This document shows, in pieces, positions 1-64,000 of a stretch of 64,000 nucleotides of DNA. The notes beneath the pieces were generated by a model that saw only the letters and a list, made by a program, of their open reading frames with translations, did not search any database and was not told where the DNA came from. The DNA comes from Desulfurococcales archaeon (GTDB lineage: Archaea > Thermoproteota > Thermoprotei_A > Sulfolobales > NBVN01). Numbering within the stretch: position 1 is the first letter of the stretch; every line of letters begins with the position of its first letter. Both the position numbers and the translations under genes were made by a program. Location: NCBI GenBank assembly GCA_023255955.1, contig JAGDWD010000008.1, positions 254,845 through 318,844 of the forward strand. Reading direction: 5' to 3'.

Positions 1-1080
1 AGCATACTTATCTGGAGGTGGGATCTCTATCTCCCTATCAAACCTACCCGGCCTCCTCAACGCTGGATCTATGGCATCTACCCTGTTAGTAGCACCGATA
101 ACTATGACCTTCCCCCTCTCCTTAAGTCCGTCCATGAGGGTAAGTAGCTGGGAGACTACCCTCTTCTCAACCTCCCCAACGACCTCCTCCCTCTTAGGGG
201 CGATAGCGTCTATCTCATCTATGAAGATTATGGCTGGAGCGTTCTTCTGTGCTTCCTCGAATATCTCCCTTAACCTAGCCTCAGACTCACCATAATACTT
301 ACTCATAATTTCCGGACCGTTTATAGCTATGAAGTACGCCCCTATCTCATTAGCAAGGGCTTTAGCTAGCAACGTCTTACCGACTCCCGGAGGGCCATAA
401 AGCAGAACACCCTTAGGAGGTTCTATACCTAAATGCTTGAAGAACTCTGGGTGCTTCAGCGGTAGCTCCACCATCTCTCTTATCCTCTCCTTAACCTCCT
501 CAAGATCCCCTATATCCTCCCAAGTAACTCTAGGGACACCCCTCATCCTCTCTAAAGCCTCCACGGTGACAGGCTCCGAAGTGACATCAATACGTGTGTC
601 GTAGTCTATGAAGACTACTTGAGCAGGGTCAGTAGCCTTAACAACGAACCTGAAGGGCTCGGCATAGTAAGGAAGGCTGACAAATATTATCTCCCCCTTC
701 TTCACAGCCTTATTAAGCAACCTCTCCTTGAGGAAACCAGCAAATTGCTCTGAATACTCTATCCTGAAGTCAACCGGGGCTAGTACAACTCTTTGGCCCC
801 TAACTACCTTAACTTTTCTAACTGTTACATAATCACCTATAGCTACACCTATAGCCTCTCTCGTGTAACCATCAATTCTGATTACATTAGACCCCTCATC
901 CTCGGGATATGCTGGCCTCACTTGAAGAACAACCGATGAGCGGGGTCCCTCAACCTCAACAAAATCTCCGTAGCCGACTCCAAGAACTTCCATATATTTT
1001 TTAGGTAGCCTAGCAATCTTCCTTCCAACATCACGAGGTCCGACACTCTCAACACGTAGTTCTACTTCCCCTCCACTCAC
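1..1080 (-). CDS. CDC48/VCP-like AAA+ ATPase, 3' part outside window
   Basis: This is the N-terminal 360 codons of a CDC48/VAT-type AAA+ unfoldase, a cytosolic hexamer that pulls apart protein complexes and feeds substrates to the proteasome. Residues 1-180 form the substrate/cofactor-binding N domain. The first AAA module follows, with Walker A GPPGVGKT at 229-236, Walker B IIFIDEID at 284-291, sensor GATNR near 330 and the RRPGRFDRE region carrying the arginine finger near 342-350. The second AAA module must lie beyond base 1. The start is read as GTG at 1080 (GTG AGT GGA GGG); in-frame GTG at 1089 and TTG at 1092 are alternatives. The reading frame is open to the window edge with no defect. 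The family call is certain; the exact start is not. Confidence 0.93.
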
Positions 1081-1177
1081 TCCGACCACCAAATCTATAG
1101 GGTAGTACGGGACATATATCTACTAGATCATATCATCCAACGATCCTTCTAAGTGGTTGTAGTTGAGGAAATTAACG

Positions 1178-1294
1178 ATGGAGACTGCGTGTTTATATCG
1201 GTTGTATAAGAGTGAATATTTGGTGGTAAAAATACCGTGTAAAGCTAGAAAGAAGAAAGAGGAAAAGAAAGAAGAAAAAGAGCAGAAGAAATAA
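1178..1294 (+). CDS. possible lysine-rich micro-ORF
   Basis: A 38-codon frame opens with ATG at 1178 and ends at TAA 1292-1294. A second possible start is GTG 1223, which would leave a 23-residue product ending in a run of Lys and Glu. A TATA-like TTTATAT lies at about 1192-1198, roughly 25-30 bp before GTG 1223, as expected for a leaderless archaeal mRNA. The peptide is highly basic, like some tiny ribosomal proteins, but I match it to no family. The A-rich composition could equally be non-coding, so this is weakly supported. Confidence 0.2.
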   Translation: METACLYRLYKSEYLVVKIPCKARKKKEEKKEEKEQKK

Positions 1295-1396
1295 TTTTTA
1301 ATTATCGATCAAATATTATTTAACCACAGGTATTTCCAAATTATTTACACTGAGTTTAAGTATTCATAATGATGCTGAAATAGTGAGTGTCGATTA

Positions 1397-2131
1397 TTAA
1401 AACAGTCTCCTGAGGCTGTTTAACAGAGACAGACCTTCCTTGAAATCGAGTGGTGATGAAATTAGAAATCCGTCAACTAGGTCAGCGCATGTCGAGGCGA
1501 TTTGGAGAGCCTCATCTCTTTTGAGGAGTTTACTTGGCCCAAGTAGTTTTGCTAGAGTATCGTAATTAGATTCTGTAGCTAGAACTAAGTAGGGATATAT
1601 CTTCACGCCTACCCGACGTGCTTCCCTACTTACCTCAACTAATTTCTCCACAGTCTGCTTGTTTAAGTTGAGGACGAGGTAGAAGTCAGCACGCAACTTC
1701 ACTCTCTCTAAGATTATCTCCAGCTCCTTCCTTAAGCTTAAGGTAAGTCCCGGACTTATACCCGGGCTATACTGCCTCGCAATGGCTACCGCGCTCTCCG
1801 GCTCCACATCTTTTACTACAGTAGCTCCAGGTACTAGGTCACCTCTAATGAAGACCACCCTCCCTACTCCACATAGAGTCAAGCTCTTGAGTACGGACTT
1901 TAATGCTACTGAGTTCAGATCTATGGTTCTTATATGAGCTATTACATCCATACCCTCAAGATATCTAATTAAGCAACTAACAATTGACGAAAACTGAGAC
2001 GGTTTACCCATCGGGGAGTCAGGCACGTCTACCCAGTCAACTAACCCTTTAAGAGCTCTTAGTCTATAGAGGAGCTCCTCCCTATCGCCAACCGGCTCTA
2101 TCTCATATATAAGCTCCACAGCTACCACCAA
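1397..2131 (-). CDS. MTHFR-like TIM-barrel protein next to the methionine synthase pair
   Basis: This 244-residue protein resembles the (beta/alpha)8 barrel of methylenetetrahydrofolate reductase. It has the early glutamate strand (EIEPVGDREE), a VDWVDVPDSP segment near 33-42 like the family's Dxv-x-DsP strand, and a TIDLNS...VVFIRGD stretch near 69-97 like the family's T-x-D-x-N...GD region. It is shorter than MetF (about 290). It follows the two MetE-like genes on the same strand, with 37 bases between, so it probably makes or handles the methyl donor used by the methionine synthase. The start is TTG 2131 or GTG 2128. The fold call is good. Whether it reduces methylene-tetrahydrofolate, methylene-tetrahydromethanopterin or another C1 carrier cannot be read from sequence. 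Confidence 0.7.
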   Translation of the reverse strand: MVVAVELIYEIEPVGDREELLYRLRALKGLVDWVDVPDSPMGKPSQFSSIVSCLIRYLEGMDVIAHIRTIDLNSVALKSVLKSLTLCGVGRVVFIRGDLVPGATVVKDVEPESAVAIARQYSPGISPGLTLSLRKELEIILERVKLRADFYLVLNLNKQTVEKLVEVSREARRVGVKIYPYLVLATESNYDTLAKLLGPSKLLKRDEALQIASTCADLVDGFLISSPLDFKEGLSLLNSLRRLF

Positions 2132-2168
2132 GGAAATCCAGCACTACTGAAGCACCTGCCCTCTTATC

Positions 2169-3164
2169 TTACCACTCACTCCTAGCTAGCTTAGCTGCTT
2201 CGGAAATGTTCCTCAATTTTTCTCTAGCTACTTCTCTAGGGAGCCTCTTGAGGCCGCAGTCCGGTTTTAGATATACCTTCTCAGGCCCTATGAAGCCTTC
2301 TCTCATAAGAGCGTCTACAGCCTCCTTTATCTCCCTAACACTCTCCACCTGGAGACTGTGGACGTCGACTACCCCATAACCTAACTCCTTATTGTAGCTG
2401 TACTCCTTGAGGTATGGAACTAGCCTGAAGTTGCTGTTCTTCATTTCAAGGTCGAACTGATCTACTGGATAGTCGAGGATGTAGGGGATTATCTTCTCTA
2501 TCCTACCATAGCATATGTGGACTATCCTCTTAGCTTCAACACCCCGAAATATTATATCCATGGCTTCCTTAAGCATGTCGACCTCTTCTTTAAAGGGCCT
2601 CGTAGAGAGGGCTGGCTCATCTATCTGCACATACCTCACACCTCTCTTAACCAGCTCCTCGATCTCCCTCCTTATTGCGTGTGCTAGATCTAACATTAAC
2701 TCCTTCCTATCTCTGTAGTAGTTGTCGAAGCTCCACTCAAGCATTGTGTAGGGGCCGGTTATCGTAGCCTTCACCGGCCTCCCGTGGCTTATGCTTGATG
2801 CGTATTCCCATATTTCAACGGTTATGGGCTCTACCCACTCTATTTTCCCTACGACTATGGGTTTCCTGAAGTACTCATTATCGAATACCCTGACCCAGTC
2901 TCCAGGGCTGTAACCTCTGAGTCTGTCCGCGAAGTACACGACCATGTCGTCTCTTGCTTGCTCACCATCGCTTATGATATCTATGCCGGCCCAGAGATGG
3001 TCCTCTACAACCTCCTTTATAGCTGGCTTTATGAGCTCCTTGAACTCTACCTCCGTTATCTGACCACCCTTTCTCAGCTTTATGGCTTTCTCTGCTTGGG
3101 CTAGCTTAGGGTAGCTCCCCACTACCGTAGTGGGGAACTTCTTAGGTAGCTCATACGAGCTCAC
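2169..3164 (-). CDS. metE: cobalamin-independent methionine synthase, zinc-binding C-terminal-type half
   Basis: This 331-residue protein corresponds to the catalytic C-terminal half of MetE, which transfers a methyl group to homocysteine. The zinc ligands are all present: H216 and C218 in VHICYG, E240 in DLEMKN and C303 in PDCGLK. The family's QIDEPAL segment sits at 180-186. Free-standing C-terminal 'core MetE' proteins occur in archaea and may use a methyl-corrinoid or another carrier in place of methyl-tetrahydropteroyl-triglutamate. The gene overlaps the upstream N-half-like gene by 4 bases, so translation is probably coupled, and an MTHFR-like gene follows. Family call certain; methyl donor unknown. 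Confidence 0.93.
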
Positions 3165-4186
3165 TGCTTCACCACCTCTAGGACCCTCTCTCCTCCAAGC
3201 TTAAGTGAAATCTTATCGGCAAGAAATCCGAGTAGCTTTATCTTAGCTAGGCTGTAGCTGTAAGGTATTAAGTCGAGCCATGTCGTTGTTGTCAACCCCA
3301 CTTCTTCCCCATCATACTCCTTCAGGATTCTGGAAGCTACGTCAACTAGAAGATCCAGCCTATCTTCGTACACTACCCTAGAGTTAACTAGTCCGAGAAC
3401 AGCACAGTGTGTGCCGAAGCCCTTAGAGGATAGTAGCTCAGTAGCCTTCTCCAGGTTATCACCTACGTCTAGAGATAGGCAGGAGGTCTTAGAGTCCAGT
3501 AACTTCTCATATACATCTGCTCTAGGAACTCCGTAGTAGACTGCGAGAACTGTTTTTGAGTTACCAGCTCGACTAGCTATCTTACTCGCAAGCTCGGAGG
3601 CTAATACCGCCATATCTGGGGTTGCTTCCGGGTCTGATAGGAGGGGCTCATCTATTTGAACCATTACCGCACCAGCTTCAACAGCCCTCCCAACCTCACT
3701 AGACAGTAACTCAGCGATACTGTGTGCTAGTTCCTCCCTGGAGAGACCGGGCCCGCTCTTAGACATATATGCGAAAGTCACTGGACCTGGTACTACGACT
3801 TTAAACCCTGCTGGCTCTACGAACGGTAGATACCTCCTAACTCTAGGGGCCCACACTGCCGTTACAGGCTCCGGCTTATCTACGAAGAACGGGATCCTGT
3901 AGAAGAAGTTGTTGTCGAAGTACCTGAGTAGCCCTGTGGGGGTGACGTTCCGCCAAGCCGATACGAAGGGCCTGAAAATATCGTGCCAATCTAACATGCC
4001 GTCAACTACGTAGGTCATGCCGGAAGCTATCTGAGCTCCTATGAGAGTGAGAGATGAACTGAACACCAGGTCATCCAACTCATCGTAGCTTAGAAGCCCG
4101 CGCTCATGGTCTCGGAGAGCTTTCCTAACTATTCTGTTTCTTGGAAAGGCGCCGAGAGGTGATGACCACACCTTCACAACTCCCAC
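3161..4186 (-). CDS. MetE-like paralogue lacking the zinc site (N-terminal-type half)
   Basis: This 341-residue protein has the same barrel as its neighbour, including VQIDEPLLS near 177-185 and a GPVTFAY strand near 134-140. The metal ligands are gone: the HxC position reads VYYG (216-219), the Glu position reads LDVGDN and the PDCGL position reads [10 protein letters not shown]. It therefore matches the N-terminal, non-zinc half of two-domain MetE, which helps to bind folate. It is the first gene of the three-gene methionine operon. Both halves are encoded separately and presumably assemble into one enzyme, which is inferred from gene order and the shared fold. Confidence 0.85.
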
Positions 4187-4216
4187 CCCGAACGGTCTAG
4201 CTACTTATTCTTGTTT

Positions 4217-4231
4217 AACGCTTTAAGCGTT
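4217..4231 (-). promoter_or_regulatory. palindrome over the TATA region of the methionine operon
   Basis: AACGCTT-T-AAGCGTT is a perfect 7+7 palindrome with a single central base. Its centre lies about 38 bp before the start codon at 4186, and its TTAAA core is the best TATA candidate on the minus strand. A repressor dimer bound here would block TBP. The site is seen directly; the operator role is inferred. Confidence 0.45.
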
Positions 4232-4363
4232 ACGGTTTACATGAGAGTTTAAGGGGGCACCACTAACTCAGCCGGTTTATTCGGGTAACTATTTAAAAGT
4301 AGTGTTTTTACAGACATCAATGTGGGGTAGCTACTGAAGGGTAGGGGCAGGCTGACTAGGATA

Positions 4364-4810
4364 TTGTATGACCTGAGGATCCTGAGGCGTAGGCTCGAGC
4401 TCCTTGAGGGTAGGCTTGAGAAGAGCGCTAACAACTTGAAGCTTAGGGGTGCGGGTCCAGATATGTTGAGGTCCTACACCAACGCTATGAGGCAGATTAG
4501 CTACGTTATCTGCGTGCTTGAGGCTCTCGAGATGAAACTTGAGAATGTCCTAGCTATGAATGCTGTGACTCAGGACTTAGTCGTAGTTAGAGAAGCTCTT
4601 AAAGAGCTTAGCCAGAGAATTAGGGGCTTGCCGGAGGTCTCAGCTATATTGGATGAAATAGGTGACGGTGTAAGTGATGTGATAGCGGGAACACCCATGT
4701 ATCTAGATACCCACACCGTTACCGCTAGCCGTGAGGCCGCTAAGAAAATCCTTGAAGAAGCGGAGAAAATAGCTGAGGCAAGAAGAGAGGGGTTGGAGAG
4801 CCTTAGCTAG
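4364..4810 (+). CDS. ESCRT-III/CdvB-like (Snf7-family) protein
   Basis: This 148-residue, mostly helical protein has the pattern of archaeal CdvB paralogues: an arginine-rich amphipathic first helix (RILRRRLELLEGRLEK), a second long helix around 35-65, then LPEVSAILDEIGDGVSDVIAG near 95-115 and a charged C-terminal helix rich in Ala, Glu and Lys. Such proteins form filaments in cell division and membrane remodelling. I see no winged-helix tail. It is a monocistronic gene with a TATA-like TATTTAAAAG at about 4290. The first usable codon in this frame is TTG 4364. About eleven more residues could be added upstream before the in-frame TAG at 4328, but there is no standard start there. Family assignment is moderate. 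Confidence 0.6.
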   Translation: MYDLRILRRRLELLEGRLEKSANNLKLRGAGPDMLRSYTNAMRQISYVICVLEALEMKLENVLAMNAVTQDLVVVREALKELSQRIRGLPEVSAILDEIGDGVSDVIAGTPMYLDTHTVTASREAAKKILEEAEKIAEARREGLESLS

Positions 4811-4868
4811 GATCTAGATAATGGTAGACCTGTGAGTAGCTAGATACCTGATAATAACCCGATACTGT

Positions 4869-5546
4869 TCATACCTTAATAAAGTACTTACCGCCCTCCT
4901 CCTTCAGGAAACCGAGGTCTACAAGTGATTTAAGTGCTAGCTTAAAGTAGACCTCACCAACATCGATCCCGTAGTACTCTATGAACACGTTCCTGATCTC
5001 CTCGAAGCTCCAGACCTTCTTAGACTTCCCTTCCTCGGAGAGTGCCCGCTTAATGAACTGCACTGTATCTTCGTGGCGTGTCCATGGGTACTGGAACCAC
5101 ATCCAGTCCTTAACCTCGATATAGTAGAAATCAGGTTTTATCTTAGCCACCGGGGATATCCACTGCAAGGCCGCTATCTTCAGTTCCTTAGGCTTCCACT
5201 CCGAGAGTATGAAGTCTCTTGCAAGTATGAGTGTGTCTCCGGTATCTACTATATCATCAACTAGAAGAGCTCTCTGACCACTTAGGTCGACCTTATACGG
5301 ATACTTAATTAAGGCTTTCTCAGCAACCTTAGCAGCTTCGGTCCAGTGCTGACTCTGTATTGAGATCAGGTTGTCCACCAACATAAAATCGCAGACGAGG
5401 CGAGCGGGGATGTAACCACCCCTAGAAACAGCTACAACTACATCGGGTCTGAACCCACTACTCTTTATCACCTCAGCAAGACCCATACTCCACTCAACTA
5501 TTTCATCCCACGTTACCAGCTTTGTAGGTACCTTAACCACAGACAA
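4869..5546 (-). CDS. purine phosphoribosyltransferase (xanthine/guanine type-like)
   Basis: This 225-residue type I phosphoribosyltransferase carries the PRPP loop VDDIVDTGDT at 96-105 and a PPi-loop-like AVSRGGYIPA near 39-48. It would salvage a purine base by joining it to PRPP. The segment DWMWFQYPWTRHED near 142-155 is the aromatic hood typical of 6-oxopurine enzymes of this archaeal subgroup. About 60 residues beyond the catalytic core (165-225) look like a small helix-turn-helix or winged-helix extension and could have a regulatory role. Transcribed alone. Which base is used (adenine, hypoxanthine or xanthine) cannot be settled by reading. Confidence 0.85.
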   Translation of the reverse strand: MSVVKVPTKLVTWDEIVEWSMGLAEVIKSSGFRPDVVVAVSRGGYIPARLVCDFMLVDNLISIQSQHWTEAAKVAEKALIKYPYKVDLSGQRALLVDDIVDTGDTLILARDFILSEWKPKELKIAALQWISPVAKIKPDFYYIEVKDWMWFQYPWTRHEDTVQFIKRALSEEGKSKKVWSFEEIRNVFIEYYGIDVGEVYFKLALKSLVDLGFLKEEGGKYFIKV

Positions 5547-5748
5547 CCACCGACATATAATGCTGTCTGCTTAGGATATAAAAATTACGTGATTAAAACT
5601 CCTTCTAATTCACGTAACCACTTCCCTGATCTCAGGTAAATATGTCTTCTCACACTGCTCTTCGTAGGTAAAGCTATTTAACAAGATCTCAAGGTCGTTC
5701 AGAGAATTAAGAAGTTAACTGGGTCTAATCTATGTCATTCGAGGGGTT

Positions 5749-6663
5749 TTAGTCTTTCCTTAGAAGATAGTTATATAGTCCTGCGATGACCCTATATGAA
5801 GATCCGTGGAAGGCTGGCATAGAATCCTCCAATCTTTTTATGTAAGCTAGCTCCACATCTTTAGCTAGGATGTGGCTGTACATCTGTTTAATGTTTTCAA
5901 CACCTTCCTTCAGCAATGACTCTATGTAGTGTATCCACGCGATGAGCTTGTCTTTAGTTCTCTGAATAAAAACCTCGGGCTCGTCACGTACGATACCGTA
6001 GTGCGATACAGCTACCTGCCTGGGGTTCAAGCTCAACATTAGGTCCAGACTCTTAAGGAAGCTGTCTCTGTCGAATGGATGTACTGTAACCGGGTAGATC
6101 CTCCCATTGAAGTAATTAGCGATGGAGTCCCCCGCTAGTAGAATTCCGTCAGGTTCGAGAATGTACGATATGTGGTGTGGAGCGTGACCTGGTGTATAGT
6201 GTGCTACTAGTCTAACACCACCGAGCTCTATCTGCGTCCCAGTATCTACAGCTACCACCCGGTCTGGTGGTAGAGGTTTGGGCTCACCGAAAGCTTTTGC
6301 TAGTTCCCCAAGCACATCAAGAGACGCTTGCCACAGTCTTGAAGGATCCACTAGGTGCTTAACCCCGCGTGGATGGACTACTACCTTTAAGTTCGGAATC
6401 AACTCAGCTAAGTCTCCTACCACACCTGAGTGGTCTATGTGGATATGCGTTAAAACTACGTATACCGTGCTAAACTTCGAGAGGTTTAGCTCAGGTAAGA
6501 GCTTTAAGAACCTGTCTAACGACGCTCTAGGACCCGGATCCACTATAGCGAGAGAGTTATCTCCGGTAACAAGATAAACCGATAGCCAGCCAGCAGTATT
6601 CAGTGGCTCAAGATCTACCACAGCTAAATTCTCGGAGACCTTCTCAATCCTCAACCCCACCAC
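5749..6663 (-). CDS. MBL-fold metallohydrolase
   Basis: This is a metallo-beta-lactamase-fold hydrolase with the metal motif THIHIDH near residue 72-78, a second histidine loop (YTPGHAPHH), the bridging aspartate in LLAGDS and a final VSHYG histidine. Such enzymes include glyoxalase II-like thioesterases and RNA- or sulfur-related hydrolases; the substrate here is unknown. The frame extends upstream to ATG 6726, but a TATA-like TTATTTAAT lies at 6691-6699 inside that extension, about 28-36 bp before GTG 6663, and family members start just before the RIEKV strand. I therefore place the start at GTG 6663 (or GTG 6660) on a leaderless transcript. Confidence 0.85.
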   Translation of the reverse strand: MVGLRIEKVSENLAVVDLEPLNTAGWLSVYLVTGDNSLAIVDPGPRASLDRFLKLLPELNLSKFSTVYVVLTHIHIDHSGVVGDLAELIPNLKVVVHPRGVKHLVDPSRLWQASLDVLGELAKAFGEPKPLPPDRVVAVDTGTQIELGGVRLVAHYTPGHAPHHISYILEPDGILLAGDSIANYFNGRIYPVTVHPFDRDSFLKSLDLMLSLNPRQVAVSHYGIVRDEPEVFIQRTKDKLIAWIHYIESLLKEGVENIKQMYSHILAKDVELAYIKRLEDSMPAFHGSSYRVIAGLYNYLLRKD

Positions 6664-6690
6664 CAACAACACTATTACAACCCTCAAACA

Positions 6691-6699
6691 ATTAAATAA
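6691..6699 (-). promoter_or_regulatory. TATA box of the MBL hydrolase gene
   Basis: On the minus strand this reads GTTATTTAAT, centred about 32 bp before GTG 6663. It decides the start of that gene, because any longer reading would put the promoter inside the coding region. Confidence 0.5.
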
Positions 6700-6726
6700 C
6701 ATCAACACGAACCTCCATTCGATCAT

Positions 6727-7153
6727 TACCTGAAAACGTGATGAGTGTTAATCGACATAATACCGCGCGAATCTAGCAGAGCTTGTGATCCCTAATGTAG
6801 TATATACCACGTGAGTAGCTTGTCAGGTTGTTTCGTGGTACAATCAAAGCTACAGTTTCAGATACAGCTCTACGTATCTTCACTTAAAAACTCACTGTGA
6901 GTAGGACCTCTTCGAAGTTAGGTATTACCCCTCCCACACTCCGAGAAAGCATTCATCAATTAATATCTCCTCCATATTATCACAAACTAAGTAAGTAGTA
7001 GCCGAACTAGTAAGAGTAGTTGCTAGGTCTTCACCTTCTTAGACTCCACTTTACTAAGAACGTGTGAAACTATTACTGTTATGTGTATAGCTGCCACAAG
7101 ATTAGGTAGAACCTGCTAAAGAAAATACTTAACGCGAAACTTCGTTTACGTTT
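6727..7153. other. intergenic stretch, nothing recognised
   Basis: There are 427 bases between divergent genes. I find no reading frame, tRNA or long inverted repeat. A weak TATA-like AAATACTTAA at about 7121-7130 precedes the oxidoreductase start. The rest may hold leader sequence or decayed DNA. Confidence 0.4.
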
Positions 7154-8080
7154 ATGTGTTGGGCAATGGTAGTGAGAATCTCACTGATTGGTGCTGGCAG
7201 GTGGGGGAGTAACATAGCTAGAGCTTTGAAGGAGCTGGAGATGGAGAACCTTGTTGAGCTAGATCTAGTGGTTGATAAGGATCTTACCAGAGCTTCCGAG
7301 CTACGTGAGAGGTACGGCTTTAAGAGAGCTAGTAGTGACCTAGATAGCATAACATCTGAAGCCGTGGTGGTAGCTACTTCAATAGATAGTCTCTACCTGA
7401 CAGCTCTGAGAGCTATAGACCTAGCTAACTGTGTCTTCGTGGAGAAGCCTGCTGCTACTAACACCCACCAAATCCTAGAGCTACTAAGCAAAGCCGAATC
7501 CAGGGGTGTTATCCACCAAGTTGGCTACATATCTAGGTTCGACATCACAGTTACAGAGCTGAGGAAGTGGCTGGAGAAGTACCCCCCATACTCGATCCAG
7601 TTTAGGAGACTGTCCAGAAGACCGAGCCACATGTTCGTACATCCAGTAACACTCGATCTCATGTCTCACGATGTGGACCTAGCTTTCTACTTACTCAAAC
7701 CTCGTGTAACTAAGGTACTTTTCTCAGTGCTTACACCTAATGAGGGTGTTCCTCAGAGAGCTATCGCTGTAGCTAGGTACGACGACGTCGACGTCCTCTT
7801 TGAAGCTGATGGACTGCTTCCTGTGAAGGTTAGAGAGGTGGATGTTCTAAGTGGGGGTGGTTTGCTGAGGGCTGACCTAGTTGCTGGGAGACTGACTATA
7901 GGGACTCCTTCAGGTATATTAAATGTTGAGGTAAAGAATGAGGAACCCCTGAAGAAGGAGCTTAGGGTTTTCGTTGAGAGGTGTGCTGGGAGGGATTTCG
8001 AGGCACCGACTCTTAGAGATGCCCTCGCAACTCTGAAGGTTCTTGAGGAGGTACATACCCTCGGTAAAACTATATCCTAG
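7154..8080 (+). CDS. Gfo/Idh/MocA-family NAD(P)-dependent oxidoreductase
   Basis: This 308-residue protein has an N-terminal Rossmann fold with the dinucleotide motif GAGRWGSN (13-20) and the family's EKP motif at 97-99, where the lysine takes part in catalysis. The C-terminal half is the alpha/beta substrate-binding domain, with VTLDLMSHDVDLAFYLL near 160-178 holding the usual conserved Asp and His. Such enzymes oxidise or reduce sugars, inositols or sugar acids. ATG 7154 fits a leaderless transcript from the AT-rich box near 7125. ATG 7166 and GTG 7172 are alternatives nearer the first beta strand. It is followed 43 bases later by the cDPG synthetase gene. Substrate unknown. Confidence 0.87.
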   Translation: MCWAMVVRISLIGAGRWGSNIARALKELEMENLVELDLVVDKDLTRASELRERYGFKRASSDLDSITSEAVVVATSIDSLYLTALRAIDLANCVFVEKPAATNTHQILELLSKAESRGVIHQVGYISRFDITVTELRKWLEKYPPYSIQFRRLSRRPSHMFVHPVTLDLMSHDVDLAFYLLKPRVTKVLFSVLTPNEGVPQRAIAVARYDDVDVLFEADGLLPVKVREVDVLSGGGLLRADLVAGRLTIGTPSGILNVEVKNEEPLKKELRVFVERCAGRDFEAPTLRDALATLKVLEEVHTLGKTIS

Positions 8081-8123
8081 TCCAAACTAAAAAATTTTTA
8101 TCTAGTCACGAAATATATATGCG

Positions 8124-9461
8124 GTGGTAGGTCTGGTTAAGAGAGTCATAATAATAGGAGCTGCTGGAAGGGACTTCCACAACTTCCTAGTGTACTTCAA
8201 AGACAACCCTGAGTATGAGGTCGTAGCTTTCACCGCGACGCAGATACCCGGTATTGAGAGGAGAAGATTCCCTCCAGAGCTAGCTGGACCCCGATACCCT
8301 CAGGGAATACCAATATACCCAGAATCTGAGCTTCCCAGGCTCATTAAGGAGCTTAAGGTAGATGAGGTAGTCCTATCGTACAGTGACCTAACCTACAACG
8401 ACGTCGGTAGGATAGCTTCTACAGCACTATCTGCTGGAGCCTCCTTTAAGCTACTCTCACCTTTCGACACGGCTCTCAGGTCGTTTAAGCCTGTAATAGC
8501 TGTCACAGCAGTACGTACTGGTGCTGGGAAGTCAACCGTATCGAGAGCTGTCGTCCGCGAGCTCATAAAGACGGGGCTCAAGGTAGTACCAATAAGGCAC
8601 CCAATGCCCTACGGAGACCTTGTTAAGTCGGTAGTGCAGGTCTTTAGGACGGAGAGTGATTTCGATAAGTACGGGATTACGGTAGAGGAGCGCGAGGAGT
8701 ACGAGCAGTACATAAGGCTAGGTCTTCCCGTGCTTGCTGGGGTAGACTACGGTAGGATCCTTCTAGAAGCTGAGAAGATGGGTGACGTGATACTGTGGGA
8801 CGGTGGGAACAACGACTGCCCGTTCATAAGACCTGACTACATGATCACTGTAGCAGACGCTATGAGGCCTGGCCAGGAGGTCTCCTCCTATCCGGGTGAG
8901 GTAAACGCTAGGCTAGCTGATGCTGTCGTAGTTAATAAGGTGTCGAGGGCCGGTAGGGAGAACGTCGAGAAGGTGGTCTCGAACGTGAGGAAGATCAACC
9001 CCAAAGCTAAGGTAGTTCTAGCAGATATGGAGGTTACTGTAGATAGACCTGAACTAATAAAGGGTAAGAAGGTTGCTGTAGTTGAGGACTCCCCATCCGT
9101 CACACACGGTGGGCTACCATACGGAGCGGGCTACGTAGCGGCTGAGAAGTACGGTGCGGCTGAGATCGTGGATCCCAGACCCTACGCTGTAGGTATAATA
9201 AAGACCATGCTCGAGGAGTACCCACATATGGGCTCGGTAGTCCCATCTACAGGGTATACCCCAGAACAGCTTAGGGATCTGAACGAGACCTTGAGACGTA
9301 TGGACGTAGATGTCGTGGTTCTCGGTACTCCCGCTGACATATCGAAGCTACTCTCCATCGACGTACCGATAGTTAAAGTCAGCTGGGAGCTTAAGGTACT
9401 GGAAGGACCTACAATAGAGGACCTAGTGAAGGAATTCCTCACACGCGTCGGCCTGAAGTAA
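8124..9461 (+). CDS. cyclic 2,3-diphosphoglycerate synthetase
   Basis: This 445-residue P-loop enzyme matches archaeal cDPG synthetase, which uses ATP to close 2,3-diphosphoglycerate into cyclic 2,3-diphosphoglycerate, a phosphate-rich thermoprotectant solute. The N-terminal Rossmann-like segment starts VIIIGAAGRDFHNF. The P-loop is GAGKST at 133-138. The Mg-binding region DGGNNDCPFIRPD lies near 225-237 and VVVNKVSRAG near 287-296. The length is normal. It begins with GTG 8124, about 28 bp after an AAATTTTTA box, so the mRNA is probably leaderless. It is the clearest sign in the window of a thermophilic lifestyle. Many databases label the family simply as GTPase. Confidence 0.88.
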   Translation: MVGLVKRVIIIGAAGRDFHNFLVYFKDNPEYEVVAFTATQIPGIERRRFPPELAGPRYPQGIPIYPESELPRLIKELKVDEVVLSYSDLTYNDVGRIASTALSAGASFKLLSPFDTALRSFKPVIAVTAVRTGAGKSTVSRAVVRELIKTGLKVVPIRHPMPYGDLVKSVVQVFRTESDFDKYGITVEEREEYEQYIRLGLPVLAGVDYGRILLEAEKMGDVILWDGGNNDCPFIRPDYMITVADAMRPGQEVSSYPGEVNARLADAVVVNKVSRAGRENVEKVVSNVRKINPKAKVVLADMEVTVDRPELIKGKKVAVVEDSPSVTHGGLPYGAGYVAAEKYGAAEIVDPRPYAVGIIKTMLEEYPHMGSVVPSTGYTPEQLRDLNETLRRMDVDVVVLGTPADISKLLSIDVPIVKVSWELKVLEGPTIEDLVKEFLTRVGLK

Positions 9462-9580
9462 ACCACGCAACTTAAAAACATTTTCAGCTTCCACAAACTA
9501 TCTAGAGAATTGTGGGGCTGTTCTGTTTTTGGTTAGTGGGTGTTGTGTTTATGGTTTTGTTTTGTGATTGGTTGTTTTAG
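9462..9580 (+). terminator. T/G-rich tract after the cDPG synthetase gene
   Basis: The plus strand is strongly T/G-rich for about 70 bases (9510-9580) with several runs of T, which fits archaeal intrinsic termination after 9461. There is no stable hairpin before the T runs. Confidence 0.4.
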
Positions 9581-9584
9581 GATA

Positions 9585-9807
9585 CCCCGCTGAGTAATGG
9601 GAGCGATGCTCCGAGCTCTGCGGGGTTAGGCTTAGATGGGAGCTCCGTGCCGTTGGGCTCGACAGCCACCCACGACCCGCGGGGATACCCAAAGACCCTG
9701 TGAGCGAGGTGGAAGTCCCTAGATGTGATGAACGAACATAAACCAACGTCAACGAGTATCTAGGGACAAACAGAAACTGAGGTAACCCACATAACTTCCT
9801 TACCTCA
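9585..9807. ncRNA. candidate structured RNA of unknown class
   Basis: The segment has no coding frame but four strong inverted repeats. CCCCGC (9585-9590) pairs with GCGGGG (9620-9625) and encloses GGAGC/GCTCC (9600-9604/9608-9612). A hairpin with CGT(T)GGG and CCCACG arms closes around 9653-9674. GTCCCTAGAT (9715-9724) pairs perfectly with ATCTAGGGAC (9758-9767). TGAGGTAA (9778-9785) pairs with TTACCTCA (9800-9807). I tested 5S rRNA, SRP RNA and RNase P RNA by motif and none fits. Strand and boundaries are unknown. Confidence 0.35.
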
Positions 9808-9935
9808 AACCACACCTAAGATGCGATCTAAGTACTAGGTTAATATGTAAACTAACCGAGCAACCAAATCTAACTAACTATTTCCTCAGCCCACAATGAT
9901 CCGGGTATTTAACGGTCTGCCTACTCAGTAACTAA

Positions 9936-10135
9936 GTAGAGCAGGCCAGAAACACCATACTAGCCATCTCTGCAGTCTTCGTCAGACCAGCGGGCACCGG
10001 AAAGAGTAGCTTAGTAGCTACATACACCTCCTGGGCTACTAAGAAGCTACTTCTTAGAGTAACATCTGTGAATATAGCACCATTCTAACACTACACGACA
10101 TTACCGTTCTAAAGCCGTCTTTCCTATGCGGCATC
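9936..10135 (+). pseudogene. remnant of a GPN-loop GTPase gene
   Basis: Between stops at 9933-9935 and 10086-10088 one frame reads SAVFVRPAGTGKSSLVATYT, then VTSVNIAP. This matches the start of GPN-loop (XAB1/Npa3-type) GTPases: VFVTGPAGSGKS for the P-loop and VNLDP for the next strand. Stops then interrupt the frame (P-F-stop-H-Y-T-T-L-P-F-stop), where family members read DPG...LPY. There is no start codon and the rest of the roughly 250-residue protein is missing. It is a decayed fragment. A functional copy presumably lies elsewhere. Confidence 0.6.
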
Positions 10136-10247
10136 GGTGAAAACGTTAGAGAACACCGCAAACCACATACATTAAACAAATACTAGCACACTAACTCACA
10201 GGGGGAGTACCTTAGTTACGTACGTCGGTAGGTTTAAGGAGTACAAT

Positions 10248-11729
10248 GTGTTTTTAAGGTCCAGTGGTTACCCGAGGATAGCTTTAGTATACCCTAGTAC
10301 TTACCAGGCCTCAATAACCAATCTCTTCACCCACACAGCTTACTACTATCTAGTTGAGCATAGTGATGCCCTAGTTGATAGATTTACCCTAGATAACCCG
10401 GTGAGGGGTGCTCTAACAGGTAGGAAGCTGAAGGACTTCGATCTACTTCTCGCTAGCGCTAACTACGAGCTGGACATAGTGTACTTAGTTAAGTTACTCA
10501 GCGAGGCCGGTATCACACCTTCAGCTGAGGGTAGGTCTATGAAGCCGCTCATAGTGATCGGTGGATTAGCAGCTATGTCCAACCCGGAGCCGTTTCTTGA
10601 GGTAGCCGACGGGGTGTTCGTAGGTGATGGTGAGATACTGCTCCAGAGGGTTGTCCGCTCTGTGAGTTTACTGCCCGATAAACCAGTAGACTTTCTGGAC
10701 TCCATAGGGGACGGCATATATACCGGTAGCTCCATCACGAGGAAGGTCTATGTGGAGGACCTCAATAGCTCGATACATCCGACTATGGAGATAAGATCAA
10801 GGACTTCCGAGCCAGTATATGGTGAAGGCTACTACCTAGAGCTCTCGAGAGGGTGTAGATGGCTCTGCAAGTTCTGCTTGGAGGGGTTCTCTATGTACCC
10901 ATACCGCTTCAGAGGCCTGACCACCGTTAAGAAGCTTATAGAGGAGGGCTTGAAGTACGTACCTAAGAAGAGGGTGGTCATCTACTCACTCTCACCCTTC
11001 GACCACCCAGACATACGTAACCTGCTTGCCTCGCTCTCAAGTGACGGTGTGGACTTCTCTTTACCGTCTATCAGGTGGGACACACTGAGAGTTGAGGATC
11101 TAGACCTCATAGCTAATTCAACCCAGAGGACCCTCACTCTCGCACCGGAGACGGCTAGCCCGGCCATCAGCTGTTCGATAGGTAAGTGCTTCGACCCTGG
11201 CAGGTTCTCTGAGCTAGCTATATCAGCTCTTGAGAGGGGGTTTGACTTAAAGCTCTACCTAATGGTGGGGCTCCCCAACGAAAAAGATGAAGACCTCCTA
11301 GCAGGCCTGAACATGGTTAAGGTGCTCTCCTCACATGCTAGTAAGTTGGGTAGGAGAATCTCGGTGAGTCTCAACCCTCTAGTACCTAAACCTCACACAC
11401 CACTGCAGGACCATCCCATGATTGAGGAGAGGGAGTACCTGAGGAAGGCTAAGCTCTTCGAGAAGGAACTCGGTAAAGGTGTTGTGTCATACCTTAGCTG
11501 GTTCCATGCCCATCTCCAGGCACTCATAGCCCTAGGTGATAGAAAGATCGGTAAGCTAGCGATCTACCTAGGGATTTCGGGAGTTTCTAAGCATAAACTC
11601 ATCGAATTTGCTGGTAAGCTGGGTGTGGATCTGAAGTTTCCGATGAATAGGAGATCTAAGGACGTCAGACCCTGGCAGAAGGTTGTGTTCCCCCTAGACC
11701 ACATAATCGATAAACAACCGGTAAGCTAG
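10248..11729 (+). CDS. radical SAM protein with N-terminal cobalamin-binding-like domain
   Basis: This 493-residue enzyme has an N-terminal Rossmann-like region of the B12-binding type (IALVYPSTY...LLLASANYELD...IVIGG) and a radical SAM core with the cluster motif C203-x3-C207-x2-C210 in SRGCRWLCKFCLEG. It should cleave S-adenosylmethionine, possibly with a corrinoid, to modify an unknown substrate. GTG 10248 is the only standard start and has AAGGAG six bases upstream. In-frame codons before it (GRFKEYN) read like part of the protein, so a non-standard upstream start is possible. It converges on moaB. The family is clear; the reaction is unknown. Confidence 0.85.
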   Translation: MFLRSSGYPRIALVYPSTYQASITNLFTHTAYYYLVEHSDALVDRFTLDNPVRGALTGRKLKDFDLLLASANYELDIVYLVKLLSEAGITPSAEGRSMKPLIVIGGLAAMSNPEPFLEVADGVFVGDGEILLQRVVRSVSLLPDKPVDFLDSIGDGIYTGSSITRKVYVEDLNSSIHPTMEIRSRTSEPVYGEGYYLELSRGCRWLCKFCLEGFSMYPYRFRGLTTVKKLIEEGLKYVPKKRVVIYSLSPFDHPDIRNLLASLSSDGVDFSLPSIRWDTLRVEDLDLIANSTQRTLTLAPETASPAISCSIGKCFDPGRFSELAISALERGFDLKLYLMVGLPNEKDEDLLAGLNMVKVLSSHASKLGRRISVSLNPLVPKPHTPLQDHPMIEEREYLRKAKLFEKELGKGVVSYLSWFHAHLQALIALGDRKIGKLAIYLGISGVSKHKLIEFAGKLGVDLKFPMNRRSKDVRPWQKVVFPLDHIIDKQPVS

Positions 11730-11746
11730 TGCTACTGCCTACCTCC

Positions 11747-12262
11747 CTAGTGTCTCAGACCGCGGAGCTCAGCTATTAAATGTCTTACCTCAGGTAGGAC
11801 AAGCTTCTCCAGAGCTAGACTAACTGCGTTAGGGGATCCCGGTATTACAAATACGAGCTTATCCCCTACAGCACAAGCCATAGCTCTAGTTGCTAGAGCT
11901 GCCGTACCGTGAGCCTGGTAGGTTAGGTACCTAAAGAGTTCGCCGAATCCTGGTATCTCCTTGACGCACATACCTCTAACGACATCAACGGAGACGTCCT
12001 TCGGGCCGAGTCCAGTACCACCCGATATCAGCACCGCATCACAGCTAGCTAGGCTATTCGATATGGCTGAGCTTATCCTCTCCACATCATTAGGAACTAT
12101 GCTATAGCTATTTAAGTTAAAACCGTGTCTCGACAGTATTTCGGTGACTAGAGGGACTACCTTATCCTCGTAAACCCCCAGCAAAACCTTATCGCTTGTT
12201 ACAACAACGCAGAATCTTACTTCGATGTCCTCAGCTTCCGATCTATGCCTCTCAATAGACAA
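11747..12262 (-). CDS. moaB: MoaB/MogA-type molybdopterin adenylyltransferase
   Basis: This 171-residue protein has the MoCF-binding fold: LISGGTGLGPKDVSVDVV near 78-95 (the GGTG loop), a TRAM strand-loop and PGSPNAV near 146-152. Family members adenylate molybdopterin before molybdenum or tungsten is inserted. An anaerobic thermophile would most likely use it for tungsten or molybdenum enzymes. It starts 12 bases after the end of the DUF59 gene on the same strand, so the two are probably cotranscribed. Confidence 0.9.
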   Translation of the reverse strand: MSIERHRSEAEDIEVRFCVVVTSDKVLLGVYEDKVVPLVTEILSRHGFNLNSYSIVPNDVERISSAISNSLASCDAVLISGGTGLGPKDVSVDVVRGMCVKEIPGFGELFRYLTYQAHGTAALATRAMACAVGDKLVFVIPGSPNAVSLALEKLVLPEVRHLIAELRGLRH

Positions 12263-12273
12263 AAAATAATCCC

Positions 12274-12681
12274 CTAATGACCTGAAGATTGTGTGCTGGA
12301 CCTCCTCCCCTTCTCGTATTCTTCAACTATGTCGTAGCCGAACATCTCCTTGAACTTCCTCCTTCCTTCTTCAGTCATTCTTGAAGGGTCCCAAGGAGGG
12401 TCGAACACGACGTCGATGTTGACCTCGGTAACCCCCTCAACATTTGAAAGAGCTCTGTACACAGCTTCCTGAACCTGGTACACTATGAACGAAGAAATCG
12501 GGCAGGCAGGAGCGGTCAGCGTCATCTTTATCCTCACATTACCGGATTCATCTACATCCACCCCGTATATCAGTCCCAGATCCCAAACACTTATTGGGAT
12601 CTCCGGGTCGTAGACCTTCCTCAACTCCTCCCTCAACCTCTCCACGATTACCGCCTTATCAACCACCTCAAACACCATCAT
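12274..12681 (-). CDS. MIP18/DUF59-family Fe-S assembly factor (SufT/PaaD-like)
   Basis: This 135-residue protein contains the DUF59 core: VYDPEIPISVWDLGLIYGVDV near 22-42, and TLTAPACPISSFI with the conserved reactive cysteine near residue 61. The family helps to deliver iron-sulfur clusters to target proteins (yeast Cia2, bacterial SufT). The tail EKGRRSSTQSSGH is low-complexity and probably disordered. It lies directly upstream of moaB on the same strand. In this window it may serve the Fe-S-rich hydrogenase and the radical SAM enzymes, which is inference. Confidence 0.87.
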   Translation of the reverse strand: MMVFEVVDKAVIVERLREELRKVYDPEIPISVWDLGLIYGVDVDESGNVRIKMTLTAPACPISSFIVYQVQEAVYRALSNVEGVTEVNIDVVFDPPWDPSRMTEEGRRKFKEMFGYDIVEEYEKGRRSSTQSSGH

Positions 12682-12739
12682 AGTATAGCTCTCTAGAATT
12701 AATAAGGACTAGAAAAAGTGGTGTGGCTATAACTTACTA

Positions 12740-14335
12740 CTACCCGGACTGTCCTCTCCTAAGAACCCTCCCCGCTCTGACTGTAGGGACTAACTTACCT
12801 CTGTCGACAGTTATCTTACCATTCACTAGTACGTAGGCTATCCCTCTAGGATAGGAGTGTGGGTTTTCATATGTTGCGGTGTCGTCTATTGTGTAGTAGT
12901 TGAATATGACGAGATCAGCCTTGAACCCAGGTCTAATTATCCCTCTATCCCAGAGCCTGAGCTTCCTAGCTGGTAAGGAGGTCATCTTCCTCACAGCTTC
13001 CTGTAGTGAGATGAGCTTTTCCTCCCTTACGTATTTTGCTATAACTCTTGGGAAGGTTCCGTAGCGTCTTGGGTGTGGCTTACCTTCTCCAAACTTCCCG
13101 ACAGAGCCGTCACTACCTATAGCGACAAGTGGGTGTGATATGACCTTCCTTACGTCGTCCTCCCTCATACCAAAGGAGACCATCCCTGTTGCTAGCTCAT
13201 CATCCTTGAGTAACCTTATCACTGCTTCAACTGGGTCAACACCTAGAGACTCAGCTATTTTGTCGAGCCTCATACCCTCGAACTCCTTGTGCTTAATTGA
13301 GTGAGAGATCATTATGTCGCTCCATGAGATGTACCTCTCCTCGAAGAGGGCCTCACCCATCCTCTCCTTAATGCGCCTCACTATATCAGGATCCTCCAGC
13401 TTCTTGAGTACCTCCTCAGAGCTACCGCCCCGAATATCCCTTGGGAGGAGGGTTAGCAGTGAGGTTGATGAAGCTGTGTAGGGGTAAGCATCTGCTGAGA
13501 CGTCATACCCTCTCGCGGCGTAGTCCTCTATAACTTTTAGTGCGGCATCTACCTTACCCCAACTCGGTCTCCCACTTGCCTTCAGATGTGATATCTCTAC
13601 CGGTATCCCAGCTCTAAGACCTATCGTCACGGTCTCAAGTATGGAGTCCAGTAGCCCAACACCCTCGTTCCTCATGTGAGTTGCGTATATGCCCCCGTAA
13701 GAAGCCGCGACCTTCGCTACCTCAATGATTTCCTCCGTCGTCGCGAAGGTACCGGGTATGTATATGAGCCCGGTACTAACACCGAAAGCTCCTGACTCCA
13801 TAGCTTCTCTAGTTAACTCCTTCATCTTCTCGATGTCCTTATCGGATGGCTTCTCCGGGCCGTAACCTAGGACAGCCGCTCTTATAGTTCCGTGCCCGAC
13901 AAGTGGTACTATGTTTACTGATGGTGCTACCTCCTCAAGTGTTTTTAGGTACTCACCAAACGTCCTCCACCTAACCTCAGCTTCAGGGTTCTCCCTCTTC
14001 ACCCTCCTCACAAACTCCTCGTAGGTCACATCAGTGAGAGGTGCTGGTGAGGAACCGCAGTTTCCTATGACTAAGGTAGTGACACCTTGGAGGATGTAGT
14101 TATCTGCTGTCGGTATTTCAAGTATGCTTAGATCGCTGTGGTTATGTATATCTATGAACCCAGGTGCGACGATTAAGCCATTTACATCTAGGACTGTCTC
14201 CGCGGTTTCACCGCTCAGATCCCCTATGGAGGCTATGACGTCCCCCGATATACCTATATCAGCCCTGAAGGGTGGTGAGCCAGTACCATCAACTATGATG
14301 CCCCTCCTAATTATAATATCAAAGGGTTTAGCCAC
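12740..14335 (-). CDS. D-aminoacylase / N-acyl-D-amino-acid amidohydrolase family
   Basis: This 531-residue metal-dependent amidohydrolase has the metal motif HNHSD (H64, H66), the NCG loop with C93, THMRNEG near 218-224, SADAYPYTAS near 270-279 and GSDGSVGKFG near 415-424. The length and order fit D-aminoacylase and dihydropyrimidinase-like family members that remove acyl groups from D-amino acids or modified amino acids. A clear TATA (CTTATATATTAC) lies about 25 bp before the ATG. Its companion in metabolism may be the aminotransferase upstream, but each gene has its own promoter. Substrate not determined. Confidence 0.85.
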   Translation of the reverse strand: MAKPFDIIIRRGIIVDGTGSPPFRADIGISGDVIASIGDLSGETAETVLDVNGLIVAPGFIDIHNHSDLSILEIPTADNYILQGVTTLVIGNCGSSPAPLTDVTYEEFVRRVKRENPEAEVRWRTFGEYLKTLEEVAPSVNIVPLVGHGTIRAAVLGYGPEKPSDKDIEKMKELTREAMESGAFGVSTGLIYIPGTFATTEEIIEVAKVAASYGGIYATHMRNEGVGLLDSILETVTIGLRAGIPVEISHLKASGRPSWGKVDAALKVIEDYAARGYDVSADAYPYTASSTSLLTLLPRDIRGGSSEEVLKKLEDPDIVRRIKERMGEALFEERYISWSDIMISHSIKHKEFEGMRLDKIAESLGVDPVEAVIRLLKDDELATGMVSFGMREDDVRKVISHPLVAIGSDGSVGKFGEGKPHPRRYGTFPRVIAKYVREEKLISLQEAVRKMTSLPARKLRLWDRGIIRPGFKADLVIFNYYTIDDTATYENPHSYPRGIAYVLVNGKITVDRGKLVPTVRAGRVLRRGQSG

Positions 14336-14380
14336 TTAAAGCACCTCAAGTAATATATAAGGGTCAATAATTTAAACTAG

Positions 14381-14402
14381 ATCTTTTTCTTTTAAAGAAA
14401 AA
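14381..14402 (-). terminator. T/A-rich hairpin after the aminotransferase gene
   Basis: CTTTTTCTTT and AAAGAAAAAAG are almost exactly complementary and lie about 20-40 bases past the stop. They could fold into a weak hairpin with U-rich arms between two genes on the minus strand. Confidence 0.35.
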
Positions 14403-14423
14403 AGTAGCACATAGTCCATTATG

Positions 14424-15560
14424 TTACATTCCGTAACTGTGGAGGACTTCCTGCGCGGCTCTAACAGCTGAGCCTAACTCGACCTTGTAGCCGAGCTTAG
14501 CTAGGGATCTCTCTAGGGAAGCTAACGTAGCTACTACGTCGTTAGCTGTAGCCTCACCCATATGTCCTACTCTAAATATCTTTCCTCGAAGTTCTCCTAA
14601 GCCCCCAGCTATCTCTACTCCCCGGGCCTTCATCTCACTATAGAACTTAGCCCACTCCACCCCATCAGGTAGGTACGCTGCCGTCACTGTGTGCGCTCTA
14701 AACGGTTCCTCAGCGACTAGTTTAATGCCTAGCGCCTCTATTCCTTTCTGGACTGCTCTAGCTAGGACCTCATGTCTCCTATACCTTGCCTCCAAGCCTT
14801 CACCCAGGATCTTCTTGAGTGACGTGTTGAGAGCGTAGACCATGTTCACAGCAGGGGTTATGTAGTAGTTCCTAGTGGACTCCATCTCCTTCATTAGCTT
14901 AGATATGTTGAAGTACAGAGTCTCGTTCTCTGTTAGCGGGGTGAAGCCCTTCCTATATGCCACTATGGCTAGCCCGGGAGGTACTGCGAGGGCCTTCTGC
15001 GACCCCGTTAAACACACATCAACACCCCACTCATCCATCTTCATCTCCATACCGCCTATGGAGGCTATCCCGTCCACCACGACCTTAGCACCAAACTCCT
15101 TTGCTTTCCGGGCCACGTCCTTGACGTGGTTCGCTACGCTGGTGGAGGTCTCAACATGCTGTAGTAGTACTGCACTGTACCCACCCTCCTTTAGTAGCTT
15201 CTCAACCTCCTCAGAACCGAACCCCCTCCCGGTAGGTGACTGAACTACTGTGACTTCAGCTCCTAAACGTCTCGCAGCATCAGTGAGGTAGTCAGCGAAG
15301 TAGCCGGCTTTAAGCACTAAGACCTTCTCACCTACCTTAATCGAAGTCCTAACTGCTAGCTCTATAGCAGCTGTACCACTACCCGGTATGACCACGACAT
15401 CTCCGTCAGTTCCGAAGACCTTCTTCAGAGCTGTCAGTGTCTCTCTGTGGATCTGATCGAACTCTGCTGAAACGTGGCTGAGTGTCGGTTTAGCCATGTC
15501 GAGCAAGGTCTCGGGGTCGACTATGGATGGGCCCGGAATCATCAACAGAAATCTAGCCAA
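14424..15560 (-). CDS. class V aminotransferase (alanine/serine-glyoxylate or -pyruvate type)
   Basis: This 378-residue PLP enzyme has PGPSIVDPETL at the start, PGSGTAAIE near 59-67 for phosphate binding, the cofactor aspartate in VVDGIASIGG near 162, and the Schiff-base lysine K189 in TGSQKALAVPPGL. This is the pattern of alanine-glyoxylate/serine-pyruvate transaminases, which feed glycine and serine metabolism. The start at ATG 15560 is firm. A near-palindromic T/A-rich hairpin lies just past its stop (14381-14402) and may end its transcript. The amino donor cannot be decided from sequence. Confidence 0.9.
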   Translation of the reverse strand: MARFLLMIPGPSIVDPETLLDMAKPTLSHVSAEFDQIHRETLTALKKVFGTDGDVVVIPGSGTAAIELAVRTSIKVGEKVLVLKAGYFADYLTDAARRLGAEVTVVQSPTGRGFGSEEVEKLLKEGGYSAVLLQHVETSTSVANHVKDVARKAKEFGAKVVVDGIASIGGMEMKMDEWGVDVCLTGSQKALAVPPGLAIVAYRKGFTPLTENETLYFNISKLMKEMESTRNYYITPAVNMVYALNTSLKKILGEGLEARYRRHEVLARAVQKGIEALGIKLVAEEPFRAHTVTAAYLPDGVEWAKFYSEMKARGVEIAGGLGELRGKIFRVGHMGEATANDVVATLASLERSLAKLGYKVELGSAVRAAQEVLHSYGM

Positions 15561-15696
15561 CTACGTACACCAACATATCGTGCGGCCAACGTATTTTAAG
15601 CTTTAATCCATCTAAAGGACAAGGCTTTCAGCTGTAAATAAAGGTCGGTGGGCTCTATAGCTGTGGGAAGTTCGAGGAGGGAATTGGGGGTGTTTC

Positions 15697-16068
15697 TTGG
15701 CTCGCAGGAGGCGTAGGAGGGATGTAGTTAGGGACCTAGCTAAGCAGAGGGCTATGTTACTCTACTCTCTAGCAGTTGAGAGTGTTAGGGAGGGGAAGAT
15801 CGAGAGAGCTCGTAGCTACGTAGAGCTCGGCATGAGGATACTTATGAAAGCTAGGGTCAGAAAACCTGCTTACTACAGGAGGTGGGTCTGCGAAAACTGT
15901 TATGCACCGCTAGTACCTGGACTGACCGCGACAGTCAGGGTTAAAGGTACTAGAGGATACATACTGATAACGAGGAGGTGCTTACTGTGTGGTTGGATAA
16001 GTAGGACAGCAGCTAGTAGAGGGGAGGATTCTGGGAAGGCTACTGGCGGGGGAAATACTCCACCCTAA
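15697..16068 (+). CDS. rnp4: RNase P protein subunit 4 (Rpp21/Rpr2)
   Basis: This 123-residue protein matches archaeal Rpp21, a zinc-binding subunit of RNase P that pairs with Rpp29 on the specificity domain of the RNA and helps to trim tRNA 5' ends. The N-terminal helix is strongly basic (six arginines in residues 3-8) and is followed by a second helix to about residue 50. The zinc ligands are C65, C68, C95 and C98 in VCENC and RCLLC. The tail after residue 105 is Gly/Ser-rich and probably disordered. It starts with TTG 15697. Confidence 0.92.
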   Translation: MARRRRRRDVVRDLAKQRAMLLYSLAVESVREGKIERARSYVELGMRILMKARVRKPAYYRRWVCENCYAPLVPGLTATVRVKGTRGYILITRRCLLCGWISRTAASRGEDSGKATGGGNTPP

Positions 16069-16118
16069 CACCCTCCTCCCACAAGGAACGGAACTTCCAG
16101 CAGTAGGTCAACGATCAT

Positions 16119-16170
16119 CTAGGGATATGGGGGATAAGCGGGTTATTGCTTATCTAGAATTCATCCCTAG
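16119..16170. other. nested hairpin between rnp4 and the next gene
   Basis: CTAGGGAT (16119-16126) pairs with ATCCCTAG (16163-16170). Inside it GATAAGC (16133-16139) pairs with GCTTATC (16148-16154) around an 8-base loop. The two stems are separated by unpaired segments of about 6 and 8 bases. It could be a small RNA or a leader element of the gene at 16189. Confidence 0.35.
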
Positions 16171-16188
16171 GTTTATCACGGTGTACCT

Positions 16189-16503
16189 GTGGTGAGGGTT
16201 GTAACACTGGTAGTTCGGGTACCGGCCGGAGATAGTGAGAACTATATTGCTAAGGTTAGGCAGATAGCTAATAACTTAGCGGAGTACGACTTCAGGGTAC
16301 TTCTGTTTGTTGAAAATGGGGAGAGGCCTGAGCTCTTCATAGAGGGAGACGTGATAGACCTCAGAAAGGCTAGTGTTAGGGAGGTGGTAGCGCGTATCTT
16401 AAGTTACGGTAGTTTCGAGGTCTCAGATCCCGACATGCTTGATAGGCTGGCTGGGGCTGGGGTTAGTGATTCAGCTGAGCTCATAGAGAGAGGTAACAGC
16501 TAG
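16189..16503 (+). CDS. conserved-looking small protein, unrecognised
   Basis: I do not recognise this 104-residue protein. It begins with GTG and a hydrophobic beta strand (VRVVTLVVRV). A helix with the pattern YIAKVRQIANNLAEY follows, then strands around RVLLFVE and ELFIEGDVI, then VREVVARILSYG, which together suggest a small alpha/beta fold. It has no cysteines and no membrane segment. It lies between rnp4 and the AMMECR1 gene in the same direction, so it could belong to an RNA-processing or translation neighbourhood. The composition is like that of its neighbours, which supports a real gene. Confidence 0.6.
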   Translation: MVRVVTLVVRVPAGDSENYIAKVRQIANNLAEYDFRVLLFVENGERPELFIEGDVIDLRKASVREVVARILSYGSFEVSDPDMLDRLAGAGVSDSAELIERGNS

Positions 16504-16561
16504 CTCCACGAATATCTAAAGCCTTATTTTCTTGTAATCCCCATTTAGCTCGGTTAGGTTT

Positions 16562-17230
16562 ATGTTTGAGTATGCTGACCCATCCCTCCTCAGTCTGGAA
16601 GATGGGATCTTACTGGTACGGCTAGCTAGGAGAGCTGTCGAGGAGTACCTCCTACATGGGAGGGTGATTGAGCCACCAGAAGTAAGCGGGGTGCTTAGAT
16701 CTAACGGCATGACGTTCACAACTATAAGGAGGGTTCTCGAGAAGGGTTACGAGCTGAGGGGGTGTATAGGCTACCTCTCACCGGTCGAGCCCTTAGTTAA
16801 GAACGTCATAACGACAGCCCTAGCTGCTGCCCTGGAGGACCCGAGGTTCGAGCCGCTTTCAGCTGAGGAGCTAGATTACGTGGTGTTCGAGGTGAGTGTT
16901 CTGTCAGTACCTCAAGACATGAGGTCGTTGGGGAGGGATAGGGCTTCTGAGGTCGTCATAGGTAGGGACGGTTTAGTAGCTGAGTATAGGGTATATAAGG
17001 GGGTCCTACTACCTGAGGTTCCAATAGAGTTCTGCTGGGACGAGGAGACCTTCCTATCTGAAACCTGCTTGAAGGCTGGTATGGGCCCTGAGTGCTGGCT
17101 GAACGATAAGGTCAGGATCAAGAAGTTCACTGCGAGGGTCTTCAGGGAGAAGGAACCTAGGGGGGATATCGAGGAGGTAGACCTCGTAAAGGAGTATGAG
17201 GTGAGGTGCCGCTCTAAGCTAGTATCTTAG
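16562..17230 (+). CDS. AMMECR1-family protein
   Basis: This 222-residue protein is a full-length AMMECR1 homologue. It shows the family signature LRGCIGYLSPVEPL near 66-79 (family LRGCIGT), a DPRFEPLSAEEL segment near 97-108, and the C-terminal region with FCWDEETFLSETCLKAG near 157-173 and W-x-N-DKVRIKKF. The family is present in archaea and eukaryotes, and its biochemical role is still unknown; contacts with nucleic acid have been proposed. It ends 4 bases before the encoded CCA of the tRNA on the opposite strand. Confidence 0.92.
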   Translation: MFEYADPSLLSLEDGILLVRLARRAVEEYLLHGRVIEPPEVSGVLRSNGMTFTTIRRVLEKGYELRGCIGYLSPVEPLVKNVITTALAAALEDPRFEPLSAEELDYVVFEVSVLSVPQDMRSLGRDRASEVVIGRDGLVAEYRVYKGVLLPEVPIEFCWDEETFLSETCLKAGMGPECWLNDKVRIKKFTARVFREKEPRGDIEEVDLVKEYEVRCRSKLVS

Positions 17231-17234
17231 ATGG

Positions 17235-17323
17235 TGCCGCGGCCGGGATTTGAACCCGGGTCACGGGCTTTCCCCGACGAGCACGAGAGGCCCGCATACT
17301 TGACCGGGCTATACTACCGCGGC
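17235..17323 (-). tRNA. tRNA-Glu(CTC) with a 14-base intron
   Basis: Read on the minus strand, GCCGCGG pairs with CCGCGGC to form the acceptor stem, with discriminator A and an encoded CCA (17232-17234). The T arm is CCGGG-TTCAAAT-CCCGG and the anticodon stem is CGGGC/GCCCG. The loop between is 21 bases, 14 too many. Folding CTCT against GGGG gives a bulge-helix-bulge with three-base bulges, which places an intron at 17270-17283, the usual 37/38 position. Splicing leaves the loop CTCTCGA with anticodon CTC (17285-17287). A73 fits archaeal tRNA-Glu and argues against Asp, which has G73. A TATA-like AGCTTTTAAG at 17351-17360 precedes it. Confidence 0.9.
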
Positions 17324-17350
17324 ACCATTACTAGAATAAGGTGTGGCAGT

Positions 17351-17360
17351 CTTAAAAGCT
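17351..17360 (-). promoter_or_regulatory. TATA box of tRNA-Glu
   Basis: The minus strand reads AGCTTTTAAG, centred about 32 bases upstream of the tRNA 5' end, the normal distance for an archaeal promoter of a tRNA with little or no leader. Confidence 0.5.
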
Positions 17361-17448
17361 TTCTAAGCCTGTTACAGCTGTACTACCTATGTACCGTACC
17401 CCCACCAGCAACCAACCTCAAGGAATCATATCGGGGAGCCTAGCCACG

Positions 17449-17504
17449 GAATTGGGGTCCTTTCTTTATGACCCTAATTCTCTCTCAGCTCCTAATCGGG
17501 AGCT
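17449..17504. other. two adjacent hairpins upstream of a small gene
   Basis: GAATTGGGGTC (17449-17459) pairs with GACCCTAATTC (17470-17480) with one G-T pair. AGCTCC (17487-17492) pairs perfectly with GGAGCT (17499-17504). They lie between tRNA-Glu and the next gene. They could be a small RNA or mark transcript ends. Confidence 0.3.
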
Positions 17505-17597
17505 CTCTGGGTTTACTAGGTGGGGATGGTTCTATATGTTTATGTAGGTTGATGATGAAAGTATTTAAGCGGTTTTCTATCTGTGTCTGGAGGAGGT

Positions 17598-17858
17598 ATG
17601 GTAATGGAGGAGTGTGTACCTGTAGTTAGGCTTAGTAGCGGTAAGGAGATAGCTATCACTAAGGAGGTAGTAGCTTTACTCAATAAGTACGCACGTACTG
17701 AGTATAGCTTGGAGAAGCTTGCGGCTGATATAGGTGTGGATGATTGGGGGGAGGCTTACGAGTTTGTTAAGAAGGTGCCTGCCTGGATTATGTGGGTTCA
17801 GCCAACATACTACGAGAAGGTCGTGCTCAGGAAGCTTTGTCAGAGTCAGAGTAGCTAG
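17598..17858 (+). CDS. small conserved-looking protein, unrecognised
   Basis: This protein of 86 residues is not recognised. It reads as a strand pair followed by helices: VVRLSSGKEIAITKEVVALLNKY, then a segment EYSLEKLAADIGVDDWGEAYEFVKKV that resembles a small helix-turn-helix or SAM-like helical unit, then WIMWVQPTYYEKVVL rich in aromatic residues. I place the start at ATG 17598 because GGAGG lies just before it (17589-17593); GTG 17583 and ATG 17604 are alternatives. A TATA-like GTATTTAAG at about 17561 supports a promoter. The next gene follows after 17 bases, so the two are likely cotranscribed. Confidence 0.6.
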   Translation: MVMEECVPVVRLSSGKEIAITKEVVALLNKYARTEYSLEKLAADIGVDDWGEAYEFVKKVPAWIMWVQPTYYEKVVLRKLCQSQSS

Positions 17859-17875
17859 AGTGTTCTGACCCAGCG

Positions 17876-18361
17876 ATGGGTTCCTCCAGTAGCTCACCAC
17901 GCTATACCTATATAGCTACGACACGTTACTCTAAGGAGGAGAGGGCTTCCCTAGAGATTGGGGACACTTTATACCCTTACGACAGCAGAGTCGAGGTGTT
18001 AGTACCCGACATCAAGGGAGTAGTTATAGTGAAGACCTCCATCCAGCCCGACCTCCTTAAGAGGCTGTTCTCAAGCTACCACCTCTCAGCAGTTGAGTAC
18101 GTAACCTATGTCCTCGACTGTGTAGGTTGTTGCGGTAGCTGTGTGGGTGATGTCTCGGAGCAGGTTAGGAGGTGGGTAGAATCCGGACACTGCTACAGCA
18201 AGATCAGGATTCCGAGACTCGGAGAGCTAGGCAACGTCTTCGCGGAAGCTGTCCATGAGGAGCTATCTAAGTACGCGAGGAAGGACTGCCTGCTAACCCT
18301 GTCTCTCGAGGTTTTCGGTAAGACCGTGTGTTACGGTCCCGTAGTCCATAGGAGGCAATGA
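17876..18361 (+). CDS. THUMP-like domain protein with a cysteine cluster
   Basis: This 161-residue protein resembles a free-standing THUMP domain, the RNA-binding unit of tRNA-modifying enzymes. YIATTRYSKEERASLEIGDTL (12-32) looks like the family's first strand and helix, VEVLVPDIKGVVIVKTS like the strand pair before the second helix, and LTLSLEVFGKTVCYGPV at the end like the last THUMP strands. In the middle lies CVGCCGSC near 79-86, which could bind zinc or an Fe-S cluster. Catalytic domains are absent, so it may act with a separate enzyme. The call rests on pattern, not on a strict motif. Confidence 0.4.
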   Translation: MGSSSSSPRYTYIATTRYSKEERASLEIGDTLYPYDSRVEVLVPDIKGVVIVKTSIQPDLLKRLFSSYHLSAVEYVTYVLDCVGCCGSCVGDVSEQVRRWVESGHCYSKIRIPRLGELGNVFAEAVHEELSKYARKDCLLTLSLEVFGKTVCYGPVVHRRQ

Positions 18362-18409
18362 GTACTACTTAATACAGTAGAAAACTCTGCTGGAGGACAC
18401 GGACTATCA

Positions 18410-18808
18410 CGCACCAAAAGCTCTCCTAAGAAAATAGGTAGAAATACTTCTTTCAAGACCGGGATCTACACTACTATCACTCAGTATACTCAACGCTAAA
18501 TCAAGTGAGGAAATAACTGAAAGAGGAGTAATCATCGGAGAACAGTCAGAGAGCTAGGATTCAACCTAGTGGATATGGTGGAGTTAATTTGATTAAGTAA
18601 TCAATGTAATTGTTTCGTCAAGAAGAAACATCGTCCTGCTACCCCAATACGGCTCAGTAAAGAGGAGACCATTCTAGTTGTTAAAGGGTGTTGTCGAGAT
18701 CCCTGGATTAACTGCTATCGAACCCGGTGAAACGTCATCATACTTCAGACTATGTAGAACGCTTGGCTATAGAAAGGATGACATTAGTATATTAGGTCTA
18801 GACCTATA
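18410..18808 (+). pseudogene. probable decayed gene, perhaps RecA/KaiC-like ATPase
   Basis: No intact frame exists, but neighbouring frames hold protein-like pieces in order: RPGSTLLSLSIL, ITERGVIIGEQSES, then after a frame change VRELGFNLVDMVEL, then ETILVVKG, then IPGLTAIEPGETSSYFRLC ending at TAA 18806-18808. The first three recall KaiC-type P-loop ATPases (P-loop, GE-x-G-v-y-vs-x-E, lGwdl), though the GKT of the P-loop is lost. The last piece I do not recognise. Broken frames and the missing P-loop point to a dead gene. Confidence 0.3.
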
Positions 18809-18811
18809 ACA

Positions 18812-19555
18812 GTGTTATTGGGTGAGAGAGTGACGCTCGAACTAGTAAATCTGAGGGTGTGCGTGGAAGATAGGGAAGTGATCAAGGGGGTTTCGCTGAG
18901 AGTTGAGCGAGGGGAGGTACACGTCGTAGTAGGGCCTAATGGGAGCGGTAAATCAACCCTTCTCTCAGCGATCATGGGGTTGAGGAAGGTAAAGGTTTGT
19001 GGTGGCTCAATAATATTTGAGGGCAGGGATATAACCGATATGCCGAGTTATGAGAGAGCGAAACTAGGTATCGCACTCGCTCATCAAAACCCGCCGGAGA
19101 TTAAGGGGGTTAGACTCTTAGATGTGATGAATGCTATGGCTAAGAAATACGGGTGTAGTGACTGCACGTCATTGACGAAAACTCTACTGGTGGACTCTTT
19201 TCTGAGTAGAAACCTATTCGTTGGATTTAGTGGTGGTGAGAAAAAGAGAGCGGAGTTATTCCTATTAATGCTTCAAAACCCCGAGCTAGCTCTACTAGAT
19301 GAGCCGGATAGTGGAGTAGACGTGGAAAGCATTGGGATGTTGGCGAGAGCCATAGAGTCGCTACGTAATAGAGGTACGAGAATAATCCTGGTTACTCATA
19401 CCGGTGCTATCATGGAGAAACTAAGTAGAATAAATAAAGTACATGTATTAATCGATGGACGTATTGTGTATAGTGATTCACCTGACGTTGTACTACCTGT
19501 AATCTTCAAGCTTGGTTTTAAGAAGGGGCTGGAGGTGCTCGTAGGTGGTGTTTAG
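18812..19555 (+). CDS. sufC: Fe-S cluster assembly ATPase SufC
   Basis: This 247-residue ABC-type ATPase powers the SufB scaffold in Fe-S cluster assembly in the cytosol. Walker A is GPNGSGKST (41-49), the Q-loop lies in HQNPPEIKG (91-99), the signature is FSGGEKKR (139-146), Walker B is LALLDEPDSG (159-168) and the switch histidine is in VTHTG. The HQNPPEI and LDEPDSGVD segments are typical of SufC as against transporter ATPases. GTG 18812 is used here; GTG 18830 is possible given a TATA-like TATATTAGG near 18788. It overlaps sufB by one base. Confidence 0.93.
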   Translation: MLLGERVTLELVNLRVCVEDREVIKGVSLRVERGEVHVVVGPNGSGKSTLLSAIMGLRKVKVCGGSIIFEGRDITDMPSYERAKLGIALAHQNPPEIKGVRLLDVMNAMAKKYGCSDCTSLTKTLLVDSFLSRNLFVGFSGGEKKRAELFLLMLQNPELALLDEPDSGVDVESIGMLARAIESLRNRGTRIILVTHTGAIMEKLSRINKVHVLIDGRIVYSDSPDVVLPVIFKLGFKKGLEVLVGGV

Positions 19556-20760
19556 TGTATAGTTCTGAGCAGGTATTAAGAGCTCTTGAGAAACCAGCAC
19601 TCTACGGCCCCGACATAGACTTATCGAAGTATAGAATCGAGGAACCTGATGTTGGGGAAGCCCGGGAGGTAGACCAAGTAGTCGTAAATGCTGCTTCGAG
19701 AGTTGGTTTAGACTCGAGTAGCCTTGCGTATGTACAGAAAAACGAGCAGGCACTAGCTACGATGATGACTAAGCTCCTGGAGAAATACGGAGTTGTGGTC
19801 CTACCGACGAGAGAAGCGTTGTCAAGGGAATCTATTGCTAGAGAACTAGCCTGGAGGCTAGTAGACCCCGCAAAGGACAAGTATACCGCGTTCACATATC
19901 TCTACGGTGGTGAAGTCGGTTACTTCATATACGTACCGCCTGGCGTTAAAGTTCCAATACCTATATACACATGTCTCTCAATTGTATCTAACAACGTGGT
20001 TCAAACATCACATAACATCGTGTACGTCGATGAGGGGGCAGAGGCACACTTAGTAACTGGCTGCGCAATATCACACGGTGTAAAAGACGGTATACACATC
20101 GGTATATCAGAGTTCTACGTAGCTAGAAACGCTAAGTTGACTTTCACAATGCTACATGCGTGGGCGAGGGGGCTACATGTAAGACCACGTACTGCTGTAA
20201 AAGTTGGAGAGGGTGGTGAGTACGTTAACTACTATGTAACTTACAGTCCGGTAGCGTCTATTCAAACATACCCGGTGGTATACCTTGGTAGAAATACTAG
20301 AGCATACCTAGCATCGATTATAGCGTCGAGTGAGGAGGGTGTATACGATGTTGGCTCTAGGGCAGTCCTAGAGAAACCGGGCGCGGCGGTGGAGAACGTG
20401 TCCCGTGTAGTAGCTAGGGATGTGTCTGAGACCTATGCTAGGGCTGAAATAGAGGCTTTAGAGTCGGATACGAAGGGGCATATTGAGTGTCTTGGGCTCT
20501 TACTATCTACTAACGCCGTGATCTCCTCTATTCCGGTAATTACCTCTAGGAAACGAGGAGCACTGCTCAGCCATGAAGCAGCTATTGGATTGGTAGCAGA
20601 AGAGGAAATAGACTACTTAATGAGCCGTGGCTTCACAGAAGAAGAAGCGAAGTCGGTGCTGGTAAGAGGATTCATGAACATCGACGCACCGCTACCTCCC
20701 TCAATCAAGAAGCAAGTAGACTATATACTAGACATGGTCGCTAAATACGCTGTAGGATAG
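19555..20760 (+). CDS. sufB: Fe-S cluster assembly scaffold SufB
   Basis: This 401-residue protein forms the SufB/SufD beta-helix scaffold on which Fe-S clusters are built with SufC. The C-terminal signature LSHEAAIGLVAEEEIDYLMSRG begins near residue 338, with SHE at 339-341; this version is SufB-like. The core is a run of beta strands (TYLYGGEVGYFIYVPPG through IECLGLLLSTNA) with a cysteine near the end. There is no second SufB/SufD gene here, so SufB would form a homodimer with two SufC. That matches the minimal two-gene (SmsCB-type) arrangement known from archaea. No SufS, SufU or SufE gene lies nearby; the sulfur source is therefore unknown. Confidence 0.92.
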   Translation: MYSSEQVLRALEKPALYGPDIDLSKYRIEEPDVGEAREVDQVVVNAASRVGLDSSSLAYVQKNEQALATMMTKLLEKYGVVVLPTREALSRESIARELAWRLVDPAKDKYTAFTYLYGGEVGYFIYVPPGVKVPIPIYTCLSIVSNNVVQTSHNIVYVDEGAEAHLVTGCAISHGVKDGIHIGISEFYVARNAKLTFTMLHAWARGLHVRPRTAVKVGEGGEYVNYYVTYSPVASIQTYPVVYLGRNTRAYLASIIASSEEGVYDVGSRAVLEKPGAAVENVSRVVARDVSETYARAEIEALESDTKGHIECLGLLLSTNAVISSIPVITSRKRGALLSHEAAIGLVAEEEIDYLMSRGFTEEEAKSVLVRGFMNIDAPLPPSIKKQVDYILDMVAKYAVG

Positions 20761-20882
20761 AGGATTCTCAGTGTTTCACTCGCTCTGCTTCCTCCACAGC
20801 GTATTTGTTGAGTGGGAAGAGATGGTGGAACAGTACTCGTAGCTGGGGGCGTGAACTCCTAGGAGGTGAATTCAGTGAGCTT

Positions 20883-21715
20883 GAGGGAATTGAATACCTT
20901 AGCTCTACTACGTAAATCAGGAGAGCCCGCTGGATGTGAGGGTTTCAACTACCTAGAATGGAGGGGAATTTCGTAGGTACCCAAGACCCCGCTCTCTAGA
21001 CTTGGAAGGGATCAGCTCCGTACGGCTCACATCTAGGATGCGTAACTGTCTCCGAATGGCTGAAGCTACCTCGGTGCGAGCTAGACGTCCGAGCTCTAGT
21101 AGTTCTTTCCTGGTGCTCGCTAAACATACCTAGTACTAGGTCTGCTACCTAGTTCATAAGGAAGCGCGTGAGGTAGCTTCGAGGTGGGTGAGCTACTTAA
21201 CCATGTGTAAGCTAGCTAGGAGCTGAGGTAGGTAGCTGGACATGCTAATCCAACCACCAGGCAATCAACCCCGAGGGAGGCTAGTTAATCAACCAGTAAG
21301 TAGAGCTGTACACAGATAGGTACCTAAGCCAGCACTAAGCGAAGGAACCTACCACCACTCACCCCCAGGTCCTGGGAGGTCCCCCAGACTTAATCAACCT
21401 GATGGTGTTCCCAACCCCACTGTAGGTGGGTATTGAGGGTTCAGGCTCCCTAGTGGCTTAAGGCGTAGTTAACCCGGGCTTAACTATACCCAGGTAAAGT
21501 TAACCCGAGCTAATGAAGGTACATCAACTGAAGAACTCTCCCCAGTGATGGTAACTCCCGCGGGGGTAACTAGCCCTAGCTACAGCTATGTGAGTCCACC
21601 GTAAAGTATCTAGCTCTAACCACCTAGACCTCCTTAGGTTCAGATCTCGATCTAGGTTATGTTGCTGAACTATCTGGAGGTCTCTAAGTAGTTTCCTAGG
21701 TAACTTAGTGGATCA
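20883..21715. ncRNA. candidate large structured RNA of unknown class
   Basis: This lies in a 1.3-kb region (20761-22057) with no frame above 60 codons. It contains four blocks of nested complementary segments. Block 1: GAGG/CCTC, CTTAGC/GCTGAAG, GGAGA/TCTCC and an 11-bp helix 20930-20940/21026-21036 enclosing two hairpins. Block 2: GGGTGAG/CTCACCC (21186/21358), GGTAGGT/ACCTACC (21227/21347) and GCTGG/CCAGC (21235/21329). Block 3: CCTGA/TCAGG around CCCAC/GTGGG (21398-21445), plus GGGCTTAAC/GTTAACCC (21476/21499). Block 4: ACCT/AGGT, AGACCTCC/GGAGGTCT (21626/21676) and GTTCAG/CTGAAC (21638/21665). Nesting in this order is unlikely by chance. Class, strand and ends are unknown. Confidence 0.4.
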
Positions 21716-21719
21716 ACTA

Positions 21720-22057
21720 GGATGCTGACTAGCTGGTGTGGTGGTTTACTTACGTGGGCCGTATTCGGGGAGGTCCTAGTTAGTTAGGTAAGCACAGCTA
21801 TGCTCTATTTGGTTCAGGTTTCTAATGTGGTTAGCTGTGTAGTCTACTAATTAGGTGATTCACTTACTGGTCTACACTGGTAAATGACGTATCTGCTGGT
21901 TTTAGCTAGCTGGGGGCTGCTGTGTCTTCTTTGGTTTGCGTTCTGAACTTTGTGGGTCTACTGGTTGACTGTGTGGTTGATCGGTTTGCTGTTAGTTGAT
22001 TTAATGTACTTTATTTAAAGTTAATAAGCAGTGGAGATATCTTAGTTAGGGATTGGT
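21720..22057. other. T/G-rich non-coding stretch before the AbrB-PhoU gene
   Basis: No gene is seen. From about 21890 to 22000 the plus strand is T/G-rich with no stable hairpin. A strong TATA-like TTTATTTAAAG at 22010-22020 works on either strand and could drive the AbrB-PhoU gene rightward or an A/C-rich RNA leftward. Confidence 0.4.
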
Positions 22058-22945
22058 GTGTCTGAGCGGTTGGTTAAGAAAGTAAATGTCGTGGGGAAGG
22101 GTTCTCTCTCCGTTATAATACCGAAGAGGTGGGCTGACGCGTTAGGGCTTAAGCCCGGTGATTCCGTTAGCTTACACTTCAATGGCTCGAGGGTCATCCT
22201 CTCACCGGTAGGGCTAGCTGAGCAGGGAGTTGATATGGGTATCCTGGTGGAGCTCGAAGACCACGATATAGCGCTGAGGAAGCTCATAGCTTCGTATGTT
22301 GAGGGGGTGACTAAGGTGAAGGTGAGGGGTGACTACAAGAGCGTGCTGGAGCTTTCTGAGAATCTGAGGAACTACATCACTAACTTCGTGCTGATACCTA
22401 AGCCGGACTCAGACCTCCACGATATTATGTTCTCAGATGTTAAGACGGATCTTCAGTCCCTACTCAAAATCGTTGAGTCCACGTCGAAGAAGTTCATTGA
22501 CGAGTTAGAGGAGGGTAACCCAGCTGCTCAGTCGACGTACGCGGAGTTCTATAGGGAGTACCTTTACTTCCTTAGGAGCATCAAGCTGTACGTTGCTGAT
22601 GGGGAGCTAGACCCGTACGAAGCTCTAGACCTAGTCGTCTCTATAGAGTACGTGAAGGAACTCCTAGACATCCTAGCACGTAGCACCGGTAAAATCCTCC
22701 GCACACCTGAGATCAGTACGCTACTCGAGCTTACTAGGGCAGCCATAGGTGCTCTACTAATTCAGGACGTGGAGACCGCGACGAACAGCGCTATCAAGAT
22801 AATCAACATCCTCGACGGGATTGCCTGCTCCAGCGATATCTGCGGAAGCATTAAGTATCTGACGATGAGGATGGCGGAGCAGATCCTGGGTAGGTGCATA
22901 AGGAATAAGGCATGTAGGTGTAAATACTTCTTCCCTAAGGTGTGA
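22058..22945 (+). CDS. AbrB-domain plus PhoU-like regulator
   Basis: This 295-residue protein joins an N-terminal SpoVT/AbrB swapped-hairpin DNA-binding domain (residues 5-50: GKGSLSVIIPKRWADALGLK followed by GDSVSL) to a long helical PhoU-like region (about 75-295). Archaeal proteins of this design are usually annotated as phosphate-uptake regulators. The C-terminus has cysteines in CSSDICGS and in CIRNKACRC. GTG 22058 lies 38 bases after the TATA-like TTTATTTAAAG. It precedes the hydrogenase operon by 91 bases in the same direction. A control role over that operon is possible but not shown. Confidence 0.82.
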   Translation: MSERLVKKVNVVGKGSLSVIIPKRWADALGLKPGDSVSLHFNGSRVILSPVGLAEQGVDMGILVELEDHDIALRKLIASYVEGVTKVKVRGDYKSVLELSENLRNYITNFVLIPKPDSDLHDIMFSDVKTDLQSLLKIVESTSKKFIDELEEGNPAAQSTYAEFYREYLYFLRSIKLYVADGELDPYEALDLVVSIEYVKELLDILARSTGKILRTPEISTLLELTRAAIGALLIQDVETATNSAIKIINILDGIACSSDICGSIKYLTMRMAEQILGRCIRNKACRCKYFFPKV

Positions 22946-23036
22946 GTACGAGTAGATCAGTAAATTTAATTAACACTAACAAACCTAAATTAGATCTCGT
23001 TTAAGATCTTCCTCAATAACCATATCGAGGGGTTTC

Positions 23037-23555
23037 GTGGATCCTAGGAAGCTAGTTAGGGAGCTTGTATCTAGGTACGGTCCTGACCGAGGCAGGTTAA
23101 TACAGATACTCCAGGAAGTTCAGAAGGAGTATAGGTACCTCCCGAGGGAGAGCTTGGAGGAGGTATCTAAGGAGCTCGGAGTATCCCTCCCAGAAGTACT
23201 GAACGTAGCTACATTCTACCACCAGTTCAGGCTAGAACCTGTCGGCAAGTACATCGCCTACGTCTGCTTCGGAACTGCGTGCTACCTGAAGGGCTCGGCA
23301 GACGTCTATGAGGCTATGAGGAGGGCTGCTGGGTTAAATGATGGGCGTAGCACCACCGAGGACAGGACCCTAACAATCGAGAAGGCAAGGTGCTTCGGGT
23401 GCTGCAGCCTAGCTCCAGTAGTTATGGTGGTATCCTCAGACGGTACTGAGAGGTACGTACACGGTAGACTCACACCGTCAGAGGCTAGGAGGCTGGTCTC
23501 CACGTACAGGTCGAGGGCTCTGCGGTCTGGTGGGGTTGGGGTTGCTTCAGGATAG
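23037..23555 (+). CDS. NuoE/HoxE/HydC-like [2Fe-2S] subunit of the hydrogenase complex
   Basis: This 172-residue protein is a thioredoxin-fold [2Fe-2S] electron carrier of the NuoE family. The cluster ligands C77, C82, C119 and C123 are in VCFGTACYLKG and RCFGCCSLAP, and the N-terminal helical part carries LPEVLNVATFYHQF (51-64), a family hallmark. In bidirectional and bifurcating hydrogenases this subunit docks on the NuoF-like flavoprotein. It is the first gene of a five-gene operon whose coding regions touch or overlap. GTG 23037 has GAGGGG just upstream. The role in this complex follows from gene order. Confidence 0.92.
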   Translation: MDPRKLVRELVSRYGPDRGRLIQILQEVQKEYRYLPRESLEEVSKELGVSLPEVLNVATFYHQFRLEPVGKYIAYVCFGTACYLKGSADVYEAMRRAAGLNDGRSTTEDRTLTIEKARCFGCCSLAPVVMVVSSDGTERYVHGRLTPSEARRLVSTYRSRALRSGGVGVASG

Positions 23556-25359
23556 TTTGAGGAGGTTTATCTACGGTAGTAAAGGCTTCAGGATAAGGAT
23601 CCCTATAGCTAGCTGCTCCCTAGCTGCTGGTGCGGGGGAGGTATACCAGGCCGCACTCAAGGCTGTCGATAGGTTGGGCATCGATGCGGAGGTCTACAGG
23701 GTCGGCTGTACAGGGCTCTGCTTCATGGATCCCTGGGTGGAGATAGCGAAGGAGGGCCTACCACCAGCTATCTACGCTAACGTAAAACCCGATCAGGTAG
23801 CCACGATAATAGAGAGATATGTGAGTGGGGATCTCTCCGGAGCTGTCGCGGTGAGGTTTAAGCAAGGTGGTGAGAGGATCCCGTCCCTAGATGAGCTGGA
23901 CTTCTGGAGACTTCAAGTAAGGTTCGTATCCAGGAACTGCGGGCTGGTTGACCCGGAATCTATAGAGGACTACATAGCATCCGGAGGGTATCAAGGCCTT
24001 AGAAAAGCCCTTAGCATGAGGAGGGATGAGGTTATAGAGACCATAAAGAGGTCCGGTCTTAGAGGGAGGGGAGGAGCCGGGTTCCCGACATGGTTTAAGT
24101 GGAGGGTGGCATACGAGCAGGAGAGTGATGTGAAGTACGTGATATGTAACGGGGATGAGGGGGATCCAGGAGCGTTCATGAATAGGTTGCTAGCTGAGTC
24201 AGATCCTCACAGGGTTCTGGAGGGGCTGATAATAGCTGGCTACGCTATAGGTGCTACTAAGGGCTTCATATTCGTGAGAGCTGAGAAGCCCCTCATGGCC
24301 GACAGGTTGGAGAAGGCCGTGGAAGACGCTAGGAAGGCCGGGTTCCTGGGGAAGGGGATACTGGGCACTAACTTCGACTTCGATGTGGAGGTGTACAGGA
24401 GTGCTGGAGCCTTCGTCTGCGGTGAGGAGACGGCCCTGATAGCTGCTATCGAGGGCCGCTCTAGGCCTAGGCAGAGGCCTCCCTACCCAGCTACTAGCGG
24501 TCTGTGGGGGAAGCCAACAGTAATAAACAACGTGGAGACGTTGGCCCACGTAGCTACGATATTCCAGGTAGGCGTAGAGGAGTTCACCAAGCTCGGGACG
24601 GAGAAGTCGAAGGGGACTAAGATGTTTTGTGTTACGGGCTCCGTGAATAGGACCGGGGTCTACGAGGTACCTATAGGCACTAAGATCAAGACCTTGGTAT
24701 TCGATATTGCTGGTGGCCCGCCCGAGGGGAGGAAGGTGAAAGCCGTGCAGGTGGGAGGCCCTAGTGGTGGGTGTATACCGATAGAGCTCGCAGACCTGGA
24801 GCTGGACTACGAAAGCCTTCAGAGCTACGGAGCTATAATGGGTTCCGGGGGGCTGGTCGTCATAGACGACGGTAACTGCATGGTCGACGTAGCTAAGTTC
24901 TTTACCGGGTTTACTCTAGCTGAGTCATGCGGTAAGTGCCTGCCCTGCAGGGTCGGGATGAAGGTTCTCAGCGAAATACTTGAGAAGATAACTAGCGGGC
25001 AAGGTACTCTAGAGGACCTAGACCTAGCCCAAGAACTAGGTGAGAGCATAGCTAAGACAGGTCTCTGCGCTTTAGGTGGTACGGCACCGAATCCGGTGCT
25101 CTCAACTCTGAGATACTACAAGCACGAGTACATAGAGCACGTACTCAACAAGAGATGTCCAGCTAAGGTATGCCCCAAGCTCGTTAACTACTACATAGAT
25201 CCGAACCTATGTAGAGGATGTACTCAGTGCGCGAAGGTCTGCCCAGTCGGAGCGATATCCGGGTCTCCTGGGAAGGTCCACACAGTAAACACTGAGGTCT
25301 GCGTAAAGTGTGGTCAGTGTTTCTCTATCTGCCCGTTCGGGGCAGTGAAGAAGGTGTGA
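23530..25359 (+). CDS. NuoF/HydB-like FMN- and NAD(H)-binding subunit with extra clusters
   Basis: This 609-residue subunit has the layout of bifurcating-hydrogenase HydB. An N-terminal thioredoxin-like [2Fe-2S] domain (1-95) keeps three of four usual cysteines (C29, C60, C64). The NAD(H) loop is GRGGAGFPTW (179-188) and the FMN site is CNGDEGDPGAF (206-216). The NuoF [4Fe-4S] ligands are C467, C470, C473 and C513. A C-terminal two-cluster ferredoxin uses C561/564/567/571 and C591/594/597/601. The added ferredoxin separates it from plain NuoF. It overlaps nuoE by 26 bases if GTG 23530 is used. It should exchange electrons with NAD(H), and bifurcation with ferredoxin is plausible. Confidence 0.93.
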   Translation: MGLGLLQDSLRRFIYGSKGFRIRIPIASCSLAAGAGEVYQAALKAVDRLGIDAEVYRVGCTGLCFMDPWVEIAKEGLPPAIYANVKPDQVATIIERYVSGDLSGAVAVRFKQGGERIPSLDELDFWRLQVRFVSRNCGLVDPESIEDYIASGGYQGLRKALSMRRDEVIETIKRSGLRGRGGAGFPTWFKWRVAYEQESDVKYVICNGDEGDPGAFMNRLLAESDPHRVLEGLIIAGYAIGATKGFIFVRAEKPLMADRLEKAVEDARKAGFLGKGILGTNFDFDVEVYRSAGAFVCGEETALIAAIEGRSRPRQRPPYPATSGLWGKPTVINNVETLAHVATIFQVGVEEFTKLGTEKSKGTKMFCVTGSVNRTGVYEVPIGTKIKTLVFDIAGGPPEGRKVKAVQVGGPSGGCIPIELADLELDYESLQSYGAIMGSGGLVVIDDGNCMVDVAKFFTGFTLAESCGKCLPCRVGMKVLSEILEKITSGQGTLEDLDLAQELGESIAKTGLCALGGTAPNPVLSTLRYYKHEYIEHVLNKRCPAKVCPKLVNYYIDPNLCRGCTQCAKVCPVGAISGSPGKVHTVNTEVCVKCGQCFSICPFGAVKKV

Positions 25360-25363
25360 GGCC

Positions 25364-26014
25364 ATGCGCGTAGTTAAGGTATACGTGAACGGAGTGGCTG
25401 TCGAGGTCCCTGAAGGTGCTACAGTCCTCAACGCTATTGAGAAGGCAGGCTATAGCGTCCCCCTACTCTGCTACCTAGACGGCCTATTCAATGAGGCTAC
25501 CTGCAGAGTCTGCGTTGTCTTGGTCAACGGCAGGGTCGTCCCTGCCTGCAGGTTCCCCGCCTCGGACGGTATTAAAGTAACTACAGAGAGCGATGAGTTG
25601 CTCAGGTATAGGAGGACTAACTTAGAGCTACTCCTATCGACACACCGAATTGAGTGCTGGAGCTGCTCTAGGAAGTCCGGTTGCGAGCTGTTAGCACTCT
25701 CTAAGCAGTTAGGGGTTGAGGGCATCCCGGTATGTGCTGAATGCCCACTCGCAGGTGATAGTTGCTTGGTAGCTAGGGGGGAGCCTTGCTTAGGACCTCT
25801 AACAGTAGCTGGATGCTCAGCTGAGTGTACTAGGAACGGGGCCCCGTGTACTGGCTGTAGAGGATTCATAACTAGACCCGAGGTTTGGAAGAGTGCGGCA
25901 GAGTTCTACAGAGAGCACGGAGTTGACGGGAAGAAGGTTGAGGTAGCTATGAGGTTCTTCTGGGCTTCAGTTCCCGACCACCTTAAGAAGATAGCTCTGG
26001 GTGGTGCTCCGTGA
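25364..26014 (+). CDS. HoxU/NuoG-N-like Fe-S subunit carrying a hydrogenase small-subunit tail motif
   Basis: This 216-residue protein begins with a plant-type [2Fe-2S] domain (C36, C47, C50, C62) and the His-Cys3 [4Fe-4S] motif of NuoG (H94, C98, C101, C107). Residues 124-167 then read CAECPLAGDSC and CLGPLTVAGCSAEC...PCTGCRG. This second part matches the distal-cluster end of group 3 [NiFe]-hydrogenase small subunits (MvhG and sulfhydrogenase type), which is missing from the small-subunit gene of this operon. The protein would bridge the flavin subunit and the [NiFe] unit. It overlaps the large-subunit gene by 4 bases. The first two domains are certain; the third is a motif match. Confidence 0.88.
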   Translation: MRVVKVYVNGVAVEVPEGATVLNAIEKAGYSVPLLCYLDGLFNEATCRVCVVLVNGRVVPACRFPASDGIKVTTESDELLRYRRTNLELLLSTHRIECWSCSRKSGCELLALSKQLGVEGIPVCAECPLAGDSCLVARGEPCLGPLTVAGCSAECTRNGAPCTGCRGFITRPEVWKSAAEFYREHGVDGKKVEVAMRFFWASVPDHLKKIALGGAP

Positions 26015-27282
26015 ACGGCAGGTTTAGTTGGGAGGTAGATAGGGTAGCAGGAGAGTCTAAGGTTGAGGTATTCCTAGATAACGGTACGGTTAGAGTTAGG
26101 TACGGGTCTCTATTAAGTATTAGAGGATTTGAGAAGCTGGTTCTAGGCCGGCACGTAGGCGACGTACCCGTAATAGCTGCTAGAATATGCGGTGTCTGCA
26201 GCCACCCCCACTTCTGGGCAGCTACCGTAGCTGCTGAGCAGGCAGCTGGTATTGAGGTCAGTGACGACGTGGCTAGGATTAGGGATGTCTGCAACAAGCT
26301 CGGGCTACTTCAGAACCACGTAGTCCACCTCGGATTCCTCGCGTTACCGGACTATATGAGTAGGGAAGAACTAGAGAGACTGGGTAGGGACGTCCTAGTA
26401 GTGAACAACAACATCGTCAACGCTATGAAGCTCCTGTGCGGTAGGCTTACATCACCTAATAGCTACCGTCTGGGAAGGTTCCTCTCGCGGATAGATAAAA
26501 GAACCATTACCACAGCTCTCGAATACCTTAAGGATGCTAGAAAGACCTTTGAGGAGCTCGTCGAGAGAGTGCTTAAAGTAGAGATTCCGGATCTGAAGGA
26601 TCCTTCCCCGGTCGGGCTATCCCTCTCAGGATCTCCAGCAACCACCGTTCCTAAGGCAGGGCCGTACCTCCTCGAGGTACCTGGGGGGAGGACGGAAATA
26701 CACATCAGTAACTATAAGGACGTCCTCATGGAGGTGCCTGCCGACTACTCAACAAGTAAGAAGTGTGTTTATGAAGGTAGACCATTCCATGTAGGTTCTA
26801 GGGCCAGACTCCTCAACGCGTTAAGAGATAGTAACCTAGGTAGTGAGCTCAGAAACGTCATTAGTGGCTATGAGAATGTGCTGACATGGAATCCGTTCGC
26901 TAATATTTACGCGAAGGCTTTGGAATCTAAAGTAGTCTTCGACCTCGTAATGAGGGAGCTAAGCGAGTTAAATAGGGAGCTCAAGCTAGAACCCGCGTAC
27001 AGCGGTAGGAACTTCAATGCTGGGATAGGTGTTGTAGAGGCTCCTAGGGGACTACTCGTACACTACTACGAGGTAGATAGAGAGCTCAGAGTAGTTAAAG
27101 CGGATATAGTGACCCCCACAGTAATGAACACGCCCCACATCGAGGCATCGGCTACAGCACTGGTCGGGGATCTACTGTCGAGTAAGGCTGATGAAGGCTT
27201 GGTGAAGAAGTTGGTTGAGGCGTTAGTGAGGGCGTATGATCCGTGTATTCCATGTGCTGTACATGTGGTAAGGGCTAGGTGA
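26011..27282 (+). CDS. [NiFe]-hydrogenase large (catalytic) subunit, group 3-like
   Basis: This 423-residue subunit holds the Ni-Fe active site. The L1 motif RICGVCSHPH supplies C60 and C63 with H67, and the L2 motif DPCIPCAVH near the C-terminus supplies C412 and C415, so all four metal-binding cysteines are present. The final HVVRAR after the L2 histidine is the short tail normally removed or lacking in mature proteins. The length and the DPCxxCxxH ending fit soluble group 3 (NAD- or F420-linked) enzymes. It overlaps both neighbours by 4 bases, which implies tight co-translation. No hyp maturation genes are in the window. Catalytic competence is inferred from the residues. Confidence 0.94.
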   Translation: MNGRFSWEVDRVAGESKVEVFLDNGTVRVRYGSLLSIRGFEKLVLGRHVGDVPVIAARICGVCSHPHFWAATVAAEQAAGIEVSDDVARIRDVCNKLGLLQNHVVHLGFLALPDYMSREELERLGRDVLVVNNNIVNAMKLLCGRLTSPNSYRLGRFLSRIDKRTITTALEYLKDARKTFEELVERVLKVEIPDLKDPSPVGLSLSGSPATTVPKAGPYLLEVPGGRTEIHISNYKDVLMEVPADYSTSKKCVYEGRPFHVGSRARLLNALRDSNLGSELRNVISGYENVLTWNPFANIYAKALESKVVFDLVMRELSELNRELKLEPAYSGRNFNAGIGVVEAPRGLLVHYYEVDRELRVVKADIVTPTVMNTPHIEASATALVGDLLSSKADEGLVKKLVEALVRAYDPCIPCAVHVVRAR

Positions 27283-28598
27283 TCTCAATGGGCTTCAAAC
27301 TATCCGTAATTGCTCTCTCGGGTTGTGACGGCTGTCAGTACAACCTCGTTACTAGGGAGTTCTTCGAGTTCTTGAAGCAGAAGGGGATTGAGATATCCTA
27401 CTGGCCACTCATTGGAGCTGGAGACAGCTTCGAGGCTTCGGATATAACTTTAGTGGAAGGATCCGTAATTAGCGATAGGGATGTTGAGGTCTTAAGGAAG
27501 GCTAGGGAAGGCTCGAAGTACGTAGTTGCTATGGGGGCGTGCGCCCTGCTAGGAGGGATTCAAGGAGGTCTAGGACAGTCGAAGCCTATAAGTAGTTACA
27601 TCAATGTTGATTACTATGTAAGAGGCTGCCCAGTAACTCCTTCAGAGGTCATGTACCTACTAGATAACATAGTGTCGAAACGCGGATGGAGACTCGGGGA
27701 GAGGAGATTCGGGTATATTGAGAGGGGTACGCACACCATTGAAGACGGTTCTCTAGTGTTAGACCAAGGTAAGTGCGTCGTGTGCGGGAGATGTATTGAT
27801 GTGTGTGCTCGGATAGGAGCTAAGGTACTTAACTATACCCACAGAGGGATAGATACCCTCATATCGACCCCCTACCGCGACCCGTTCGGGAAATCAGGCT
27901 GTGTTTACTGCGGTCTCTGCGCAGCATACTGCCCTGTAGGTGCTATATGGTATAAATCCGACGTTGAGAGGATACTTTCCGAGGTCTCTAAGGGGAACAT
28001 ATCTGAGGTACTAGTAGAGCCTGAGGCCTTAGCGGCTCTAGCAGAATCTGAAAACCTGACACCACACCAGGTCGTTGAGGGGTTGAGGATCCTAGGTTTT
28101 AGAAGAATCATCGTGTACGACCCTCTAAGCCAGGTTGACAGTAACTTAAAGAACACTATCATACTGAGATCACCAGCAGAGAGGGAACTACTTAGGAGAA
28201 TCCCCATCAACCCAAATGTGAATATAGTAGACATAGACCTGAGAATCACGCCAGGTGTTGTCTACCTAACGCAGTGCTTCTCCTGGAAGTCTAAGCTCTC
28301 GAGAGCCATAACATCTAGAGAACTCCAGCTAGCTCTTAGAAGACTGAACTATGCTACTTTAAGAGGGGATCTACCGGACGAGGTGTTCGTCTCGAAGAAT
28401 AGTGTACGTAGAGTAAACTCCTTAGAGGAGCTAAGAAGGATCTCCGAGGAGAGAGTGAGAGAAACCATAGTATTTGAGTTATGTCCTGGAGGCTGTCTTC
28501 TAGGGGGAGGACAACCAATCAGTAACGGGAAGAAGCTTAGTAAGGTCCTAGAAGATAGGTGGAGCAGGCTCCGGGAGTTTTTCACTAATCTAGCTTGA
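27279..28598 (+). CDS. hybrid subunit: [NiFe]-hydrogenase small N-domain + ferredoxin + [FeFe]-hydrogenase-like domain
   Basis: This 439-residue protein has three parts. Residues 1-130 are the proximal-cluster domain of a [NiFe]-hydrogenase small subunit (C16, C19, C88, C117; SGCDGCQ, MGAC, RGCP, plus the LVEG strand). Residues 160-225 hold two [4Fe-4S] motifs (C166/169/172/176 and C208/211/214/218). Residues 240-439 resemble a shortened [FeFe]-hydrogenase H-domain: VLVEPEALAALAE and LRILGFRRIIVYD, an L2-like TQCFSWKSKL (C333) with ITSRELQLAL, and an L3 motif ELCPGGCLLGGGQP (C402, C406). The L1 cysteine is absent, so a normal H-cluster is unlikely. It is the last gene of the operon. The start is GTG 27279 or ATG 27288. 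Confidence 0.9.
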   Translation: MISMGFKLSVIALSGCDGCQYNLVTREFFEFLKQKGIEISYWPLIGAGDSFEASDITLVEGSVISDRDVEVLRKAREGSKYVVAMGACALLGGIQGGLGQSKPISSYINVDYYVRGCPVTPSEVMYLLDNIVSKRGWRLGERRFGYIERGTHTIEDGSLVLDQGKCVVCGRCIDVCARIGAKVLNYTHRGIDTLISTPYRDPFGKSGCVYCGLCAAYCPVGAIWYKSDVERILSEVSKGNISEVLVEPEALAALAESENLTPHQVVEGLRILGFRRIIVYDPLSQVDSNLKNTIILRSPAERELLRRIPINPNVNIVDIDLRITPGVVYLTQCFSWKSKLSRAITSRELQLALRRLNYATLRGDLPDEVFVSKNSVRRVNSLEELRRISEERVRETIVFELCPGGCLLGGGQPISNGKKLSKVLEDRWSRLREFFTNLA

Positions 28599-28630
28599 AG
28601 CCCCCACCCAGAACTCCAACCTATGTCTTT

Positions 28631-29260
28631 CTAGAGCCTGGACCTGAAGTATCCTGAAACGTAGATAGCGGCTGCCGGGTTATGCCCGGTTACTCGGTCC
28701 TTAGCTATTAGGTAAGTTACCGGGGCCTTCGAGTACTCTATGAAGAGGGTGTCGTGCCCCACACAAAGACCTACAACCACGTTGAGCTCCGTACCTACGT
28801 GGTTCAGTAGCTCTGCCTGGACTATGGGGTTGCACATAGGCTCGAAGTTCCCAGGCCGTAACTTCTGATCCTCACTCAGACCTACCTGAGTTTTATCTAC
28901 AGCACCACACTTACAGCAGACAGAGTAGACCTCGAAATTCTTGCTCTCCAGGTACTTAGCTACCTGCTCGGCCTCAAAGCTTAGACCAACACAGAACGCT
29001 ATCCCTATCTTCTTTATGTTCAACTTCCTAGCGAACTCCACCACCTCCCTGAGCCTAGGCCACATGCAGTAACCCTCAACCTCAACTAGTGAGGCTGCTT
29101 TATGGATCTCCTTAACGAACCCCGCGTACTTCTCGAAAGCACTCCGCACTACCTCCGGATATGTAACCATCGGGCAGTTATTAGGTAGGGGAGAGCCCTC
29201 CCCCTTAGAACAGGACTTCACCCTGCAGTAAGCACAACTAGGAGACCTTAACCCCACCAA
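28631..29260 (-). CDS. DUF1847-family cysteine-rich metal-binding protein
   Basis: This 209-residue protein matches the DUF1847 family of anaerobes, annotated as metal-binding. An N-terminal cluster CAYCRVKSC and NNCPM is followed by a Rossmann-like unit (IGIAFCVGLSFEAEQVAKYL), then SVCCKCGAVDK, then a second alpha/beta half with VVVGLCVGHDTLFI and TYLIAKDRVTGHNP. The many cysteines suggest Fe-S or zinc binding. It is read towards the hydrogenase operon (convergent, 32 bases apart), so it is not cotranscribed with it. Function unknown. Confidence 0.85.
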   Translation of the reverse strand: MVGLRSPSCAYCRVKSCSKGEGSPLPNNCPMVTYPEVVRSAFEKYAGFVKEIHKAASLVEVEGYCMWPRLREVVEFARKLNIKKIGIAFCVGLSFEAEQVAKYLESKNFEVYSVCCKCGAVDKTQVGLSEDQKLRPGNFEPMCNPIVQAELLNHVGTELNVVVGLCVGHDTLFIEYSKAPVTYLIAKDRVTGHNPAAAIYVSGYFRSRL

Positions 29261-29444
29261 TACATCACCATATGGTTCAAATCCGGGAACATAAAAACCT
29301 AAAGAGCGGCTACCTAGCTACATGCAGTAAGCATAGGCTCCCTCAGAGGAAGGACCTCCAAACCTAAACCTCACCACTACGTCCAAGAAATGAGAACACG
29401 CAGACACTTACTAGCTGGCTCGGTCTCCTAGTTGGACGCTCAGT

Positions 29445-30470
29445 TTACTGAGTAGCGGTGGAGTTTAACTCATTCTCTAATCTGTCTAGGAGCTCTATGA
29501 GCTGCTTCCCACTCAAGTTAGGTCTCTGCCCACCAAAGCGGACTCTTTCATACTCCCCGGTAAGTATACTAAGTAACTCGATCATTAACTTACTTTTTGA
29601 TTCCCTCCCTATCCTAGCTAGGTATTCTCTATGTGTTTCGTAGGGAGCTATAGGATAGAACCTCGAAAGTAGATTTACTGCCGCCATATAGGTGCTCACA
29701 ACATCTTCGGAAGTGCTAGTACTTGAGGGAGCTAGATCGTGCCTGTATATCCTCAAGGTACTGAACCTCCTAAGGTTGCGGGATCTGAGGAGTAGGCTGA
29801 TTGATACCTGAGTAGCTACCGGTGCTAACAATGAGAGAAGAACTCCGGCCAGTAAGTATTTTGGGGTCTGAGACAGCTTTATCAGAGCTACCGGGACGCT
29901 TACCCCAACCCCACGTTCTGGCTCCTCGGTATAGCCCGGTCTAGCTAGCCTCATGGATATCTCCCCCACAGCCTTCCTGAGGTTGTAGATAGTTGAGCTA
30001 TCATCTATGTGCTGAAGCTTGAACTCCCGTATTATGTGTCCTAACAGAGCAAGATAGCTGGATCCGTCTATCTCACCTGAGGAGTACATATCGTTCAGTA
30101 TCTTAATTGCGGCAGAGCTGTTGTTACCTACCTCCCTAAGCATCTCGACCTTCGCTAGGAGGTCCTCAGTTAAGTTCACTTCCTCACCTAGCAAGCTTGC
30201 TAGAGCTATAGATGTTCTCTTATCTAGCTGCGCTAACTTAGTTATTAAGTTCATCAACACATTCCCGTATCTGGCTAGAGCCTCTGAGATATACCCAAGT
30301 CCTCGACTCCCTAAACCATCTAGAAAACCCCTAAGGATCTCTATCTCACTCTCTGTCCAGATATCACCGTAGGTAAGCACTTTTTCCTGGAACTCAGCGC
30401 TATGTCTCTCAAGGGTGGGGCTAGCTAGGGCTACTGGCAGTAGAAAAGCTATGTACCCTACCGCAATCAC
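29445..30470 (-). CDS. secreted/membrane protein with DUF4129-like C-terminus
   Basis: This 341-residue protein starts with a hydrophobic signal-type segment (residues 1-17). A helical extracytoplasmic domain follows to about 200, then one membrane helix near 201-228 (YLLAGVLLSLLAPVATQVSI) and a cytoplasmic tail. The tail has YPIAPYETHREYLARI and LLSILTGEYERVRFGGQ, the pattern of DUF4129, often found near transglutaminase-like or MoxR/DUF58 proteins. None of those partners is next to it. Its function is unknown and it is transcribed alone. Confidence 0.6.
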   Translation of the reverse strand: MIAVGYIAFLLPVALASPTLERHSAEFQEKVLTYGDIWTESEIEILRGFLDGLGSRGLGYISEALARYGNVLMNLITKLAQLDKRTSIALASLLGEEVNLTEDLLAKVEMLREVGNNSSAAIKILNDMYSSGEIDGSSYLALLGHIIREFKLQHIDDSSTIYNLRKAVGEISMRLARPGYTEEPERGVGVSVPVALIKLSQTPKYLLAGVLLSLLAPVATQVSISLLLRSRNLRRFSTLRIYRHDLAPSSTSTSEDVVSTYMAAVNLLSRFYPIAPYETHREYLARIGRESKSKLMIELLSILTGEYERVRFGGQRPNLSGKQLIELLDRLENELNSTATQ

Positions 30471-30562
30471 TGCCGAGAGTAGTAACCCCTTACTGATGTA
30501 GCTACCTACCTCCCTCCCCTTTGAGGTAGTTCTAGAACCTTAATTAACACTGCTATAAGGAG

Positions 30563-31900
30563 CTATCTAATAGGTCTCCCTCCCGGTCTGCTAGCTACGA
30601 GCACACCCTCATCTACCACTAACTCCCCTCTAAGGAAGACCTTATCTACACGTCCCCTAATCCTCCACCCTACGTAAGGAGATAGCTTATGCTTATACGC
30701 TAAGCTATCCTCAGTAACTACATACTCCGACGTCGGGTCTATCACGACTATGTCAGCGTTAGCCCCAGGAAGTAGCGTGCCCTTAACCGGGTAGAGACCG
30801 AAAATCTTCGCTGGGTTCTCGGAGCACAGCTCGACGACTTTATTGAGGGAGATATATCCCTCTAGTGCTGAGCTCACCATGAGGGGCAGTAAGTGCTGGA
30901 TCGATGCTACTCCCGGTGCTGCTTTCCAGAAGTCCGTTGCTTTCTCGTGCGGTGCGTGTGGTGCGTGGTCAGTAGCGACTACGTCGATTATGCCCCGGCT
31001 TAACGCATCCCACAGTTTCTTCCTGTTTTTATAGCTCCTTATAGGTGGGTTCACCTTCAGTAACGTTCCCAGATTCTCATGGTGCTCGTAATCGAAGAAT
31101 AGGTATGTCGGGGTTGTCTCCACGAAGATCCCGGGGAAGCTCCTCCTAAACCTGGCTATCTCGTTAAGAGCTGTTGCTGCGGTGAGGTGGGCTATGTATG
31201 CTTTACCTCCTGTCATGCTAGCTATCGAGAGAACGAAATCTATGCTTAGCTTCTCGCAAATAGGTGGTCTCGCATCACTATATGCTTTAAGACCTGTCCT
31301 ACCCTCCCTCAAAACACTATCTGTGAAGAAATCCACGCATCCCCTATCTTCAGCGTGGAAGGCTATGACGAAACCTAACTTCCTGGACAGCTCCATAGCT
31401 TTATATACGGTTCCGAAAGAAGGGGGAGGTATACCTCCCACTGTCTGCCCTAGAAATGCCTTGAACCCTATAGCCCCAGCCCTAACCAGCTCCACAACCC
31501 TAGACTCCACATCATCGTGGTAGTCGTAGAGCACAGCATAGAGACCGAAATCTACGTACGACTTACTCGATAGTAAAGCCCTCTTTTCAGCAAGCCTTGC
31601 CGGACTATCAACTGGGGGAACAGTGTTAGGCATATCGAAAACCGTTGTCACACCACCGAGCGCCGCAGCCATCGATGTATGGGTGAAGTCGTCCTTATAC
31701 TCCAAGCCCGGTTCCCGACCGTGGACATGTGCGTCTATAGCTCCTGGAAGTAGGAGCCTGCCACGTACGTCAACTACTTTAGAGTAGCCTGACTCTATGT
31801 TCTTACCAAGTCTAACGATCTTACCGTCCTCAACGAGGATATCAGCCTCACCTATGAAGTCTCTGATAACTACCACACCACCACGTAGTAGAACACCCAT
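30563..31900 (-). CDS. pyrC: dihydroorotase
   Basis: This 445-residue amidohydrolase catalyses ring closure of carbamoyl-aspartate to dihydroorotate in pyrimidine synthesis. Metal ligands are H58 and H60 in DAHVHGREPG. The carboxylated lysine is K147 in GFKAFLGQ, later histidines sit in AFHAED and YIAHLTAA, and the catalytic aspartate is in VVATDHAPH. The longer frame to 31936 is possible, but ATG 31900 starts right at the first beta strand, as in the family. Allantoinase and hydantoinase are related; the isolated FDMPNT and GREPG motifs favour dihydroorotase. No other pyr gene is next to it. Confidence 0.9.
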   Translation of the reverse strand: MGVLLRGGVVVIRDFIGEADILVEDGKIVRLGKNIESGYSKVVDVRGRLLLPGAIDAHVHGREPGLEYKDDFTHTSMAAALGGVTTVFDMPNTVPPVDSPARLAEKRALLSSKSYVDFGLYAVLYDYHDDVESRVVELVRAGAIGFKAFLGQTVGGIPPPSFGTVYKAMELSRKLGFVIAFHAEDRGCVDFFTDSVLREGRTGLKAYSDARPPICEKLSIDFVLSIASMTGGKAYIAHLTAATALNEIARFRRSFPGIFVETTPTYLFFDYEHHENLGTLLKVNPPIRSYKNRKKLWDALSRGIIDVVATDHAPHAPHEKATDFWKAAPGVASIQHLLPLMVSSALEGYISLNKVVELCSENPAKIFGLYPVKGTLLPGANADIVVIDPTSEYVVTEDSLAYKHKLSPYVGWRIRGRVDKVFLRGELVVDEGVLVASRPGGRPIR

Positions 31901-32052
31901 ACTAGCACCGCCTATGGATACCTCAATGACGACCAATAAATATGTGAGAACCGGCAGTACGCACTGAGATATCAGCTTACCAGCTCTCTACTTGTTGAGG
32001 ATAGTTCCCATAGGTCAGCACCTACCAGGATGGTCTCTTAACCGTAAAGCTT

Positions 32053-32346
32053 TTGGGTACTTCTACTAAGCAGTACGCGGTGCTCTGGGTGTTCAGGGTT
32101 CAGATAGACCTTACACTGAGCTCTGCGAGAATTGCTAGTGCTTTGTGGAAGGCTTTACTGCCTGAGAGCCTGGTAAGCCTTAGAGGAGTTAAAGTAAGCC
32201 TACTACAGAACGGTAGCACTGTCAACATAATTGTGGAGGCTGGTGACGAATCATCTTTAAGAGCTACTGTCAACTCTCTTATTAAGCTCAGCTATCTGGT
32301 CCTGGAAGTAATCAGTGCTCTTGGTGAGCTACTTGACTGTCGATGA
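32053..32346 (+). CDS. KEOPS complex subunit Pcc1
   Basis: This small protein (97 residues from TTG 32053) matches Pcc1, the dimerising subunit of the KEOPS complex that makes the universal t6A modification at A37 of ANN-decoding tRNAs. The pattern is two strands and two helices: FRVQIDLTLSSARIASALWKAL, VSLLQNGSTVNIIVEAGD, then LRATVNSLIKLSYLVLEVI. Family members are 75-95 residues, so the true start may be the later GTG 32080 or 32089. Its last bases overlap the following ABC ATPase gene. Confidence 0.75.
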   Translation: MGTSTKQYAVLWVFRVQIDLTLSSARIASALWKALLPESLVSLRGVKVSLLQNGSTVNIIVEAGDESSLRATVNSLIKLSYLVLEVISALGELLDCR

Positions 32347-33076
32347 GGTTGTTAAGGTATCGAAGCTACGTAGACGTTTTGGGAGGGTGGAAGTTCTTAA
32401 GGGTATAGACCTCGTAATACATAGCGGTGAAGTATTCGGAGTCGTCGGACCTAATGGGGCAGGTAAGACAACTCTCTTAAGGATTCTGGCAGGTCTTCTA
32501 AGACCTACATCTGGAGATGTTGAGATACTTGGCTATAAGATCCCGCGAGACGCGGACAAGGTCAGGAGGTACGTTAGCTACCTACCTGAGGACTCTAATC
32601 TCTACGGTAGGCTCAGCGGCTATGAGAACCTGAAGCTGTTCGCCTTAGCTTACCTAGGTACTAAAGACGTAGATGAGGCCGTCAAGCTAGGAGTAGCTAT
32701 AGCTGGACTACCACCAGAGGATCTAGCAAAGAGAGCGGAGACTTACAGTAAGGGGATGTCTAGGAGAGTTGCTGTGGCCTCCACCTTGATGGTCAGACCC
32801 CGCCTGGCAATTCTCGATGAACCTACAGCCGGTCTTGACGTGATATCCGCGAGATACGTTCGAGAAACAATAAGGAGGTTCTCTAAGGAGTTAGGTACCA
32901 CTATCATAATGTCGTCTCACAACATGTTCGAGGTCAGTAAGGTGTGTGATAGGGTCGCCCTAATATTCTCCGGGAGGATCTTAGCGGTTGGTAGGATTAG
33001 TGAAATACTTGCTGAGGTCGGTGCTGAGGACTTGGAGGAGGCTTTTATTAAGTTAGTTGGTGGGGGGAATGAGTGA
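32333..33076 (+). CDS. ABC transporter ATP-binding subunit (exporter type)
   Basis: This ABC ATPase of 247 residues energises the membrane subunit encoded next. It has Walker A GPNGAGKTT, a Q-loop-region SYLPEDSNLYGRL, signature YSKGMSRR (a variant of LSGGQ), Walker B LAILDEPTAGLD and the switch histidine MSSHNM. The signature and the LDV pattern place it with CcmA/NatA-type exporters. The start is read as TTG 32333, preceded by GGTGAG; an earlier start would overlap pcc1 further. The stop overlaps the permease start (ATGAGTGA), so the two are translationally coupled. Confidence 0.9.
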   Translation: MTVDEVVKVSKLRRRFGRVEVLKGIDLVIHSGEVFGVVGPNGAGKTTLLRILAGLLRPTSGDVEILGYKIPRDADKVRRYVSYLPEDSNLYGRLSGYENLKLFALAYLGTKDVDEAVKLGVAIAGLPPEDLAKRAETYSKGMSRRVAVASTLMVRPRLAILDEPTAGLDVISARYVRETIRRFSKELGTTIIMSSHNMFEVSKVCDRVALIFSGRILAVGRISEILAEVGAEDLEEAFIKLVGGGNE

Positions 33077-34295
33077 CCTGTACGTAGTACTTTGGAAGGA
33101 GATCAAGGAGTTACTGAGGGATAGAAGAACGATACTTATGGTAGTCCTCACACCAATCCTTACACTACCACTGATGGGTATAGCTCTAGTGTATCTACCC
33201 AGTATTCAGGAGGTGACTGTAGCTATCCTCGACGAGGACAGGGTGAGCGCGACTGTAGGGGATCTCACCATAAGCTCGCACGATATAGTTGACCTCATCG
33301 AGAGATATCTAGTGCTGTACGGCTACATCGTAGTTAAGGACGGTAACTCATCAGCGCAGGTAGTACTCAGGATACCGGCAGGGTTCATAGCTAACCTAAC
33401 TAGCTACGAGTACCAAGCTTCCGCAGTGCTTGTGAAGAGACTTGGCTCACCTAGGGTAGATCAGGCAGTCAGCTACATAGAGGGACTTCTCAACTACGTA
33501 TCCAGGGTCGTCTCAGAAGCTAAGGTAAAGGCTTTAGGTAGGCTGGCTAACATCACTGTCAGGCCGGAAGCCGTGTTGAGCCCGATAGCTGTGAGAACCT
33601 ACTTACTGACACCAAGCGGTATGCCAGCTGGGACCGCTGAGGAGCTAAAGCTGTACCTAGGTAGGGTCCTCGCGCTCAGCCTCGCGTTCGTAACTACACC
33701 TGCAGCTACATACATTGCTGATTCCCTCGTAGGTGAGAAAGAAAGAAGAACGCTGGAGAAGCTACTATCCACACCAATAAGTAGAAGCTCCCTAATCGTT
33801 GGTAAGTCCATTGCCGCTAGTCTGATAGGTCTAGTAGGCGGTGGTAGTAGCGTCATCGGGGGGCTTCTCCTATATATCGCTCCGGCCCTGATGTACTCAG
33901 CTGACATCCTGAAGTTCGTATCCCCGGAGGTCTTTGCTGTCCTCTTCTGCTCGTCCTACATCTCCATACTGGTCTCATTATCGATATCGCTACCGGTAGT
34001 GCTACGATCTCCATCTATAAGGTCGGCTAGTCTATCCTCAACCCTTCTAATAGGGGTGGCCTCGGTTGTGTACATAGCTTCCCTCTTCATGAACCTCGAC
34101 GAACTTAAAATGCCTCTAGCTCTCGTACTGGCAATCCCGTACGCTTCCCTAGCTTCCGCAGTTGTCAGGGCGTCTCTGGGAGAGTACTTAAAGGCTGTAA
34201 CATACCTTACATACTCTCTAGCTATCTCCTTGTTGTTGATCCTGCTCAGCACTAAGCTACTAGACCCGGAACGGATGATTACTTCAAAGACTTAG
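33069..34295 (+). CDS. ABC-2-type transporter permease (NatB-like)
   Basis: This 408-residue membrane protein pairs with the ATPase before it. One membrane helix lies at the N-terminus (ILMVVLTPILTLPLMGIALVY), a large extracytoplasmic domain spans about 45-210, and about five helices make up the rest. EKERRTLEKLLSTPISR near 228-244 is the cytoplasmic coupling helix typical of NatB/ABC-2 exporters. NatAB exports sodium in Bacillus; the substrate here is unknown. ATG 33069, with GGGGGG upstream, is the start. Confidence 0.87.
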   Translation: MSDLYVVLWKEIKELLRDRRTILMVVLTPILTLPLMGIALVYLPSIQEVTVAILDEDRVSATVGDLTISSHDIVDLIERYLVLYGYIVVKDGNSSAQVVLRIPAGFIANLTSYEYQASAVLVKRLGSPRVDQAVSYIEGLLNYVSRVVSEAKVKALGRLANITVRPEAVLSPIAVRTYLLTPSGMPAGTAEELKLYLGRVLALSLAFVTTPAATYIADSLVGEKERRTLEKLLSTPISRSSLIVGKSIAASLIGLVGGGSSVIGGLLLYIAPALMYSADILKFVSPEVFAVLFCSSYISILVSLSISLPVVLRSPSIRSASLSSTLLIGVASVVYIASLFMNLDELKMPLALVLAIPYASLASAVVRASLGEYLKAVTYLTYSLAISLLLILLSTKLLDPERMITSKT

Positions 34296-34380
34296 CTAGA
34301 TTAGGAAGGACTGGGCCCCCAGCATTAATCAGCTATGTAGTTAGTTTATTTTAGTAGCTCAACTTCCACTGGGGGCATTA

Positions 34381-36234
34381 GTGAGGACTTTACTCATACA
34401 TGCGAGGAAGTTCGAGTACAGGGCCCTGGAGAAAGCTATAGAAAGTGCTGAACCTCTCGAACCCTCAAATGCTTCAGGGAGGTTCTCGAACGTTCTGGTG
34501 GTATTCGTTACTATCGAGAAAGGTGATGGTGGGGCCCTCAAAGAGATAGTGGGAAACTTTGTTGACGACGTGTTGAAGGTCTTAACATCAGTAAAGGCTG
34601 ATCACGTCGTCATATACCCCTACGCACACCTATCTAGGAACCTAGCCGATGCTGAGGAGTCGCTGCTAGTACTCAAGGAGTTGGAGTCTGAGCTAGCTGC
34701 TAGAGGGGTTGGAGTTAGTCGAGCTCCCTTTGGCTGGTACAAGGAGTTCAGTTTGGAGTGCTTCGGACACCCGCTATCAGAGCTCTCAAGAGAGTTCAGA
34801 GCTGAGGGACTTAGAAAAGTTAGAACTGTGGAGAGGAGGTACGTAGTGCTCCTACCGACGGGTGAGGTCCTGGATCCGGAAGCATATCTAGAGAAGGGTG
34901 ATGACGATGAGCTCAAAATTCTCATAACGAAGGAGGTCTTCAAGAAGGAACTTCCTGGTGGTGAGCCTGAGGTCACGGAAGCATGTAATAAGTTCGGTTT
35001 TGAGTGGGAGCCCATGTCTGATGCTGGCCACATGAGGTACGGACCTCACGCTACTGTTATGGTTGAGGCGGTGTCTAGCTATGCTTGGGAGGTGGTACGT
35101 TCTCTAGGTATACCTGTGTTTAAGGTGAAGGGAACGAACATGTTCAACATGAGGTTCAGGCCCATAAAGGAGCATGCCGAGCTGTTTGGGGATAGGCTAT
35201 ATGAGGTCGAGACTGATAGGGGGGTGCATGTCTTAAGGTACGCAGCATGCCACCAGCAGTTCGCGATGGTTAAGGACTGGATAATAAGCTATAAAGACCT
35301 ACCGTTCGGGGTTTTCGAGCTAGCTGACAGCTACAGATATGAACAACCTGGTGAGCTTCAGATATGTTTCAGGTTAAGGAAGTTCACGATGCCTGATCTA
35401 CACATCTTCGCTAAGGATGTAAGTGAGGCAGTAGAGCTCAGTAAGATTGTTCAGAGGAAGATACACGAGGAAATAGCTAAGCTAGGTAGGAGATATGTTG
35501 CTCTCTATAACGTAACAGAGGACTTCTACCGCGATCACTTCAAAGACCTCGCCGAGTTCGTTAACGGGGATGGGCGTGCTGCCTTAGTTTCTATACTTCC
35601 CTCCGGTATATATTACTGGGTTGTAAATGTAGAGTACATAATTATAGACAGCCTCGGGAAACCGGCTGAAATAGCTACGTTCCAGATAGATATAGGTAAT
35701 GCCGAGAGATTCGGCATTAAATACGTTGCTGAGGACGGTAGTGAGAGATATCCAGCCATAATACACACAGCTATTATCGGATCTATCGAAAGGTACATCT
35801 ATGCTGTGATAGATACAGCCATAGCGAGAAAGAGACGTGGTCTAGCACCAACACTCCCTACTTGGCTAGCTCCAATACAAGTTAGGATAATCCCAGTATC
35901 CCAGAAATACCTCAACTACGCTGAAGAGATACTTAAGGAACTCATAAACGCTAAGATAAGGGTAGATCTCGACGATAGGGACTTAAGCCTAGCAAAGAAG
36001 ATCCGAGAAGCTGGGATTGAGTGGATTCCTTACTGTGTAGTTATCGGTGAGAGGGAGTACAGCACTAAGACGGTAAACGTCAGAATCCGGGAAGGTAATA
36101 TCCAGAAAGTAATGAGTGTGAAGGAGTTGATCGAACTAATCGAGAAAGAGATTTCTCAGTACCCGCAAGTACCTCAGGCAACACCTCACTACCTCAGCAG
36201 AAGACCTGCTTTAAACTATCTCTCAAAACTGTAG
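34381..36234 (+). CDS. thrS: threonyl-tRNA synthetase, archaeal type
   Basis: This 617-residue class II synthetase charges tRNA-Thr. Residues 1-140 are the archaeal D-aminoacyl-tRNA-deacylase-like editing domain (MRTLLIHARKFEYRALEKA, HVVIYPYAHLSRNLA), which removes misattached serine. The catalytic core carries the zinc site in RYAACHQQFAM, motif 2 in ELADSYRYEQPGEL and motif 3 in HTAIIGSIERYIYAVID, and the anticodon-binding domain follows (VRIIPVSQKYLNYAEEIL). The protein is complete: some Thermoproteota split this enzyme into editing and catalytic versions, but here both are in one chain. Confidence 0.96.
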   Translation: MRTLLIHARKFEYRALEKAIESAEPLEPSNASGRFSNVLVVFVTIEKGDGGALKEIVGNFVDDVLKVLTSVKADHVVIYPYAHLSRNLADAEESLLVLKELESELAARGVGVSRAPFGWYKEFSLECFGHPLSELSREFRAEGLRKVRTVERRYVVLLPTGEVLDPEAYLEKGDDDELKILITKEVFKKELPGGEPEVTEACNKFGFEWEPMSDAGHMRYGPHATVMVEAVSSYAWEVVRSLGIPVFKVKGTNMFNMRFRPIKEHAELFGDRLYEVETDRGVHVLRYAACHQQFAMVKDWIISYKDLPFGVFELADSYRYEQPGELQICFRLRKFTMPDLHIFAKDVSEAVELSKIVQRKIHEEIAKLGRRYVALYNVTEDFYRDHFKDLAEFVNGDGRAALVSILPSGIYYWVVNVEYIIIDSLGKPAEIATFQIDIGNAERFGIKYVAEDGSERYPAIIHTAIIGSIERYIYAVIDTAIARKRRGLAPTLPTWLAPIQVRIIPVSQKYLNYAEEILKELINAKIRVDLDDRDLSLAKKIREAGIEWIPYCVVIGEREYSTKTVNVRIREGNIQKVMSVKELIELIEKEISQYPQVPQATPHYLSRRPALNYLSKL

Positions 36235-36524
36235 GAAAGCACGCCTCAACATCAGAGTATCTTTAGTCTTCTTTCCTACCTAAAAGAAAATGGTTGTGGG
36301 CGGAGGAAGATAAGATAGGACACTAAGTTAGAGCTCGGAACATGATATCAGAGGAGGTTCATTTACTCACCAATCATTTTCGGCAACGTTCATCACGTAG
36401 CTCTCAATAAACTTATTACTTATCCCAGGTTAAAAACTCTGTCGTTCTCTGCCATAGCTTTATCCGGTGCGGGATGATCTTACTCGCTATTTAAGTGGAA
36501 CACCATAACTTATTATTTACTTAG
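36235..36524. other. intergenic stretch with one promoter
   Basis: The 290 bases after thrS show no gene or repeat. The only recognisable element is TATTTAAG at about 36488-36495, some 30-37 bp before the GTG of the next gene. Confidence 0.4.
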
Positions 36525-37403
36525 GTGCAGAATGATGGGAGAATTGTGCCGAGGAAGAAGGTTAGTGAGAAAGGTAAGCCTGCTGACGAGAAAGAAGTTG
36601 GTAGCCAGGCTGAGAAAGTTAGCGGTGAAGCAGATCTAAAGGAGAAACCTAGGAAGAAATCGACGAGTAGGAAGGAAGTAGACTTAGATTCTTGGATTGA
36701 TAAGAACATAGATGAAGTAGTATCTAGGGCTGGCTTAGATTATCTAAACCTGAGTAGGGAGACCTGGCTAGATATTTTGAGGGATATTCTAGTGGATCTG
36801 TATGGATCTACTAGTAGCTACAAGTCAGTGGATGATATTGCTAGGAGAATGCTCCGAAATTCAGATAGGATTTTCCCGGTAATTGCTACTAGACTAGCCC
36901 ACGTACTAAGTAACCCATCCCCAGATCAACTCGAGTTCATAGTCTCGAATGTCGAGGACTCTATACTGGAGCTTGCTCCGAAGGTCTACCTCTGGCTGAG
37001 TAAGCTAGGGAGGAGCGACCTGCTCGGGGTTCTGAGGTTTAAGTGGAGGGTAGCCTGGTCTAAATCTAGAACAGCTGTCCTACCTGTAGTATGTCCTAGG
37101 TGCGGGTTTAACGCCCTCATGCCTGACCTAGTATGTCTTGTATGTGGTTCCTCCATATCGGAAAGCGAGCTTAAGAAACATATCTCGTTTACTGAGAAGT
37201 TGGGGGAGTTCTTGCGTAGCCTGGACTGCCAGGAACTAATGAGACTACTAAAATATGATTACGTCCTAGTCAACGATCTAGGGATTAAATCCCCAGCAGA
37301 TGATAGGTCCCCCGTTGATATAGAGGTATACTTAAGCAAATACGAAAAGGACCTAGTTAAAGAAGCTTACGGATCTAGGTGTCTCAATGAAATCACTAAG
37401 TGA
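36525..37403 (+). CDS. zinc-ribbon protein with disordered N-terminus, unrecognised
   Basis: I do not recognise this 292-residue protein. Residues 1-50 are Lys/Glu-rich and probably disordered. Residues 53-190 are helical, with ETWLDILRDILVDLYG and LELAPKVYLWLSKLG. A zinc ribbon follows at about 189-209 (VCPRCGFNALMPDLVCLVCGSS, four cysteines as two CxxC), then helices to the end. Such layout suggests a nucleic-acid or ribosome-associated protein, but nothing proves it. It overlaps the next gene by 17 bases in another frame, so the pair is probably one operon. Confidence 0.6.
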   Translation: MQNDGRIVPRKKVSEKGKPADEKEVGSQAEKVSGEADLKEKPRKKSTSRKEVDLDSWIDKNIDEVVSRAGLDYLNLSRETWLDILRDILVDLYGSTSSYKSVDDIARRMLRNSDRIFPVIATRLAHVLSNPSPDQLEFIVSNVEDSILELAPKVYLWLSKLGRSDLLGVLRFKWRVAWSKSRTAVLPVVCPRCGFNALMPDLVCLVCGSSISESELKKHISFTEKLGEFLRSLDCQELMRLLKYDYVLVNDLGIKSPADDRSPVDIEVYLSKYEKDLVKEAYGSRCLNEITK

Positions 37404-37716
37404 CTTAAAGGAGATAAGACAGCTAGTATATAGCAACAGAGTCGTTGTAATAGCTTATCTAGGGAATAACGAGAAGCTGAACGATTACGTGATCAGGGTT
37501 TTAAGGAAATTGGAGGACATATCAAAAAGTTCGATAGCATATGGATCCTATAAAGTTGGTGAAGACCTCGAGGATACTGTTGTGGTAGTATACGTCGATG
37601 GTAGGGAAGTTTTAGAGCAGAGAACGTACTTCATGAAACTTGAGTTAGATGTGGTAGCCCTTAAGATGGGTATAAGGGACGTTATGTCATCTCTCGGACT
37701 GAAAACACCGTTCTAG
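37387..37716 (+). CDS. small alpha/beta protein, unrecognised
   Basis: This 109-residue protein is not recognised. It has alternating strands and helices (RVVVIAYLGNNEKLNDYVIRVL, SIAYGSYKVG, DTVVVVYVDGREVLEQRTYF, LDVVALKMGIRDVM), a layout like a thioredoxin fold but without a CxxC motif. It is coupled to the zinc-ribbon gene, and the two probably act together. No membrane or signal segment. Confidence 0.55.
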   Translation: MKSLSDLKEIRQLVYSNRVVVIAYLGNNEKLNDYVIRVLRKLEDISKSSIAYGSYKVGEDLEDTVVVVYVDGREVLEQRTYFMKLELDVVALKMGIRDVMSSLGLKTPF

Positions 37717-37934
37717 TACAAAGTTCTCTCCCTATCCGAATCTGAGGGGAGTTGAATAGGGGTTTTAACGAGAGGCAGAGCTCTAAGTCTGAGCTATAAA
37801 CACCGAAGGGACTTTCAGTCGTAAAGTAACTTACCTAGGTTCGCAGTTCGCTGGGAGTGGAACTATTTGGGTACTTGAAGCGCGTTTAAATACGTCCTAA
37901 TATTTCTTTCCATAGACTCATTTGGTGAAGCGAG

Positions 37935-39026
37935 ATGAAGGCTATCGTACTTGCCGGAGGTTATGCTACTAGGCTCAGACCGCTAACTCTTACCCGCCCC
38001 AAACCGCTCTTGCCGGTACTAGATAAACCCCTCATATTCTGGATACTAGACTCCCTGCTTAAGTCAGGTGTACATGAGGTGGTTCTCTCCGTTAAGTACA
38101 TGTCCCACCAGATAAAGGAGGTCATAGGGAACGGTGATAATCTCGGCATGCATATAGCTTATGTAGAGGAGAGTCAGCCGATGGGGGATGCCGGACCTCT
38201 CAAACTTATCGATAAGGAGATAGGATTAGACGAGACCTTCCTAGTAATCTACGGTGACGTCTTTACAGACGTCGATATAAATGCTGTTGTAAGCTTTCAT
38301 AAATCAAAGGGAGCTACGGCTACGTTAACAGCTGTCCCAGTAGATAACCCCGAGAGATATGGTATAATATTCCTAAGCGAGGAGGGTAGGGTAGTAAACT
38401 TCATTGAGAAGCCGTCCTATAGACCTCAATCCAATCTAGCTAACGCAGGTGTTTACGTGTTTGAGCCTGAGGTACTAAAGTATGTTGAAGACGGAAAGAA
38501 GCAGAAGATATCACTTAACCTCATACCAAAGTTGCTATCATCTGGGAGCGTATTTGCTTACGTTCATAGGGGACTATGGTTTGATATAGGAGTCCCTGAG
38601 GACTATCTTAAAGCTAACCTGGTAGCATTAAGAGCTTTCTATCCAAAAGGATACGTAGACGACTCCTCCGATATCCGTGGAGAGATAGTGAGCCCAGTCT
38701 ACGTAGGTAAAAACACCTACATAGGTAGGAACAGCGTCATAGGACCCAACACAGTCCTACTCGATAATGTTGTAGTGGGGGAGTACTCGCTAATTAAAGG
38801 CTCATTAATTATGAGGAGAAGTAGGATCGGGTCCTCGACCTACATAAGGGACTCTATAGTGGGTGAGGAGTGTTCTATCGGTAGTTGGGTGAGGATTGAG
38901 AGCGGTGTTGTAATAGGGGATCAGGTTAGCATAGCTGATGAAGTCTTCGTGAATAAGCGGAACTGTGTACTCCCATATAAAGAGATATCTGAGAACTTAT
39001 GGGAGGAAAGCGACATCATTCTCTAA
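37935..39026 (+). CDS. sugar-1-phosphate nucleotidyltransferase with left-handed beta-helix tail
   Basis: This 363-residue enzyme transfers a nucleotide to a sugar-1-phosphate. Residues 1-235 are the nucleotidyltransferase domain, with the signature MKAIVLAGGYATRLRPLT, the lysine RPKPLLP, the metal aspartate in YGDVFTD and the second-site FIEKP. Residues 245-345 are hexapeptide repeats (SPVYVGKNTYIGRNSVIGPN and so on) that form a beta helix for oligomer contact or an acyltransferase-like domain. This fits mannose-1-phosphate or glucose-1-phosphate nucleotidyltransferases used for N-glycans and surface sugars. The UDP-sugar dehydrogenase at 62.0 kb is a possible pathway partner. Confidence 0.9.
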   Translation: MKAIVLAGGYATRLRPLTLTRPKPLLPVLDKPLIFWILDSLLKSGVHEVVLSVKYMSHQIKEVIGNGDNLGMHIAYVEESQPMGDAGPLKLIDKEIGLDETFLVIYGDVFTDVDINAVVSFHKSKGATATLTAVPVDNPERYGIIFLSEEGRVVNFIEKPSYRPQSNLANAGVYVFEPEVLKYVEDGKKQKISLNLIPKLLSSGSVFAYVHRGLWFDIGVPEDYLKANLVALRAFYPKGYVDDSSDIRGEIVSPVYVGKNTYIGRNSVIGPNTVLLDNVVVGEYSLIKGSLIMRRSRIGSSTYIRDSIVGEECSIGSWVRIESGVVIGDQVSIADEVFVNKRNCVLPYKEISENLWEESDIIL

Positions 39027-39388
39027 ATTCTCCCTACTTCATAGACACGCTAATTGTAATTAGCTTTGTTTAGGAGTTAGATCTCAAGTTTCCCACTCAT
39101 GGTAGCATCTAGATGCTAACAAGGCTCCACAAACAATTGCATCCATCCGTCCTAGGAAATAGTTTTCGAATTTAACGAGGAACCAGATTCTCACGAGTCA
39201 GATCGTCGCGAGCTCGTCATATCTCTGCTTTTGGAGCGGCTTCATCACTCAACACTATAATATATCTCGTAGCTAATATACATACAACACTATTCGACCG
39301 TCCTAAAGATCTAGTATAAACTAAACCTGTGGACATAAGATCCCGGATCTACCCTAAATTCTGAGGCTTGTAGAGTCAGTATCGCTCT
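39027..39388. other. intergenic stretch between convergent genes, with two palindromes
   Basis: No gene is found. GCTAATT-GT-AATTAGC at 39049-39064, followed by TTTGTTT, looks like a terminator of the nucleotidyltransferase gene. TAGCATCT-AGATGCTA at 39103-39118 is a perfect 16-base palindrome with no loop, so it is better suited to protein binding than to a hairpin. The remaining 270 bases are featureless. Confidence 0.45.
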
Positions 39389-39934
39389 CTACTCTAGCAC
39401 TATAAGAGCATCACCAACGTTTACGAAGTCTCCGGGTCTAACCCTTATCTCCTTCACTCTACCGCTTTTATCACTAAATACCTCCACCTCCATTTTCATG
39501 GACTCCAGAGTAGCTACAAGCTTCCCAGGGCTAACACTATCTCCCGGAGATACAAGAACTTTAAGGACCTTCCCCGGTATTGGAGCTGGTATTATAGCCC
39601 CACCTGGCACCGCGGCCGGAACTGCCGGTGCTGATGGTGCTACTGGTGCTACTGGTGGCTGGGTTGCGGGTTGTTGAGCTGTAACCTCAGGTTTTCTAGG
39701 TTCGCTCGTGGTGGGGCTCCCCTGAGTAGGTGTAGTGCTAGGTTTTACCTCGGCGGGAGGTCTAACAACTATAGTAGGCTGGGGAGCAGTAGCTAGCTGA
39801 CTGCTTTCTACGAAAACATCAAGCTCGGTATCCTCAACAACTACTTTGAACTTACCAGATCCGGTTGGTCTTACTACTACATTATAAGTCTTATCTCCTA
39901 CTTTTACTACATAATTATAGGATTGTCCAGTCAT
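39389..39934 (-). CDS. biotin carboxyl carrier protein (biotinyl-lipoyl domain)
   Basis: This 181-residue protein has an N-terminal beta-rich segment (1-50, YNYVVKVGDKTYNVVVRP), a Pro/Ala/Thr-rich flexible linker (55-115) and a C-terminal biotinyl domain with ESMKME, where K147 is the biotin attachment residue. This is the layout of the gamma subunit/BCCP of oxaloacetate or methylmalonyl-CoA decarboxylase and of archaeal acyl-CoA carboxylase carriers. Neither biotin carboxylase nor carboxyltransferase is in this window, so partners are encoded elsewhere. The motif ESMKM differs from EAMKM by one residue and still fits biotinylation. Confidence 0.87.
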   Translation of the reverse strand: MTGQSYNYVVKVGDKTYNVVVRPTGSGKFKVVVEDTELDVFVESSQLATAPQPTIVVRPPAEVKPSTTPTQGSPTTSEPRKPEVTAQQPATQPPVAPVAPSAPAVPAAVPGGAIIPAPIPGKVLKVLVSPGDSVSPGKLVATLESMKMEVEVFSDKSGRVKEIRVRPGDFVNVGDALIVLE

Positions 39935-40060
39935 TGATCCTCCTCATGAATAACGCGAGTAAGAACTTTTAAGCTTTGCTGGCTCCCGACCCCACAAAGA
40001 AGCATAGTGCTGGCGATACCGTCTAGGGCTGTAGAAGGATGTTACATAGATACTAACTCT

Positions 40061-41638
40061 TCAGGTTTGTGATAGGGGTAAGCATATGACGTACCTCTCT
40101 CTAGCTTCCTTAACTACTGCTTCGATTACCCTTCCCCGCAGATCTGACTTACTCTCAATCACAGCTACCGGGCCGTGTGGGAGGGTATACCCTATGTACG
40201 TATCTTTCTCTCTATAGCTATCTACAACAGCTACCTTAATGGTTTTACCTAGGAGCTCCCTCTTGGAGAATCTCTCAAGCTTCCTCACAAAACCTTTGAG
40301 TGCTTCTGCTTTAGGGTCTTTAGATGGCGGCTCATAACCCTCAAAAGCAGAGCCCTTAAGGGGTCTAAACCTATACAGTATAACCCTCTCAGCACCTAAC
40401 TTAAACGCCTTCCTCAAAGTCCTGATAGTCCTCCTAACAGTCCTCCAACTCTCACCTGGGAGGCCGTGTATAACATACACATAAGGTCTTAAACCAGCTT
40501 CCCTCAGTAGCTTAACAGCTTTTAGAACCTCCTCAACCTTAGAAGGTCTTCCGAGCTCGACATGGTGTTTCTCATCCCCGGACTCCAGACCTAGATTCAC
40601 CGTAGTTCCCTTCAGATACCTCCCCAACAACTTCGCGACCTCCTCCGTAACTAGGTTAGGCTTGACATTCTCTATCATCACGTAAACATCTCCGCGAGAC
40701 ACCTTAGGGATGGAGTAGATCTGGCTTAGGAGGTTCTCTAGGGCGTCTAAGTTAGCTGGTGGATTTCTCGGGTCTGTGAGTGGGTGCGGCTTTACCAGCC
40801 AGTCACGACCGTAGTCTAATATGTCCGGAGCACTAAGAACGACTCTTATCACACCAATATCGATAAGTTTCTCGATCTCGTTAACTACCTTACTAACAGG
40901 TCTAGACCTAGCCGGTCCGTAGAGCCTAGGTACGAGACAGTACCCGCAGCCGGGAGGGATACCTAGGTGACACGTAAGTCTATCCTTGAGGGACCCGACC
41001 CTACATATCCCACAACCATCGCACTGTGCGGGTCTAGGTGATAGAACTGGGAGGGAGGTTCTATAGAAGTTACTACACCCCCTAACAACCTCTACATAGA
41101 CTCTACTAGCCCAGAAATACCTGTACCTCCGGATGGACTCTACGTCTGGCTCGAAAGACCATAAAAGAGGTTCACGTACGTAGAGCCCGGTAACATTTGA
41201 GATTATCCTATCCCCATCCCTGAAGATAAGGTTCGGGACTCTGTGGAGGTCACCAGAACTCAACCTCCTTACAAGCTCCGGCAGTGATATCTCCGCCTCA
41301 CCCCATACTACACCCGTGAAACCCAGTCTCAACAGCTCCTCACTCTCAACGCATACCGGCCCACCAGCAATGGACGGCCCCCTACTCCTCCACCTCCTTA
41401 AAACCATGGCCATAGAGCGAATATCAGACGACATCCCGGAAACCATGAGCACGTCGTAGCCTTTAAACGGGTCGGTAGGGTGTAAGAGTACTTCCTCACA
41501 CTCCATTAACTCGCAATCTACGCCTAGACCTTTCATAATGCCTACTACGAGCCTGGGACCTGCCCCAATAACATCTACACTCGATAATCTCCTGCCCGAA
41601 CCTCCGGTAGCTAAGCAGTCAACAACCGCAACCTTCAG
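40061..41638 (-). CDS. cobalamin-binding-type radical SAM protein, non-standard start
   Basis: This enzyme of about 525 residues has an N-terminal B12-type Rossmann domain and a radical SAM core. The Cys-rich region VRGCSNFYRT, CDGCGICR and LTCHLGIPPGCGYC spans the cluster site, and AGLRPYVYVIHGLPGESW with LYRFRPLKGSAFEGY follows as in the family. The first ATG (41536) would remove 34 residues that read KVAVVDCLATGGSGRRLSSV and onward, which belong to the family's first strand and loop. In this frame the residues before them are TGA-TGG-CTG, so I place the start at CTG 41638. A TATA-like box at 41669-41676 fits a transcript that starts near it. Substrate unknown. Confidence 0.8.
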   Translation of the reverse strand: MKVAVVDCLATGGSGRRLSSVDVIGAGPRLVVGIMKGLGVDCELMECEEVLLHPTDPFKGYDVLMVSGMSSDIRSMAMVLRRWRSRGPSIAGGPVCVESEELLRLGFTGVVWGEAEISLPELVRRLSSGDLHRVPNLIFRDGDRIISNVTGLYVREPLLWSFEPDVESIRRYRYFWASRVYVEVVRGCSNFYRTSLPVLSPRPAQCDGCGICRVGSLKDRLTCHLGIPPGCGYCLVPRLYGPARSRPVSKVVNEIEKLIDIGVIRVVLSAPDILDYGRDWLVKPHPLTDPRNPPANLDALENLLSQIYSIPKVSRGDVYVMIENVKPNLVTEEVAKLLGRYLKGTTVNLGLESGDEKHHVELGRPSKVEEVLKAVKLLREAGLRPYVYVIHGLPGESWRTVRRTIRTLRKAFKLGAERVILYRFRPLKGSAFEGYEPPSKDPKAEALKGFVRKLERFSKRELLGKTIKVAVVDSYREKDTYIGYTLPHGPVAVIESKSDLRGRVIEAVVKEARERYVICLPLSQT

Positions 41639-41668
41639 CCATCACACCCAGAGATCCACTATTGAAAT

Positions 41669-41676
41669 GTTTAAGT
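41669..41676 (-). promoter_or_regulatory. TATA-like box of the radical SAM gene
   Basis: The minus strand reads ACTTAAAC, centred about 34 bases before CTG 41638. It limits how far upstream the gene can start. Confidence 0.4.
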
Positions 41677-41732
41677 ACGGTTTTCAACCGAAAATAAAAT
41701 TTTGTTGCTGGGAATTTCTGCGGTTACCTACT

Positions 41733-43541
41733 TTATTGAGGGCATTTAGTGTGTTTTGCTATGAACTTTATCATCCTTGTGTAGATGGTTACTCTATTAC
41801 GTACTCTAGCCACTCCATGTCCTTCATCTCCAATCCTTATGAACTCCACGTCTCTACCAAGTTTTCTCATAGCATCCACTAGTTGTTCTGCTTCGCTAAT
41901 AGGTACCCGAGGGTCGTTCTCTCCGTGAATTACCATCAGAGGTGCCTTAATTTTCTCTACATGAGATATGGGACTCAACTGAAGCATTATGTCGGCCATG
42001 GTGCTCGGATCTCCATACTCGTAGATCCTGTACTTCCTCCTCCACGGACCCGTATTCTTTATGAATGTCACGAGGTTTACTATCCCAACCCTCTCCACTC
42101 CACAACTCCAGTAGTCTGGGAAGAGAGCCATACTCATAAGGGTAGCATAACCACCGTAAGAAGCTCCTGTCACTGCTACACACCCCTTGACTAACAGCCC
42201 CTCCTTCTCAGCCCAATCGACTAGAGACCCTATGTCTCTCAGAGAGTCCAGCCTCCTCTCTCGGTCATCTAAGTGTATGAATGTCTTACCGTACCCTGCT
42301 GATCCTCTGAAGTTTGGTTCCAGAACTAAGTACCCTAACTTAACTAGGGCTTGGACTATCGGGTCGAAACCCGGCCTAGATTGCCCTTCCGGACCTCCGT
42401 GTATTATGACTACTGCTGGGTACGGAGGTTTCCCTGTTCTCGGTCTATATATAAGGGCTGGTATCCTCATCCCATCCCAGCTTTCATAGAATAGTATCTC
42501 AGGTACGACACACTCCTCAACTCTAACCCCGAACTTAGGTGAGCTAGTTATTAGCTTGGGATTGTTACCTTCAGGTACAGCAACAACCTCGTGACCTATT
42601 CTGGGTCCAGTCACACTGTAAAATATACCTGAAATACCCCAGGACAGAGCACCAACAACACCTTCAGGAGAGTCTAACAACTCCACCTTACTGAAACTAA
42701 TATCTGATGTATACACCTTAGAATAACCATCTTCATTAACAGTAAACACTACTTTCCTGCTATCTGGGGATAGATCTATGTCCTCAATATCGTGATCTAC
42801 TCTATATACGTACTTCCAACTCATTTTCTCTAGGTCGTAGAGAGCCACACCACTAAATTCCTGGCCGTCATTGGTGAGATATAGGAACTTCGATCCATCT
42901 AAGACTGTCGGGCTTGTGTTCCTAGCCTCACCTTCATGCTTAGTTAAATTCCTAACTTCACCACTGACAGTATCTACAAGATATATGTCGCTATCAAGAT
43001 TCGTATTAGAGTGAACTACTAAAACCCTCCTCTCATCAAGCCACGCTGACACTCTATTCATACCTTCTAAATCAACTACCTTCCTAACACCGACACCTTC
43101 CTCATACACATAGAGATCGAAATCAATACCGTTCCTGTATGTAGATGTGAAGCTGAGTCTTCTACCTTCCCTATCCCAAGCACCTAGGTTAGCTATAATG
43201 GTCTTCCCATCACCGTGTATATGCCTAATGACGCCCTCATTCATGTAGTAGACGTCTAGAACCCACCTCTCGTTACCACCAATATCCCACAAAAACGCTA
43301 CCTTACCCCCACTCCCAAGAGATACCTCACCAACCCTCTCATCAAACGGGAACAGAGGCTCTGCTTTCTCGTTCGTCCAGGTCCACGGTAGATCAACCCC
43401 AGTCACATCAGATAAATAGACTACTAAGCGTCCCTCTTTAGATGCTCTAGGTAATTTAGCTGACCTAATGCTTAGAAACCTCCTAACTTCAAGCCAGAGA
43501 GGGTCATACTCATCTACATATATGCTCAGAGTAGGCACCAA
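41733..43541 (-). CDS. S9-family serine peptidase (acylaminoacyl/prolyl oligopeptidase type)
   Basis: This 602-residue cytosolic peptidase joins an N-terminal beta-propeller (about 1-330, with repeated VxxLSPDSRKVVF-like blades) to a C-terminal alpha/beta-hydrolase domain. The triad is S461 in GASYGGY, D543 in HGENDPR and H575 in GDEGHG. The propeller admits only short peptides, so it would act late in protein turnover. It has no signal peptide. It is one of two S9 peptidases here (the other at 50.2-52.0 kb). They are related but clearly different in sequence. Confidence 0.92.
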   Translation of the reverse strand: MVPTLSIYVDEYDPLWLEVRRFLSIRSAKLPRASKEGRLVVYLSDVTGVDLPWTWTNEKAEPLFPFDERVGEVSLGSGGKVAFLWDIGGNERWVLDVYYMNEGVIRHIHGDGKTIIANLGAWDREGRRLSFTSTYRNGIDFDLYVYEEGVGVRKVVDLEGMNRVSAWLDERRVLVVHSNTNLDSDIYLVDTVSGEVRNLTKHEGEARNTSPTVLDGSKFLYLTNDGQEFSGVALYDLEKMSWKYVYRVDHDIEDIDLSPDSRKVVFTVNEDGYSKVYTSDISFSKVELLDSPEGVVGALSWGISGIFYSVTGPRIGHEVVAVPEGNNPKLITSSPKFGVRVEECVVPEILFYESWDGMRIPALIYRPRTGKPPYPAVVIIHGGPEGQSRPGFDPIVQALVKLGYLVLEPNFRGSAGYGKTFIHLDDRERRLDSLRDIGSLVDWAEKEGLLVKGCVAVTGASYGGYATLMSMALFPDYWSCGVERVGIVNLVTFIKNTGPWRRKYRIYEYGDPSTMADIMLQLSPISHVEKIKAPLMVIHGENDPRVPISEAEQLVDAMRKLGRDVEFIRIGDEGHGVARVRNRVTIYTRMIKFIAKHTKCPQ

Positions 43542-43805
43542 CCCATACTAGCAGGTAAAGATAAAATACTTAAGACTTCTTAAACTTTCCTAATAATGCT
43601 TCACGTAGGTTTATCTTTTATGAGGAGTAGTAAGACATCTGAGGTTCTCCAGATGAAGACGTTTCCTCCTTTCCCGTAGTTACTCATAGAGTATATACCG
43701 AAATCTGATGGTACACACCACCGAAGAATTTCAACATTCCCTGAAGAGAAGTCCGCGGGATAGTTAGCGTTAATGACGTGGTAGCGGTATTGAATGCTGT
43801 GAAGC

Positions 43806-44348
43806 TCAAGCTTTCATCAGTAACGATATGAGTAAGCAGACACCTATAGCTACGAATATCAAGCCGCTTGCTAGTTTCAGGTACCTCTGGCTTATCTTGG
43901 TACTAGCAATCCTTGCTAAAGCAACTCCTACGGAGTTTGCTAAAGCATACCCAAGAGTCCCGCAAAGTATGGTCAGGACAGGGTTCCCAGTCATTAGGGC
44001 GCAGGATATTGTCATTAGTTGCGTCTTATCCCCGAGTTCAGCCAGTAAAACAGCTAAAAACACTGAGAGCAAGCCTACACCTACCTCCATCTTCTCACTG
44101 CCTCTACTTACCAGGAACCACGCACCGATAGCTATAAACAAGGTAGCTGTAATCCACCTAATAAAGGAGCCTATAAAGCTACTAATAACCCACGCCGCGA
44201 AAACAGGAACCACGTTAGCTACGAAGAAAGCCCCCGTCGAAACGAAGAGCACAGTAATAAATCTTCGGGTCCTAGCAGCTAGTATTGCTGTAGATAACAT
44301 AGTTTTATCTCCTAACTCAGCGAGGAATACTAACCCAGCAACACTCAC
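43806..44348 (-). CDS. Gdt1/UPF0016 (TMEM165)-family cation transporter
   Basis: This 180-residue membrane protein has the two signature motifs ELGDKT (11-16 and 104-109), each in a hydrophobic repeat of about three helices, as in the six-helix Gdt1/MneA family that exports manganese or moves calcium against protons. The acidic residues of both motifs line the path. GTG 44348 leaves few residues before the first motif. A longer reading from CTG 44369, just after a TAA, would give a fuller first helix. Cation specificity is not readable. Confidence 0.88.
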   Translation of the reverse strand: MSVAGLVFLAELGDKTMLSTAILAARTRRFITVLFVSTGAFFVANVVPVFAAWVISSFIGSFIRWITATLFIAIGAWFLVSRGSEKMEVGVGLLSVFLAVLLAELGDKTQLMTISCALMTGNPVLTILCGTLGYALANSVGVALARIASTKISQRYLKLASGLIFVAIGVCLLISLLMKA

Positions 44349-44482
44349 CGCCTCGGTGAGACCTGTCAGTTAGTGCGCACCCTCAAACATACGTATAGGT
44401 ATTAGAAATTAAGCTAATCTGATTTCTCCTCGTCTGAGGCTGGCCTCCCCGCCCTGAATGACAGGGCCCCATCTCCTCGGTA

Positions 44483-45871
44483 TTAGTCGGGCAATACCTT
44501 ATCTGGGTTGAGGATGTTGTTAGGGTCTAAAACTCTCTTTAATATTCTCATAGTCTCCACCCACACATCACCAAGTAGGTTCCTAACATATTTCCTCCTA
44601 ACATAGCCTATCCCATGCTCTCCCGTTATCGTCCCTCCGAGAGATATTGCTACACTGTATATTTCCTCGGATATCTTTTCGAGGAGTTCCCTGCTGAAAC
44701 CTTCATATTTTAGTACATGAACGTGGATATTTCCATCACCTACATGTCCGTATAGTGGTAGCCAGATCCCGTACTTTCTCTCAATGCTTACAAGTTCCTC
44801 AACGAATGTGTCTACTACACCCAGAGGAACTGTAGTATCTAGTATGTCGAACGTCTCACTCTTTATTGATGTGAAGATCTCGCTCCTAATCTTCAGCAAC
44901 TGTTTCTGTTCATCTCCACGTTGTGTCAGGAACGTTTCGAGAGCTCCTTCTTCCCTCACAACTTTATCTAGATGTTCTACTTCAATGTAGAGAACATCCT
45001 CCAACGGCTCCGCTAAAATAGCCATCAAGAAGTACTCTCCCTCCTTAACGGGCCATTCCACCCCGAGATACCTTGCTGAAGTCTCTATAACTCTCCTATC
45101 GAAGTACTCTAAAGCAAGTGGTGTTAAGCCGGAAGCTAAGATCTTCTTAGAGGCTTTAAACGCGCTCACCCTACTCTCAAAAGGTATTACCATAGTTGCC
45201 GAGTAAGACCATTTCGGGTAAAGCCTAAGATAGGCCTTCGTAATAATGCCGAATATCCCTTCAGACCCTATGAACATGTGGGCTAGGTTATAGCCCATAT
45301 TGTTCTTGATGGTCTTACCTCCAAGCTTAAGAACCTCACCATTTGGGAGAACCACCTCTAAGCCTAGTACGTAGTTCCTCATAACACCAGTCTTAACAGC
45401 TCTTGAACCACCAGCATTGCACGCTATTAAACCACCGATGGTGGCACCTTCATCGCCTGGGTGGGGCGGGAACATGAGGCCGTGCCTCTCCGACTCCTCA
45501 ATTAGTTTTCCGAGGGTCACACCCGCCTCGACATCAGCCACCATATTATCGACATCTATCGCTATCCTATCCATCCTCTCAAGAGAGATTACTATTCCCG
45601 GCATTGTCGGTACAGCTCCCCCGACTAGCCCGGTACCACCACCCCTTACGTATACTGGGACCTTAAACCTGTTCGCGATCTTCATGACCTCAGCAACATC
45701 TTTAGTTGTTCCGGGTTTAACGACGATGATGTCCTTAGCTGGGGGAGGTCTCACACCATATGCTGTCTCGTCATAGAGGTACCTCTCAATAGCTTTCTCC
45801 TCAGTTATAACCCATTCCTCCCCTACAACACTCTGAAGATCTGCTAAGACCTGCTCGAAGATCCTGACCAA
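44483..45871 (-). CDS. FAD-linked D-lactate/2-hydroxyacid dehydrogenase (GlcD type) of an Etf complex
   Basis: This 462-residue flavoprotein has the FAD-binding-4 domain (YVRGGGTGLVGGAVP near 74-88, ISLERMDRI, HPGDEGATIGGLIACNAGG near 136-154) and the C-terminal FAD-oxidase domain with YGHVGDGNIHVHV and ITGEHGIG, which hold active-site histidines. It follows etfB and etfA in the same operon, with 2 bases between. In Acetobacterium woodii an Ldh of this family with EtfAB uses flavin-based confurcation to oxidise lactate with NAD and reduced ferredoxin. The same role here is inferred from operon structure. Confidence 0.9.
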   Translation of the reverse strand: MVRIFEQVLADLQSVVGEEWVITEEKAIERYLYDETAYGVRPPPAKDIIVVKPGTTKDVAEVMKIANRFKVPVYVRGGGTGLVGGAVPTMPGIVISLERMDRIAIDVDNMVADVEAGVTLGKLIEESERHGLMFPPHPGDEGATIGGLIACNAGGSRAVKTGVMRNYVLGLEVVLPNGEVLKLGGKTIKNNMGYNLAHMFIGSEGIFGIITKAYLRLYPKWSYSATMVIPFESRVSAFKASKKILASGLTPLALEYFDRRVIETSARYLGVEWPVKEGEYFLMAILAEPLEDVLYIEVEHLDKVVREEGALETFLTQRGDEQKQLLKIRSEIFTSIKSETFDILDTTVPLGVVDTFVEELVSIERKYGIWLPLYGHVGDGNIHVHVLKYEGFSRELLEKISEEIYSVAISLGGTITGEHGIGYVRRKYVRNLLGDVWVETMRILKRVLDPNNILNPDKVLPD

Positions 45872-45873
45872 CC

Positions 45874-46878
45874 TTAATTCCCCACACCCTTTAATGTTCT
45901 TACAGCATCTAAAAGCTTCTTAGCGAACTCGTACATGTCCCCAACCACGAATATGTTGCTGTACCTAGCTATTGGAGCGCTCGGATCTGTGTTGACTGAG
46001 ATAACGAAGTCTGAGTCTTTCATCCCGGCTATGTGTTGTGGTGCTCCGGAGATCCCTAACGCGATGTAAACCTTAGGCTTAACGATATTACCACTGAAAC
46101 CTACCTGAAAGTCCTTCTCCATCCACCCCGCATCAACTAGAGGCTTACTACATGCTAGTTGTGCTCCAAGCTCCTTAGCAAGCTCTTCGAACAACTTTAT
46201 ATCCTCCCTGCTCTTGACGCCTCTTCCGATGGAGACGATGACTCTCGCCTCCTGTATTCTCACCTTCTTTTCTCTCGACAACCCTAGAACTCTATACCCC
46301 TCCTTAGCAGAGGGACACATATTAGAATTCAAGACCTTCTCAATTACCCTACCCTTCCTACTAAAATCAGGCTTAGGTACTGGGAAAACTCCCGGTCTCA
46401 CTGTAGTCATTACCGGGTGGGTAATGGTCTTTATATGAGCGATTATGTTTCCAGTAAACGCTGGCCGGACCTGAACTATATCACCACTATCGTCAACATA
46501 CACATCAAGACAGTCTGCTGTTAGACCTGCACCAATAGACGCAGCAACTCTCGGAGCCAGGCTCCTCCCCCAGGGTGTAGCAGGAAACAGCACTAGCTTC
46601 GGCATTAGCTGCTTAATAGCATCCACGAGGGAGCACTTATGTATGAGGAGATTCGGTAGCTCCCTATCTTCAACACGATATACTATAACCTCATCTGCCC
46701 CGTAGGCTACCAAGACATCAGCACACTTCTCTACCTCCTTATCTAAGAGTACAATAGCGTGAACAAAGCCCCCGATTTTAGCGGCGATCTCTCTAGCCTT
46801 CCCTAGCAGTTCGAATGACGCTTTTGAAGGTCCTCTACCGTAGTTTTCCACATATACAGCTACTCCGGACCACGACAT
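45874..46878 (-). CDS. etfA: electron-transfer flavoprotein alpha subunit
   Basis: This 334-residue subunit has a C-terminal FAD-binding domain (VSIGRGVKSREDI near 211-223, KPLVDAGWMEKDFQVGFSG, YIALGISGAPQHIAGM, and VISVNTDPSAPI with the FAD-contacting Asp) and an N-terminal alpha/beta domain. There is no added ferredoxin domain, unlike the alpha subunit of the A. woodii Ldh-Etf complex. It shares one base with etfB, which indicates coupling. It passes electrons between the beta-subunit flavin and the partner dehydrogenase encoded downstream. Confidence 0.93.
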   Translation of the reverse strand: MSWSGVAVYVENYGRGPSKASFELLGKAREIAAKIGGFVHAIVLLDKEVEKCADVLVAYGADEVIVYRVEDRELPNLLIHKCSLVDAIKQLMPKLVLFPATPWGRSLAPRVAASIGAGLTADCLDVYVDDSGDIVQVRPAFTGNIIAHIKTITHPVMTTVRPGVFPVPKPDFSRKGRVIEKVLNSNMCPSAKEGYRVLGLSREKKVRIQEARVIVSIGRGVKSREDIKLFEELAKELGAQLACSKPLVDAGWMEKDFQVGFSGNIVKPKVYIALGISGAPQHIAGMKDSDFVISVNTDPSAPIARYSNIFVVGDMYEFAKKLLDAVRTLKGVGN

Positions 46879-47684
46879 TAAAGTACACCTAATTCCTTCA
46901 AAGCCTGAAGTACTGTGCTCACTCCTTCAATACCTCTTACTACCTTCGCTTCCCTCCCGCTCTCTAAGGCGTAATAAGATTTTACGACACGTGTGGGGGA
47001 ACCTAGGATACCTAATCTATTGAGGTCGGCCACGTCCTTCAGGTCATCAGCACTCCATACCTCGATCTTCGCTCTTCTAGCTCTTAGAACATCTCCTACC
47101 TTCGGTATGGAAGGTTCCACAGTTTCACCTAGAAACATCAGCGGCCGTGAAAGTGCTACTAGGGCGGGGAGCCTGAGCTCGATCTCGTAGTAGGCATCAC
47201 CGTAGTCAGACTCAACAACTATTCTGTCCTTATCGAATCTACTCACTTGAGTGACGAATGAAGCATGCGGAACTCTAAGTAGTTCAGCTACTTCGGGACC
47301 TACATGTGCTGTATCCCCGTCAACGGATTTCTCTCCGCATAGAATTATATCGAACGAACCTAACTTCCTGATAGCCGAAGCGAGAGTGTAGGATGTTGCT
47401 AAAGTATCAGCACCAGCAAACCTCCTATCGCTCAAGAGGATCGCCCTGTCAACACCCCGCGCTAAAGCGTCCCTAAGTGCTACCTCTGCCTGCGGAGGTG
47501 CCATCGAGATAGATACTATAGTACCTCCAAACAACTTCTTAATTCTTTTAGCTACCTCTATAGCATAGAGATCGAAGGGATTTATCTCCAGGTTAGTAGA
47601 GGCCCTGTTGACAGTACCTTTCTCTATATCGAATTTAACCTTAGTTATATCTGGTGTAGGCTTTATTAACACCACTATATTCAC
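46878..47684 (-). CDS. etfB: electron-transfer flavoprotein beta subunit
   Basis: This 268-residue subunit begins with the family strand VNIVVLIKPTPDITKV and has NPFDLYAIEVAKRI near 50-63, ALARGVDRAILLSD, and CGEKSVDGDTAHVGPEVAELL near 112-132, which forms the nucleotide/FAD site. The frame opens at 47705, but GTG 47684 begins exactly at the first strand and lies about 30 bases after a TTAAG-type box, so I use it. In bifurcating Etfs this subunit holds the bifurcating FAD and binds NAD(H). Whether this one bifurcates is not decided by sequence alone. Confidence 0.92.
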   Translation of the reverse strand: MNIVVLIKPTPDITKVKFDIEKGTVNRASTNLEINPFDLYAIEVAKRIKKLFGGTIVSISMAPPQAEVALRDALARGVDRAILLSDRRFAGADTLATSYTLASAIRKLGSFDIILCGEKSVDGDTAHVGPEVAELLRVPHASFVTQVSRFDKDRIVVESDYGDAYYEIELRLPALVALSRPLMFLGETVEPSIPKVGDVLRARRAKIEVWSADDLKDVADLNRLGILGSPTRVVKSYYALESGREAKVVRGIEGVSTVLQALKELGVL

Positions 47685-47825
47685 TACCAGTACCCAACAA
47701 AACAACTATGGTCGTTACTTAATACCGTACTGCTACTTATCTTCTACTCACTCCATCTAATTTGTGAGCTACCATAGCAAGTAAGAATAGTGTGTTACAT
47801 AATTGTGGTTTCTGTGGACTTAGAC

Positions 47826-47852
47826 CTACCTCATCCTAGTACTGGGAGGTAG
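47826..47852. other. hairpin between the MBL gene and the etf operon
   Basis: CTACCTC (47826-47832) pairs perfectly with GAGGTAG (47846-47852). It lies 115-140 bases after the MBL gene stop and about 140 bases before etfB. It may end the MBL transcript; no T run follows. Confidence 0.3.
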
Positions 47853-47966
47853 TTAGGGTGTGTTAGGGTTCTGGGGTGTAGATCTTTCGGTGTTTTACTT
47901 ACGTAGTTCTTGAAGATCCAGCAAACGTTCAGGTAGTTTACCATGTATGGTACGATGTCTGCTACC

Positions 47967-48818
47967 TCAGTAAGTTAACTTCAATCGGTACCCGCTATGT
48001 ATCTTCCTCATCTTGTCCCCGAACTTCCTTAGGAGGGCTGCCTCTCCTTTAAGTCCTGTACAGTGACCTACATGTACTTCAACAACACCCTCTGCTTCCA
48101 ACTCACCTACAACTCTTTCAATGTCCTGTAACTCGGCTTGTGCTAGGTGAAGACCTCCAAGTACTATCACCTCAGCAACCCCCGTAAGCTTCCTGGCTTT
48201 TCTAGCTATGTTCGAGATTCCGGAATGTGAGCAACCTGCTATAACTAGGGCTCTGTCTCCTATTTTTACAGCGAGTCCTGTATCATCTAGCATCCGATCT
48301 TCGATGAGGGAACCTTCATGTAACGTCTTAAAGCCCTTAACCGCGTAGTTATTATCGTAATACCTCTCAATTTCACCAAGAAACCACACACCCGGAGAAA
48401 CCTCTATATGATCTCTAAGAAGAACTAGCTCGAAATTACTCATAGACTCCCGGATCTCCGGGCTAAGCCCCACATTAAATCTCGCAGACCCGTTCCTAAC
48501 GGAGTAACATGGTTTCAATATATCGGGGTGTGCTAGAATGGGTTTATCTTTAAGTGTCCTAGATAGTCTTGCGAGGCCTCCCGAGTGATCATAGTGTCTA
48601 TGGGAGAGAACTACCGCATCTACCGACCTAAGATTTACTTCAGCTACTGCCGAATTATACAGTAATATCCTACCAGAAGTACCAAAATCCATTAGAACAC
48701 TATATGAGCTGCCATCGTCATAGTTGACGAAGACCATGACACTAAAACCATGCTCAGAAAAGAACCTAGTAAAACCGGCATAATCATCTACTAAAACTAC
48801 TACCTCAACTTTCGAAAT
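47967..48818 (-). CDS. MBL-fold hydrolase of the dihydropterin-PRTase-like group
   Basis: This metallo-beta-lactamase-fold protein resembles archaeal proteins annotated as 7,8-dihydropterin-6-yl-methyl-4-(beta-D-ribofuranosyl)aminobenzene 5'-phosphate synthase (methanopterin route). Metal motifs are LSHRHYDHSGG, GCSHSGISN and GGLHL, with VGHCTG near the end. The first ATG (48737) removes about 27 residues, VEVVVLVDDYAGFTRFFSEH and on, which clearly belong to the family's first strands. Upstream there is no ATG, GTG or TTG; ATT 48818 is the likely start. A TATA-like box at 48839-48845 fits a leaderless transcript starting there. The enzymatic label is uncertain. Confidence 0.78.
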   Translation of the reverse strand: MSKVEVVVLVDDYAGFTRFFSEHGFSVMVFVNYDDGSSYSVLMDFGTSGRILLYNSAVAEVNLRSVDAVVLSHRHYDHSGGLARLSRTLKDKPILAHPDILKPCYSVRNGSARFNVGLSPEIRESMSNFELVLLRDHIEVSPGVWFLGEIERYYDNNYAVKGFKTLHEGSLIEDRMLDDTGLAVKIGDRALVIAGCSHSGISNIARKARKLTGVAEVIVLGGLHLAQAELQDIERVVGELEAEGVVEVHVGHCTGLKGEAALLRKFGDKMRKIHSGYRLKLTY

Positions 48819-48838
48819 CCTCTTAGAAATATATGACA

Positions 48839-48845
48839 GGATAAA
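48839..48845 (-). promoter_or_regulatory. TATA-like box of the MBL gene
   Basis: The minus strand reads GTTTATCC, centred about 25 bases before ATT 48818. It supports transcription starting at or next to that codon. Confidence 0.4.
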
Positions 48846-49040
48846 CTCCCCACCACATCTACGAAACTACCTTAAAATATCTTTATTACCTACCGCAAGT
48901 TTGCAGACCTAGAGAACTATGTGACCACAACCATCTACTAAGAGCATCACAAGTGCGGACCACATAATCTTAGTTATCGGGTAGACAAAGCTACATTAAC
49001 AACATTATAACGCCTAATCAGCGACTCCAAGATTAGCTTC

Positions 49041-50090
49041 TCACTGCTTCTTCGATGCCCATCTCTCCCAGACGGCACTGATTTCATCTTTGACGTAAGC
49101 CTCCTTAAGAATCTCGACTACGCCACTCCTTCTATGGATTGATACGTAGTGACCAGTGAACTCTGTGACTCTACCTATGACTGTTGCGCGCACTCCGAGG
49201 TCTTCAAGTATTTTCAGGGCGTTACCTACTTTAGTGTTGGGTACGGTAGCTACGAGAACTCCGGAACTTATTAGTTTAAGTGGATCGATACCTAAAGCCC
49301 TAGTTATCGCAGCTGTCTCCTCTGCTATAGGTACCTTATCCTCCCATATCTCTATAGTCTTGTTTGATGCGTAAGCTATCTCAACTAATCCTCCTAAGAG
49401 TCCGCCCTCGGTCGGATCATGCATTGACGTAGCTAATCCAGCCTCTGCTAGCGCTATAGCTTCCTTCACGACACTTATCTCCTTCAAGAACTTCTCGGCC
49501 CTCACAAGAACATCCTCTGAGAGTCCCAGCCCAAGTAACACCTCCCTAAAATCAGTTGAGAGCACTGCTGTACCTTCCACAGCCACAGTCTTAGTCATTA
49601 CTACGGCATCACCTACCCTAGCACCAGAAGTAGTTACATACCTCCCGACCTCTGTAATTCCAAGAGCCGTCATAGATATGAGAGGTCTCTCAAGCCTGGG
49701 AGTAAACTCAGAGTGTCCTCCTATGACCATAGCACCAACCTCCCTAGCTGCCTCATCTATCTGAGCTGTTATCCTATCGACCAGATCTAACCCGGAGTTC
49801 TCGGGTAGGTAGAGTACAGGCAGTAACCACCTAGGTCTAGCACCTCTAACAGCAATATCATTACTAGCTATGTGAACCGCGAGCCAGCCGATATTCTCCA
49901 CAGCCTCGGTGATCGGGTCTACATGAGCTACCAGAATCTTACCTCCACCAATATCTACTATGGCAGCATCCTCCCCTAGAGCTGGACCTACTATTACTGA
50001 TGGGTCACGTAACCCGATCCTACTAAGTACATACCTAGCTAGCAACTCAGGAGTTAACTTACCCACCTGCCATACCCTAACAATATTCAT
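49041..50090 (-). CDS. AIR synthase/HypE/ThiL-superfamily protein
   Basis: This 349-residue protein has the PurM/HypE fold: an N-terminal ATP-binding half with GEDAAIVDIGG near 39-49 and HVDPITEAVENIGWLAVHIASNDIAVRGARP near 55-85, then VIGGHSEFTP, and a C-terminal half with MHDPTEGGLLGGLVEIA. True HypE ends in a P-x-x-C-x tail that carries the thiocarbamate for the hydrogenase CN ligand; here the end is WASKKQ, without cysteine. It is therefore a HypE-like archaeal relative of unknown role. ATP use is likely. It is transcribed alone. Confidence 0.85.
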   Translation of the reverse strand: MNIVRVWQVGKLTPELLARYVLSRIGLRDPSVIVGPALGEDAAIVDIGGGKILVAHVDPITEAVENIGWLAVHIASNDIAVRGARPRWLLPVLYLPENSGLDLVDRITAQIDEAAREVGAMVIGGHSEFTPRLERPLISMTALGITEVGRYVTTSGARVGDAVVMTKTVAVEGTAVLSTDFREVLLGLGLSEDVLVRAEKFLKEISVVKEAIALAEAGLATSMHDPTEGGLLGGLVEIAYASNKTIEIWEDKVPIAEETAAITRALGIDPLKLISSGVLVATVPNTKVGNALKILEDLGVRATVIGRVTEFTGHYVSIHRRSGVVEILKEAYVKDEISAVWERWASKKQ

Positions 50091-50216
50091 CCAAAACTTA
50101 TTGAGCTAGCTCCTCCCGCCCTGAGAAGTGAGGCTTGTTCGCTATGCCGACCTTCTATGGTGTGTACGGAAGGAATAAGTAGTTAAAAGAAATTGGGAGG
50201 CTTTACCCGGATCTGG

Positions 50217-52001
50217 CTATTCTTTGTAGCAACGTGATAGGAACAGGGCTGCGTAGAGCAGGAACTTAGCTAGGGCTTCGTTATTGAGTGAGACGGTGTG
50301 GCCTATGTCGGGTAGTACGTGTAGCTCGAAGCTCTTACCGGTTGAAACCAGCTTGTTTACGAAGTCTAGTACGGGCTGTATAGGTGTTCTAGAGTCATTC
50401 TGTGGTTGTACTATGCATACTGGTGCCTGAATGTTTTCGACGTATGTTATTGGAGATCTCTCCCTGAAGATCTCCTTCCTACCTGCGAACAACACCTCCT
50501 GGAATGTCTTGAAGTATCTGTCAGCTAGCTCATACATCTTCTCCCAGTCCGCGACCGGGGCTCCAGCAACACCACACTTCCATAACTTCGGCTTAGTAGT
50601 TAGCTGCATTAGGGTAGTGTACCCTCCGTAACTATATCCTACGATCGATACCTCACCTTCCTTGCTGAGACCGCCCTCAACTGCCCACTTCCTAGCTGCT
50701 GCGACATCCTCCATATCAGCACCACCCGGGTCTCCTATATCTAATCTCCTAAACTTCTCTCCGTAACCTGTGGAACCCCTGAAGTTGGGGGCTACTACGT
50801 GGTAACCTAGTACAGCTAGAGATACTACTATCGGTGACCAAGAATTTGCTACCTCGGACCAAGGACCTCCATGTGGGTAGACTACCGTAGGGCCTGGCTT
50901 GGCCGAGGCATTCGATTCTAATATGTAGGTCGGCACCTTCAGCCCGTCGAATGATGTTATTTCAACATACCTTACCTCACCCAATCTCTCAACTACCTCG
51001 AGCGGGAGTTCATTATCTATTAGCACCTCAGATTTCTTGCTCTCAATATCTATAGATAGAACTTTCGGGGGTGTTTTAAGCGTCGAGAACGATACGTAGG
51101 CTTTCCCCCCGTGTAGCGTAGCAGATGATACGAAGCCTGTTCCCGGTCCTAGATCCTTCCCGTCAAGGAACAGCCTCGAGTTTCCGCGTTTCTTACCTAT
51201 GGCCCAAATCTTACCGTCTCGGGTCCAACCTAGATCTACGAATTCTACAGGCTCGAACTTATCCATGTCGCTGTATCCGAGTTCTGGTTTTCTGAGCTCT
51301 CTTGTCTCAAGGTCTAGCACGTAGAGCCTCATCCTATCTCCATCCTCGAAATCGCTAGCGAATAGCATCTTACCTCCAAAGAGTCTGGGAGCAACATTGC
51401 TCGATCCCTCCTTAGGTGTGTAAACCTCCTGCGCACCTTTCGCCACATCGATGATCAGTATCTCCGAGGACATTGGGTTCCCGGCTAGGTGACCATAACC
51501 TACAATGTACTTCTCATTCACATCAGCTACGAACTCCCTCCCCCTTGTCTCAGCTACCTTCTCCACCGTTCCTCTAGCTAGGTTCGCTAAGTAGATAGCT
51601 GCCTGCGTTTTAGTAGCACCGGACCATGCGATCCTCGCACCATCAAATGCTAACCCAGCTATTCTCTGGGGCTCGACGTCCCCAGAAACAACTAACTCAT
51701 CACCAGTCTCGACGTCCCGAGCAAACACCCTCGAAAGCTCGAACCCTCTACTAACATCCTTCAGATACACGACCTTAGTCGAAGACTCATGAGCGCGGAC
51801 AGCCATATGTACCTCAGTAGCTATGAGCTTCTTAGTGTGGGTTACCAGGTCGAGGGCATAAGTACTGTACGTACCTCCCTCAGTAGAACTATAAACTAGG
51901 AACCTACCAGCAACCCCTTCGACGACGTATCTCGGGACTCTAGTTATAGCCTCTATAAGCCTAGATGCTTCCGCTATACCCCTAACAACCACGGAATACA
52001 C
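50217..52001 (-). CDS. S9-family serine peptidase (acylaminoacyl peptidase type), second copy
   Basis: This 594-residue peptidase has a beta-propeller N-half and an alpha/beta-hydrolase C-half with the triad S457 in GYSYGGY, D536 in QPQNDSRTP and H568 in DIGHTV. The glycine after the catalytic histidine in its paralogue is replaced by Thr, so pocket details differ. It starts with GTG 52001 next to a divergent AT-rich promoter region. Probable function: release of acyl-amino acids or di/tripeptides from short peptides. No signal peptide, so it is cytosolic. Confidence 0.92.
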   Translation of the reverse strand: MYSVVVRGIAEASRLIEAITRVPRYVVEGVAGRFLVYSSTEGGTYSTYALDLVTHTKKLIATEVHMAVRAHESSTKVVYLKDVSRGFELSRVFARDVETGDELVVSGDVEPQRIAGLAFDGARIAWSGATKTQAAIYLANLARGTVEKVAETRGREFVADVNEKYIVGYGHLAGNPMSSEILIIDVAKGAQEVYTPKEGSSNVAPRLFGGKMLFASDFEDGDRMRLYVLDLETRELRKPELGYSDMDKFEPVEFVDLGWTRDGKIWAIGKKRGNSRLFLDGKDLGPGTGFVSSATLHGGKAYVSFSTLKTPPKVLSIDIESKKSEVLIDNELPLEVVERLGEVRYVEITSFDGLKVPTYILESNASAKPGPTVVYPHGGPWSEVANSWSPIVVSLAVLGYHVVAPNFRGSTGYGEKFRRLDIGDPGGADMEDVAAARKWAVEGGLSKEGEVSIVGYSYGGYTTLMQLTTKPKLWKCGVAGAPVADWEKMYELADRYFKTFQEVLFAGRKEIFRERSPITYVENIQAPVCIVQPQNDSRTPIQPVLDFVNKLVSTGKSFELHVLPDIGHTVSLNNEALAKFLLYAALFLSRCYKE

Positions 52002-52071
52002 CGTGATTTTTTCATTCGTAGGATTAAATAGTTAACTAGACCCGTATTTTTATTTTTGACCCCTCTAGATA

Positions 52072-52386
52072 ATGCTGGTGGCTCTAGTGAGTCGTGACCG
52101 GTTAGTGGGGGGCTTATTATTGGTGGTCTCAATAGCAATTATCGTAGTGTATGGCTGGCTAGTTTTCGCATCTGATTACTACTTACTAATACTGAAGCTT
52201 ACGGGTTTCATAGCTGTTGCCGGGGTATTCGGAATACTTGCTTGGATAGGTTACACACTAGCAACAACACCCCCACCGAAACCTATAGAGGAAATCGAGA
52301 AGGAGATCGAGGAAGAGCTTAAGAAACTCGAAAGTGAGACCAAGGAGTCGCAGCAAATCGGTACCGGAGAGTCAAAAACAAGTTAG
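52072..52386 (+). CDS. small membrane protein with two helices and a charged tail
   Basis: This 104-residue protein has two membrane helices (about 11-31, VGGLLLVVSIAIIVVYGWLV, and 38-63, LLILKLTGFIAVAGVFGILAW). A Pro-rich hinge follows, then an acidic coiled-coil-like tail (IEEIEKEIEEELKKLESE) and a disordered end. Such proteins are common in Thermoproteota as adaptors or accessory proteins, but I know no function. A TATTTTTATTTTTG box lies about 25 bp before ATG 52072. Not clearly linked to the agmatinase gene, which starts 92 bases later. Confidence 0.65.
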   Translation: MLVALVSRDRLVGGLLLVVSIAIIVVYGWLVFASDYYLLILKLTGFIAVAGVFGILAWIGYTLATTPPPKPIEEIEKEIEEELKKLESETKESQQIGTGESKTS

Positions 52387-52478
52387 TTAGTCGAGAACAT
52401 AGCAAGCCATATACCAAGCTAGCCCAAGTTTCCCAGTACTGGAAACTGTAAACTACGGATATTATTTGTTTCCGTGCT

Positions 52479-53414
52479 GTGTGTATGGGAAGATACGTGG
52501 AGGATGAGGCCGAGCTCTACCTAGTTACATCTCCATATAGTTTTGGGGGATTCTCTGTTAGCAGAGATAGGAGTCCGTTCAGTATTCTAGGAATACCCCT
52601 TGATATGACGTCGTCCTTTAGATCTGGATATAGAACAGCACCTCTAAGTGTGAGGCTGGCTGCTCAGAACCTCGAGTACTTCTCCCTGAGGTTTGGTGTA
52701 GATGTAGAGGACTTTCTATATGTGGATGAGGGAGACGTAATACTACCGCAGGACAGTATTATGAAAGCTCTTGAGGTAGTGCGAAAGGTTTCCGGGAAAT
52801 TTCTGTCAAATGGGAGGATCCCGATATTCCTAGGGGGAGAACACACATTAACCGTCGGCACGGTTCGAGCAGCGGTAGATGTTTACGGTAAGGACCTCTG
52901 CGTCCTGGTGTTTGATGCTCATGCTGATCTTAGGGTTGAGTATGGTGGGAGTAGGTATAGCCATGCCTGCACTGTAAGCCGAGTTATGGAGCTCCTGGGT
53001 AAGGATTCTATATTTCTTGCCGGGGTTAGGGCTGTCAGTAAGGCGGAGTACGAGAGATTGAGGAGTGAGGGCATTAAGCACCTTACGGCTAGGTCTATGA
53101 GGAGAGCAGGTATTAAACAAGTAGCTAGCTCACTCCACGAATTTCTAGGTAGTTGTAGTAGAGTGTACCTATCTGTGGATATGGATGTTTTTGACCCAGC
53201 ATTCGCTCCAGGTGTAGCAACACCGGAACCTGAGGGGTTGTCCCCATATGAGTTTTTTGAGGTACTCTATGAGGTCATGAACAAGAAGTTCATAGCCTTG
53301 GACGTCACGGAGGTGACACCCCCGTACGATCCATCCATGATAACCTCAATGCTGGCAGCGAGGGTAGTGTTGGAGTTCATGGCTGGGATATACTCAAGTC
53401 AGCGAGCCTCATAG
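52479..53414 (+). CDS. speB: agmatinase/ureohydrolase family
   Basis: This 311-residue ureohydrolase splits agmatine or a related guanidine compound, a step in polyamine synthesis. The manganese ligands are H122 in GGEHTL, D146, H148 and D150 in DAHADLR, and the aspartates in SVDMDVFDPAFAPG, so the binuclear site is complete. Archaeal arginases look alike; agmatinase is the usual role in Thermoproteota. GTG 52479 and ATG 52485 are alternative starts. Confidence 0.9.
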   Translation: MCMGRYVEDEAELYLVTSPYSFGGFSVSRDRSPFSILGIPLDMTSSFRSGYRTAPLSVRLAAQNLEYFSLRFGVDVEDFLYVDEGDVILPQDSIMKALEVVRKVSGKFLSNGRIPIFLGGEHTLTVGTVRAAVDVYGKDLCVLVFDAHADLRVEYGGSRYSHACTVSRVMELLGKDSIFLAGVRAVSKAEYERLRSEGIKHLTARSMRRAGIKQVASSLHEFLGSCSRVYLSVDMDVFDPAFAPGVATPEPEGLSPYEFFEVLYEVMNKKFIALDVTEVTPPYDPSMITSMLAARVVLEFMAGIYSSQRAS

Positions 53415-53542
53415 GCAACGAGCTATCTAGTGTTCGATGTAGAATCCTCAGTCGTGGCGAAGGACTAAGCCTATCCTGCCTTGAAGAGGGGGCCCTACCA
53501 TAAAACTTTTAAGCTTTTTCACCTAATGATAGAGGAAGCTGG

Positions 53543-53722
53543 ATGGTGTCTGTCTACTACAAGTGTTGGGTTTGTGATAAGGTATTTGGGAAGCAGGAGC
53601 TTGAGCCTTTTAGTGAGAAGGCTTTGAGGGAGGGCTATGCTTTCATACGATGCCCCATCTGCGGCTCGAAGCTCGTAGTGAAGTCCAGGAGAAGTGGTCC
53701 TACCAAGATTGAGGCAGTGTAG
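53543..53722 (+). CDS. rpoP: RNA polymerase subunit P (Rpo12)
   Basis: This 59-residue protein is the small zinc-ribbon RNA polymerase subunit, equivalent to eukaryotic Rpb12. It has YYKCWVC near the start and FIRCPICGSKLVVKSR, with zinc ligands C8, C11, C37 and C40, and the basic tail of the family. It is slightly longer than usual (45-50) because of an insert of charged residues between the two CxxC pairs. A CTTTTAAG box lies near 53505-53513. ATG 53543 is the start; the next codon GTG is also possible. Confidence 0.9.
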   Translation: MVSVYYKCWVCDKVFGKQELEPFSEKALREGYAFIRCPICGSKLVVKSRRSGPTKIEAV

Positions 53723-53787
53723 GGTTCTACATCCTCATTCTGCTCTGTTTTTATTACTTTCCTAGTATAAGCAACTTCGGTGTTCCG

Positions 53788-54540
53788 ATGTTCAGGTTAG
53801 TCTACGGCGATGGAGGTAAGTTTAAGAAGATATTTGCCGGCGCAGTTAAACCTCTCGATACTGTACCCTTAAGGGTTAGCTCAGAGTCTCTCGAGCTTAG
53901 AGCTCTAACCCCGGATAAAAACATGATGATTGAGGTAATTATTCCGAGCACCTCATTTGAGGTTGTTGAAGTGGAGTCTGAGACGACCCTAGCCCTATCA
54001 AGGGAATCTTTCCTGAAGGGTATACGGAAAGCTAGTAAGAGAGACTCTGTGAGGATGGAGTACGAGAAGGCCTCTAGGTACGTGAAGCTGACTCTGACTA
54101 ACATCAAGACCGGTGTTGAGAGGGAAATCCTGGTTGAGGTAAGTGAGGCTGTTACCAGTCTTATCGAACCCATACAGGTGGAATTACCGGTAAGGTTTCA
54201 GATAGCCTTCGATGACTTAAAGAAGCTCGTGAGGGACGTGAAGATCGTGGGGGATGAGATGGAGCTGGTGTTTAAGGATGGTTTAATAGAGGTGTTAGGC
54301 ACATCGGAGAGTAAGACGTATAGGACTACACTCGCTCTAGATAGACCTCTATATCAACTCGAGTCTAAGGAGTCCATGGTAAGTAGCAAGTACGATGTGG
54401 ACTACCTAAGAACAGTGCTAGCCACCCTATCCGCAGCAGACCTGCTAACAGTAGAGTTCGGTTCGAGCCTCCCCCTCAAGATACATACAGCCCTAGAGGA
54501 CGGTACTAGAGTAACTGTCTGGATAGCACCGAGAGTCTGA
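53788..54540 (+). CDS. pcn: DNA polymerase sliding clamp (PCNA)
   Basis: This 250-residue protein is a full-length PCNA, which forms a ring (often a heterotrimer in Thermoproteota) that holds DNA polymerase, Fen1 and ligase on DNA. The two clamp repeats are visible: LELRALTPDKNMMIEVIIPS near 31-50 in the first, and ELPVRFQIAFDDLKKLVRDV near 133-152 opening the second, with MELVFKDGLIEVLGTSE. The end LKIHTALEDGTRVTVWIAPR matches the family's last strands. It heads the information-processing block and lies 65 bases after rpoP. Confidence 0.95.
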   Translation: MFRLVYGDGGKFKKIFAGAVKPLDTVPLRVSSESLELRALTPDKNMMIEVIIPSTSFEVVEVESETTLALSRESFLKGIRKASKRDSVRMEYEKASRYVKLTLTNIKTGVEREILVEVSEAVTSLIEPIQVELPVRFQIAFDDLKKLVRDVKIVGDEMELVFKDGLIEVLGTSESKTYRTTLALDRPLYQLESKESMVSSKYDVDYLRTVLATLSAADLLTVEFGSSLPLKIHTALEDGTRVTVWIAPRV

Positions 54541-54604
54541 ACTCTTTGATCTAGACCGTAGAAAGCCTTTTAACTAGTTAAACTCCTAGTGTTGGGTTTA
54601 GGGG

Positions 54605-55066
54605 TTGGTGACCGTTAAGGAAGTGCCGGCGGATAGGTTGATAAGAAAGCTAGCAGAGTACTTAAAGGAAAACGCTAAGGAGCTTAGACCCCCGTCGTGG
54701 GCTCCGATAGCCAAGTTGGGAGTTCATAAGGAGAACAACCCAGAGGATCCGGATTGGTGGTACGTGCGAGCTGCGAGCATAATCAGGAAACTAGCTATTT
54801 CTCCGGAGCCTATAGGGTTGAGTACTTTCAGTGTCATATACGGTGGTCTGAAGCGGAGGGGGTCAGCACCACCCCACTTTAGGAGAGCTACCACGAACCA
54901 TATCAGACGGATACTGCAGCAACTTGAGAGAGCTGGACTAGTAGCGAGGACACCTAAAGGCAGGGTATTAACACCTCGAGGAGTGTCTGTAGTCAGCTCG
55001 GTAGTCCGTGAAGTGTTTAACGAGCTAGTGAAGGAGAGAGTGGAGCTAGCTAAGTACGGATCCTAG
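54605..55066 (+). CDS. ribosomal protein S19e
   Basis: This 153-residue protein is eS19 of the small ribosomal subunit, a winged-helix protein in the head of the subunit. It has PPSWAPIAKLGVHKENNPED, then WWYVRAASIIRKLA near 57-70, YGGLKRRGSAPPHF near 84-97 and ILQQLERAGLVARTPKGRVL near 110-129. Starts TTG 54605 or GTG 54608. It is followed 11 bases later by the PDCD5-like gene, as in many archaea. Confidence 0.95.
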   Translation: MVTVKEVPADRLIRKLAEYLKENAKELRPPSWAPIAKLGVHKENNPEDPDWWYVRAASIIRKLAISPEPIGLSTFSVIYGGLKRRGSAPPHFRRATTNHIRRILQQLERAGLVARTPKGRVLTPRGVSVVSSVVREVFNELVKERVELAKYGS

Positions 55067-55077
55067 GGGATTAGAGA

Positions 55078-55434
55078 GTGAGCTACGAGTACTCAGATGA
55101 AGAGCTCGAGATCCTGAAGAGAAAACGGATGGAGCAGATGCTTGCTGAAGCTGAGGAGAGGCGAAGGAGAGCGGAGGAAGAAGCTGCTCGAGAAGCGCAG
55201 AGACAGTCAATCCTACGGATTATACTAACTCCTGAGGCTAGGGAGAGGTTAGCCAACGTGAAGCTTGTAAAGCCGGAGCTAGCTAGGGCTGTCGAGGACT
55301 ACTTAATAGGTTTATACACTTCGGGTCAGCTAAAGAACGTCGTGGACGACGAGACCCTTCGAGATATTTTAGCTGAGGTTGATTCTAGAATGAGGCGTGA
55401 AGTTAGAATAAGAGTTAGAAGGAAGGGTGAGTAA
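55078..55434 (+). CDS. PDCD5-family DNA-binding protein
   Basis: This 118-residue protein belongs to the archaeal/eukaryotic PDCD5 family of small helical DNA-binding proteins. It has the charged N-terminal helix, [25 protein letters not shown] near 46-70, and [14 protein letters not shown]. In archaea it usually lies between the S19e and L39e genes, exactly as here. Its precise role is unknown. It is translationally linked to the next gene (2 bases apart). Confidence 0.92.
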
Positions 55435-55435
55435 G

Positions 55436-55594
55436 GTGGCTAGAAACAAACACCTAGCAAGGAAGCTCAGACTGGCCAGAGCAGCTAAATCAAACTCAGC
55501 TATCCCGGTCTGGGTAGTAGTTAAGACTTTGAGGAAGGTTCCTTTCAGACCTAAGCTCAGGAACTGGAGGAGGACTAAACTAGGGAACATATAG
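55436..55594 (+). CDS. ribosomal protein L39e
   Basis: This 52-residue protein is eL39, a tiny basic protein lining the peptide exit tunnel. It reads [20 protein letters not shown], then [14 protein letters not shown] and ends with [15 protein letters not shown], the conserved RNWRR-x-KL ending. It is encoded directly after PDCD5 and one base before L31e. The start is GTG 55436. Confidence 0.95.
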
Positions 55595-55595
55595 G

Positions 55596-55898
55596 GTGAG
55601 CGAGTTGTCTGAGTCTATATACATAGTAAGCCTATCAAGGCTTTACTGGACACGGAGATATAGAAGAGCTGCTAGAGCGTTGAAGTATATTAGGAACTTC
55701 ATTAAGAGGCATACCAAAGCAGAGAAGATACTTATAGATGAATCCGTGAATCGCTACATCTTCACACGAAGATACGATAAACCCCCTAGGAGAGTGGCGG
55801 TGGCAGTGATGAAGTTGGATCAGGAGGGTAAGGTAGTGAAAGTATCACTAGCGATACCTATCGAGTCTGCTAAGGCGGTGGAAGGGTCAAGTCAATGA
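55596..55898 (+). CDS. ribosomal protein L31e
   Basis: This 100-residue protein is eL31 of the large subunit, located near the tunnel exit. It has [21 protein letters not shown], then [20 protein letters not shown] and [21 protein letters not shown], the usual order. It overlaps the aIF6 gene by 4 bases. Confidence 0.93.
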
Positions 55899-56578
55899 GA
55901 GGTACTATAGATAAAGCGAGAGTTCTCGGGAGTCCACATATAGGTACATATGTCGTAGCTACAGATGAGCTGGTTCTAGTCCCTAAAGGAGTTGAGGAGG
56001 AGTTTAAGAAAAAATCGAGGGAGGTTTTATCAGTAAATGATGTGATTGAAACAACTATAGCTGGGACATCACTTATAGGTATCTTCACTATCGCGAGAGG
56101 AAAGCTCGTTGTTGTCCCCGATATAATTAAAGAAGAGGAGGTTGATTGGTTAAGGAGTTTGGGTATTAGAGTAGAAGTTATCGAGGTATCGAACTTCAAT
56201 GCTTTAGGTAATGTAGTGTTACATAATTCAAGAGCCATGCTAGCTCACCCGGAGCTAGATAAGGAAGCGGAAGCGAAGATAGCGCACATACTGGGGGTGG
56301 ACAGACACTCTCCAGGAACTATAGCTAACATACCTACCGTAGGGTCCGCGGCTGTAGTAACAGATAGGGGTGGTCTAGTTCACCCAAGCATATCAGACGA
56401 GGAACTGAGAAAGCTCTCAGAGTTTTTTGGTGTTGAGTTTAGTTTAGGTACGGTAAATTTCGGTATAGGATTTATTAGGTCGGGCCTCGTAGCTAATAAC
56501 TATGGAGCAATAGTAGGTGACCTGACTACGGGGCCCGAAATAATTAGAATAATGAAAGCTCTAAAGGTGGGTGAGTAG
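55895..56578 (+). CDS. eif6: translation initiation factor aIF6
   Basis: This 227-residue protein is aIF6, the pentein-fold factor that binds the large ribosomal subunit and keeps it from joining the small one. The repeated units each have a [14 protein letters not shown]- or [20 protein letters not shown]-like strand set, giving the five-fold propeller. The length is typical. It overlaps L31e and is one base from the LX gene, part of the same operon. Confidence 0.95.
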
Positions 56579-56848
56579 ATGGGTCGGGATGTGAAGGTGT
56601 ATAGGGTAACTGGGTTAGCACTCTTCAGCCCAGATAAGCTCAGGAGATGGCAGAAGTTTGTTATTGAGGTAAGAGCTGTTAAAGAGAAAGATGCGGTAGA
56701 GAAGATATTCTCAGAGCTGGGAAGTAGACACAAGCTGAAGAGGTCACACATAAAGGTGCTTTCAGTGAAGGAAATCGAAGTTAGTGAGGCTAGGAATAAG
56801 CTTGTGAGAGAGATTGAAGATCTGGAAAGGTGGTATATTGAGCGGTAG
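56579..56848 (+). CDS. ribosomal protein L20a/LX (L18Ae-like)
   Basis: This 89-residue protein is archaeal ribosomal protein LX (eL20). It has VYRVTGLALFSPDKLRRWQK, FVIEVRAVKEKDAVEKIFSE and RHKLKRSHIKVLSVKEI. After the conserved domain there is an added charged tail. It overlaps the prefoldin gene. Confidence 0.9.
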   Translation: MGRDVKVYRVTGLALFSPDKLRRWQKFVIEVRAVKEKDAVEKIFSELGSRHKLKRSHIKVLSVKEIEVSEARNKLVREIEDLERWYIER

Positions 56849-57305
56849 TGAAGGTAGTGGAGAGGTAAGAGTAGTTGTACCTTTAGAGGCCGTAGTTTCA
56901 GAACTAGATCGTACTAGAAAACATATTGAGGGCTTACAGGAGAATATAAGGAGAGTTTTAGAGAGACTTAACGACCTAGCTGTCTCTAGGGAGCTCATAT
57001 CAACGATGAAGCTCTCTAAGATTGAGGAGATCCTCGTACCGACAGATAAGAGCGGTACTACCTACGTATATGCTAGGCTAGATAAAACTGATAAGGTAGT
57101 CACGCACATAGGTGGTGAGTACTTCGTGGAGTTAACTCCTGAGAAAGCTATGGAGCTCATCGTAAATGAGGAGAAAGAACTTAAGGAGCTTATTAAGGAG
57201 CTTGAGAAGGAGCTTGAAGAGGCCTCTAAATACTTTAGAAGTCTTCAAGGGCTACTAATAGCTACGAGGTCCCAGCCTCAAAGGAGCGGAGGGAGAGCAG
57301 GATAG
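56838..57305 (+). CDS. pfdA: prefoldin alpha subunit
   Basis: This protein of about 155 residues is the alpha subunit of prefoldin, a jellyfish-shaped chaperone that hands unfolded proteins to the thermosome. Two long coiled-coil helices (about 20-55 and 110-145) flank a beta-hairpin region VPTDKSGTTYVYARL and VVTHIGGEYFVE. The start is read as TTG 56838, 11 bases inside the end of LX; an earlier start at 56814 is possible. It precedes ftsY with one base of overlap. Confidence 0.9.
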   Translation: MSGSEGSGEVRVVVPLEAVVSELDRTRKHIEGLQENIRRVLERLNDLAVSRELISTMKLSKIEEILVPTDKSGTTYVYARLDKTDKVVTHIGGEYFVELTPEKAMELIVNEEKELKELIKELEKELEEASKYFRSLQGLLIATRSQPQRSGGRAG

Positions 57306-58213
57306 TGTTTAAGAAAATCAGAGGAGTTTTTCAGAATATAGCTAACAAGATAGCTGATGTAGTAAGTAAGAAAGAGCTGACCGAGGAGGAGTTGAAGAAG
57401 GTATTCGATGAGATGGAGCTATCTCTTGTTGAGAGTGATGTTGCTTACGAAGCTCTTCCAGCATTATTCGATGAGCTGAAGAAAAAGCTTGTTGGGGCTA
57501 AAGTCAGCAGGTTTGATAGTAGTGAAGTCATGGAGCTCATAAAGGAGGCTTTGGTAGATATTATCGCGAGAGTGGAGCCGAAGGAGGATCTAGTTGATCT
57601 GATAAGATCTTCTGGGGTAAGACCGTTCATAATTGTTTTCCTGGGTGTTAATGGCGTAGGTAAGACCACTACGATAGCTAAGGTAGCAAATAAGTTACTG
57701 AAGGCCGGGATGAAACCTATCATCGTAGCGGCTGACACCTTTAGAGCTGGAGCTCAAGAGCAACTCGCACTTCATGCTGAGAGACTAGGTGTCCCGTTCT
57801 TTAAGGGGAAGTATGGTGCTGACCCAGCTGCTGTAGCTAAGGACGCTGTAATCTATGCTACGAAGAAAGGGCTGGACGTAGTTCTTGTGGATACCGCAGG
57901 CAGGATGCACGTAGATGTCGACTTAGTTGAGGAGTTGAGAAAGGTAGTTAGGGTAGTTAAACCTCATATGAGGATACTGGTGCTTGATGCCTTAACCGGT
58001 AACGACTCGCTAGAGCAACTAAGGTATTTCGATAGTAATGTGGGGTTCGATGCCGTTATCTTAACTAAGATGGATGCTGATGCTCGTGGTGGGTGTGCTC
58101 TAACTCTTTCTGTTTTACTTAGAAAGCCCATAATTTACGTCGGTACCGGCCAAGGCTATGACGACCTGGAGTTGTTTAGGGCTAAGATGATCGTGGAGAA
58201 GATACTTGGCTGA
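57305..58213 (+). CDS. ftsY: signal recognition particle receptor FtsY
   Basis: This 302-residue SRP GTPase docks ribosomes with nascent membrane proteins at the translocon. The N-terminal helical N domain spans 1-100 and the G domain follows: G1 GVNGVGKTT (114-122), the insertion-box entry DTFRAGAQEQLALHAERLGV, G3 DTAGRMH, G4 TKMD and the closing GTGQGYDDL. The acidic A domain is minimal, as in other Thermoproteota. It partners with SRP54 and 7S RNA encoded elsewhere. Confidence 0.95.
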   Translation: MFKKIRGVFQNIANKIADVVSKKELTEEELKKVFDEMELSLVESDVAYEALPALFDELKKKLVGAKVSRFDSSEVMELIKEALVDIIARVEPKEDLVDLIRSSGVRPFIIVFLGVNGVGKTTTIAKVANKLLKAGMKPIIVAADTFRAGAQEQLALHAERLGVPFFKGKYGADPAAVAKDAVIYATKKGLDVVLVDTAGRMHVDVDLVEELRKVVRVVKPHMRILVLDALTGNDSLEQLRYFDSNVGFDAVILTKMDADARGGCALTLSVLLRKPIIYVGTGQGYDDLELFRAKMIVEKILG

Positions 58214-58287
58214 GTTATTACAGTATTTAATGCTTAAAAAATCGGTAGAGAACTAGTTAGAGGTGACGGAGGATAGAGCTGTCTCAA

Positions 58288-58452
58288 ATGGTGGAGATGT
58301 GGCAAAGGATTTTAGCGCTCTCCGAGAGGCCGGAACCCGATGAGTTCAAGCTATTAGTGAAGGTGACCCTAGCCGGGATATTCCTTGTTGGAGGTATCGG
58401 CATAACCCTCCACATAGCCCTAGCATTTCTGCAAGGTGTAGGAGTTGGCTAG
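58288..58452 (+). CDS. secE: preprotein translocase subunit SecE (Sec61 gamma)
   Basis: This 54-residue protein is SecE. An amphipathic N-terminal helix ends in RPEPDEF, matching the family's (a/r)kPdxeEf segment, and a single membrane helix follows (about 28-52, LAGIFLVGGIGITLHIALAF). It clamps SecY in the translocon. It lies between ftsY and the Spt5 gene and overlaps the latter by 8 bases, the usual archaeal arrangement. ATG 58288 is used. Confidence 0.9.
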   Translation: MVEMWQRILALSERPEPDEFKLLVKVTLAGIFLVGGIGITLHIALAFLQGVGVG

Positions 58453-58915
58453 TACTGAAAGTAAGAGAAACCTGACATCCCAGTTTGCTGTTCTCAGAAC
58501 AATATCAGGTAAGGAGCTGAACGTAGCTTTAGTGCTGGAGTTAAGGGCTTCCTCCGAGCCAGGTATATACGGAATCTTAGTGCCTTCAGATCTTAAGGGG
58601 TACATAATCGTCGAGTCTGACGGCATACATTCCGTACAGAAAATAGTTAAAGGTGTAAAACATGTGAGGGGAAGGATTGCTGGCTCCATCACATATGAGG
58701 AGGTAGAGAGGTTATTAAAAGTTAAATCACCTCTGGAGGAGCTCCAGCCCGGCGATGTTGTGGAGGTGGTGGCAGGACCTTTCAAAGGTCTTAAAGCTAC
58801 CGTGAGATCCGTAAACTTAGCTAAGAACGAAGTAGAGGTGGAGATCCTGGAGGCAGCATACCCACTCAAAGTTTTTCTTCCAGGAGATAATGTTAAACCT
58901 GTCGGTAAGGGGTGA
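58445..58915 (+). CDS. spt5: transcription elongation factor Spt5 (archaeal NusG)
   Basis: This 156-residue protein combines the NGN domain (SQFAVLRTISGKELNVALVL near 12-31, GIYGILVPSDLKGYIIVES) with a C-terminal KOW domain (LQPGDVVEVVAGPFKGLKAT near 99-118). It clamps RNA polymerase on DNA and links it to ribosomes and Spt4. It begins with TTG 58445 inside the end of secE. Confidence 0.95.
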   Translation: MASTESKRNLTSQFAVLRTISGKELNVALVLELRASSEPGIYGILVPSDLKGYIIVESDGIHSVQKIVKGVKHVRGRIAGSITYEEVERLLKVKSPLEELQPGDVVEVVAGPFKGLKATVRSVNLAKNEVEVEILEAAYPLKVFLPGDNVKPVGKG

Positions 58916-58920
58916 GCTAG

Positions 58921-59421
58921 GTGAAGGTACTCAGAATGCGTGTGCAGGGAGGTAAAGCAAGTGTGGCACCCCCGCTCGGACCAACACTAAGTCAGTATGG
59001 GCTACCAGCAGACAAGGTAGTTGCTGAGATAAACAAGTTAACGGAGGGTTATGAAGGTATGGAGGTCACTGTAGTAATCAAGGTAGATGAGTCCACAGGT
59101 AGCTACAGCATAGATACGATATCTCCAACAACTACTTCCCTACTCCTCAAATTTGCTGGTGCGCAGGAGCCTTCAGGGGATCCAGCCCATAAGAAAGTCG
59201 GTAATATATCTCTAGAGGATGTAATAAGGATTGCCATAACTAAAAAGAGGGAACTCAACGCTAAGACCTTGAAAGCTGCTGTCAAATCGATAGTGTCTAC
59301 TGCTCGCACTATAGGGCTTACAGTTAACGGTAAAGACCCTAAGGAGGTTTTGAGTGAGATAAATAAGGGCGTTCACGATGAGTTATTAGCTAAGTATGAG
59401 AGTGAGTGGAGAGGTGGGTGA
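58921..59421 (+). CDS. rpl11: ribosomal protein L11
   Basis: This 166-residue protein is uL11 of the GTPase-associated centre. It has QGGKASVAPPLGPTLSQYGL near 9-28 and GDPAHKKVGNISLEDVIRIA near 83-102. It starts with GTG and is followed by L1 after an SD-like GAGGTG, as in the classic L11-L1-L10 operon. Confidence 0.95.
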   Translation: MKVLRMRVQGGKASVAPPLGPTLSQYGLPADKVVAEINKLTEGYEGMEVTVVIKVDESTGSYSIDTISPTTTSLLLKFAGAQEPSGDPAHKKVGNISLEDVIRIAITKKRELNAKTLKAAVKSIVSTARTIGLTVNGKDPKEVLSEINKGVHDELLAKYESEWRGG

Positions 59422-59423
59422 GT

Positions 59424-60068
59424 ATGCCTCTAACTAAAGAGCTGCTCTCAGATACTCTGAGGAAGGCTATAAGTTTAGGTACTGGAAGAAGGTTTAGGCA
59501 GTCCGTGGAGTTAATATTTACGTTCTCAGGCTTCGACAAGAAGGCTCAGGAAATAAGGTTTAGAGACGCCGTAGTTTTACCGAAAGGTCTGGGCAAGCCG
59601 GTGAAGATATTGATAATAGCTGACGGCGGTATGAGGTTAGCAGCTCAGAGGCTAGGAGTGGATGCTATAGGTACGGATCAGCTGAGGAACATGTCGAAAC
59701 GTGAGGTTAAGAAGATAGCTAGGAAATATGACTGGTTCCTTGTATCCACGGACGTAATGTCCCTCGTAGGTAGGGTCTTAGGACCATCACTAGGCCCTAG
59801 GGGGAAAGCACCGATACCTGTTCCTCCCCAGGCTAATATCGAGGCTCTCATTAAACAATACAGTAACAGCACGTGGCTCAGAAACCGTGAGCAGAACTGG
59901 GTTGGTTGTAGAATAGGTACGGAGGATATGCCCGCAGAGGACCTAGCTGAAAATGCTATGACCGTCATCGAGTTCGTCAGAAACAAGATTAAAAGGCCTC
60001 TAGAGGGTTCTGTGAGGATTTATGTTAAGACTACGATGGGTCCGGCGTTAGAGGTGTTATACGCATGA
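59424..60068 (+). CDS. rpl1: ribosomal protein L1
   Basis: This 214-residue protein is uL1, which forms the mobile stalk of the large subunit by the E site and in archaea also represses its own mRNA. It has RRFRQSVELIFTFSGFDKKA near the start, LGRVLGPSLGPRGKAP-type residues and VGCRIGTEDMPAEDLAEN. I start at ATG 59424, which has GAGGTG upstream; a longer reading from 59406 is less likely. It overlaps L10 by 4 bases. Confidence 0.95.
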   Translation: MPLTKELLSDTLRKAISLGTGRRFRQSVELIFTFSGFDKKAQEIRFRDAVVLPKGLGKPVKILIIADGGMRLAAQRLGVDAIGTDQLRNMSKREVKKIARKYDWFLVSTDVMSLVGRVLGPSLGPRGKAPIPVPPQANIEALIKQYSNSTWLRNREQNWVGCRIGTEDMPAEDLAENAMTVIEFVRNKIKRPLEGSVRIYVKTTMGPALEVLYA

Positions 60069-61123
60069 AGGCAAAGACCCGTGCCCAGTTAGAGAGGTTA
60101 GTTGCTGAGCTCTCAGAATTTAGACCTACAACTAAGGTTAGGAAGAGTATAAGTCTTAAGTCACAGATCGTAGAGGAGATAAAGAACCTTCTAAGCCAAT
60201 ATAAAGTCCTCGCTATAGCAAGTATTGAGGGTGTATCATCATTTGAATCAAAAAGAATCTACCGTAAACTAGCGGAGTACGGTGTACTAGTAAAGCTTTA
60301 TAAGAATAACCTGATGCTGAGAGCCCTTCGCGAGCTAGGTGCGGAGAATCTTGATGAACTAGCTAGGTATTGTTCGGGATCCAACGTCTTCCTATTTACT
60401 AATATGAACCCGTTCGAGCTAGCTAAGCTACTGGAGACAGTAGTTGAATACCGGTTCGCGAAGCCTAATGAGGTAGTTGACTTCGACTTAGAGCTTGCTC
60501 CCGGTCCTACAGACATAAAGCCCGGCCCGTCGATGAGCCTCTTCGGGAAGCTTAAGATCCCGACGCAGGTAAGGGAGGGTGTTATATGGATAGCTAAGGA
60601 TACTAAGGTGCTTAAACGAGGTGATAAAGTTACTCCGGAGCTGGGCTCTCTCTTAAGGAAGCTTGGAATTCGGGTAGTACCAGTTAAAGTGAGGCTTAAA
60701 GCAGTCTATGAAGGTGGATACCTATACCTACCGGAGCATCTAAAGATAGACTACGAGAAGTTTAAGAGCGATCTTATGGCGGCTATAGGTATATCTAAGA
60801 CTCTAGCACTCGAGTTAGCGTTCCCAGTACCTGAACTAATGCCGGAGCTAGTAGCTCGAGCACAGAGAATAGCAGTTGAGCTAGCAACGTCTGTAGGGTA
60901 CATAACACCTGAGACAGTAAATGCTGCCATCTCGAAAGCTCTGACAAGTGCTTACGCACTAGCTCAAGCTATCTCAGGGAAGGTTGATTTAGGGATATCT
61001 GTCCCTACAGCTCCGACCACTACACCTAGAGAGGAAAAGAAGGAGGAGCCTGAGGAAGAAGAGGAGAAGAAGGAAGTATCTGAGGAGGAAGTTGCGGAGG
61101 GAATAGCATCACTATTCGGCTGA
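60065..61123 (+). CDS. rpl10: ribosomal protein L10 (acidic P0)
   Basis: This 352-residue protein is uL10/aP0, the base of the ribosomal stalk. The N-terminal rRNA-binding domain (about 1-110) has QIVEEIKNLLSQYKVLAIAS and YKNNLMLRALRELG, domain II follows with GDKVTPELGSLLRKLGI, and the long helical C-terminal part binds L12 dimers. It ends in a run of Glu/Lys and EGIASLFG, like the C-terminus of P0 and L12. The L12 gene that normally follows is missing here: only 151 bases separate it from alaX. Confidence 0.95.
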   Translation: MKAKTRAQLERLVAELSEFRPTTKVRKSISLKSQIVEEIKNLLSQYKVLAIASIEGVSSFESKRIYRKLAEYGVLVKLYKNNLMLRALRELGAENLDELARYCSGSNVFLFTNMNPFELAKLLETVVEYRFAKPNEVVDFDLELAPGPTDIKPGPSMSLFGKLKIPTQVREGVIWIAKDTKVLKRGDKVTPELGSLLRKLGIRVVPVKVRLKAVYEGGYLYLPEHLKIDYEKFKSDLMAAIGISKTLALELAFPVPELMPELVARAQRIAVELATSVGYITPETVNAAISKALTSAYALAQAISGKVDLGISVPTAPTTTPREEKKEEPEEEEEKKEVSEEEVAEGIASLFG

Positions 61124-61274
61124 TAATTCTTCAAACACCATATCAGCATTTCAAGCTTCTCCACCTTCTGAGGTAGAGACTTTAATCATAGAGTCCCGCA
61201 TTAATGTAGTCCTGAATAAAGCGTTATGAGGAAATCAATAAATATAGTTAGCGGTTATTTTAGGTGGTGAGCTG

Positions 61275-61991
61275 GTGCCTACAGAGCTCTTGTATCAGGG
61301 AGATAGCTATATAAAGGAGTTCGAAGCCGTTATCATTGATATTTCCAACAACTACGTAGTCTTAGATAGAACAGCTTTTCACCCAACAAGTGGGGGAGTC
61401 GATAAGGATGTTGGTGTTCTCATACGTGGAGACAGGACATATGACGTTATAGACGTAATTGAGGAGGGAGATATCGTTAAACACGTACTTAACACTACCT
61501 CTGGACTGGAGCCAGGAGTAACAGTCCGCGGGGTTATAGACTGGAACAGGCGTTACAGGTTAATGAGGCTCCACACAACAGCACACATACTCTCCGCTGT
61601 AATGTACCGAAAATTCGGTGCCCTAATTACCGGAGGTCATGTATACCCGGATTACGCTAGGGACGACTTCAGTCTAGAAGTATTTGAGAGGAATATATTT
61701 GAGGAAGCTATTGCGGAGGTAAATAATATAGTTAAGAGAGGGATTGAGGTGAAAGTGTACTGGCTACCCAGGGAGGAGGCCCTTAAAATTCCAGGAATAA
61801 CGAAGCTAGCTGAGAGGTCCCTACTCCCCTCAACACCTATCATGAGGATAGTTGAGATTCCAGGTATTGATATACAGGCAGATGGAGGTCCTCACGTGAA
61901 GAACACAGCTGAGATAGGCCTAGTAAAGCTACTCAAGGTCGAGAATAGAGGTAAGAAAAAGAAGAGGGTGTACTATACCGTCGAGCCGTAG
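61275..61991 (+). CDS. alaX: AlaX-type alanyl-tRNA editing protein
   Basis: This 238-residue protein is a stand-alone relative of the AlaRS editing domain and removes misattached serine or glycine from tRNA-Ala. It has the N-terminal beta-barrel (FHPTSGGVDKDVG near 36-48) and the catalytic zinc domain with H100 and H104 in HTTAHIL. The usual cysteine ligand position before GGPH is D203 in QADGGPHV, with H207, a variant seen in some AlaX proteins. The C-terminus is Lys-rich. Transcribed separately from the L10 operon. Confidence 0.9.
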   Translation: MPTELLYQGDSYIKEFEAVIIDISNNYVVLDRTAFHPTSGGVDKDVGVLIRGDRTYDVIDVIEEGDIVKHVLNTTSGLEPGVTVRGVIDWNRRYRLMRLHTTAHILSAVMYRKFGALITGGHVYPDYARDDFSLEVFERNIFEEAIAEVNNIVKRGIEVKVYWLPREEALKIPGITKLAERSLLPSTPIMRIVEIPGIDIQADGGPHVKNTAEIGLVKLLKVENRGKKKKRVYYTVEP

Positions 61992-62004
61992 CTGGGAGGG
62001 TTAG

Positions 62005-63402
62005 GTGTCGCAGTTAATGCGAGCATCAATTAATCTTCTAGAGCTAAGTGCTGAGGAGATTAAGCGTCTCGTTAAAGGCGGGGAAATAACCGTAGCTGTC
62101 TTCGGTTTAGGGAGTGTGGGGCTAGCTATAGCGACTGTATGGTTAAGAGCTGGTGCTAGGGTCATCGGTGTCGACATAGATAGTAGGAAAGTTAGAGATT
62201 TAAATGCTGGTTTAGTACAGCACAGTGAGAAAGTAGTTGTAGAGACCATCAAAGACGCCTTAAGGACCGGTAGGTTCTATGCTACACTATCAGGTGAGGA
62301 AGCTACTAAGAAATCTCACTTACTTGATATAATTGTCCCAGTACTTTATGACTCTAACGGCCCAGACTTCACATCACTAGATAGTGTTGTAGCTGTCATC
62401 GGTAGAAACATGGTGAGAGGGCAGGCAGTCATATTAGAGACGTCTGTACCACCACTTACAACGGAGTACAGGATTAAACCGGTCCTTGAGGAGCTCTCAG
62501 GTCTTAAAGCTGATGAAGATTTCGCACTTATCTATAGTCCTGAGAGGGTCCTCGTTGGGAGAGCTGTAGAAGACATAGAGATCCGCTACCCTAAGATAGT
62601 GTCGGGTATAGGTCCGAAATCTCTAGCACTAGCAGAAGCTCTCTACAGCATCATAGCTAGGGCTGGCGTAGTGAGAGCCTCCAGTCCTAGAGTAGCAGAG
62701 TTCGCTAAGCTTGCTGAGGGTGTCTATAGAGACGTAAATATAGCACTAGCTAACGAGCTTTCCAGGCTTTCGCTGGTTCTGAATGTGGATTTCATAGAAG
62801 TTATTGAGATAGCGAATACTCAACCGTACTCACATCTACATAAACCAGGTGCTGGTGTTGGGGGACACTGCATACCGATTTACCCTAGGTTCCTTAGCTG
62901 GTTAGGGTATCTTCACGGTGTGGACTTAAAATTAGTGGAGCTTGCTAGGCGAATCAACGATACACAACCTCTTCAAGTAGTTCGATTACTCTTAAATGAG
63001 ATCGGGGATGCTGGGAGAAAGAAGATTAGGGTAGCCGTCCTAGGTTTAGCGTACAGGGGTAACGTACCCATATCAACAGGTTCACCAACATATCACATAG
63101 TTAGGGAGTTAGTTAGGTTGGGCTATGATGTAATAGTTCATGATCCACTGATAGACGTCGACCCCCTACTAAGTTCCCTGGGTGTTAGACTGGTGAAGAA
63201 CCTGTCAGAAGCAGTAGAAGGTAGTGACGCTATAATAGTAGCAACAGATCATAGCCACTACAAAGAGGTGACCCCCTGCAGGCTTGCTGAGTTGTCTCGA
63301 AAGCCAGACCTCGTGATAATAGATGCGAGAGACATAATAGACGTGTCTGAATGTTGCGGGGTTAGGTACATAGGGATAGGAAGAGGCCGGAGGTGTGCTT
63401 AA
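62005..63402 (+). CDS. nucleotide-sugar dehydrogenase (UDP-ManNAc/UDP-Glc type)
   Basis: This 465-residue NAD-dependent dehydrogenase oxidises a UDP-sugar to a uronic acid. It has the N-terminal Rossmann motif AVFGLGSVGLAIA near 31-43, YSPERVLVGRA near 173-183, the central GVYRDVNIALANELSRL helix, the catalytic cysteine in GVGGHCIPIYP near 285-295, and a C-terminal Rossmann domain VAVLGLAYRGNVP. This pattern fits WecC-like (UDP-ManNAc) enzymes of archaeal surface glycans, though UDP-glucose cannot be excluded. It lies next to an inositol-phosphatase-like gene. Confidence 0.9.
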   Translation: MSQLMRASINLLELSAEEIKRLVKGGEITVAVFGLGSVGLAIATVWLRAGARVIGVDIDSRKVRDLNAGLVQHSEKVVVETIKDALRTGRFYATLSGEEATKKSHLLDIIVPVLYDSNGPDFTSLDSVVAVIGRNMVRGQAVILETSVPPLTTEYRIKPVLEELSGLKADEDFALIYSPERVLVGRAVEDIEIRYPKIVSGIGPKSLALAEALYSIIARAGVVRASSPRVAEFAKLAEGVYRDVNIALANELSRLSLVLNVDFIEVIEIANTQPYSHLHKPGAGVGGHCIPIYPRFLSWLGYLHGVDLKLVELARRINDTQPLQVVRLLLNEIGDAGRKKIRVAVLGLAYRGNVPISTGSPTYHIVRELVRLGYDVIVHDPLIDVDPLLSSLGVRLVKNLSEAVEGSDAIIVATDHSHYKEVTPCRLAELSRKPDLVIIDARDIIDVSECCGVRYIGIGRGRRCA

Positions 63403-63449
63403 TCGTTGTTAGAGCTATTAGCTTCCTGTGATAGGGGTGTGTAGTGTTT

Positions 63450-64000
63450 ATGAGACAGTTAGAAGAAGCTTTGATTGCGGCATCTACGAGAGCTATTACC
63501 TACCTACGCTCCTCATACGTCAGTAAGAAGCCTGTGGGGTATGGCTATAGCGGTGATGAATCCAGAGAATTTGATTTAGTCTCGGAGAGAATAATCTTGA
63601 GAACACTTAAGGAGTACCTCAACGACGTAGTTCTCGTCTCAGAGGAAAGTGGTGTCAGCGGTGAGGGTTCTTGGATAGCTATAGTAGATCCAGTTGATGG
63701 TAGCGTTAACTTCGAGGCTGGGATACCGATAGCAGCAGTTAGTATTGGCTTAGCTAGAAATTCTCGCGAGGTATCTATCCGAGATATTGAAGCAGCAGTT
63801 GTTGCTGAGGTCTTCAGAGACGTGATATATTACTTCGATAAGCAGAGTGGGTTTAGAACCATAGGACTGGATATCAAGAGAAGGTCCCAACCTGGCAGGA
63901 TATTACTAGGCTACGCTGACAGCGCGAAATCCTTCGAGCCATTAGTAAATATAATGAAGAACTACGGCTCTGACATCCGGTTGAGATCCCTAGGTAGCGC
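63450..64000 (+). CDS. inositol monophosphatase/FBPase-family protein, 3' end outside window
   Basis: The first 183 codons of an IMPase-superfamily phosphatase are seen. The metal site is formed by E in SEESG near residue 70 and by VDPVDGSVNFEAGIP near 84-98, the DPxDGTxN signature with Ser for Thr. In archaea such enzymes dephosphorylate inositol-1-phosphate or fructose-1,6-bisphosphate. ATG 63450 or GTG 63444 is the start, with AGGGGTG upstream. The frame runs open to the last base of the window. Confidence 0.87.
   Translation, partial: MRQLEEALIAASTRAITYLRSSYVSKKPVGYGYSGDESREFDLVSERIILRTLKEYLNDVVLVSEESGVSGEGSWIAIVDPVDGSVNFEAGIPIAAVSIGLARNSREVSIRDIEAAVVAEVFRDVIYYFDKQSGFRTIGLDIKRRSQPGRILLGYADSAKSFEPLVNIMKNYGSDIRLRSLGS

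Follow-up and report, generated by a model that had tools for sequence, protein, structure and literature searches.

Reciprocally swapped C-terminal halves of HydA and a HydD-type small subunit in a [NiFe]-hydrogenase operon of heat-loving archaea

How does a HoxU-like protein come to carry the cysteine-rich tail of a hydrogenase small subunit? The question is raised by a tight plus-strand operon at positions 23037-28598 of the window, the 64,000-nucleotide stretch of archaeal DNA analysed here, in which five genes starting at 23037, 23530, 25364, 26011 and 27279 follow in that order (Table 1). According to the original prediction, a distal-cluster motif had moved from the small subunit encoded at 27279 into the HoxU-like protein encoded at 25364, leaving a small subunit split in two, with its halves fused to different partners. 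The profiles described below indicate a larger rearrangement, in which both proteins are products of an exchange between two hydrogenase subunits.

Table 1. Features of the operon, with positions in the window.
Feature	Position	Strand	Basis
HydC/NuoE/HoxE-like subunit, [2Fe-2S] thioredoxin fold	23037..23555	+	PF01257, E 8.5e-41
HydB/NuoF-like FMN subunit	23530..25359	+	PF01512, PF10589, Fer4; alignment
25364 protein residues 1-122, HydA N-terminal part (A1)	25364..25729	+	profile 1-121 = 8a6t_A 1-121
25364 protein residues 123-216, C-terminal HydD-type small subunit part (D2)	25730..26014	+	profile = 9nez_A 162-254
[NiFe]-hydrogenase large subunit	26011..27282	+	PF00374, E 3.9e-31; NCBIfam ShyA, E 6.1e-49
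27279 protein residues 1-142, N-terminal HydD-type part (D1)	27279..27704	+	PF01058, E 2.4e-21
27279 protein residues 143-439, HydA from ~123 on (A2)	27705..28598	+	profile 163-387 = 8a6t_A 123-400
H-cluster motif L1 remnant, residues 297-301 RSPAE, Ser298 for Cys	28167..28181	+	full-HydA alignment
Cys333, retained motif L2 Cys	28275..28277	+	
Motif L3 CPGGCLLGGGQP, C402 and C406 retained	28482..28517	+	

The 25364 gene (25364-26014, plus strand, ATG start) encodes 216 residues that fall into two parts. Residues 2-120 are matched by the Fer2_4 and NADH-G_4Fe-4S_3 families and by the HydA1 chain 7q4v_A (E 7.1e-24), and carry a [2Fe-2S] site formed by Cys36, Cys47, Cys50 and Cys62, followed by a His-Cys3 [4Fe-4S] site formed by His94, Cys98, Cys101 and Cys107. 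Residues 121-204 match the NCBIfam model HydD (NF040836, E 2.9e-18, profile positions 164-249 of 261), and the isolated 96-residue tail finds the delta subunit of P. furiosus sulfhydrogenase (9nez_A, chain residues 162-242, E 1.5e-16), with weaker matches to small subunits of the MvhG/VhuG type. The resemblance of the tail to HydD is, in sequence terms, far beyond chance. The motif singled out in the original prediction, CLGPLTVAGCSAECTRNGAPCTGCRG (residues 142-167), does lie in this tail, behind the [2Fe-2S] and His-Cys3 sites as described there. Every one of the 16 ligand residues of the family, the eight tail cysteines included, is retained in 31 of 31 copies. Its reading as a distal-cluster motif needs widening. 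It does belong to a small-subunit tail, but the eight cysteines (Cys124, Cys127, Cys134, Cys142, Cys151, Cys155, Cys162 and Cys165) fit two [4Fe-4S] clusters, which we take to be those called medial and distal, rather than the distal one alone.

The structure model of the 25364 protein matches HydA1 (8a6t) with Z 15.1 and rmsd 2.4 over 127 aligned residues. It is confident mainly in residues 1-120, with a tail of low confidence, and the PDB matches listed for it fall mainly within residues 1-150. Because confidence and matches alike lie mainly outside the tail, the assignment of the latter rests on sequence.

The 27279 protein, of 439 residues, opens as a HydD/ShyD small subunit and continues as an [FeFe]-type HydA with two ferredoxin clusters and an H-domain. 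Its HydD match is restricted to the N-terminal part (9nez_A 5-149) and it consequently lacks the HydD tail, in line with what had been predicted for the small subunit of this operon. The last 300 residues supply the missing part of HydA, matching 8a6t_A 123-266 and carrying the CPGGC..GGGQP motif. The proximal-cluster ligands, Cys16, Cys19, Cys88 and Cys117, are each present in 32 or 33 of 33 copies of the family; one copy (L040) has Asp at position 88, and the gaps at Cys16 and Cys19 in L037 stem from the automatic choice of ORF start, the CxxC being present in the DNA. In that locus (L037:1766-1820) no ATG, GTG or TTG is seen 5' of the CxxC, and CTG may be the start. The eight ferredoxin cysteines are found in all 33 copies. 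An origin of the front and ferredoxin portions from FrhG was considered and rejected: FrhG matches residues 7-178 (E 4.2e-15), but HydD matches better, the profile of the front scoring 136 bits with 9nez_A against 95 bits with FrhG-type proteins, and the ferredoxin part is HydA-like (162 bits with 8a6t_A by profile).

The joints of the two proteins are complementary. By profile comparison, residues 1-121 of HydA1 (8a6t) correspond to positions 1-121 of the 25364 family and residues 123-400 to positions 163-387 of the 27279 family; residues 1-157 of HydD (9nez) correspond to positions 1-158 of the 27279 family and residues 162-254 to positions 123-216 of the 25364 family, the latter alignment bearing out the predicted kinship with HydD small subunits. 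When HydA and HydD are rebuilt from these pieces, 1 and 4 residues of the chain numbering are missing, respectively, and both joints are reproduced when full-length proteins from the loci, 79 HydA and 6 HydD, are searched with HMMs. In the window HydA is not seen as one chain, its residues 1-121 and 123-400 being found in different proteins, and neither is HydD, whose proximal-cluster cysteines and eight tail cysteines are all present, spread over two proteins. As read from the profiles, the 25364 and 27279 proteins between them account for the domains of a single HydA and a single HydD, and the 25364 protein is half of a reciprocal HydA/HydD exchange of C-terminal halves. The small subunit is indeed split and its pieces fused to other proteins, but those partners are themselves the two halves of one HydA, and for this reason the exchange is reciprocal; the one-way move of the tail into the HoxU-like subunit that had been envisaged gives way to it, the remainder of the 27279 protein being HydA from ~123 onward. 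A HoxU-type ferredoxin domain is not found behind the His-Cys3 site, where residues 123-216 match HydD.

For the 27279 protein, a model with mean pLDDT 81 and pTM 0.75 superimposes on CpI (Z 21.3, rmsd 4.1, 299 residues aligned), on the HydD chains 9e1j (Z 19.4, rmsd 5.9, 185 aligned) and 9nez_A (Z 18.6, rmsd 4.9, 192 aligned), and on HydS of HydABCSL (Z 18.4, rmsd 2.4, 142 aligned). The alignment with the HydD chains runs up to residue ~222, so that the ferredoxin domain and the HydD tail would overlap in position. This single-chain model speaks mildly against a simple rebuilding of one small subunit from the two pieces; its weight is limited because it was made without partners and is of moderate confidence in that region.

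The large subunit retains both motifs of the [NiFe] site, RICGVCSHPH and DPCIPCAVH, each of which is seen in 28 of 29 copies; the misses are due to a contig end in L169 and to a listed frame that starts late in L175. Past the His of DPCxPCxVH the window protein has a cleavable C-terminal extension, unlike the large subunits of eight other loci (L025, L026, L028, L031, L032, L033, L036 and L180), which end at this residue.

The [FeFe] domain of the 27279 family, by comparison with full HydA proteins, which read TSC(C/S)P at motif L1 in the alignment, has Ser at the L1 Cys position in 32 of 33 copies and Cys in one (L040). Motifs L2 and L3 keep their one and two Cys, respectively, in 33 of 33. 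Among the bacterial HydA proteins of L045-L120, about half have TSCSPGW instead of TSCCPxW in motif L1. We refer to genomes with the exchanged arrangement as swapped. A search of 19 of them for the maturase HydG gave no match, although G400 and T. maritima reach the cut-off, and HydF gave sub-threshold matches only, over the cut-off in 0 of 19; the window genome is 97% complete. HydG was not found in G016, G351, G023, G047, G194 and G043 either. Given the loss of the L1 Cys and the failure to find HydG, the [FeFe] domain is probably non-catalytic. Most likely it is a cluster-bearing or structural remnant, by analogy with HydABCSL, where the H-cluster site is described as replaced by a cluster at a dead end (PMC8880783).

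The HydB-like protein encoded at 23530 has the FMN domain, the B1 cluster, an NADH_4Fe-4S domain and a C-terminal ferredoxin domain for two [4Fe-4S] clusters (Pfam and alignment). Its B2-type ligands, Cys450, His537, Cys543 and Cys548, were assigned by alignment with the help of the description of these ligands in PMC8880783. Judged by family membership, the B1 site, the B2-type ligands, the ferredoxin tail and the HydC-like partner probably point to a bifurcating FMN core. The B2-type ligands alone do not show bifurcation, since the Hox-type relatives (L191-L196), which are without the HydB-type ferredoxin tail, retain them too. Two divergent copies, L040 (G063) and L180 (G510), have a HydB-like subunit without the C-terminal ferredoxin domain of the window copy. 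The operon is flanked just 5' by a gene for a protein with a MazE/AbrB-type DNA-binding domain (22058-22945, plus strand), a possible regulator, and is convergent with a gene for a Cys-rich DUF1847 protein (E 6.8e-62; 28631-29260, minus strand).

With a probability of roughly 0.7, we regard the operon as encoding a cytoplasmic electron-bifurcating [NiFe]-hydrogenase of the HydABC-SL type, whose HydA and HydD-type small subunit each bear the C-terminal half of the other. In such an enzyme the large subunit would handle H2 at its [NiFe] site, and electrons would pass to the proximal cluster in the front of the 27279 protein. Their next stations would be the pair of clusters in the 25364 tail, the pair in the ferredoxin domain of the 27279 protein, or both. 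The 25364 protein would then take them up with its His-Cys3 and [2Fe-2S] sites and hand them to the FMN of the HydB-like subunit, which would divide them over NAD(P)+ and ferredoxin as acceptors, or else the whole flow would run in the reverse direction. The old H-domain would be a non-catalytic remnant, holding at most a three-Cys cluster.

Two variants of this scheme have to be weighed against it. The HydD tail may not be docked on the HydD front at all; the proximal cluster would then be contacted directly by the ferredoxin domain of HydA, the arrangement of HydABCSL, with the tail forming an extra branch, for example a ferredoxin port. We put this only just short of even odds: the overlap of the ferredoxin domain with the HydD tail region in the 27279 model (Z 18.6-19.4 to HydD chains) favours it, as does the account of HydABCSL in which HydA is wedged between HydSL and HydB (PMC8880783), but ligand sites are retained in both HydD pieces and the unswapped operons described below have a full HydD next to a full HydA. 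Turnover of H2 at two sites, [NiFe] and [FeFe], is very improbable. The invariant L2 and L3 cysteines (33 of 33 copies) and the retained H-domain fold (Z 21.3 to CpI) would be in keeping with it, but they are outweighed by the Ser at L1 in 32 of 33 copies and by the maturase searches, in which neither HydG nor HydF passes the cut-off in any of the 19 swapped genomes.

The proposed bifurcating [NiFe] enzyme can be compared with several known systems. As portrayed in PMC8880783, NiFe-HydABCSL (NiFe-Bfu) of Acetomicrobium mobile has in common with it HydB- and HydC-like subunits, a HydA-like relay without a working H-cluster, and [NiFe] small and large subunits; its HydA and HydS, unswapped, are two chains in their own right and the proximal cluster is the only one in HydS, whereas each window chain combines half of HydA with half of a small subunit, and two extra clusters are expected from the HydD tail. 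In what Schut et al. (2022; PMC9304861) say on the subject, archaeal NiFe-Bfu enzymes are mentioned for Halorhabdus, and no FeFe-HydA(BC) hydrogenase is said to have been found in Archaea as yet. Every sequence part and cluster site of HydD from P. furiosus sulfhydrogenase I (group 3; 9nez, 9e15, 9e1j) is present in the window, but there it is divided between two genes, each piece being fused to HydA. All domains of HydA from electron-bifurcating [FeFe]-hydrogenases (8a6t, 7q4v, 7p5h) are likewise present in the same sequence, but with a split at ~122, without the first H-cluster Cys and in genomes in which HydG was not found. The Hox-type NAD-reducing hydrogenase (HoxU/HoxY, 5xf9; L191-L196) shares the HoxU-like front and the HoxY-like front of the small subunit, but HoxU has a ferredoxin domain of its own and no HydD tail, and its HoxF-like partner is without the ferredoxin tail.

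Complexes arising from fusion of [FeFe] and [NiFe] hydrogenases have reportedly been described in several archaeal orders by Greening et al. (2024, in Cell). The window system is probably one of these hybrids, or of a neighbouring kind. No description of the present joints was found in the literature searched; they may have been published with the hybrids just mentioned, and the novelty of the system is limited by published archaeal hybrid hydrogenases.

The swapped arrangement is seen well beyond the window genome. At E 1e-25 or better the 27279 type is found in 19 of 398 genomes of the phylum, the window genome included, and the full 25364 type in 20, namely the same 19 and G351, whose contig ends within the large-subunit gene. 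The 25364 protein finds some match in 96 of the 398; leaving aside the 20 and G016, where the match is partial, every match listed is confined to one of the two parts, either the HydA front or the HydD tail. Within the order the 27279 type occurs in 22 of 197 genomes, 16 of them new, bringing the total to 35 swapped genomes, which represent several families of the phylum and have open frames; loci from 33 of the 35, all but G518 and G438, were examined. Both chimeras are present in 30 loci. In 28 of these they stand one gene-length apart, with the large-subunit gene in the gap, and in L034 and L037 no gene intervenes. A contig scan dominated by bacterial HydA returned 4 swapped loci of 80 (G377, G327, G236 and G280), all already known here; the class of G063 has 1 swapped genome of 12, which is G063 itself, and the phylum of G398 gave 0 of 29 in a search run without a positive control. 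The number of separate genomes refutes the notion that the chimeras are an assembly or frameshift artefact: the same joints recur in 35 genomes with open frames, no support for an artefact was found, and its likelihood is next to nil.

Distances of the four pieces across 30 genomes correlate at 0.80-0.91, above all 500 permutations, as expected if the pieces are inherited together. In the swapped operons examined, no full small subunit is encoded among the operon's own genes, which agrees with the predicted split; the HydD-large pairs found nearby have a large subunit of their own. An ordinary pair of this sort, complete or in part, is found near the swapped operon in L024, L027, L035, L037, L038, L039, L171 and L179; in the window genome such a pair (L187) is on a separate contig. 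In two loci, L034 (G024) and L037 (G056), the chimeras are both present but their genes are not separated by one for a large subunit, and elsewhere in these two genomes only distant large subunits were found. In G016 (L170), which shares a genus code with G024, the operon is broken up and the 27279 gene contains stops. The lack of the large subunit in G024 and G056, together with decay in a relative of the former, suggests that without this subunit the complex is no longer useful.

The same parts are found unswapped in three genomes of the phylum. L190 (G194) has genes for HydC, HydB, a full HydA (549 residues), a full HydD (238 residues) and the large subunit, in sequence, and in L189 (G023) and L188 (G047) a full HydA, a full HydD and the large subunit adjoin. 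These loci came from the set taken for HydA-front matches. Full-length matches to the unswapped HydA type are seen in only 3 of 398 genomes, and five others match its front ~200 positions. The HydA proteins of L188-L190 have one L1 Cys (SPACP, SAECP), one L2 Cys and two L3 Cys, four in all of the cubane type, with the neighbouring L1 Cys absent.

In phylogenetic trees the swapped copies form one clade, whether built from the HydA parts (99, 30 rows), the HydD parts (93, 30 rows) or the large subunit (96, 29 rows). Duplicates L041-L044 were omitted from the trees and conservation counts, L199 from the HydA tree and L037_6783 from the second large-subunit tree, and bacterial HydA was thinned to a chosen subset. 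The unswapped set forms a clade of its own in all three trees (99), which is not sister to the swapped clade. The sister placement predicted by a single-exchange model is thus not seen in any of the three; sisterhood of the two sets is not rejected by AU tests (p 0.472 for HydA, 0.329 for HydD and 0.115 for the large subunit). The deepest branch of the swapped clade is L040, in which CC is retained at the L1 position, and this suggests that the L1 Cys was lost only after the swap.

One reciprocal exchange is the likely origin of both chimeras, given that three genomes have the unswapped order HydA-HydD-large subunit. Starting from an A1A2-D1D2-L operon (parts as in Table 1, L being the large subunit), one crossover between the HydA linker at ~122 and the HydD linker at ~160 would give A1D2-L and an excised D1A2 piece, and with them both chimeras at once; re-entry of this piece behind the large-subunit gene would produce the window order A1D2-L-D1A2. 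Two separate fusion or fission events at domain borders are an unlikely substitute for this exchange. Joints at natural inter-domain linkers would suit them, as would the position of the unswapped operon outside the sister place in the trees, but they have to contend with a HydA and a HydD that can be rebuilt with so few residues missing (1 and 4), with a single clade in three trees, and with the absence, among 398 genomes, of any with one chimera only, apart from G351 (contig end) and G016 (decayed operon). A fuller account of the single exchange is tentative, and we would give it somewhat worse than even odds: the crossover would have re-wired the linkers of a HydA and a HydD already held in one complex, leaving the three-dimensional arrangement unchanged, and the inherited swapped pair would have outlasted the divergence of the phylum while the un-rewired operon persists elsewhere in it.

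The hosts are a group of heat-loving archaea, in which two independent hydrogenase families are joined within single polypeptides and a before-and-after pair of operons is seen in one phylum. The order of events, that is, the joining of an [FeFe] HydA with a [NiFe] pair, the swap of halves and the loss of H-cluster ligands, is thereby testable. Read from annotations, the genes would pass for those of a HoxU-like protein plus a small subunit, or of an [FeFe] hydrogenase, and the split would be overlooked. The unusual order of clusters in the relay would be useful for understanding how bifurcating enzymes steer electrons.

Follow-up and report, generated by a model that had tools for sequence, protein, structure and literature searches.

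An archaeal [NiFe] hydrogenase operon with apparently exchanged HydA and HydS halves and a degenerate [FeFe] H-domain

The window, a 64,000-nucleotide stretch of a Desulfurococcales archaeon contig, belongs to a source genome of 1.64 Mb that is 97% complete. The open reading frame listing places five genes in the same direction between 23037 and 28598, all on the + strand: hydC, hydB, a short HoxU-like gene, hydL and a fusion gene. The first (23037..23555, +) encodes a HydC/NuoE-like subunit with a thioredoxin-fold [2Fe-2S] domain (cluster C1; Pfam PF01257, 8.5e-41) in which C77-x4-C and CFGCC are present, and the second (23530..25359, +) a HydB/NuoF-like FMN subunit of the electron-bifurcating type. 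The HoxU-like gene (25364-26014, +) is composite: residues 1-122 (25364..25729, +) represent the N-terminal part of HydA with the [2Fe-2S] A1 and His/Cys [4Fe-4S] A2 sites, here a separate gene, and joined to this HydA N-terminus are residues 123-216 (25730..26014, +), a Cys-rich C-terminal cluster tail of a [NiFe] small subunit that ends in CTGCRG. Next come hydL (26011..27282, +; PF00374, 3.9e-31), the large, catalytic subunit of a [NiFe] hydrogenase, and the fusion gene (27279..28598, +), the last of the five, which encodes 439 aa from a GTG start and overlaps the hydL stop by 4 nt. A DUF1847 gene (6.8e-62) lies at 28631-29260, convergent to the hydrogenase operon.

The fusion gene combines a small-subunit N-domain, a HydA ferredoxin and a degenerate H-domain, as the first-pass annotation had read it, and profile, structure and family evidence back that reading. 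The small-subunit proximal-cluster domain occupies residues 1-140 (27279..27698, +), with residues 16-129 matching Oxidored_q6 (PF01058) in Pfam at 2.4e-21, as the first pass had expected of the N-terminal part, and the domain matches the sulfhydrogenase delta chain 9nez_A at 1.5e-16. Residues 143-285 align to residues 123-266 of 8a6t_A, a HydA of the bifurcating [FeFe] hydrogenases (2.7e-27), and include the ferredoxin domain with two [4Fe-4S] clusters, A3 and A4, at residues 156-226 (27744..27956, +). The translation has the cysteines named in the first pass (C16, C19, C88 and C117, those of the two ferredoxin motifs, C333, C402 and C406) at the stated positions, and none of them varies in family alignments of 15 and 17 members; the first-pass reading of a Cys-free stretch between C218 and C333 likewise holds. 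A whole-chain AlphaFold model has low confidence across the ferredoxin region, and its top fold match is Thermotoga maritima HydA (2.0e-14). We ruled out an assembly chimera, since 35 distinct sequences, spread over several archaeal orders, share this architecture.

The C-terminal domain (residues 231-439; 27969..28598, +) is homologous to the H-domains of [FeFe] hydrogenases. As a single sequence, residues 230-439 gave no match to Pfam Fe_hyd_lg_C (PF02906), and a search of the whole source genome for Fe_hyd_lg_C found nothing, a result that on its own would refute the suggested [FeFe] origin and that profile and fold searches overturn. A 15-member profile of the H-domain stretch alone, searched against PDB sequences, returned 43 matches, all of them [FeFe] hydrogenases, the best at 1.5e-12 and ahead of any non-hydrogenase; the first of the latter was a collagen at E 0.32. 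The match comprises three colinear segments, namely the post-ferredoxin segment, the VLTTREL stretch that follows L2, and L3 itself. Modelled by itself with AlphaFold, the domain reached pLDDT 91.8 and pTM 0.88, and its 50 best PDB fold matches contained [FeFe] hydrogenases only, with TM values, normalised to the query, between 0.58 and 0.70. A chance CPGGC motif is ruled out, as L2, L3 and the post-ferredoxin segment follow one another as in HydA and no protein other than a hydrogenase scores.

We then aligned the 35 distinct fusion sequences to canonical HydA and counted the H-cluster ligands. The window H-domain has three of the four cubane cysteines. Cys333, the L2 ligand (28275..28277, +), corresponds to CpI C355, and Cys402 and Cys406, in L3 CPGGCLLGGGQP (28482..28517, +), correspond to C499 and C503; the L2 Cys and both L3 Cys are kept in 35/35 sequences each. 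At the fourth position, which is C300 in CpI numbering, stands Ser298 (28170..28172, +), with Ser in 34 and Cys in one of the 35 fused relatives. The first pass had called the L1 ligand lost: the ligand Cys is indeed gone, but the loop is present, and the alignment shows a Cys-to-Ser substitution, so that we rejected a deletion of L1. The segments of the diiron pocket, TSCCP, SPQQ and TGGVMEAALR, are absent or changed in the window protein; TGGVMEAALR is gapped in 35/35 fused sequences, and SPQQ is missing in the subset of them inspected for it. The proton-relay Cys (CpI C299 equivalent) is replaced in 33/35, and the position of CpI K358 holds W or R in 32 sequences and K in 3. Given the loss of TGGVMEAALR, the replaced L1 Cys and the three cysteines kept in all 35, the alignment indicates that the diiron site is gone from the H-domain while three cubane ligands have been kept without exception. 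By sequence, then, the domain appears non-catalytic but not randomly decayed.

Comparison with the flanking gene changes how the fusion is to be understood. Residues 3-126 of the upstream gene align to residues 3-128 of HydA1 (7q4v_A, 7.1e-24) and residues 121-200 to residues 161-242 of the sulfhydrogenase-1 delta chain (4e-16), and the delta match of the fusion stops at delta residue 149. An unswapped form, a whole HydA beside a whole HydS, is found in three genomes (L126, L127 and L128). In BLAST against L127, the window HydA-N gene matches HydA 1-121 and HydS 163-229, and the fusion matches HydS 8-159 and HydA 138-379; identity is 40% for upstream residues 3-121 with the L127 HydA and 41% for residues 122-189 with its HydS tail. 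The HydS tail motif sits on HydA-N in 20/20 operons. These complementary matches to HydA and delta halves, with complementary breakpoints, indicate at the sequence level that the two genes hold exchanged HydA and HydS halves. The simple fusion gene of the first pass thus stands as far as the joined domains go, and together with its upstream neighbour it forms a pair of genes with reciprocally exchanged halves.

The gene order differs between the two forms, being A-S-L in the unswapped and A'-L-S' in the swapped operons. Excision of the hydA-C/hydS-N segment from the A-S-L order would join HydA-N to HydS-C; the excised circle would carry a HydS-N/HydA-C junction, and the observed order would result if the circle went back in downstream of hydL. 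Both hybrid genes could have been created at once by such an excision and reinsertion, which we infer as their origin. It is possible, if somewhat doubtful, that a single excision-reinsertion event of this kind was coupled to a rebuilding of the H-cluster site as a functional cubane, held by three Cys plus either Ser or an open fourth position, that would serve as a relay, in ferredoxin docking or as a redox sensor. Separate domain accretions, rather than one reciprocal exchange, could also have made the two hybrid genes, and the difference in gene order lends this some weight, since at least one further rearrangement is needed unless the excised circle was reinserted. We hold it to be rather unlikely, as the breakpoints complement each other and leave every domain present exactly once, each of the 20 operons checked contains both hybrids, and no operon examined has one hybrid alone.

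For the H-domain, a cluster-free structural scaffold has to be weighed, with Ser298-x-x-Glu301 as a helix-capping box and the cysteines serving folding or another metal. The S-x-x-E stretch lies directly before helix 75-81 of the domain model, so that Ser298/Glu301 fits a capping box too, and Glu is found three residues past the L1 Ser in 34/35 fused sequences. Helix caps usually permit Thr, Asp and Asn, however, none of which appears in the fused relatives, and C333, C402 and C406 are exactly the three H-cluster cubane positions and remain invariant in 35/35 even at 21-35% domain identity. We consider a cluster-free domain unlikely.

The flavin subunit bears on whether the enzyme would bifurcate. 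The window HydB carries an N-terminal thioredoxin-like [2Fe-2S] motif, an FMN domain, B1, CPAKVC and two C-terminal [4Fe-4S] motifs, and aligns nearly end to end with the bifurcating HydB of Acetomicrobium mobile (7t2r_B, 1.1e-198); the motifs for clusters B1-B5 of HydB and C1 of HydC are thus all present. A plain NAD(P)-reducing, non-bifurcating [NiFe] hydrogenase could be built on the same core, since HoxFUYH enzymes have the same core subunits (PMC8880783), and the HydB of L125 is without the B3/B4 clusters. The window HydB nonetheless has the N-terminal [2Fe-2S], CPAKVC and both C-terminal [4Fe-4S] motifs and matches bifurcating HydB over almost its whole length, and clusters B2-B5 are described as unique to bifurcating enzymes (PMC8880783), which makes a non-bifurcating enzyme improbable here. 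In the swapped operon of G114 that retains the L1 cysteine, HydB (L125:3476-5152) ends after CPAGVC, and the two C-terminal [4Fe-4S] motifs are lacking; this hybrid complex may therefore not bifurcate, and bifurcation need not hold for all hybrids. Upstream of that operon lies a putative hydrogenase maturation protease-like gene (L125:1151-1657), its sequence judged by eye.

In HydL, the ligand motifs RICGVC and DPCIPC are intact, and the short tail VVRAR follows DPCIPCAVH. The closest solved structures are a 'cytosolic NiFe-hydrogenase alpha' (5yxy_A, 9.3e-40) and the sulfhydrogenase I alpha chain (9nez_D, 3.7e-39). HypD is present in the same genome (6.1e-101), and together with the nickel ligands and the proximal-cluster Cys this points to a [NiFe] hydrogenase of a group 3-like type. 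Past DPCxxCxxH, HydL tails run from 0 to 11 aa across the window (26011-27282) and five further loci (L030, L032, L034, L036 and L037); in Thermofilales-type and genus g5 operons the His is the very last residue of HydL, which would thus be able to mature without C-terminal cleavage. HydG is absent from the source genome and none scored over the cut-off in 60 relatives, and for HydF the source genome gave GTPase background only, none over the cut-off. The absence of HydG and the presence of HypD agree weakly with NiFe-only chemistry, since HydG was also not found in G276, an archaeal genome whose HydA (L129:5916-7727, L124:37-1848) has canonical TSCCPAW, SPQQ and TGGVMEAALR; unusual maturation, an incomplete bin or contamination could account for that case. 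A full or partial H-cluster acting as a second H2 site, to which the retained L2 and L3 Cys, the L2 motif TPCLAKK of Wolframiiraptor relatives, the CC in L1 of L120 and the title of Greening et al. 2024, which terms hybrid hydrogenases active, might point, and which may apply to some of the archaeal hybrids published in 2024, is highly improbable for the window protein, where the L1 Cys, the proton-relay Cys, SPQQ and TGGVMEAALR are all wanting, HydG is missing and PF02906 does not match.

Taken with the full HydB and HydC motifs and the intact HydL ligands, the A. mobile precedent leads us to propose, with fair confidence, that the operon encodes a five-subunit soluble bifurcating hydrogenase of the NiFe-HydABCSL type, with the C-terminal halves of HydA and HydS exchanged and with the H-domain serving as a relay or scaffold rather than as a second catalyst. 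In such a complex, H2 would be handled at the [NiFe] site of HydL, and electrons would pass from the proximal cluster to the A3/A4 ferredoxin clusters, which here sit on the same chain, and on to the FMN centre of HydB, which would split or merge them between NAD(P) and ferredoxin. In the cell the enzyme most likely runs towards H2 evolution. A single [4Fe-4S] cluster most likely remains in the H-domain, bound by C333, C402 and C406 with Ser298 or an open position as its fourth site, and this cluster would act as an end-of-wire relay or a structural block in a position comparable to the A5 [4Fe-4S] cluster of A. mobile HydA.

Next, we considered distribution and the order of events. A genome scan placed the fusion in metagenome-assembled genomes (MAGs) labelled Sulfolobales, Desulfurococcales, Ignisphaera, Thermofilales and Candidatus Wolframiiraptor and in one labelled Archaeoglobales, the named fusion-bearing genomes being uncultured MAGs; one Bathyarchaeota-labelled MAG has a match over the same span that is broken into short frames. 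The H-domain profile matched in 24/398 sampled genomes of the phylum, with four of the 24 matches lying around L3 only, in whole HydA or HydA-like proteins. One relative (L020 and L049, G028 C1) has no more than a remnant of the fusion gene, riddled with stops, which suggests a recent loss of the complex there. The unswapped archaeal gene sets of NiFe-HydABCSL type lie at L126:5153-11264, L127:5834-9470 and L128:7186-10865, and their whole HydA has an H-domain with one L1 Cys and a degenerate diiron segment.

In the HydB tree, the archaeal sequences form one clade (100/100) with bacterial HydB outside, and the nearest named relatives are MAGs recorded under Sulfolobales, Desulfurococcaceae and Ignisphaera. 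The first split within the clade is the unswapped L126, followed by L125, which is swapped with L1 still CC (the same gene as L120), and then by the Ser clade (98/93, then 100/99). This branching suggests that the swap preceded the Cys-to-Ser change. Because L126 and L125 are long branches, the order from unswapped, to swapped with Cys, to swapped with Ser is likely rather than proven.

The series from unswapped through swapped-Cys to swapped-Ser would illustrate how an [FeFe] catalytic domain persisted within a [NiFe] enzyme without its catalytic role, in effect a nickel-iron enzyme of a heat-loving archaeon absorbing the remains of an unrelated iron-only hydrogenase as a spare part. The window hybrid would also reflect a reciprocal exchange of subunit halves and not a simple add-on fusion. 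It predicts a complex assembled from two interlocked half-swapped chains and an H-domain that holds a lone cubane or nothing, with no diiron site, which bears on the question of whether hybrid hydrogenases possess two H2 sites. Hybrids of this kind have already been reported (Greening et al. 2024), and the present analysis adds the swap, the replacement by Ser and the three-step series; in the literature searched, a set outside which Greening et al. 2024 lies, we found no description of the HydA/HydS half swap or of hybrids in these orders.

Among known systems, the closest in composition is the A. mobile NiFe-HydABCSL (PDB 7t2r, 7t30), which likewise has HydC, HydB, a HydA-type wire and a [NiFe] HydSL module and performs a coupled H2/NAD/ferredoxin reaction with the same subunit set (PMC8880783). 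Its HydA carries the A5 cluster in place of the H-cluster (PMC8880783, PMC9304861). HydA and HydS are separate whole proteins there, with a HydS of 179 aa, whereas the window has their halves exchanged; only residues 121-211 of A. mobile HydA match the fusion-family profile, while the window H-domain is still recognisable. Bifurcating [FeFe] HydABC enzymes (T. maritima 7p5h, Thermoanaerobacter kivui 8a6t, Acetobacterium woodii 7q4v) have the ferredoxin plus H-domain, HydB and HydC in common with the window, but in them the H-cluster is the catalyst, in contrast to the 3/4 cubane Cys, the missing diiron segment and the split HydA seen here. The Pyrococcus furiosus sulfhydrogenase I (9nez, 9e15) resembles the window in its alpha chain, which is close to HydL (3.7e-39), and in its delta chain, which is close to both the small-subunit domain (1.5e-16) and the tail (4e-16); delta is one chain, whereas the window carries its two halves on two genes. 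Archaeal [FeFe]/[NiFe] hybrid hydrogenases have reportedly been described from ten orders by Greening et al. 2024 (Cell 187:3357). Those hybrids reportedly join [FeFe] to [NiFe] parts in archaeal proteins, and the window protein is likewise such a fusion. Profile, structure and family evidence support the first-pass suggestion of a member or a dead-FeFe variant of these archaeal hybrids, and the window hybrid has an [FeFe] part that has lost its diiron pocket along with the L1 and proton-relay cysteines.
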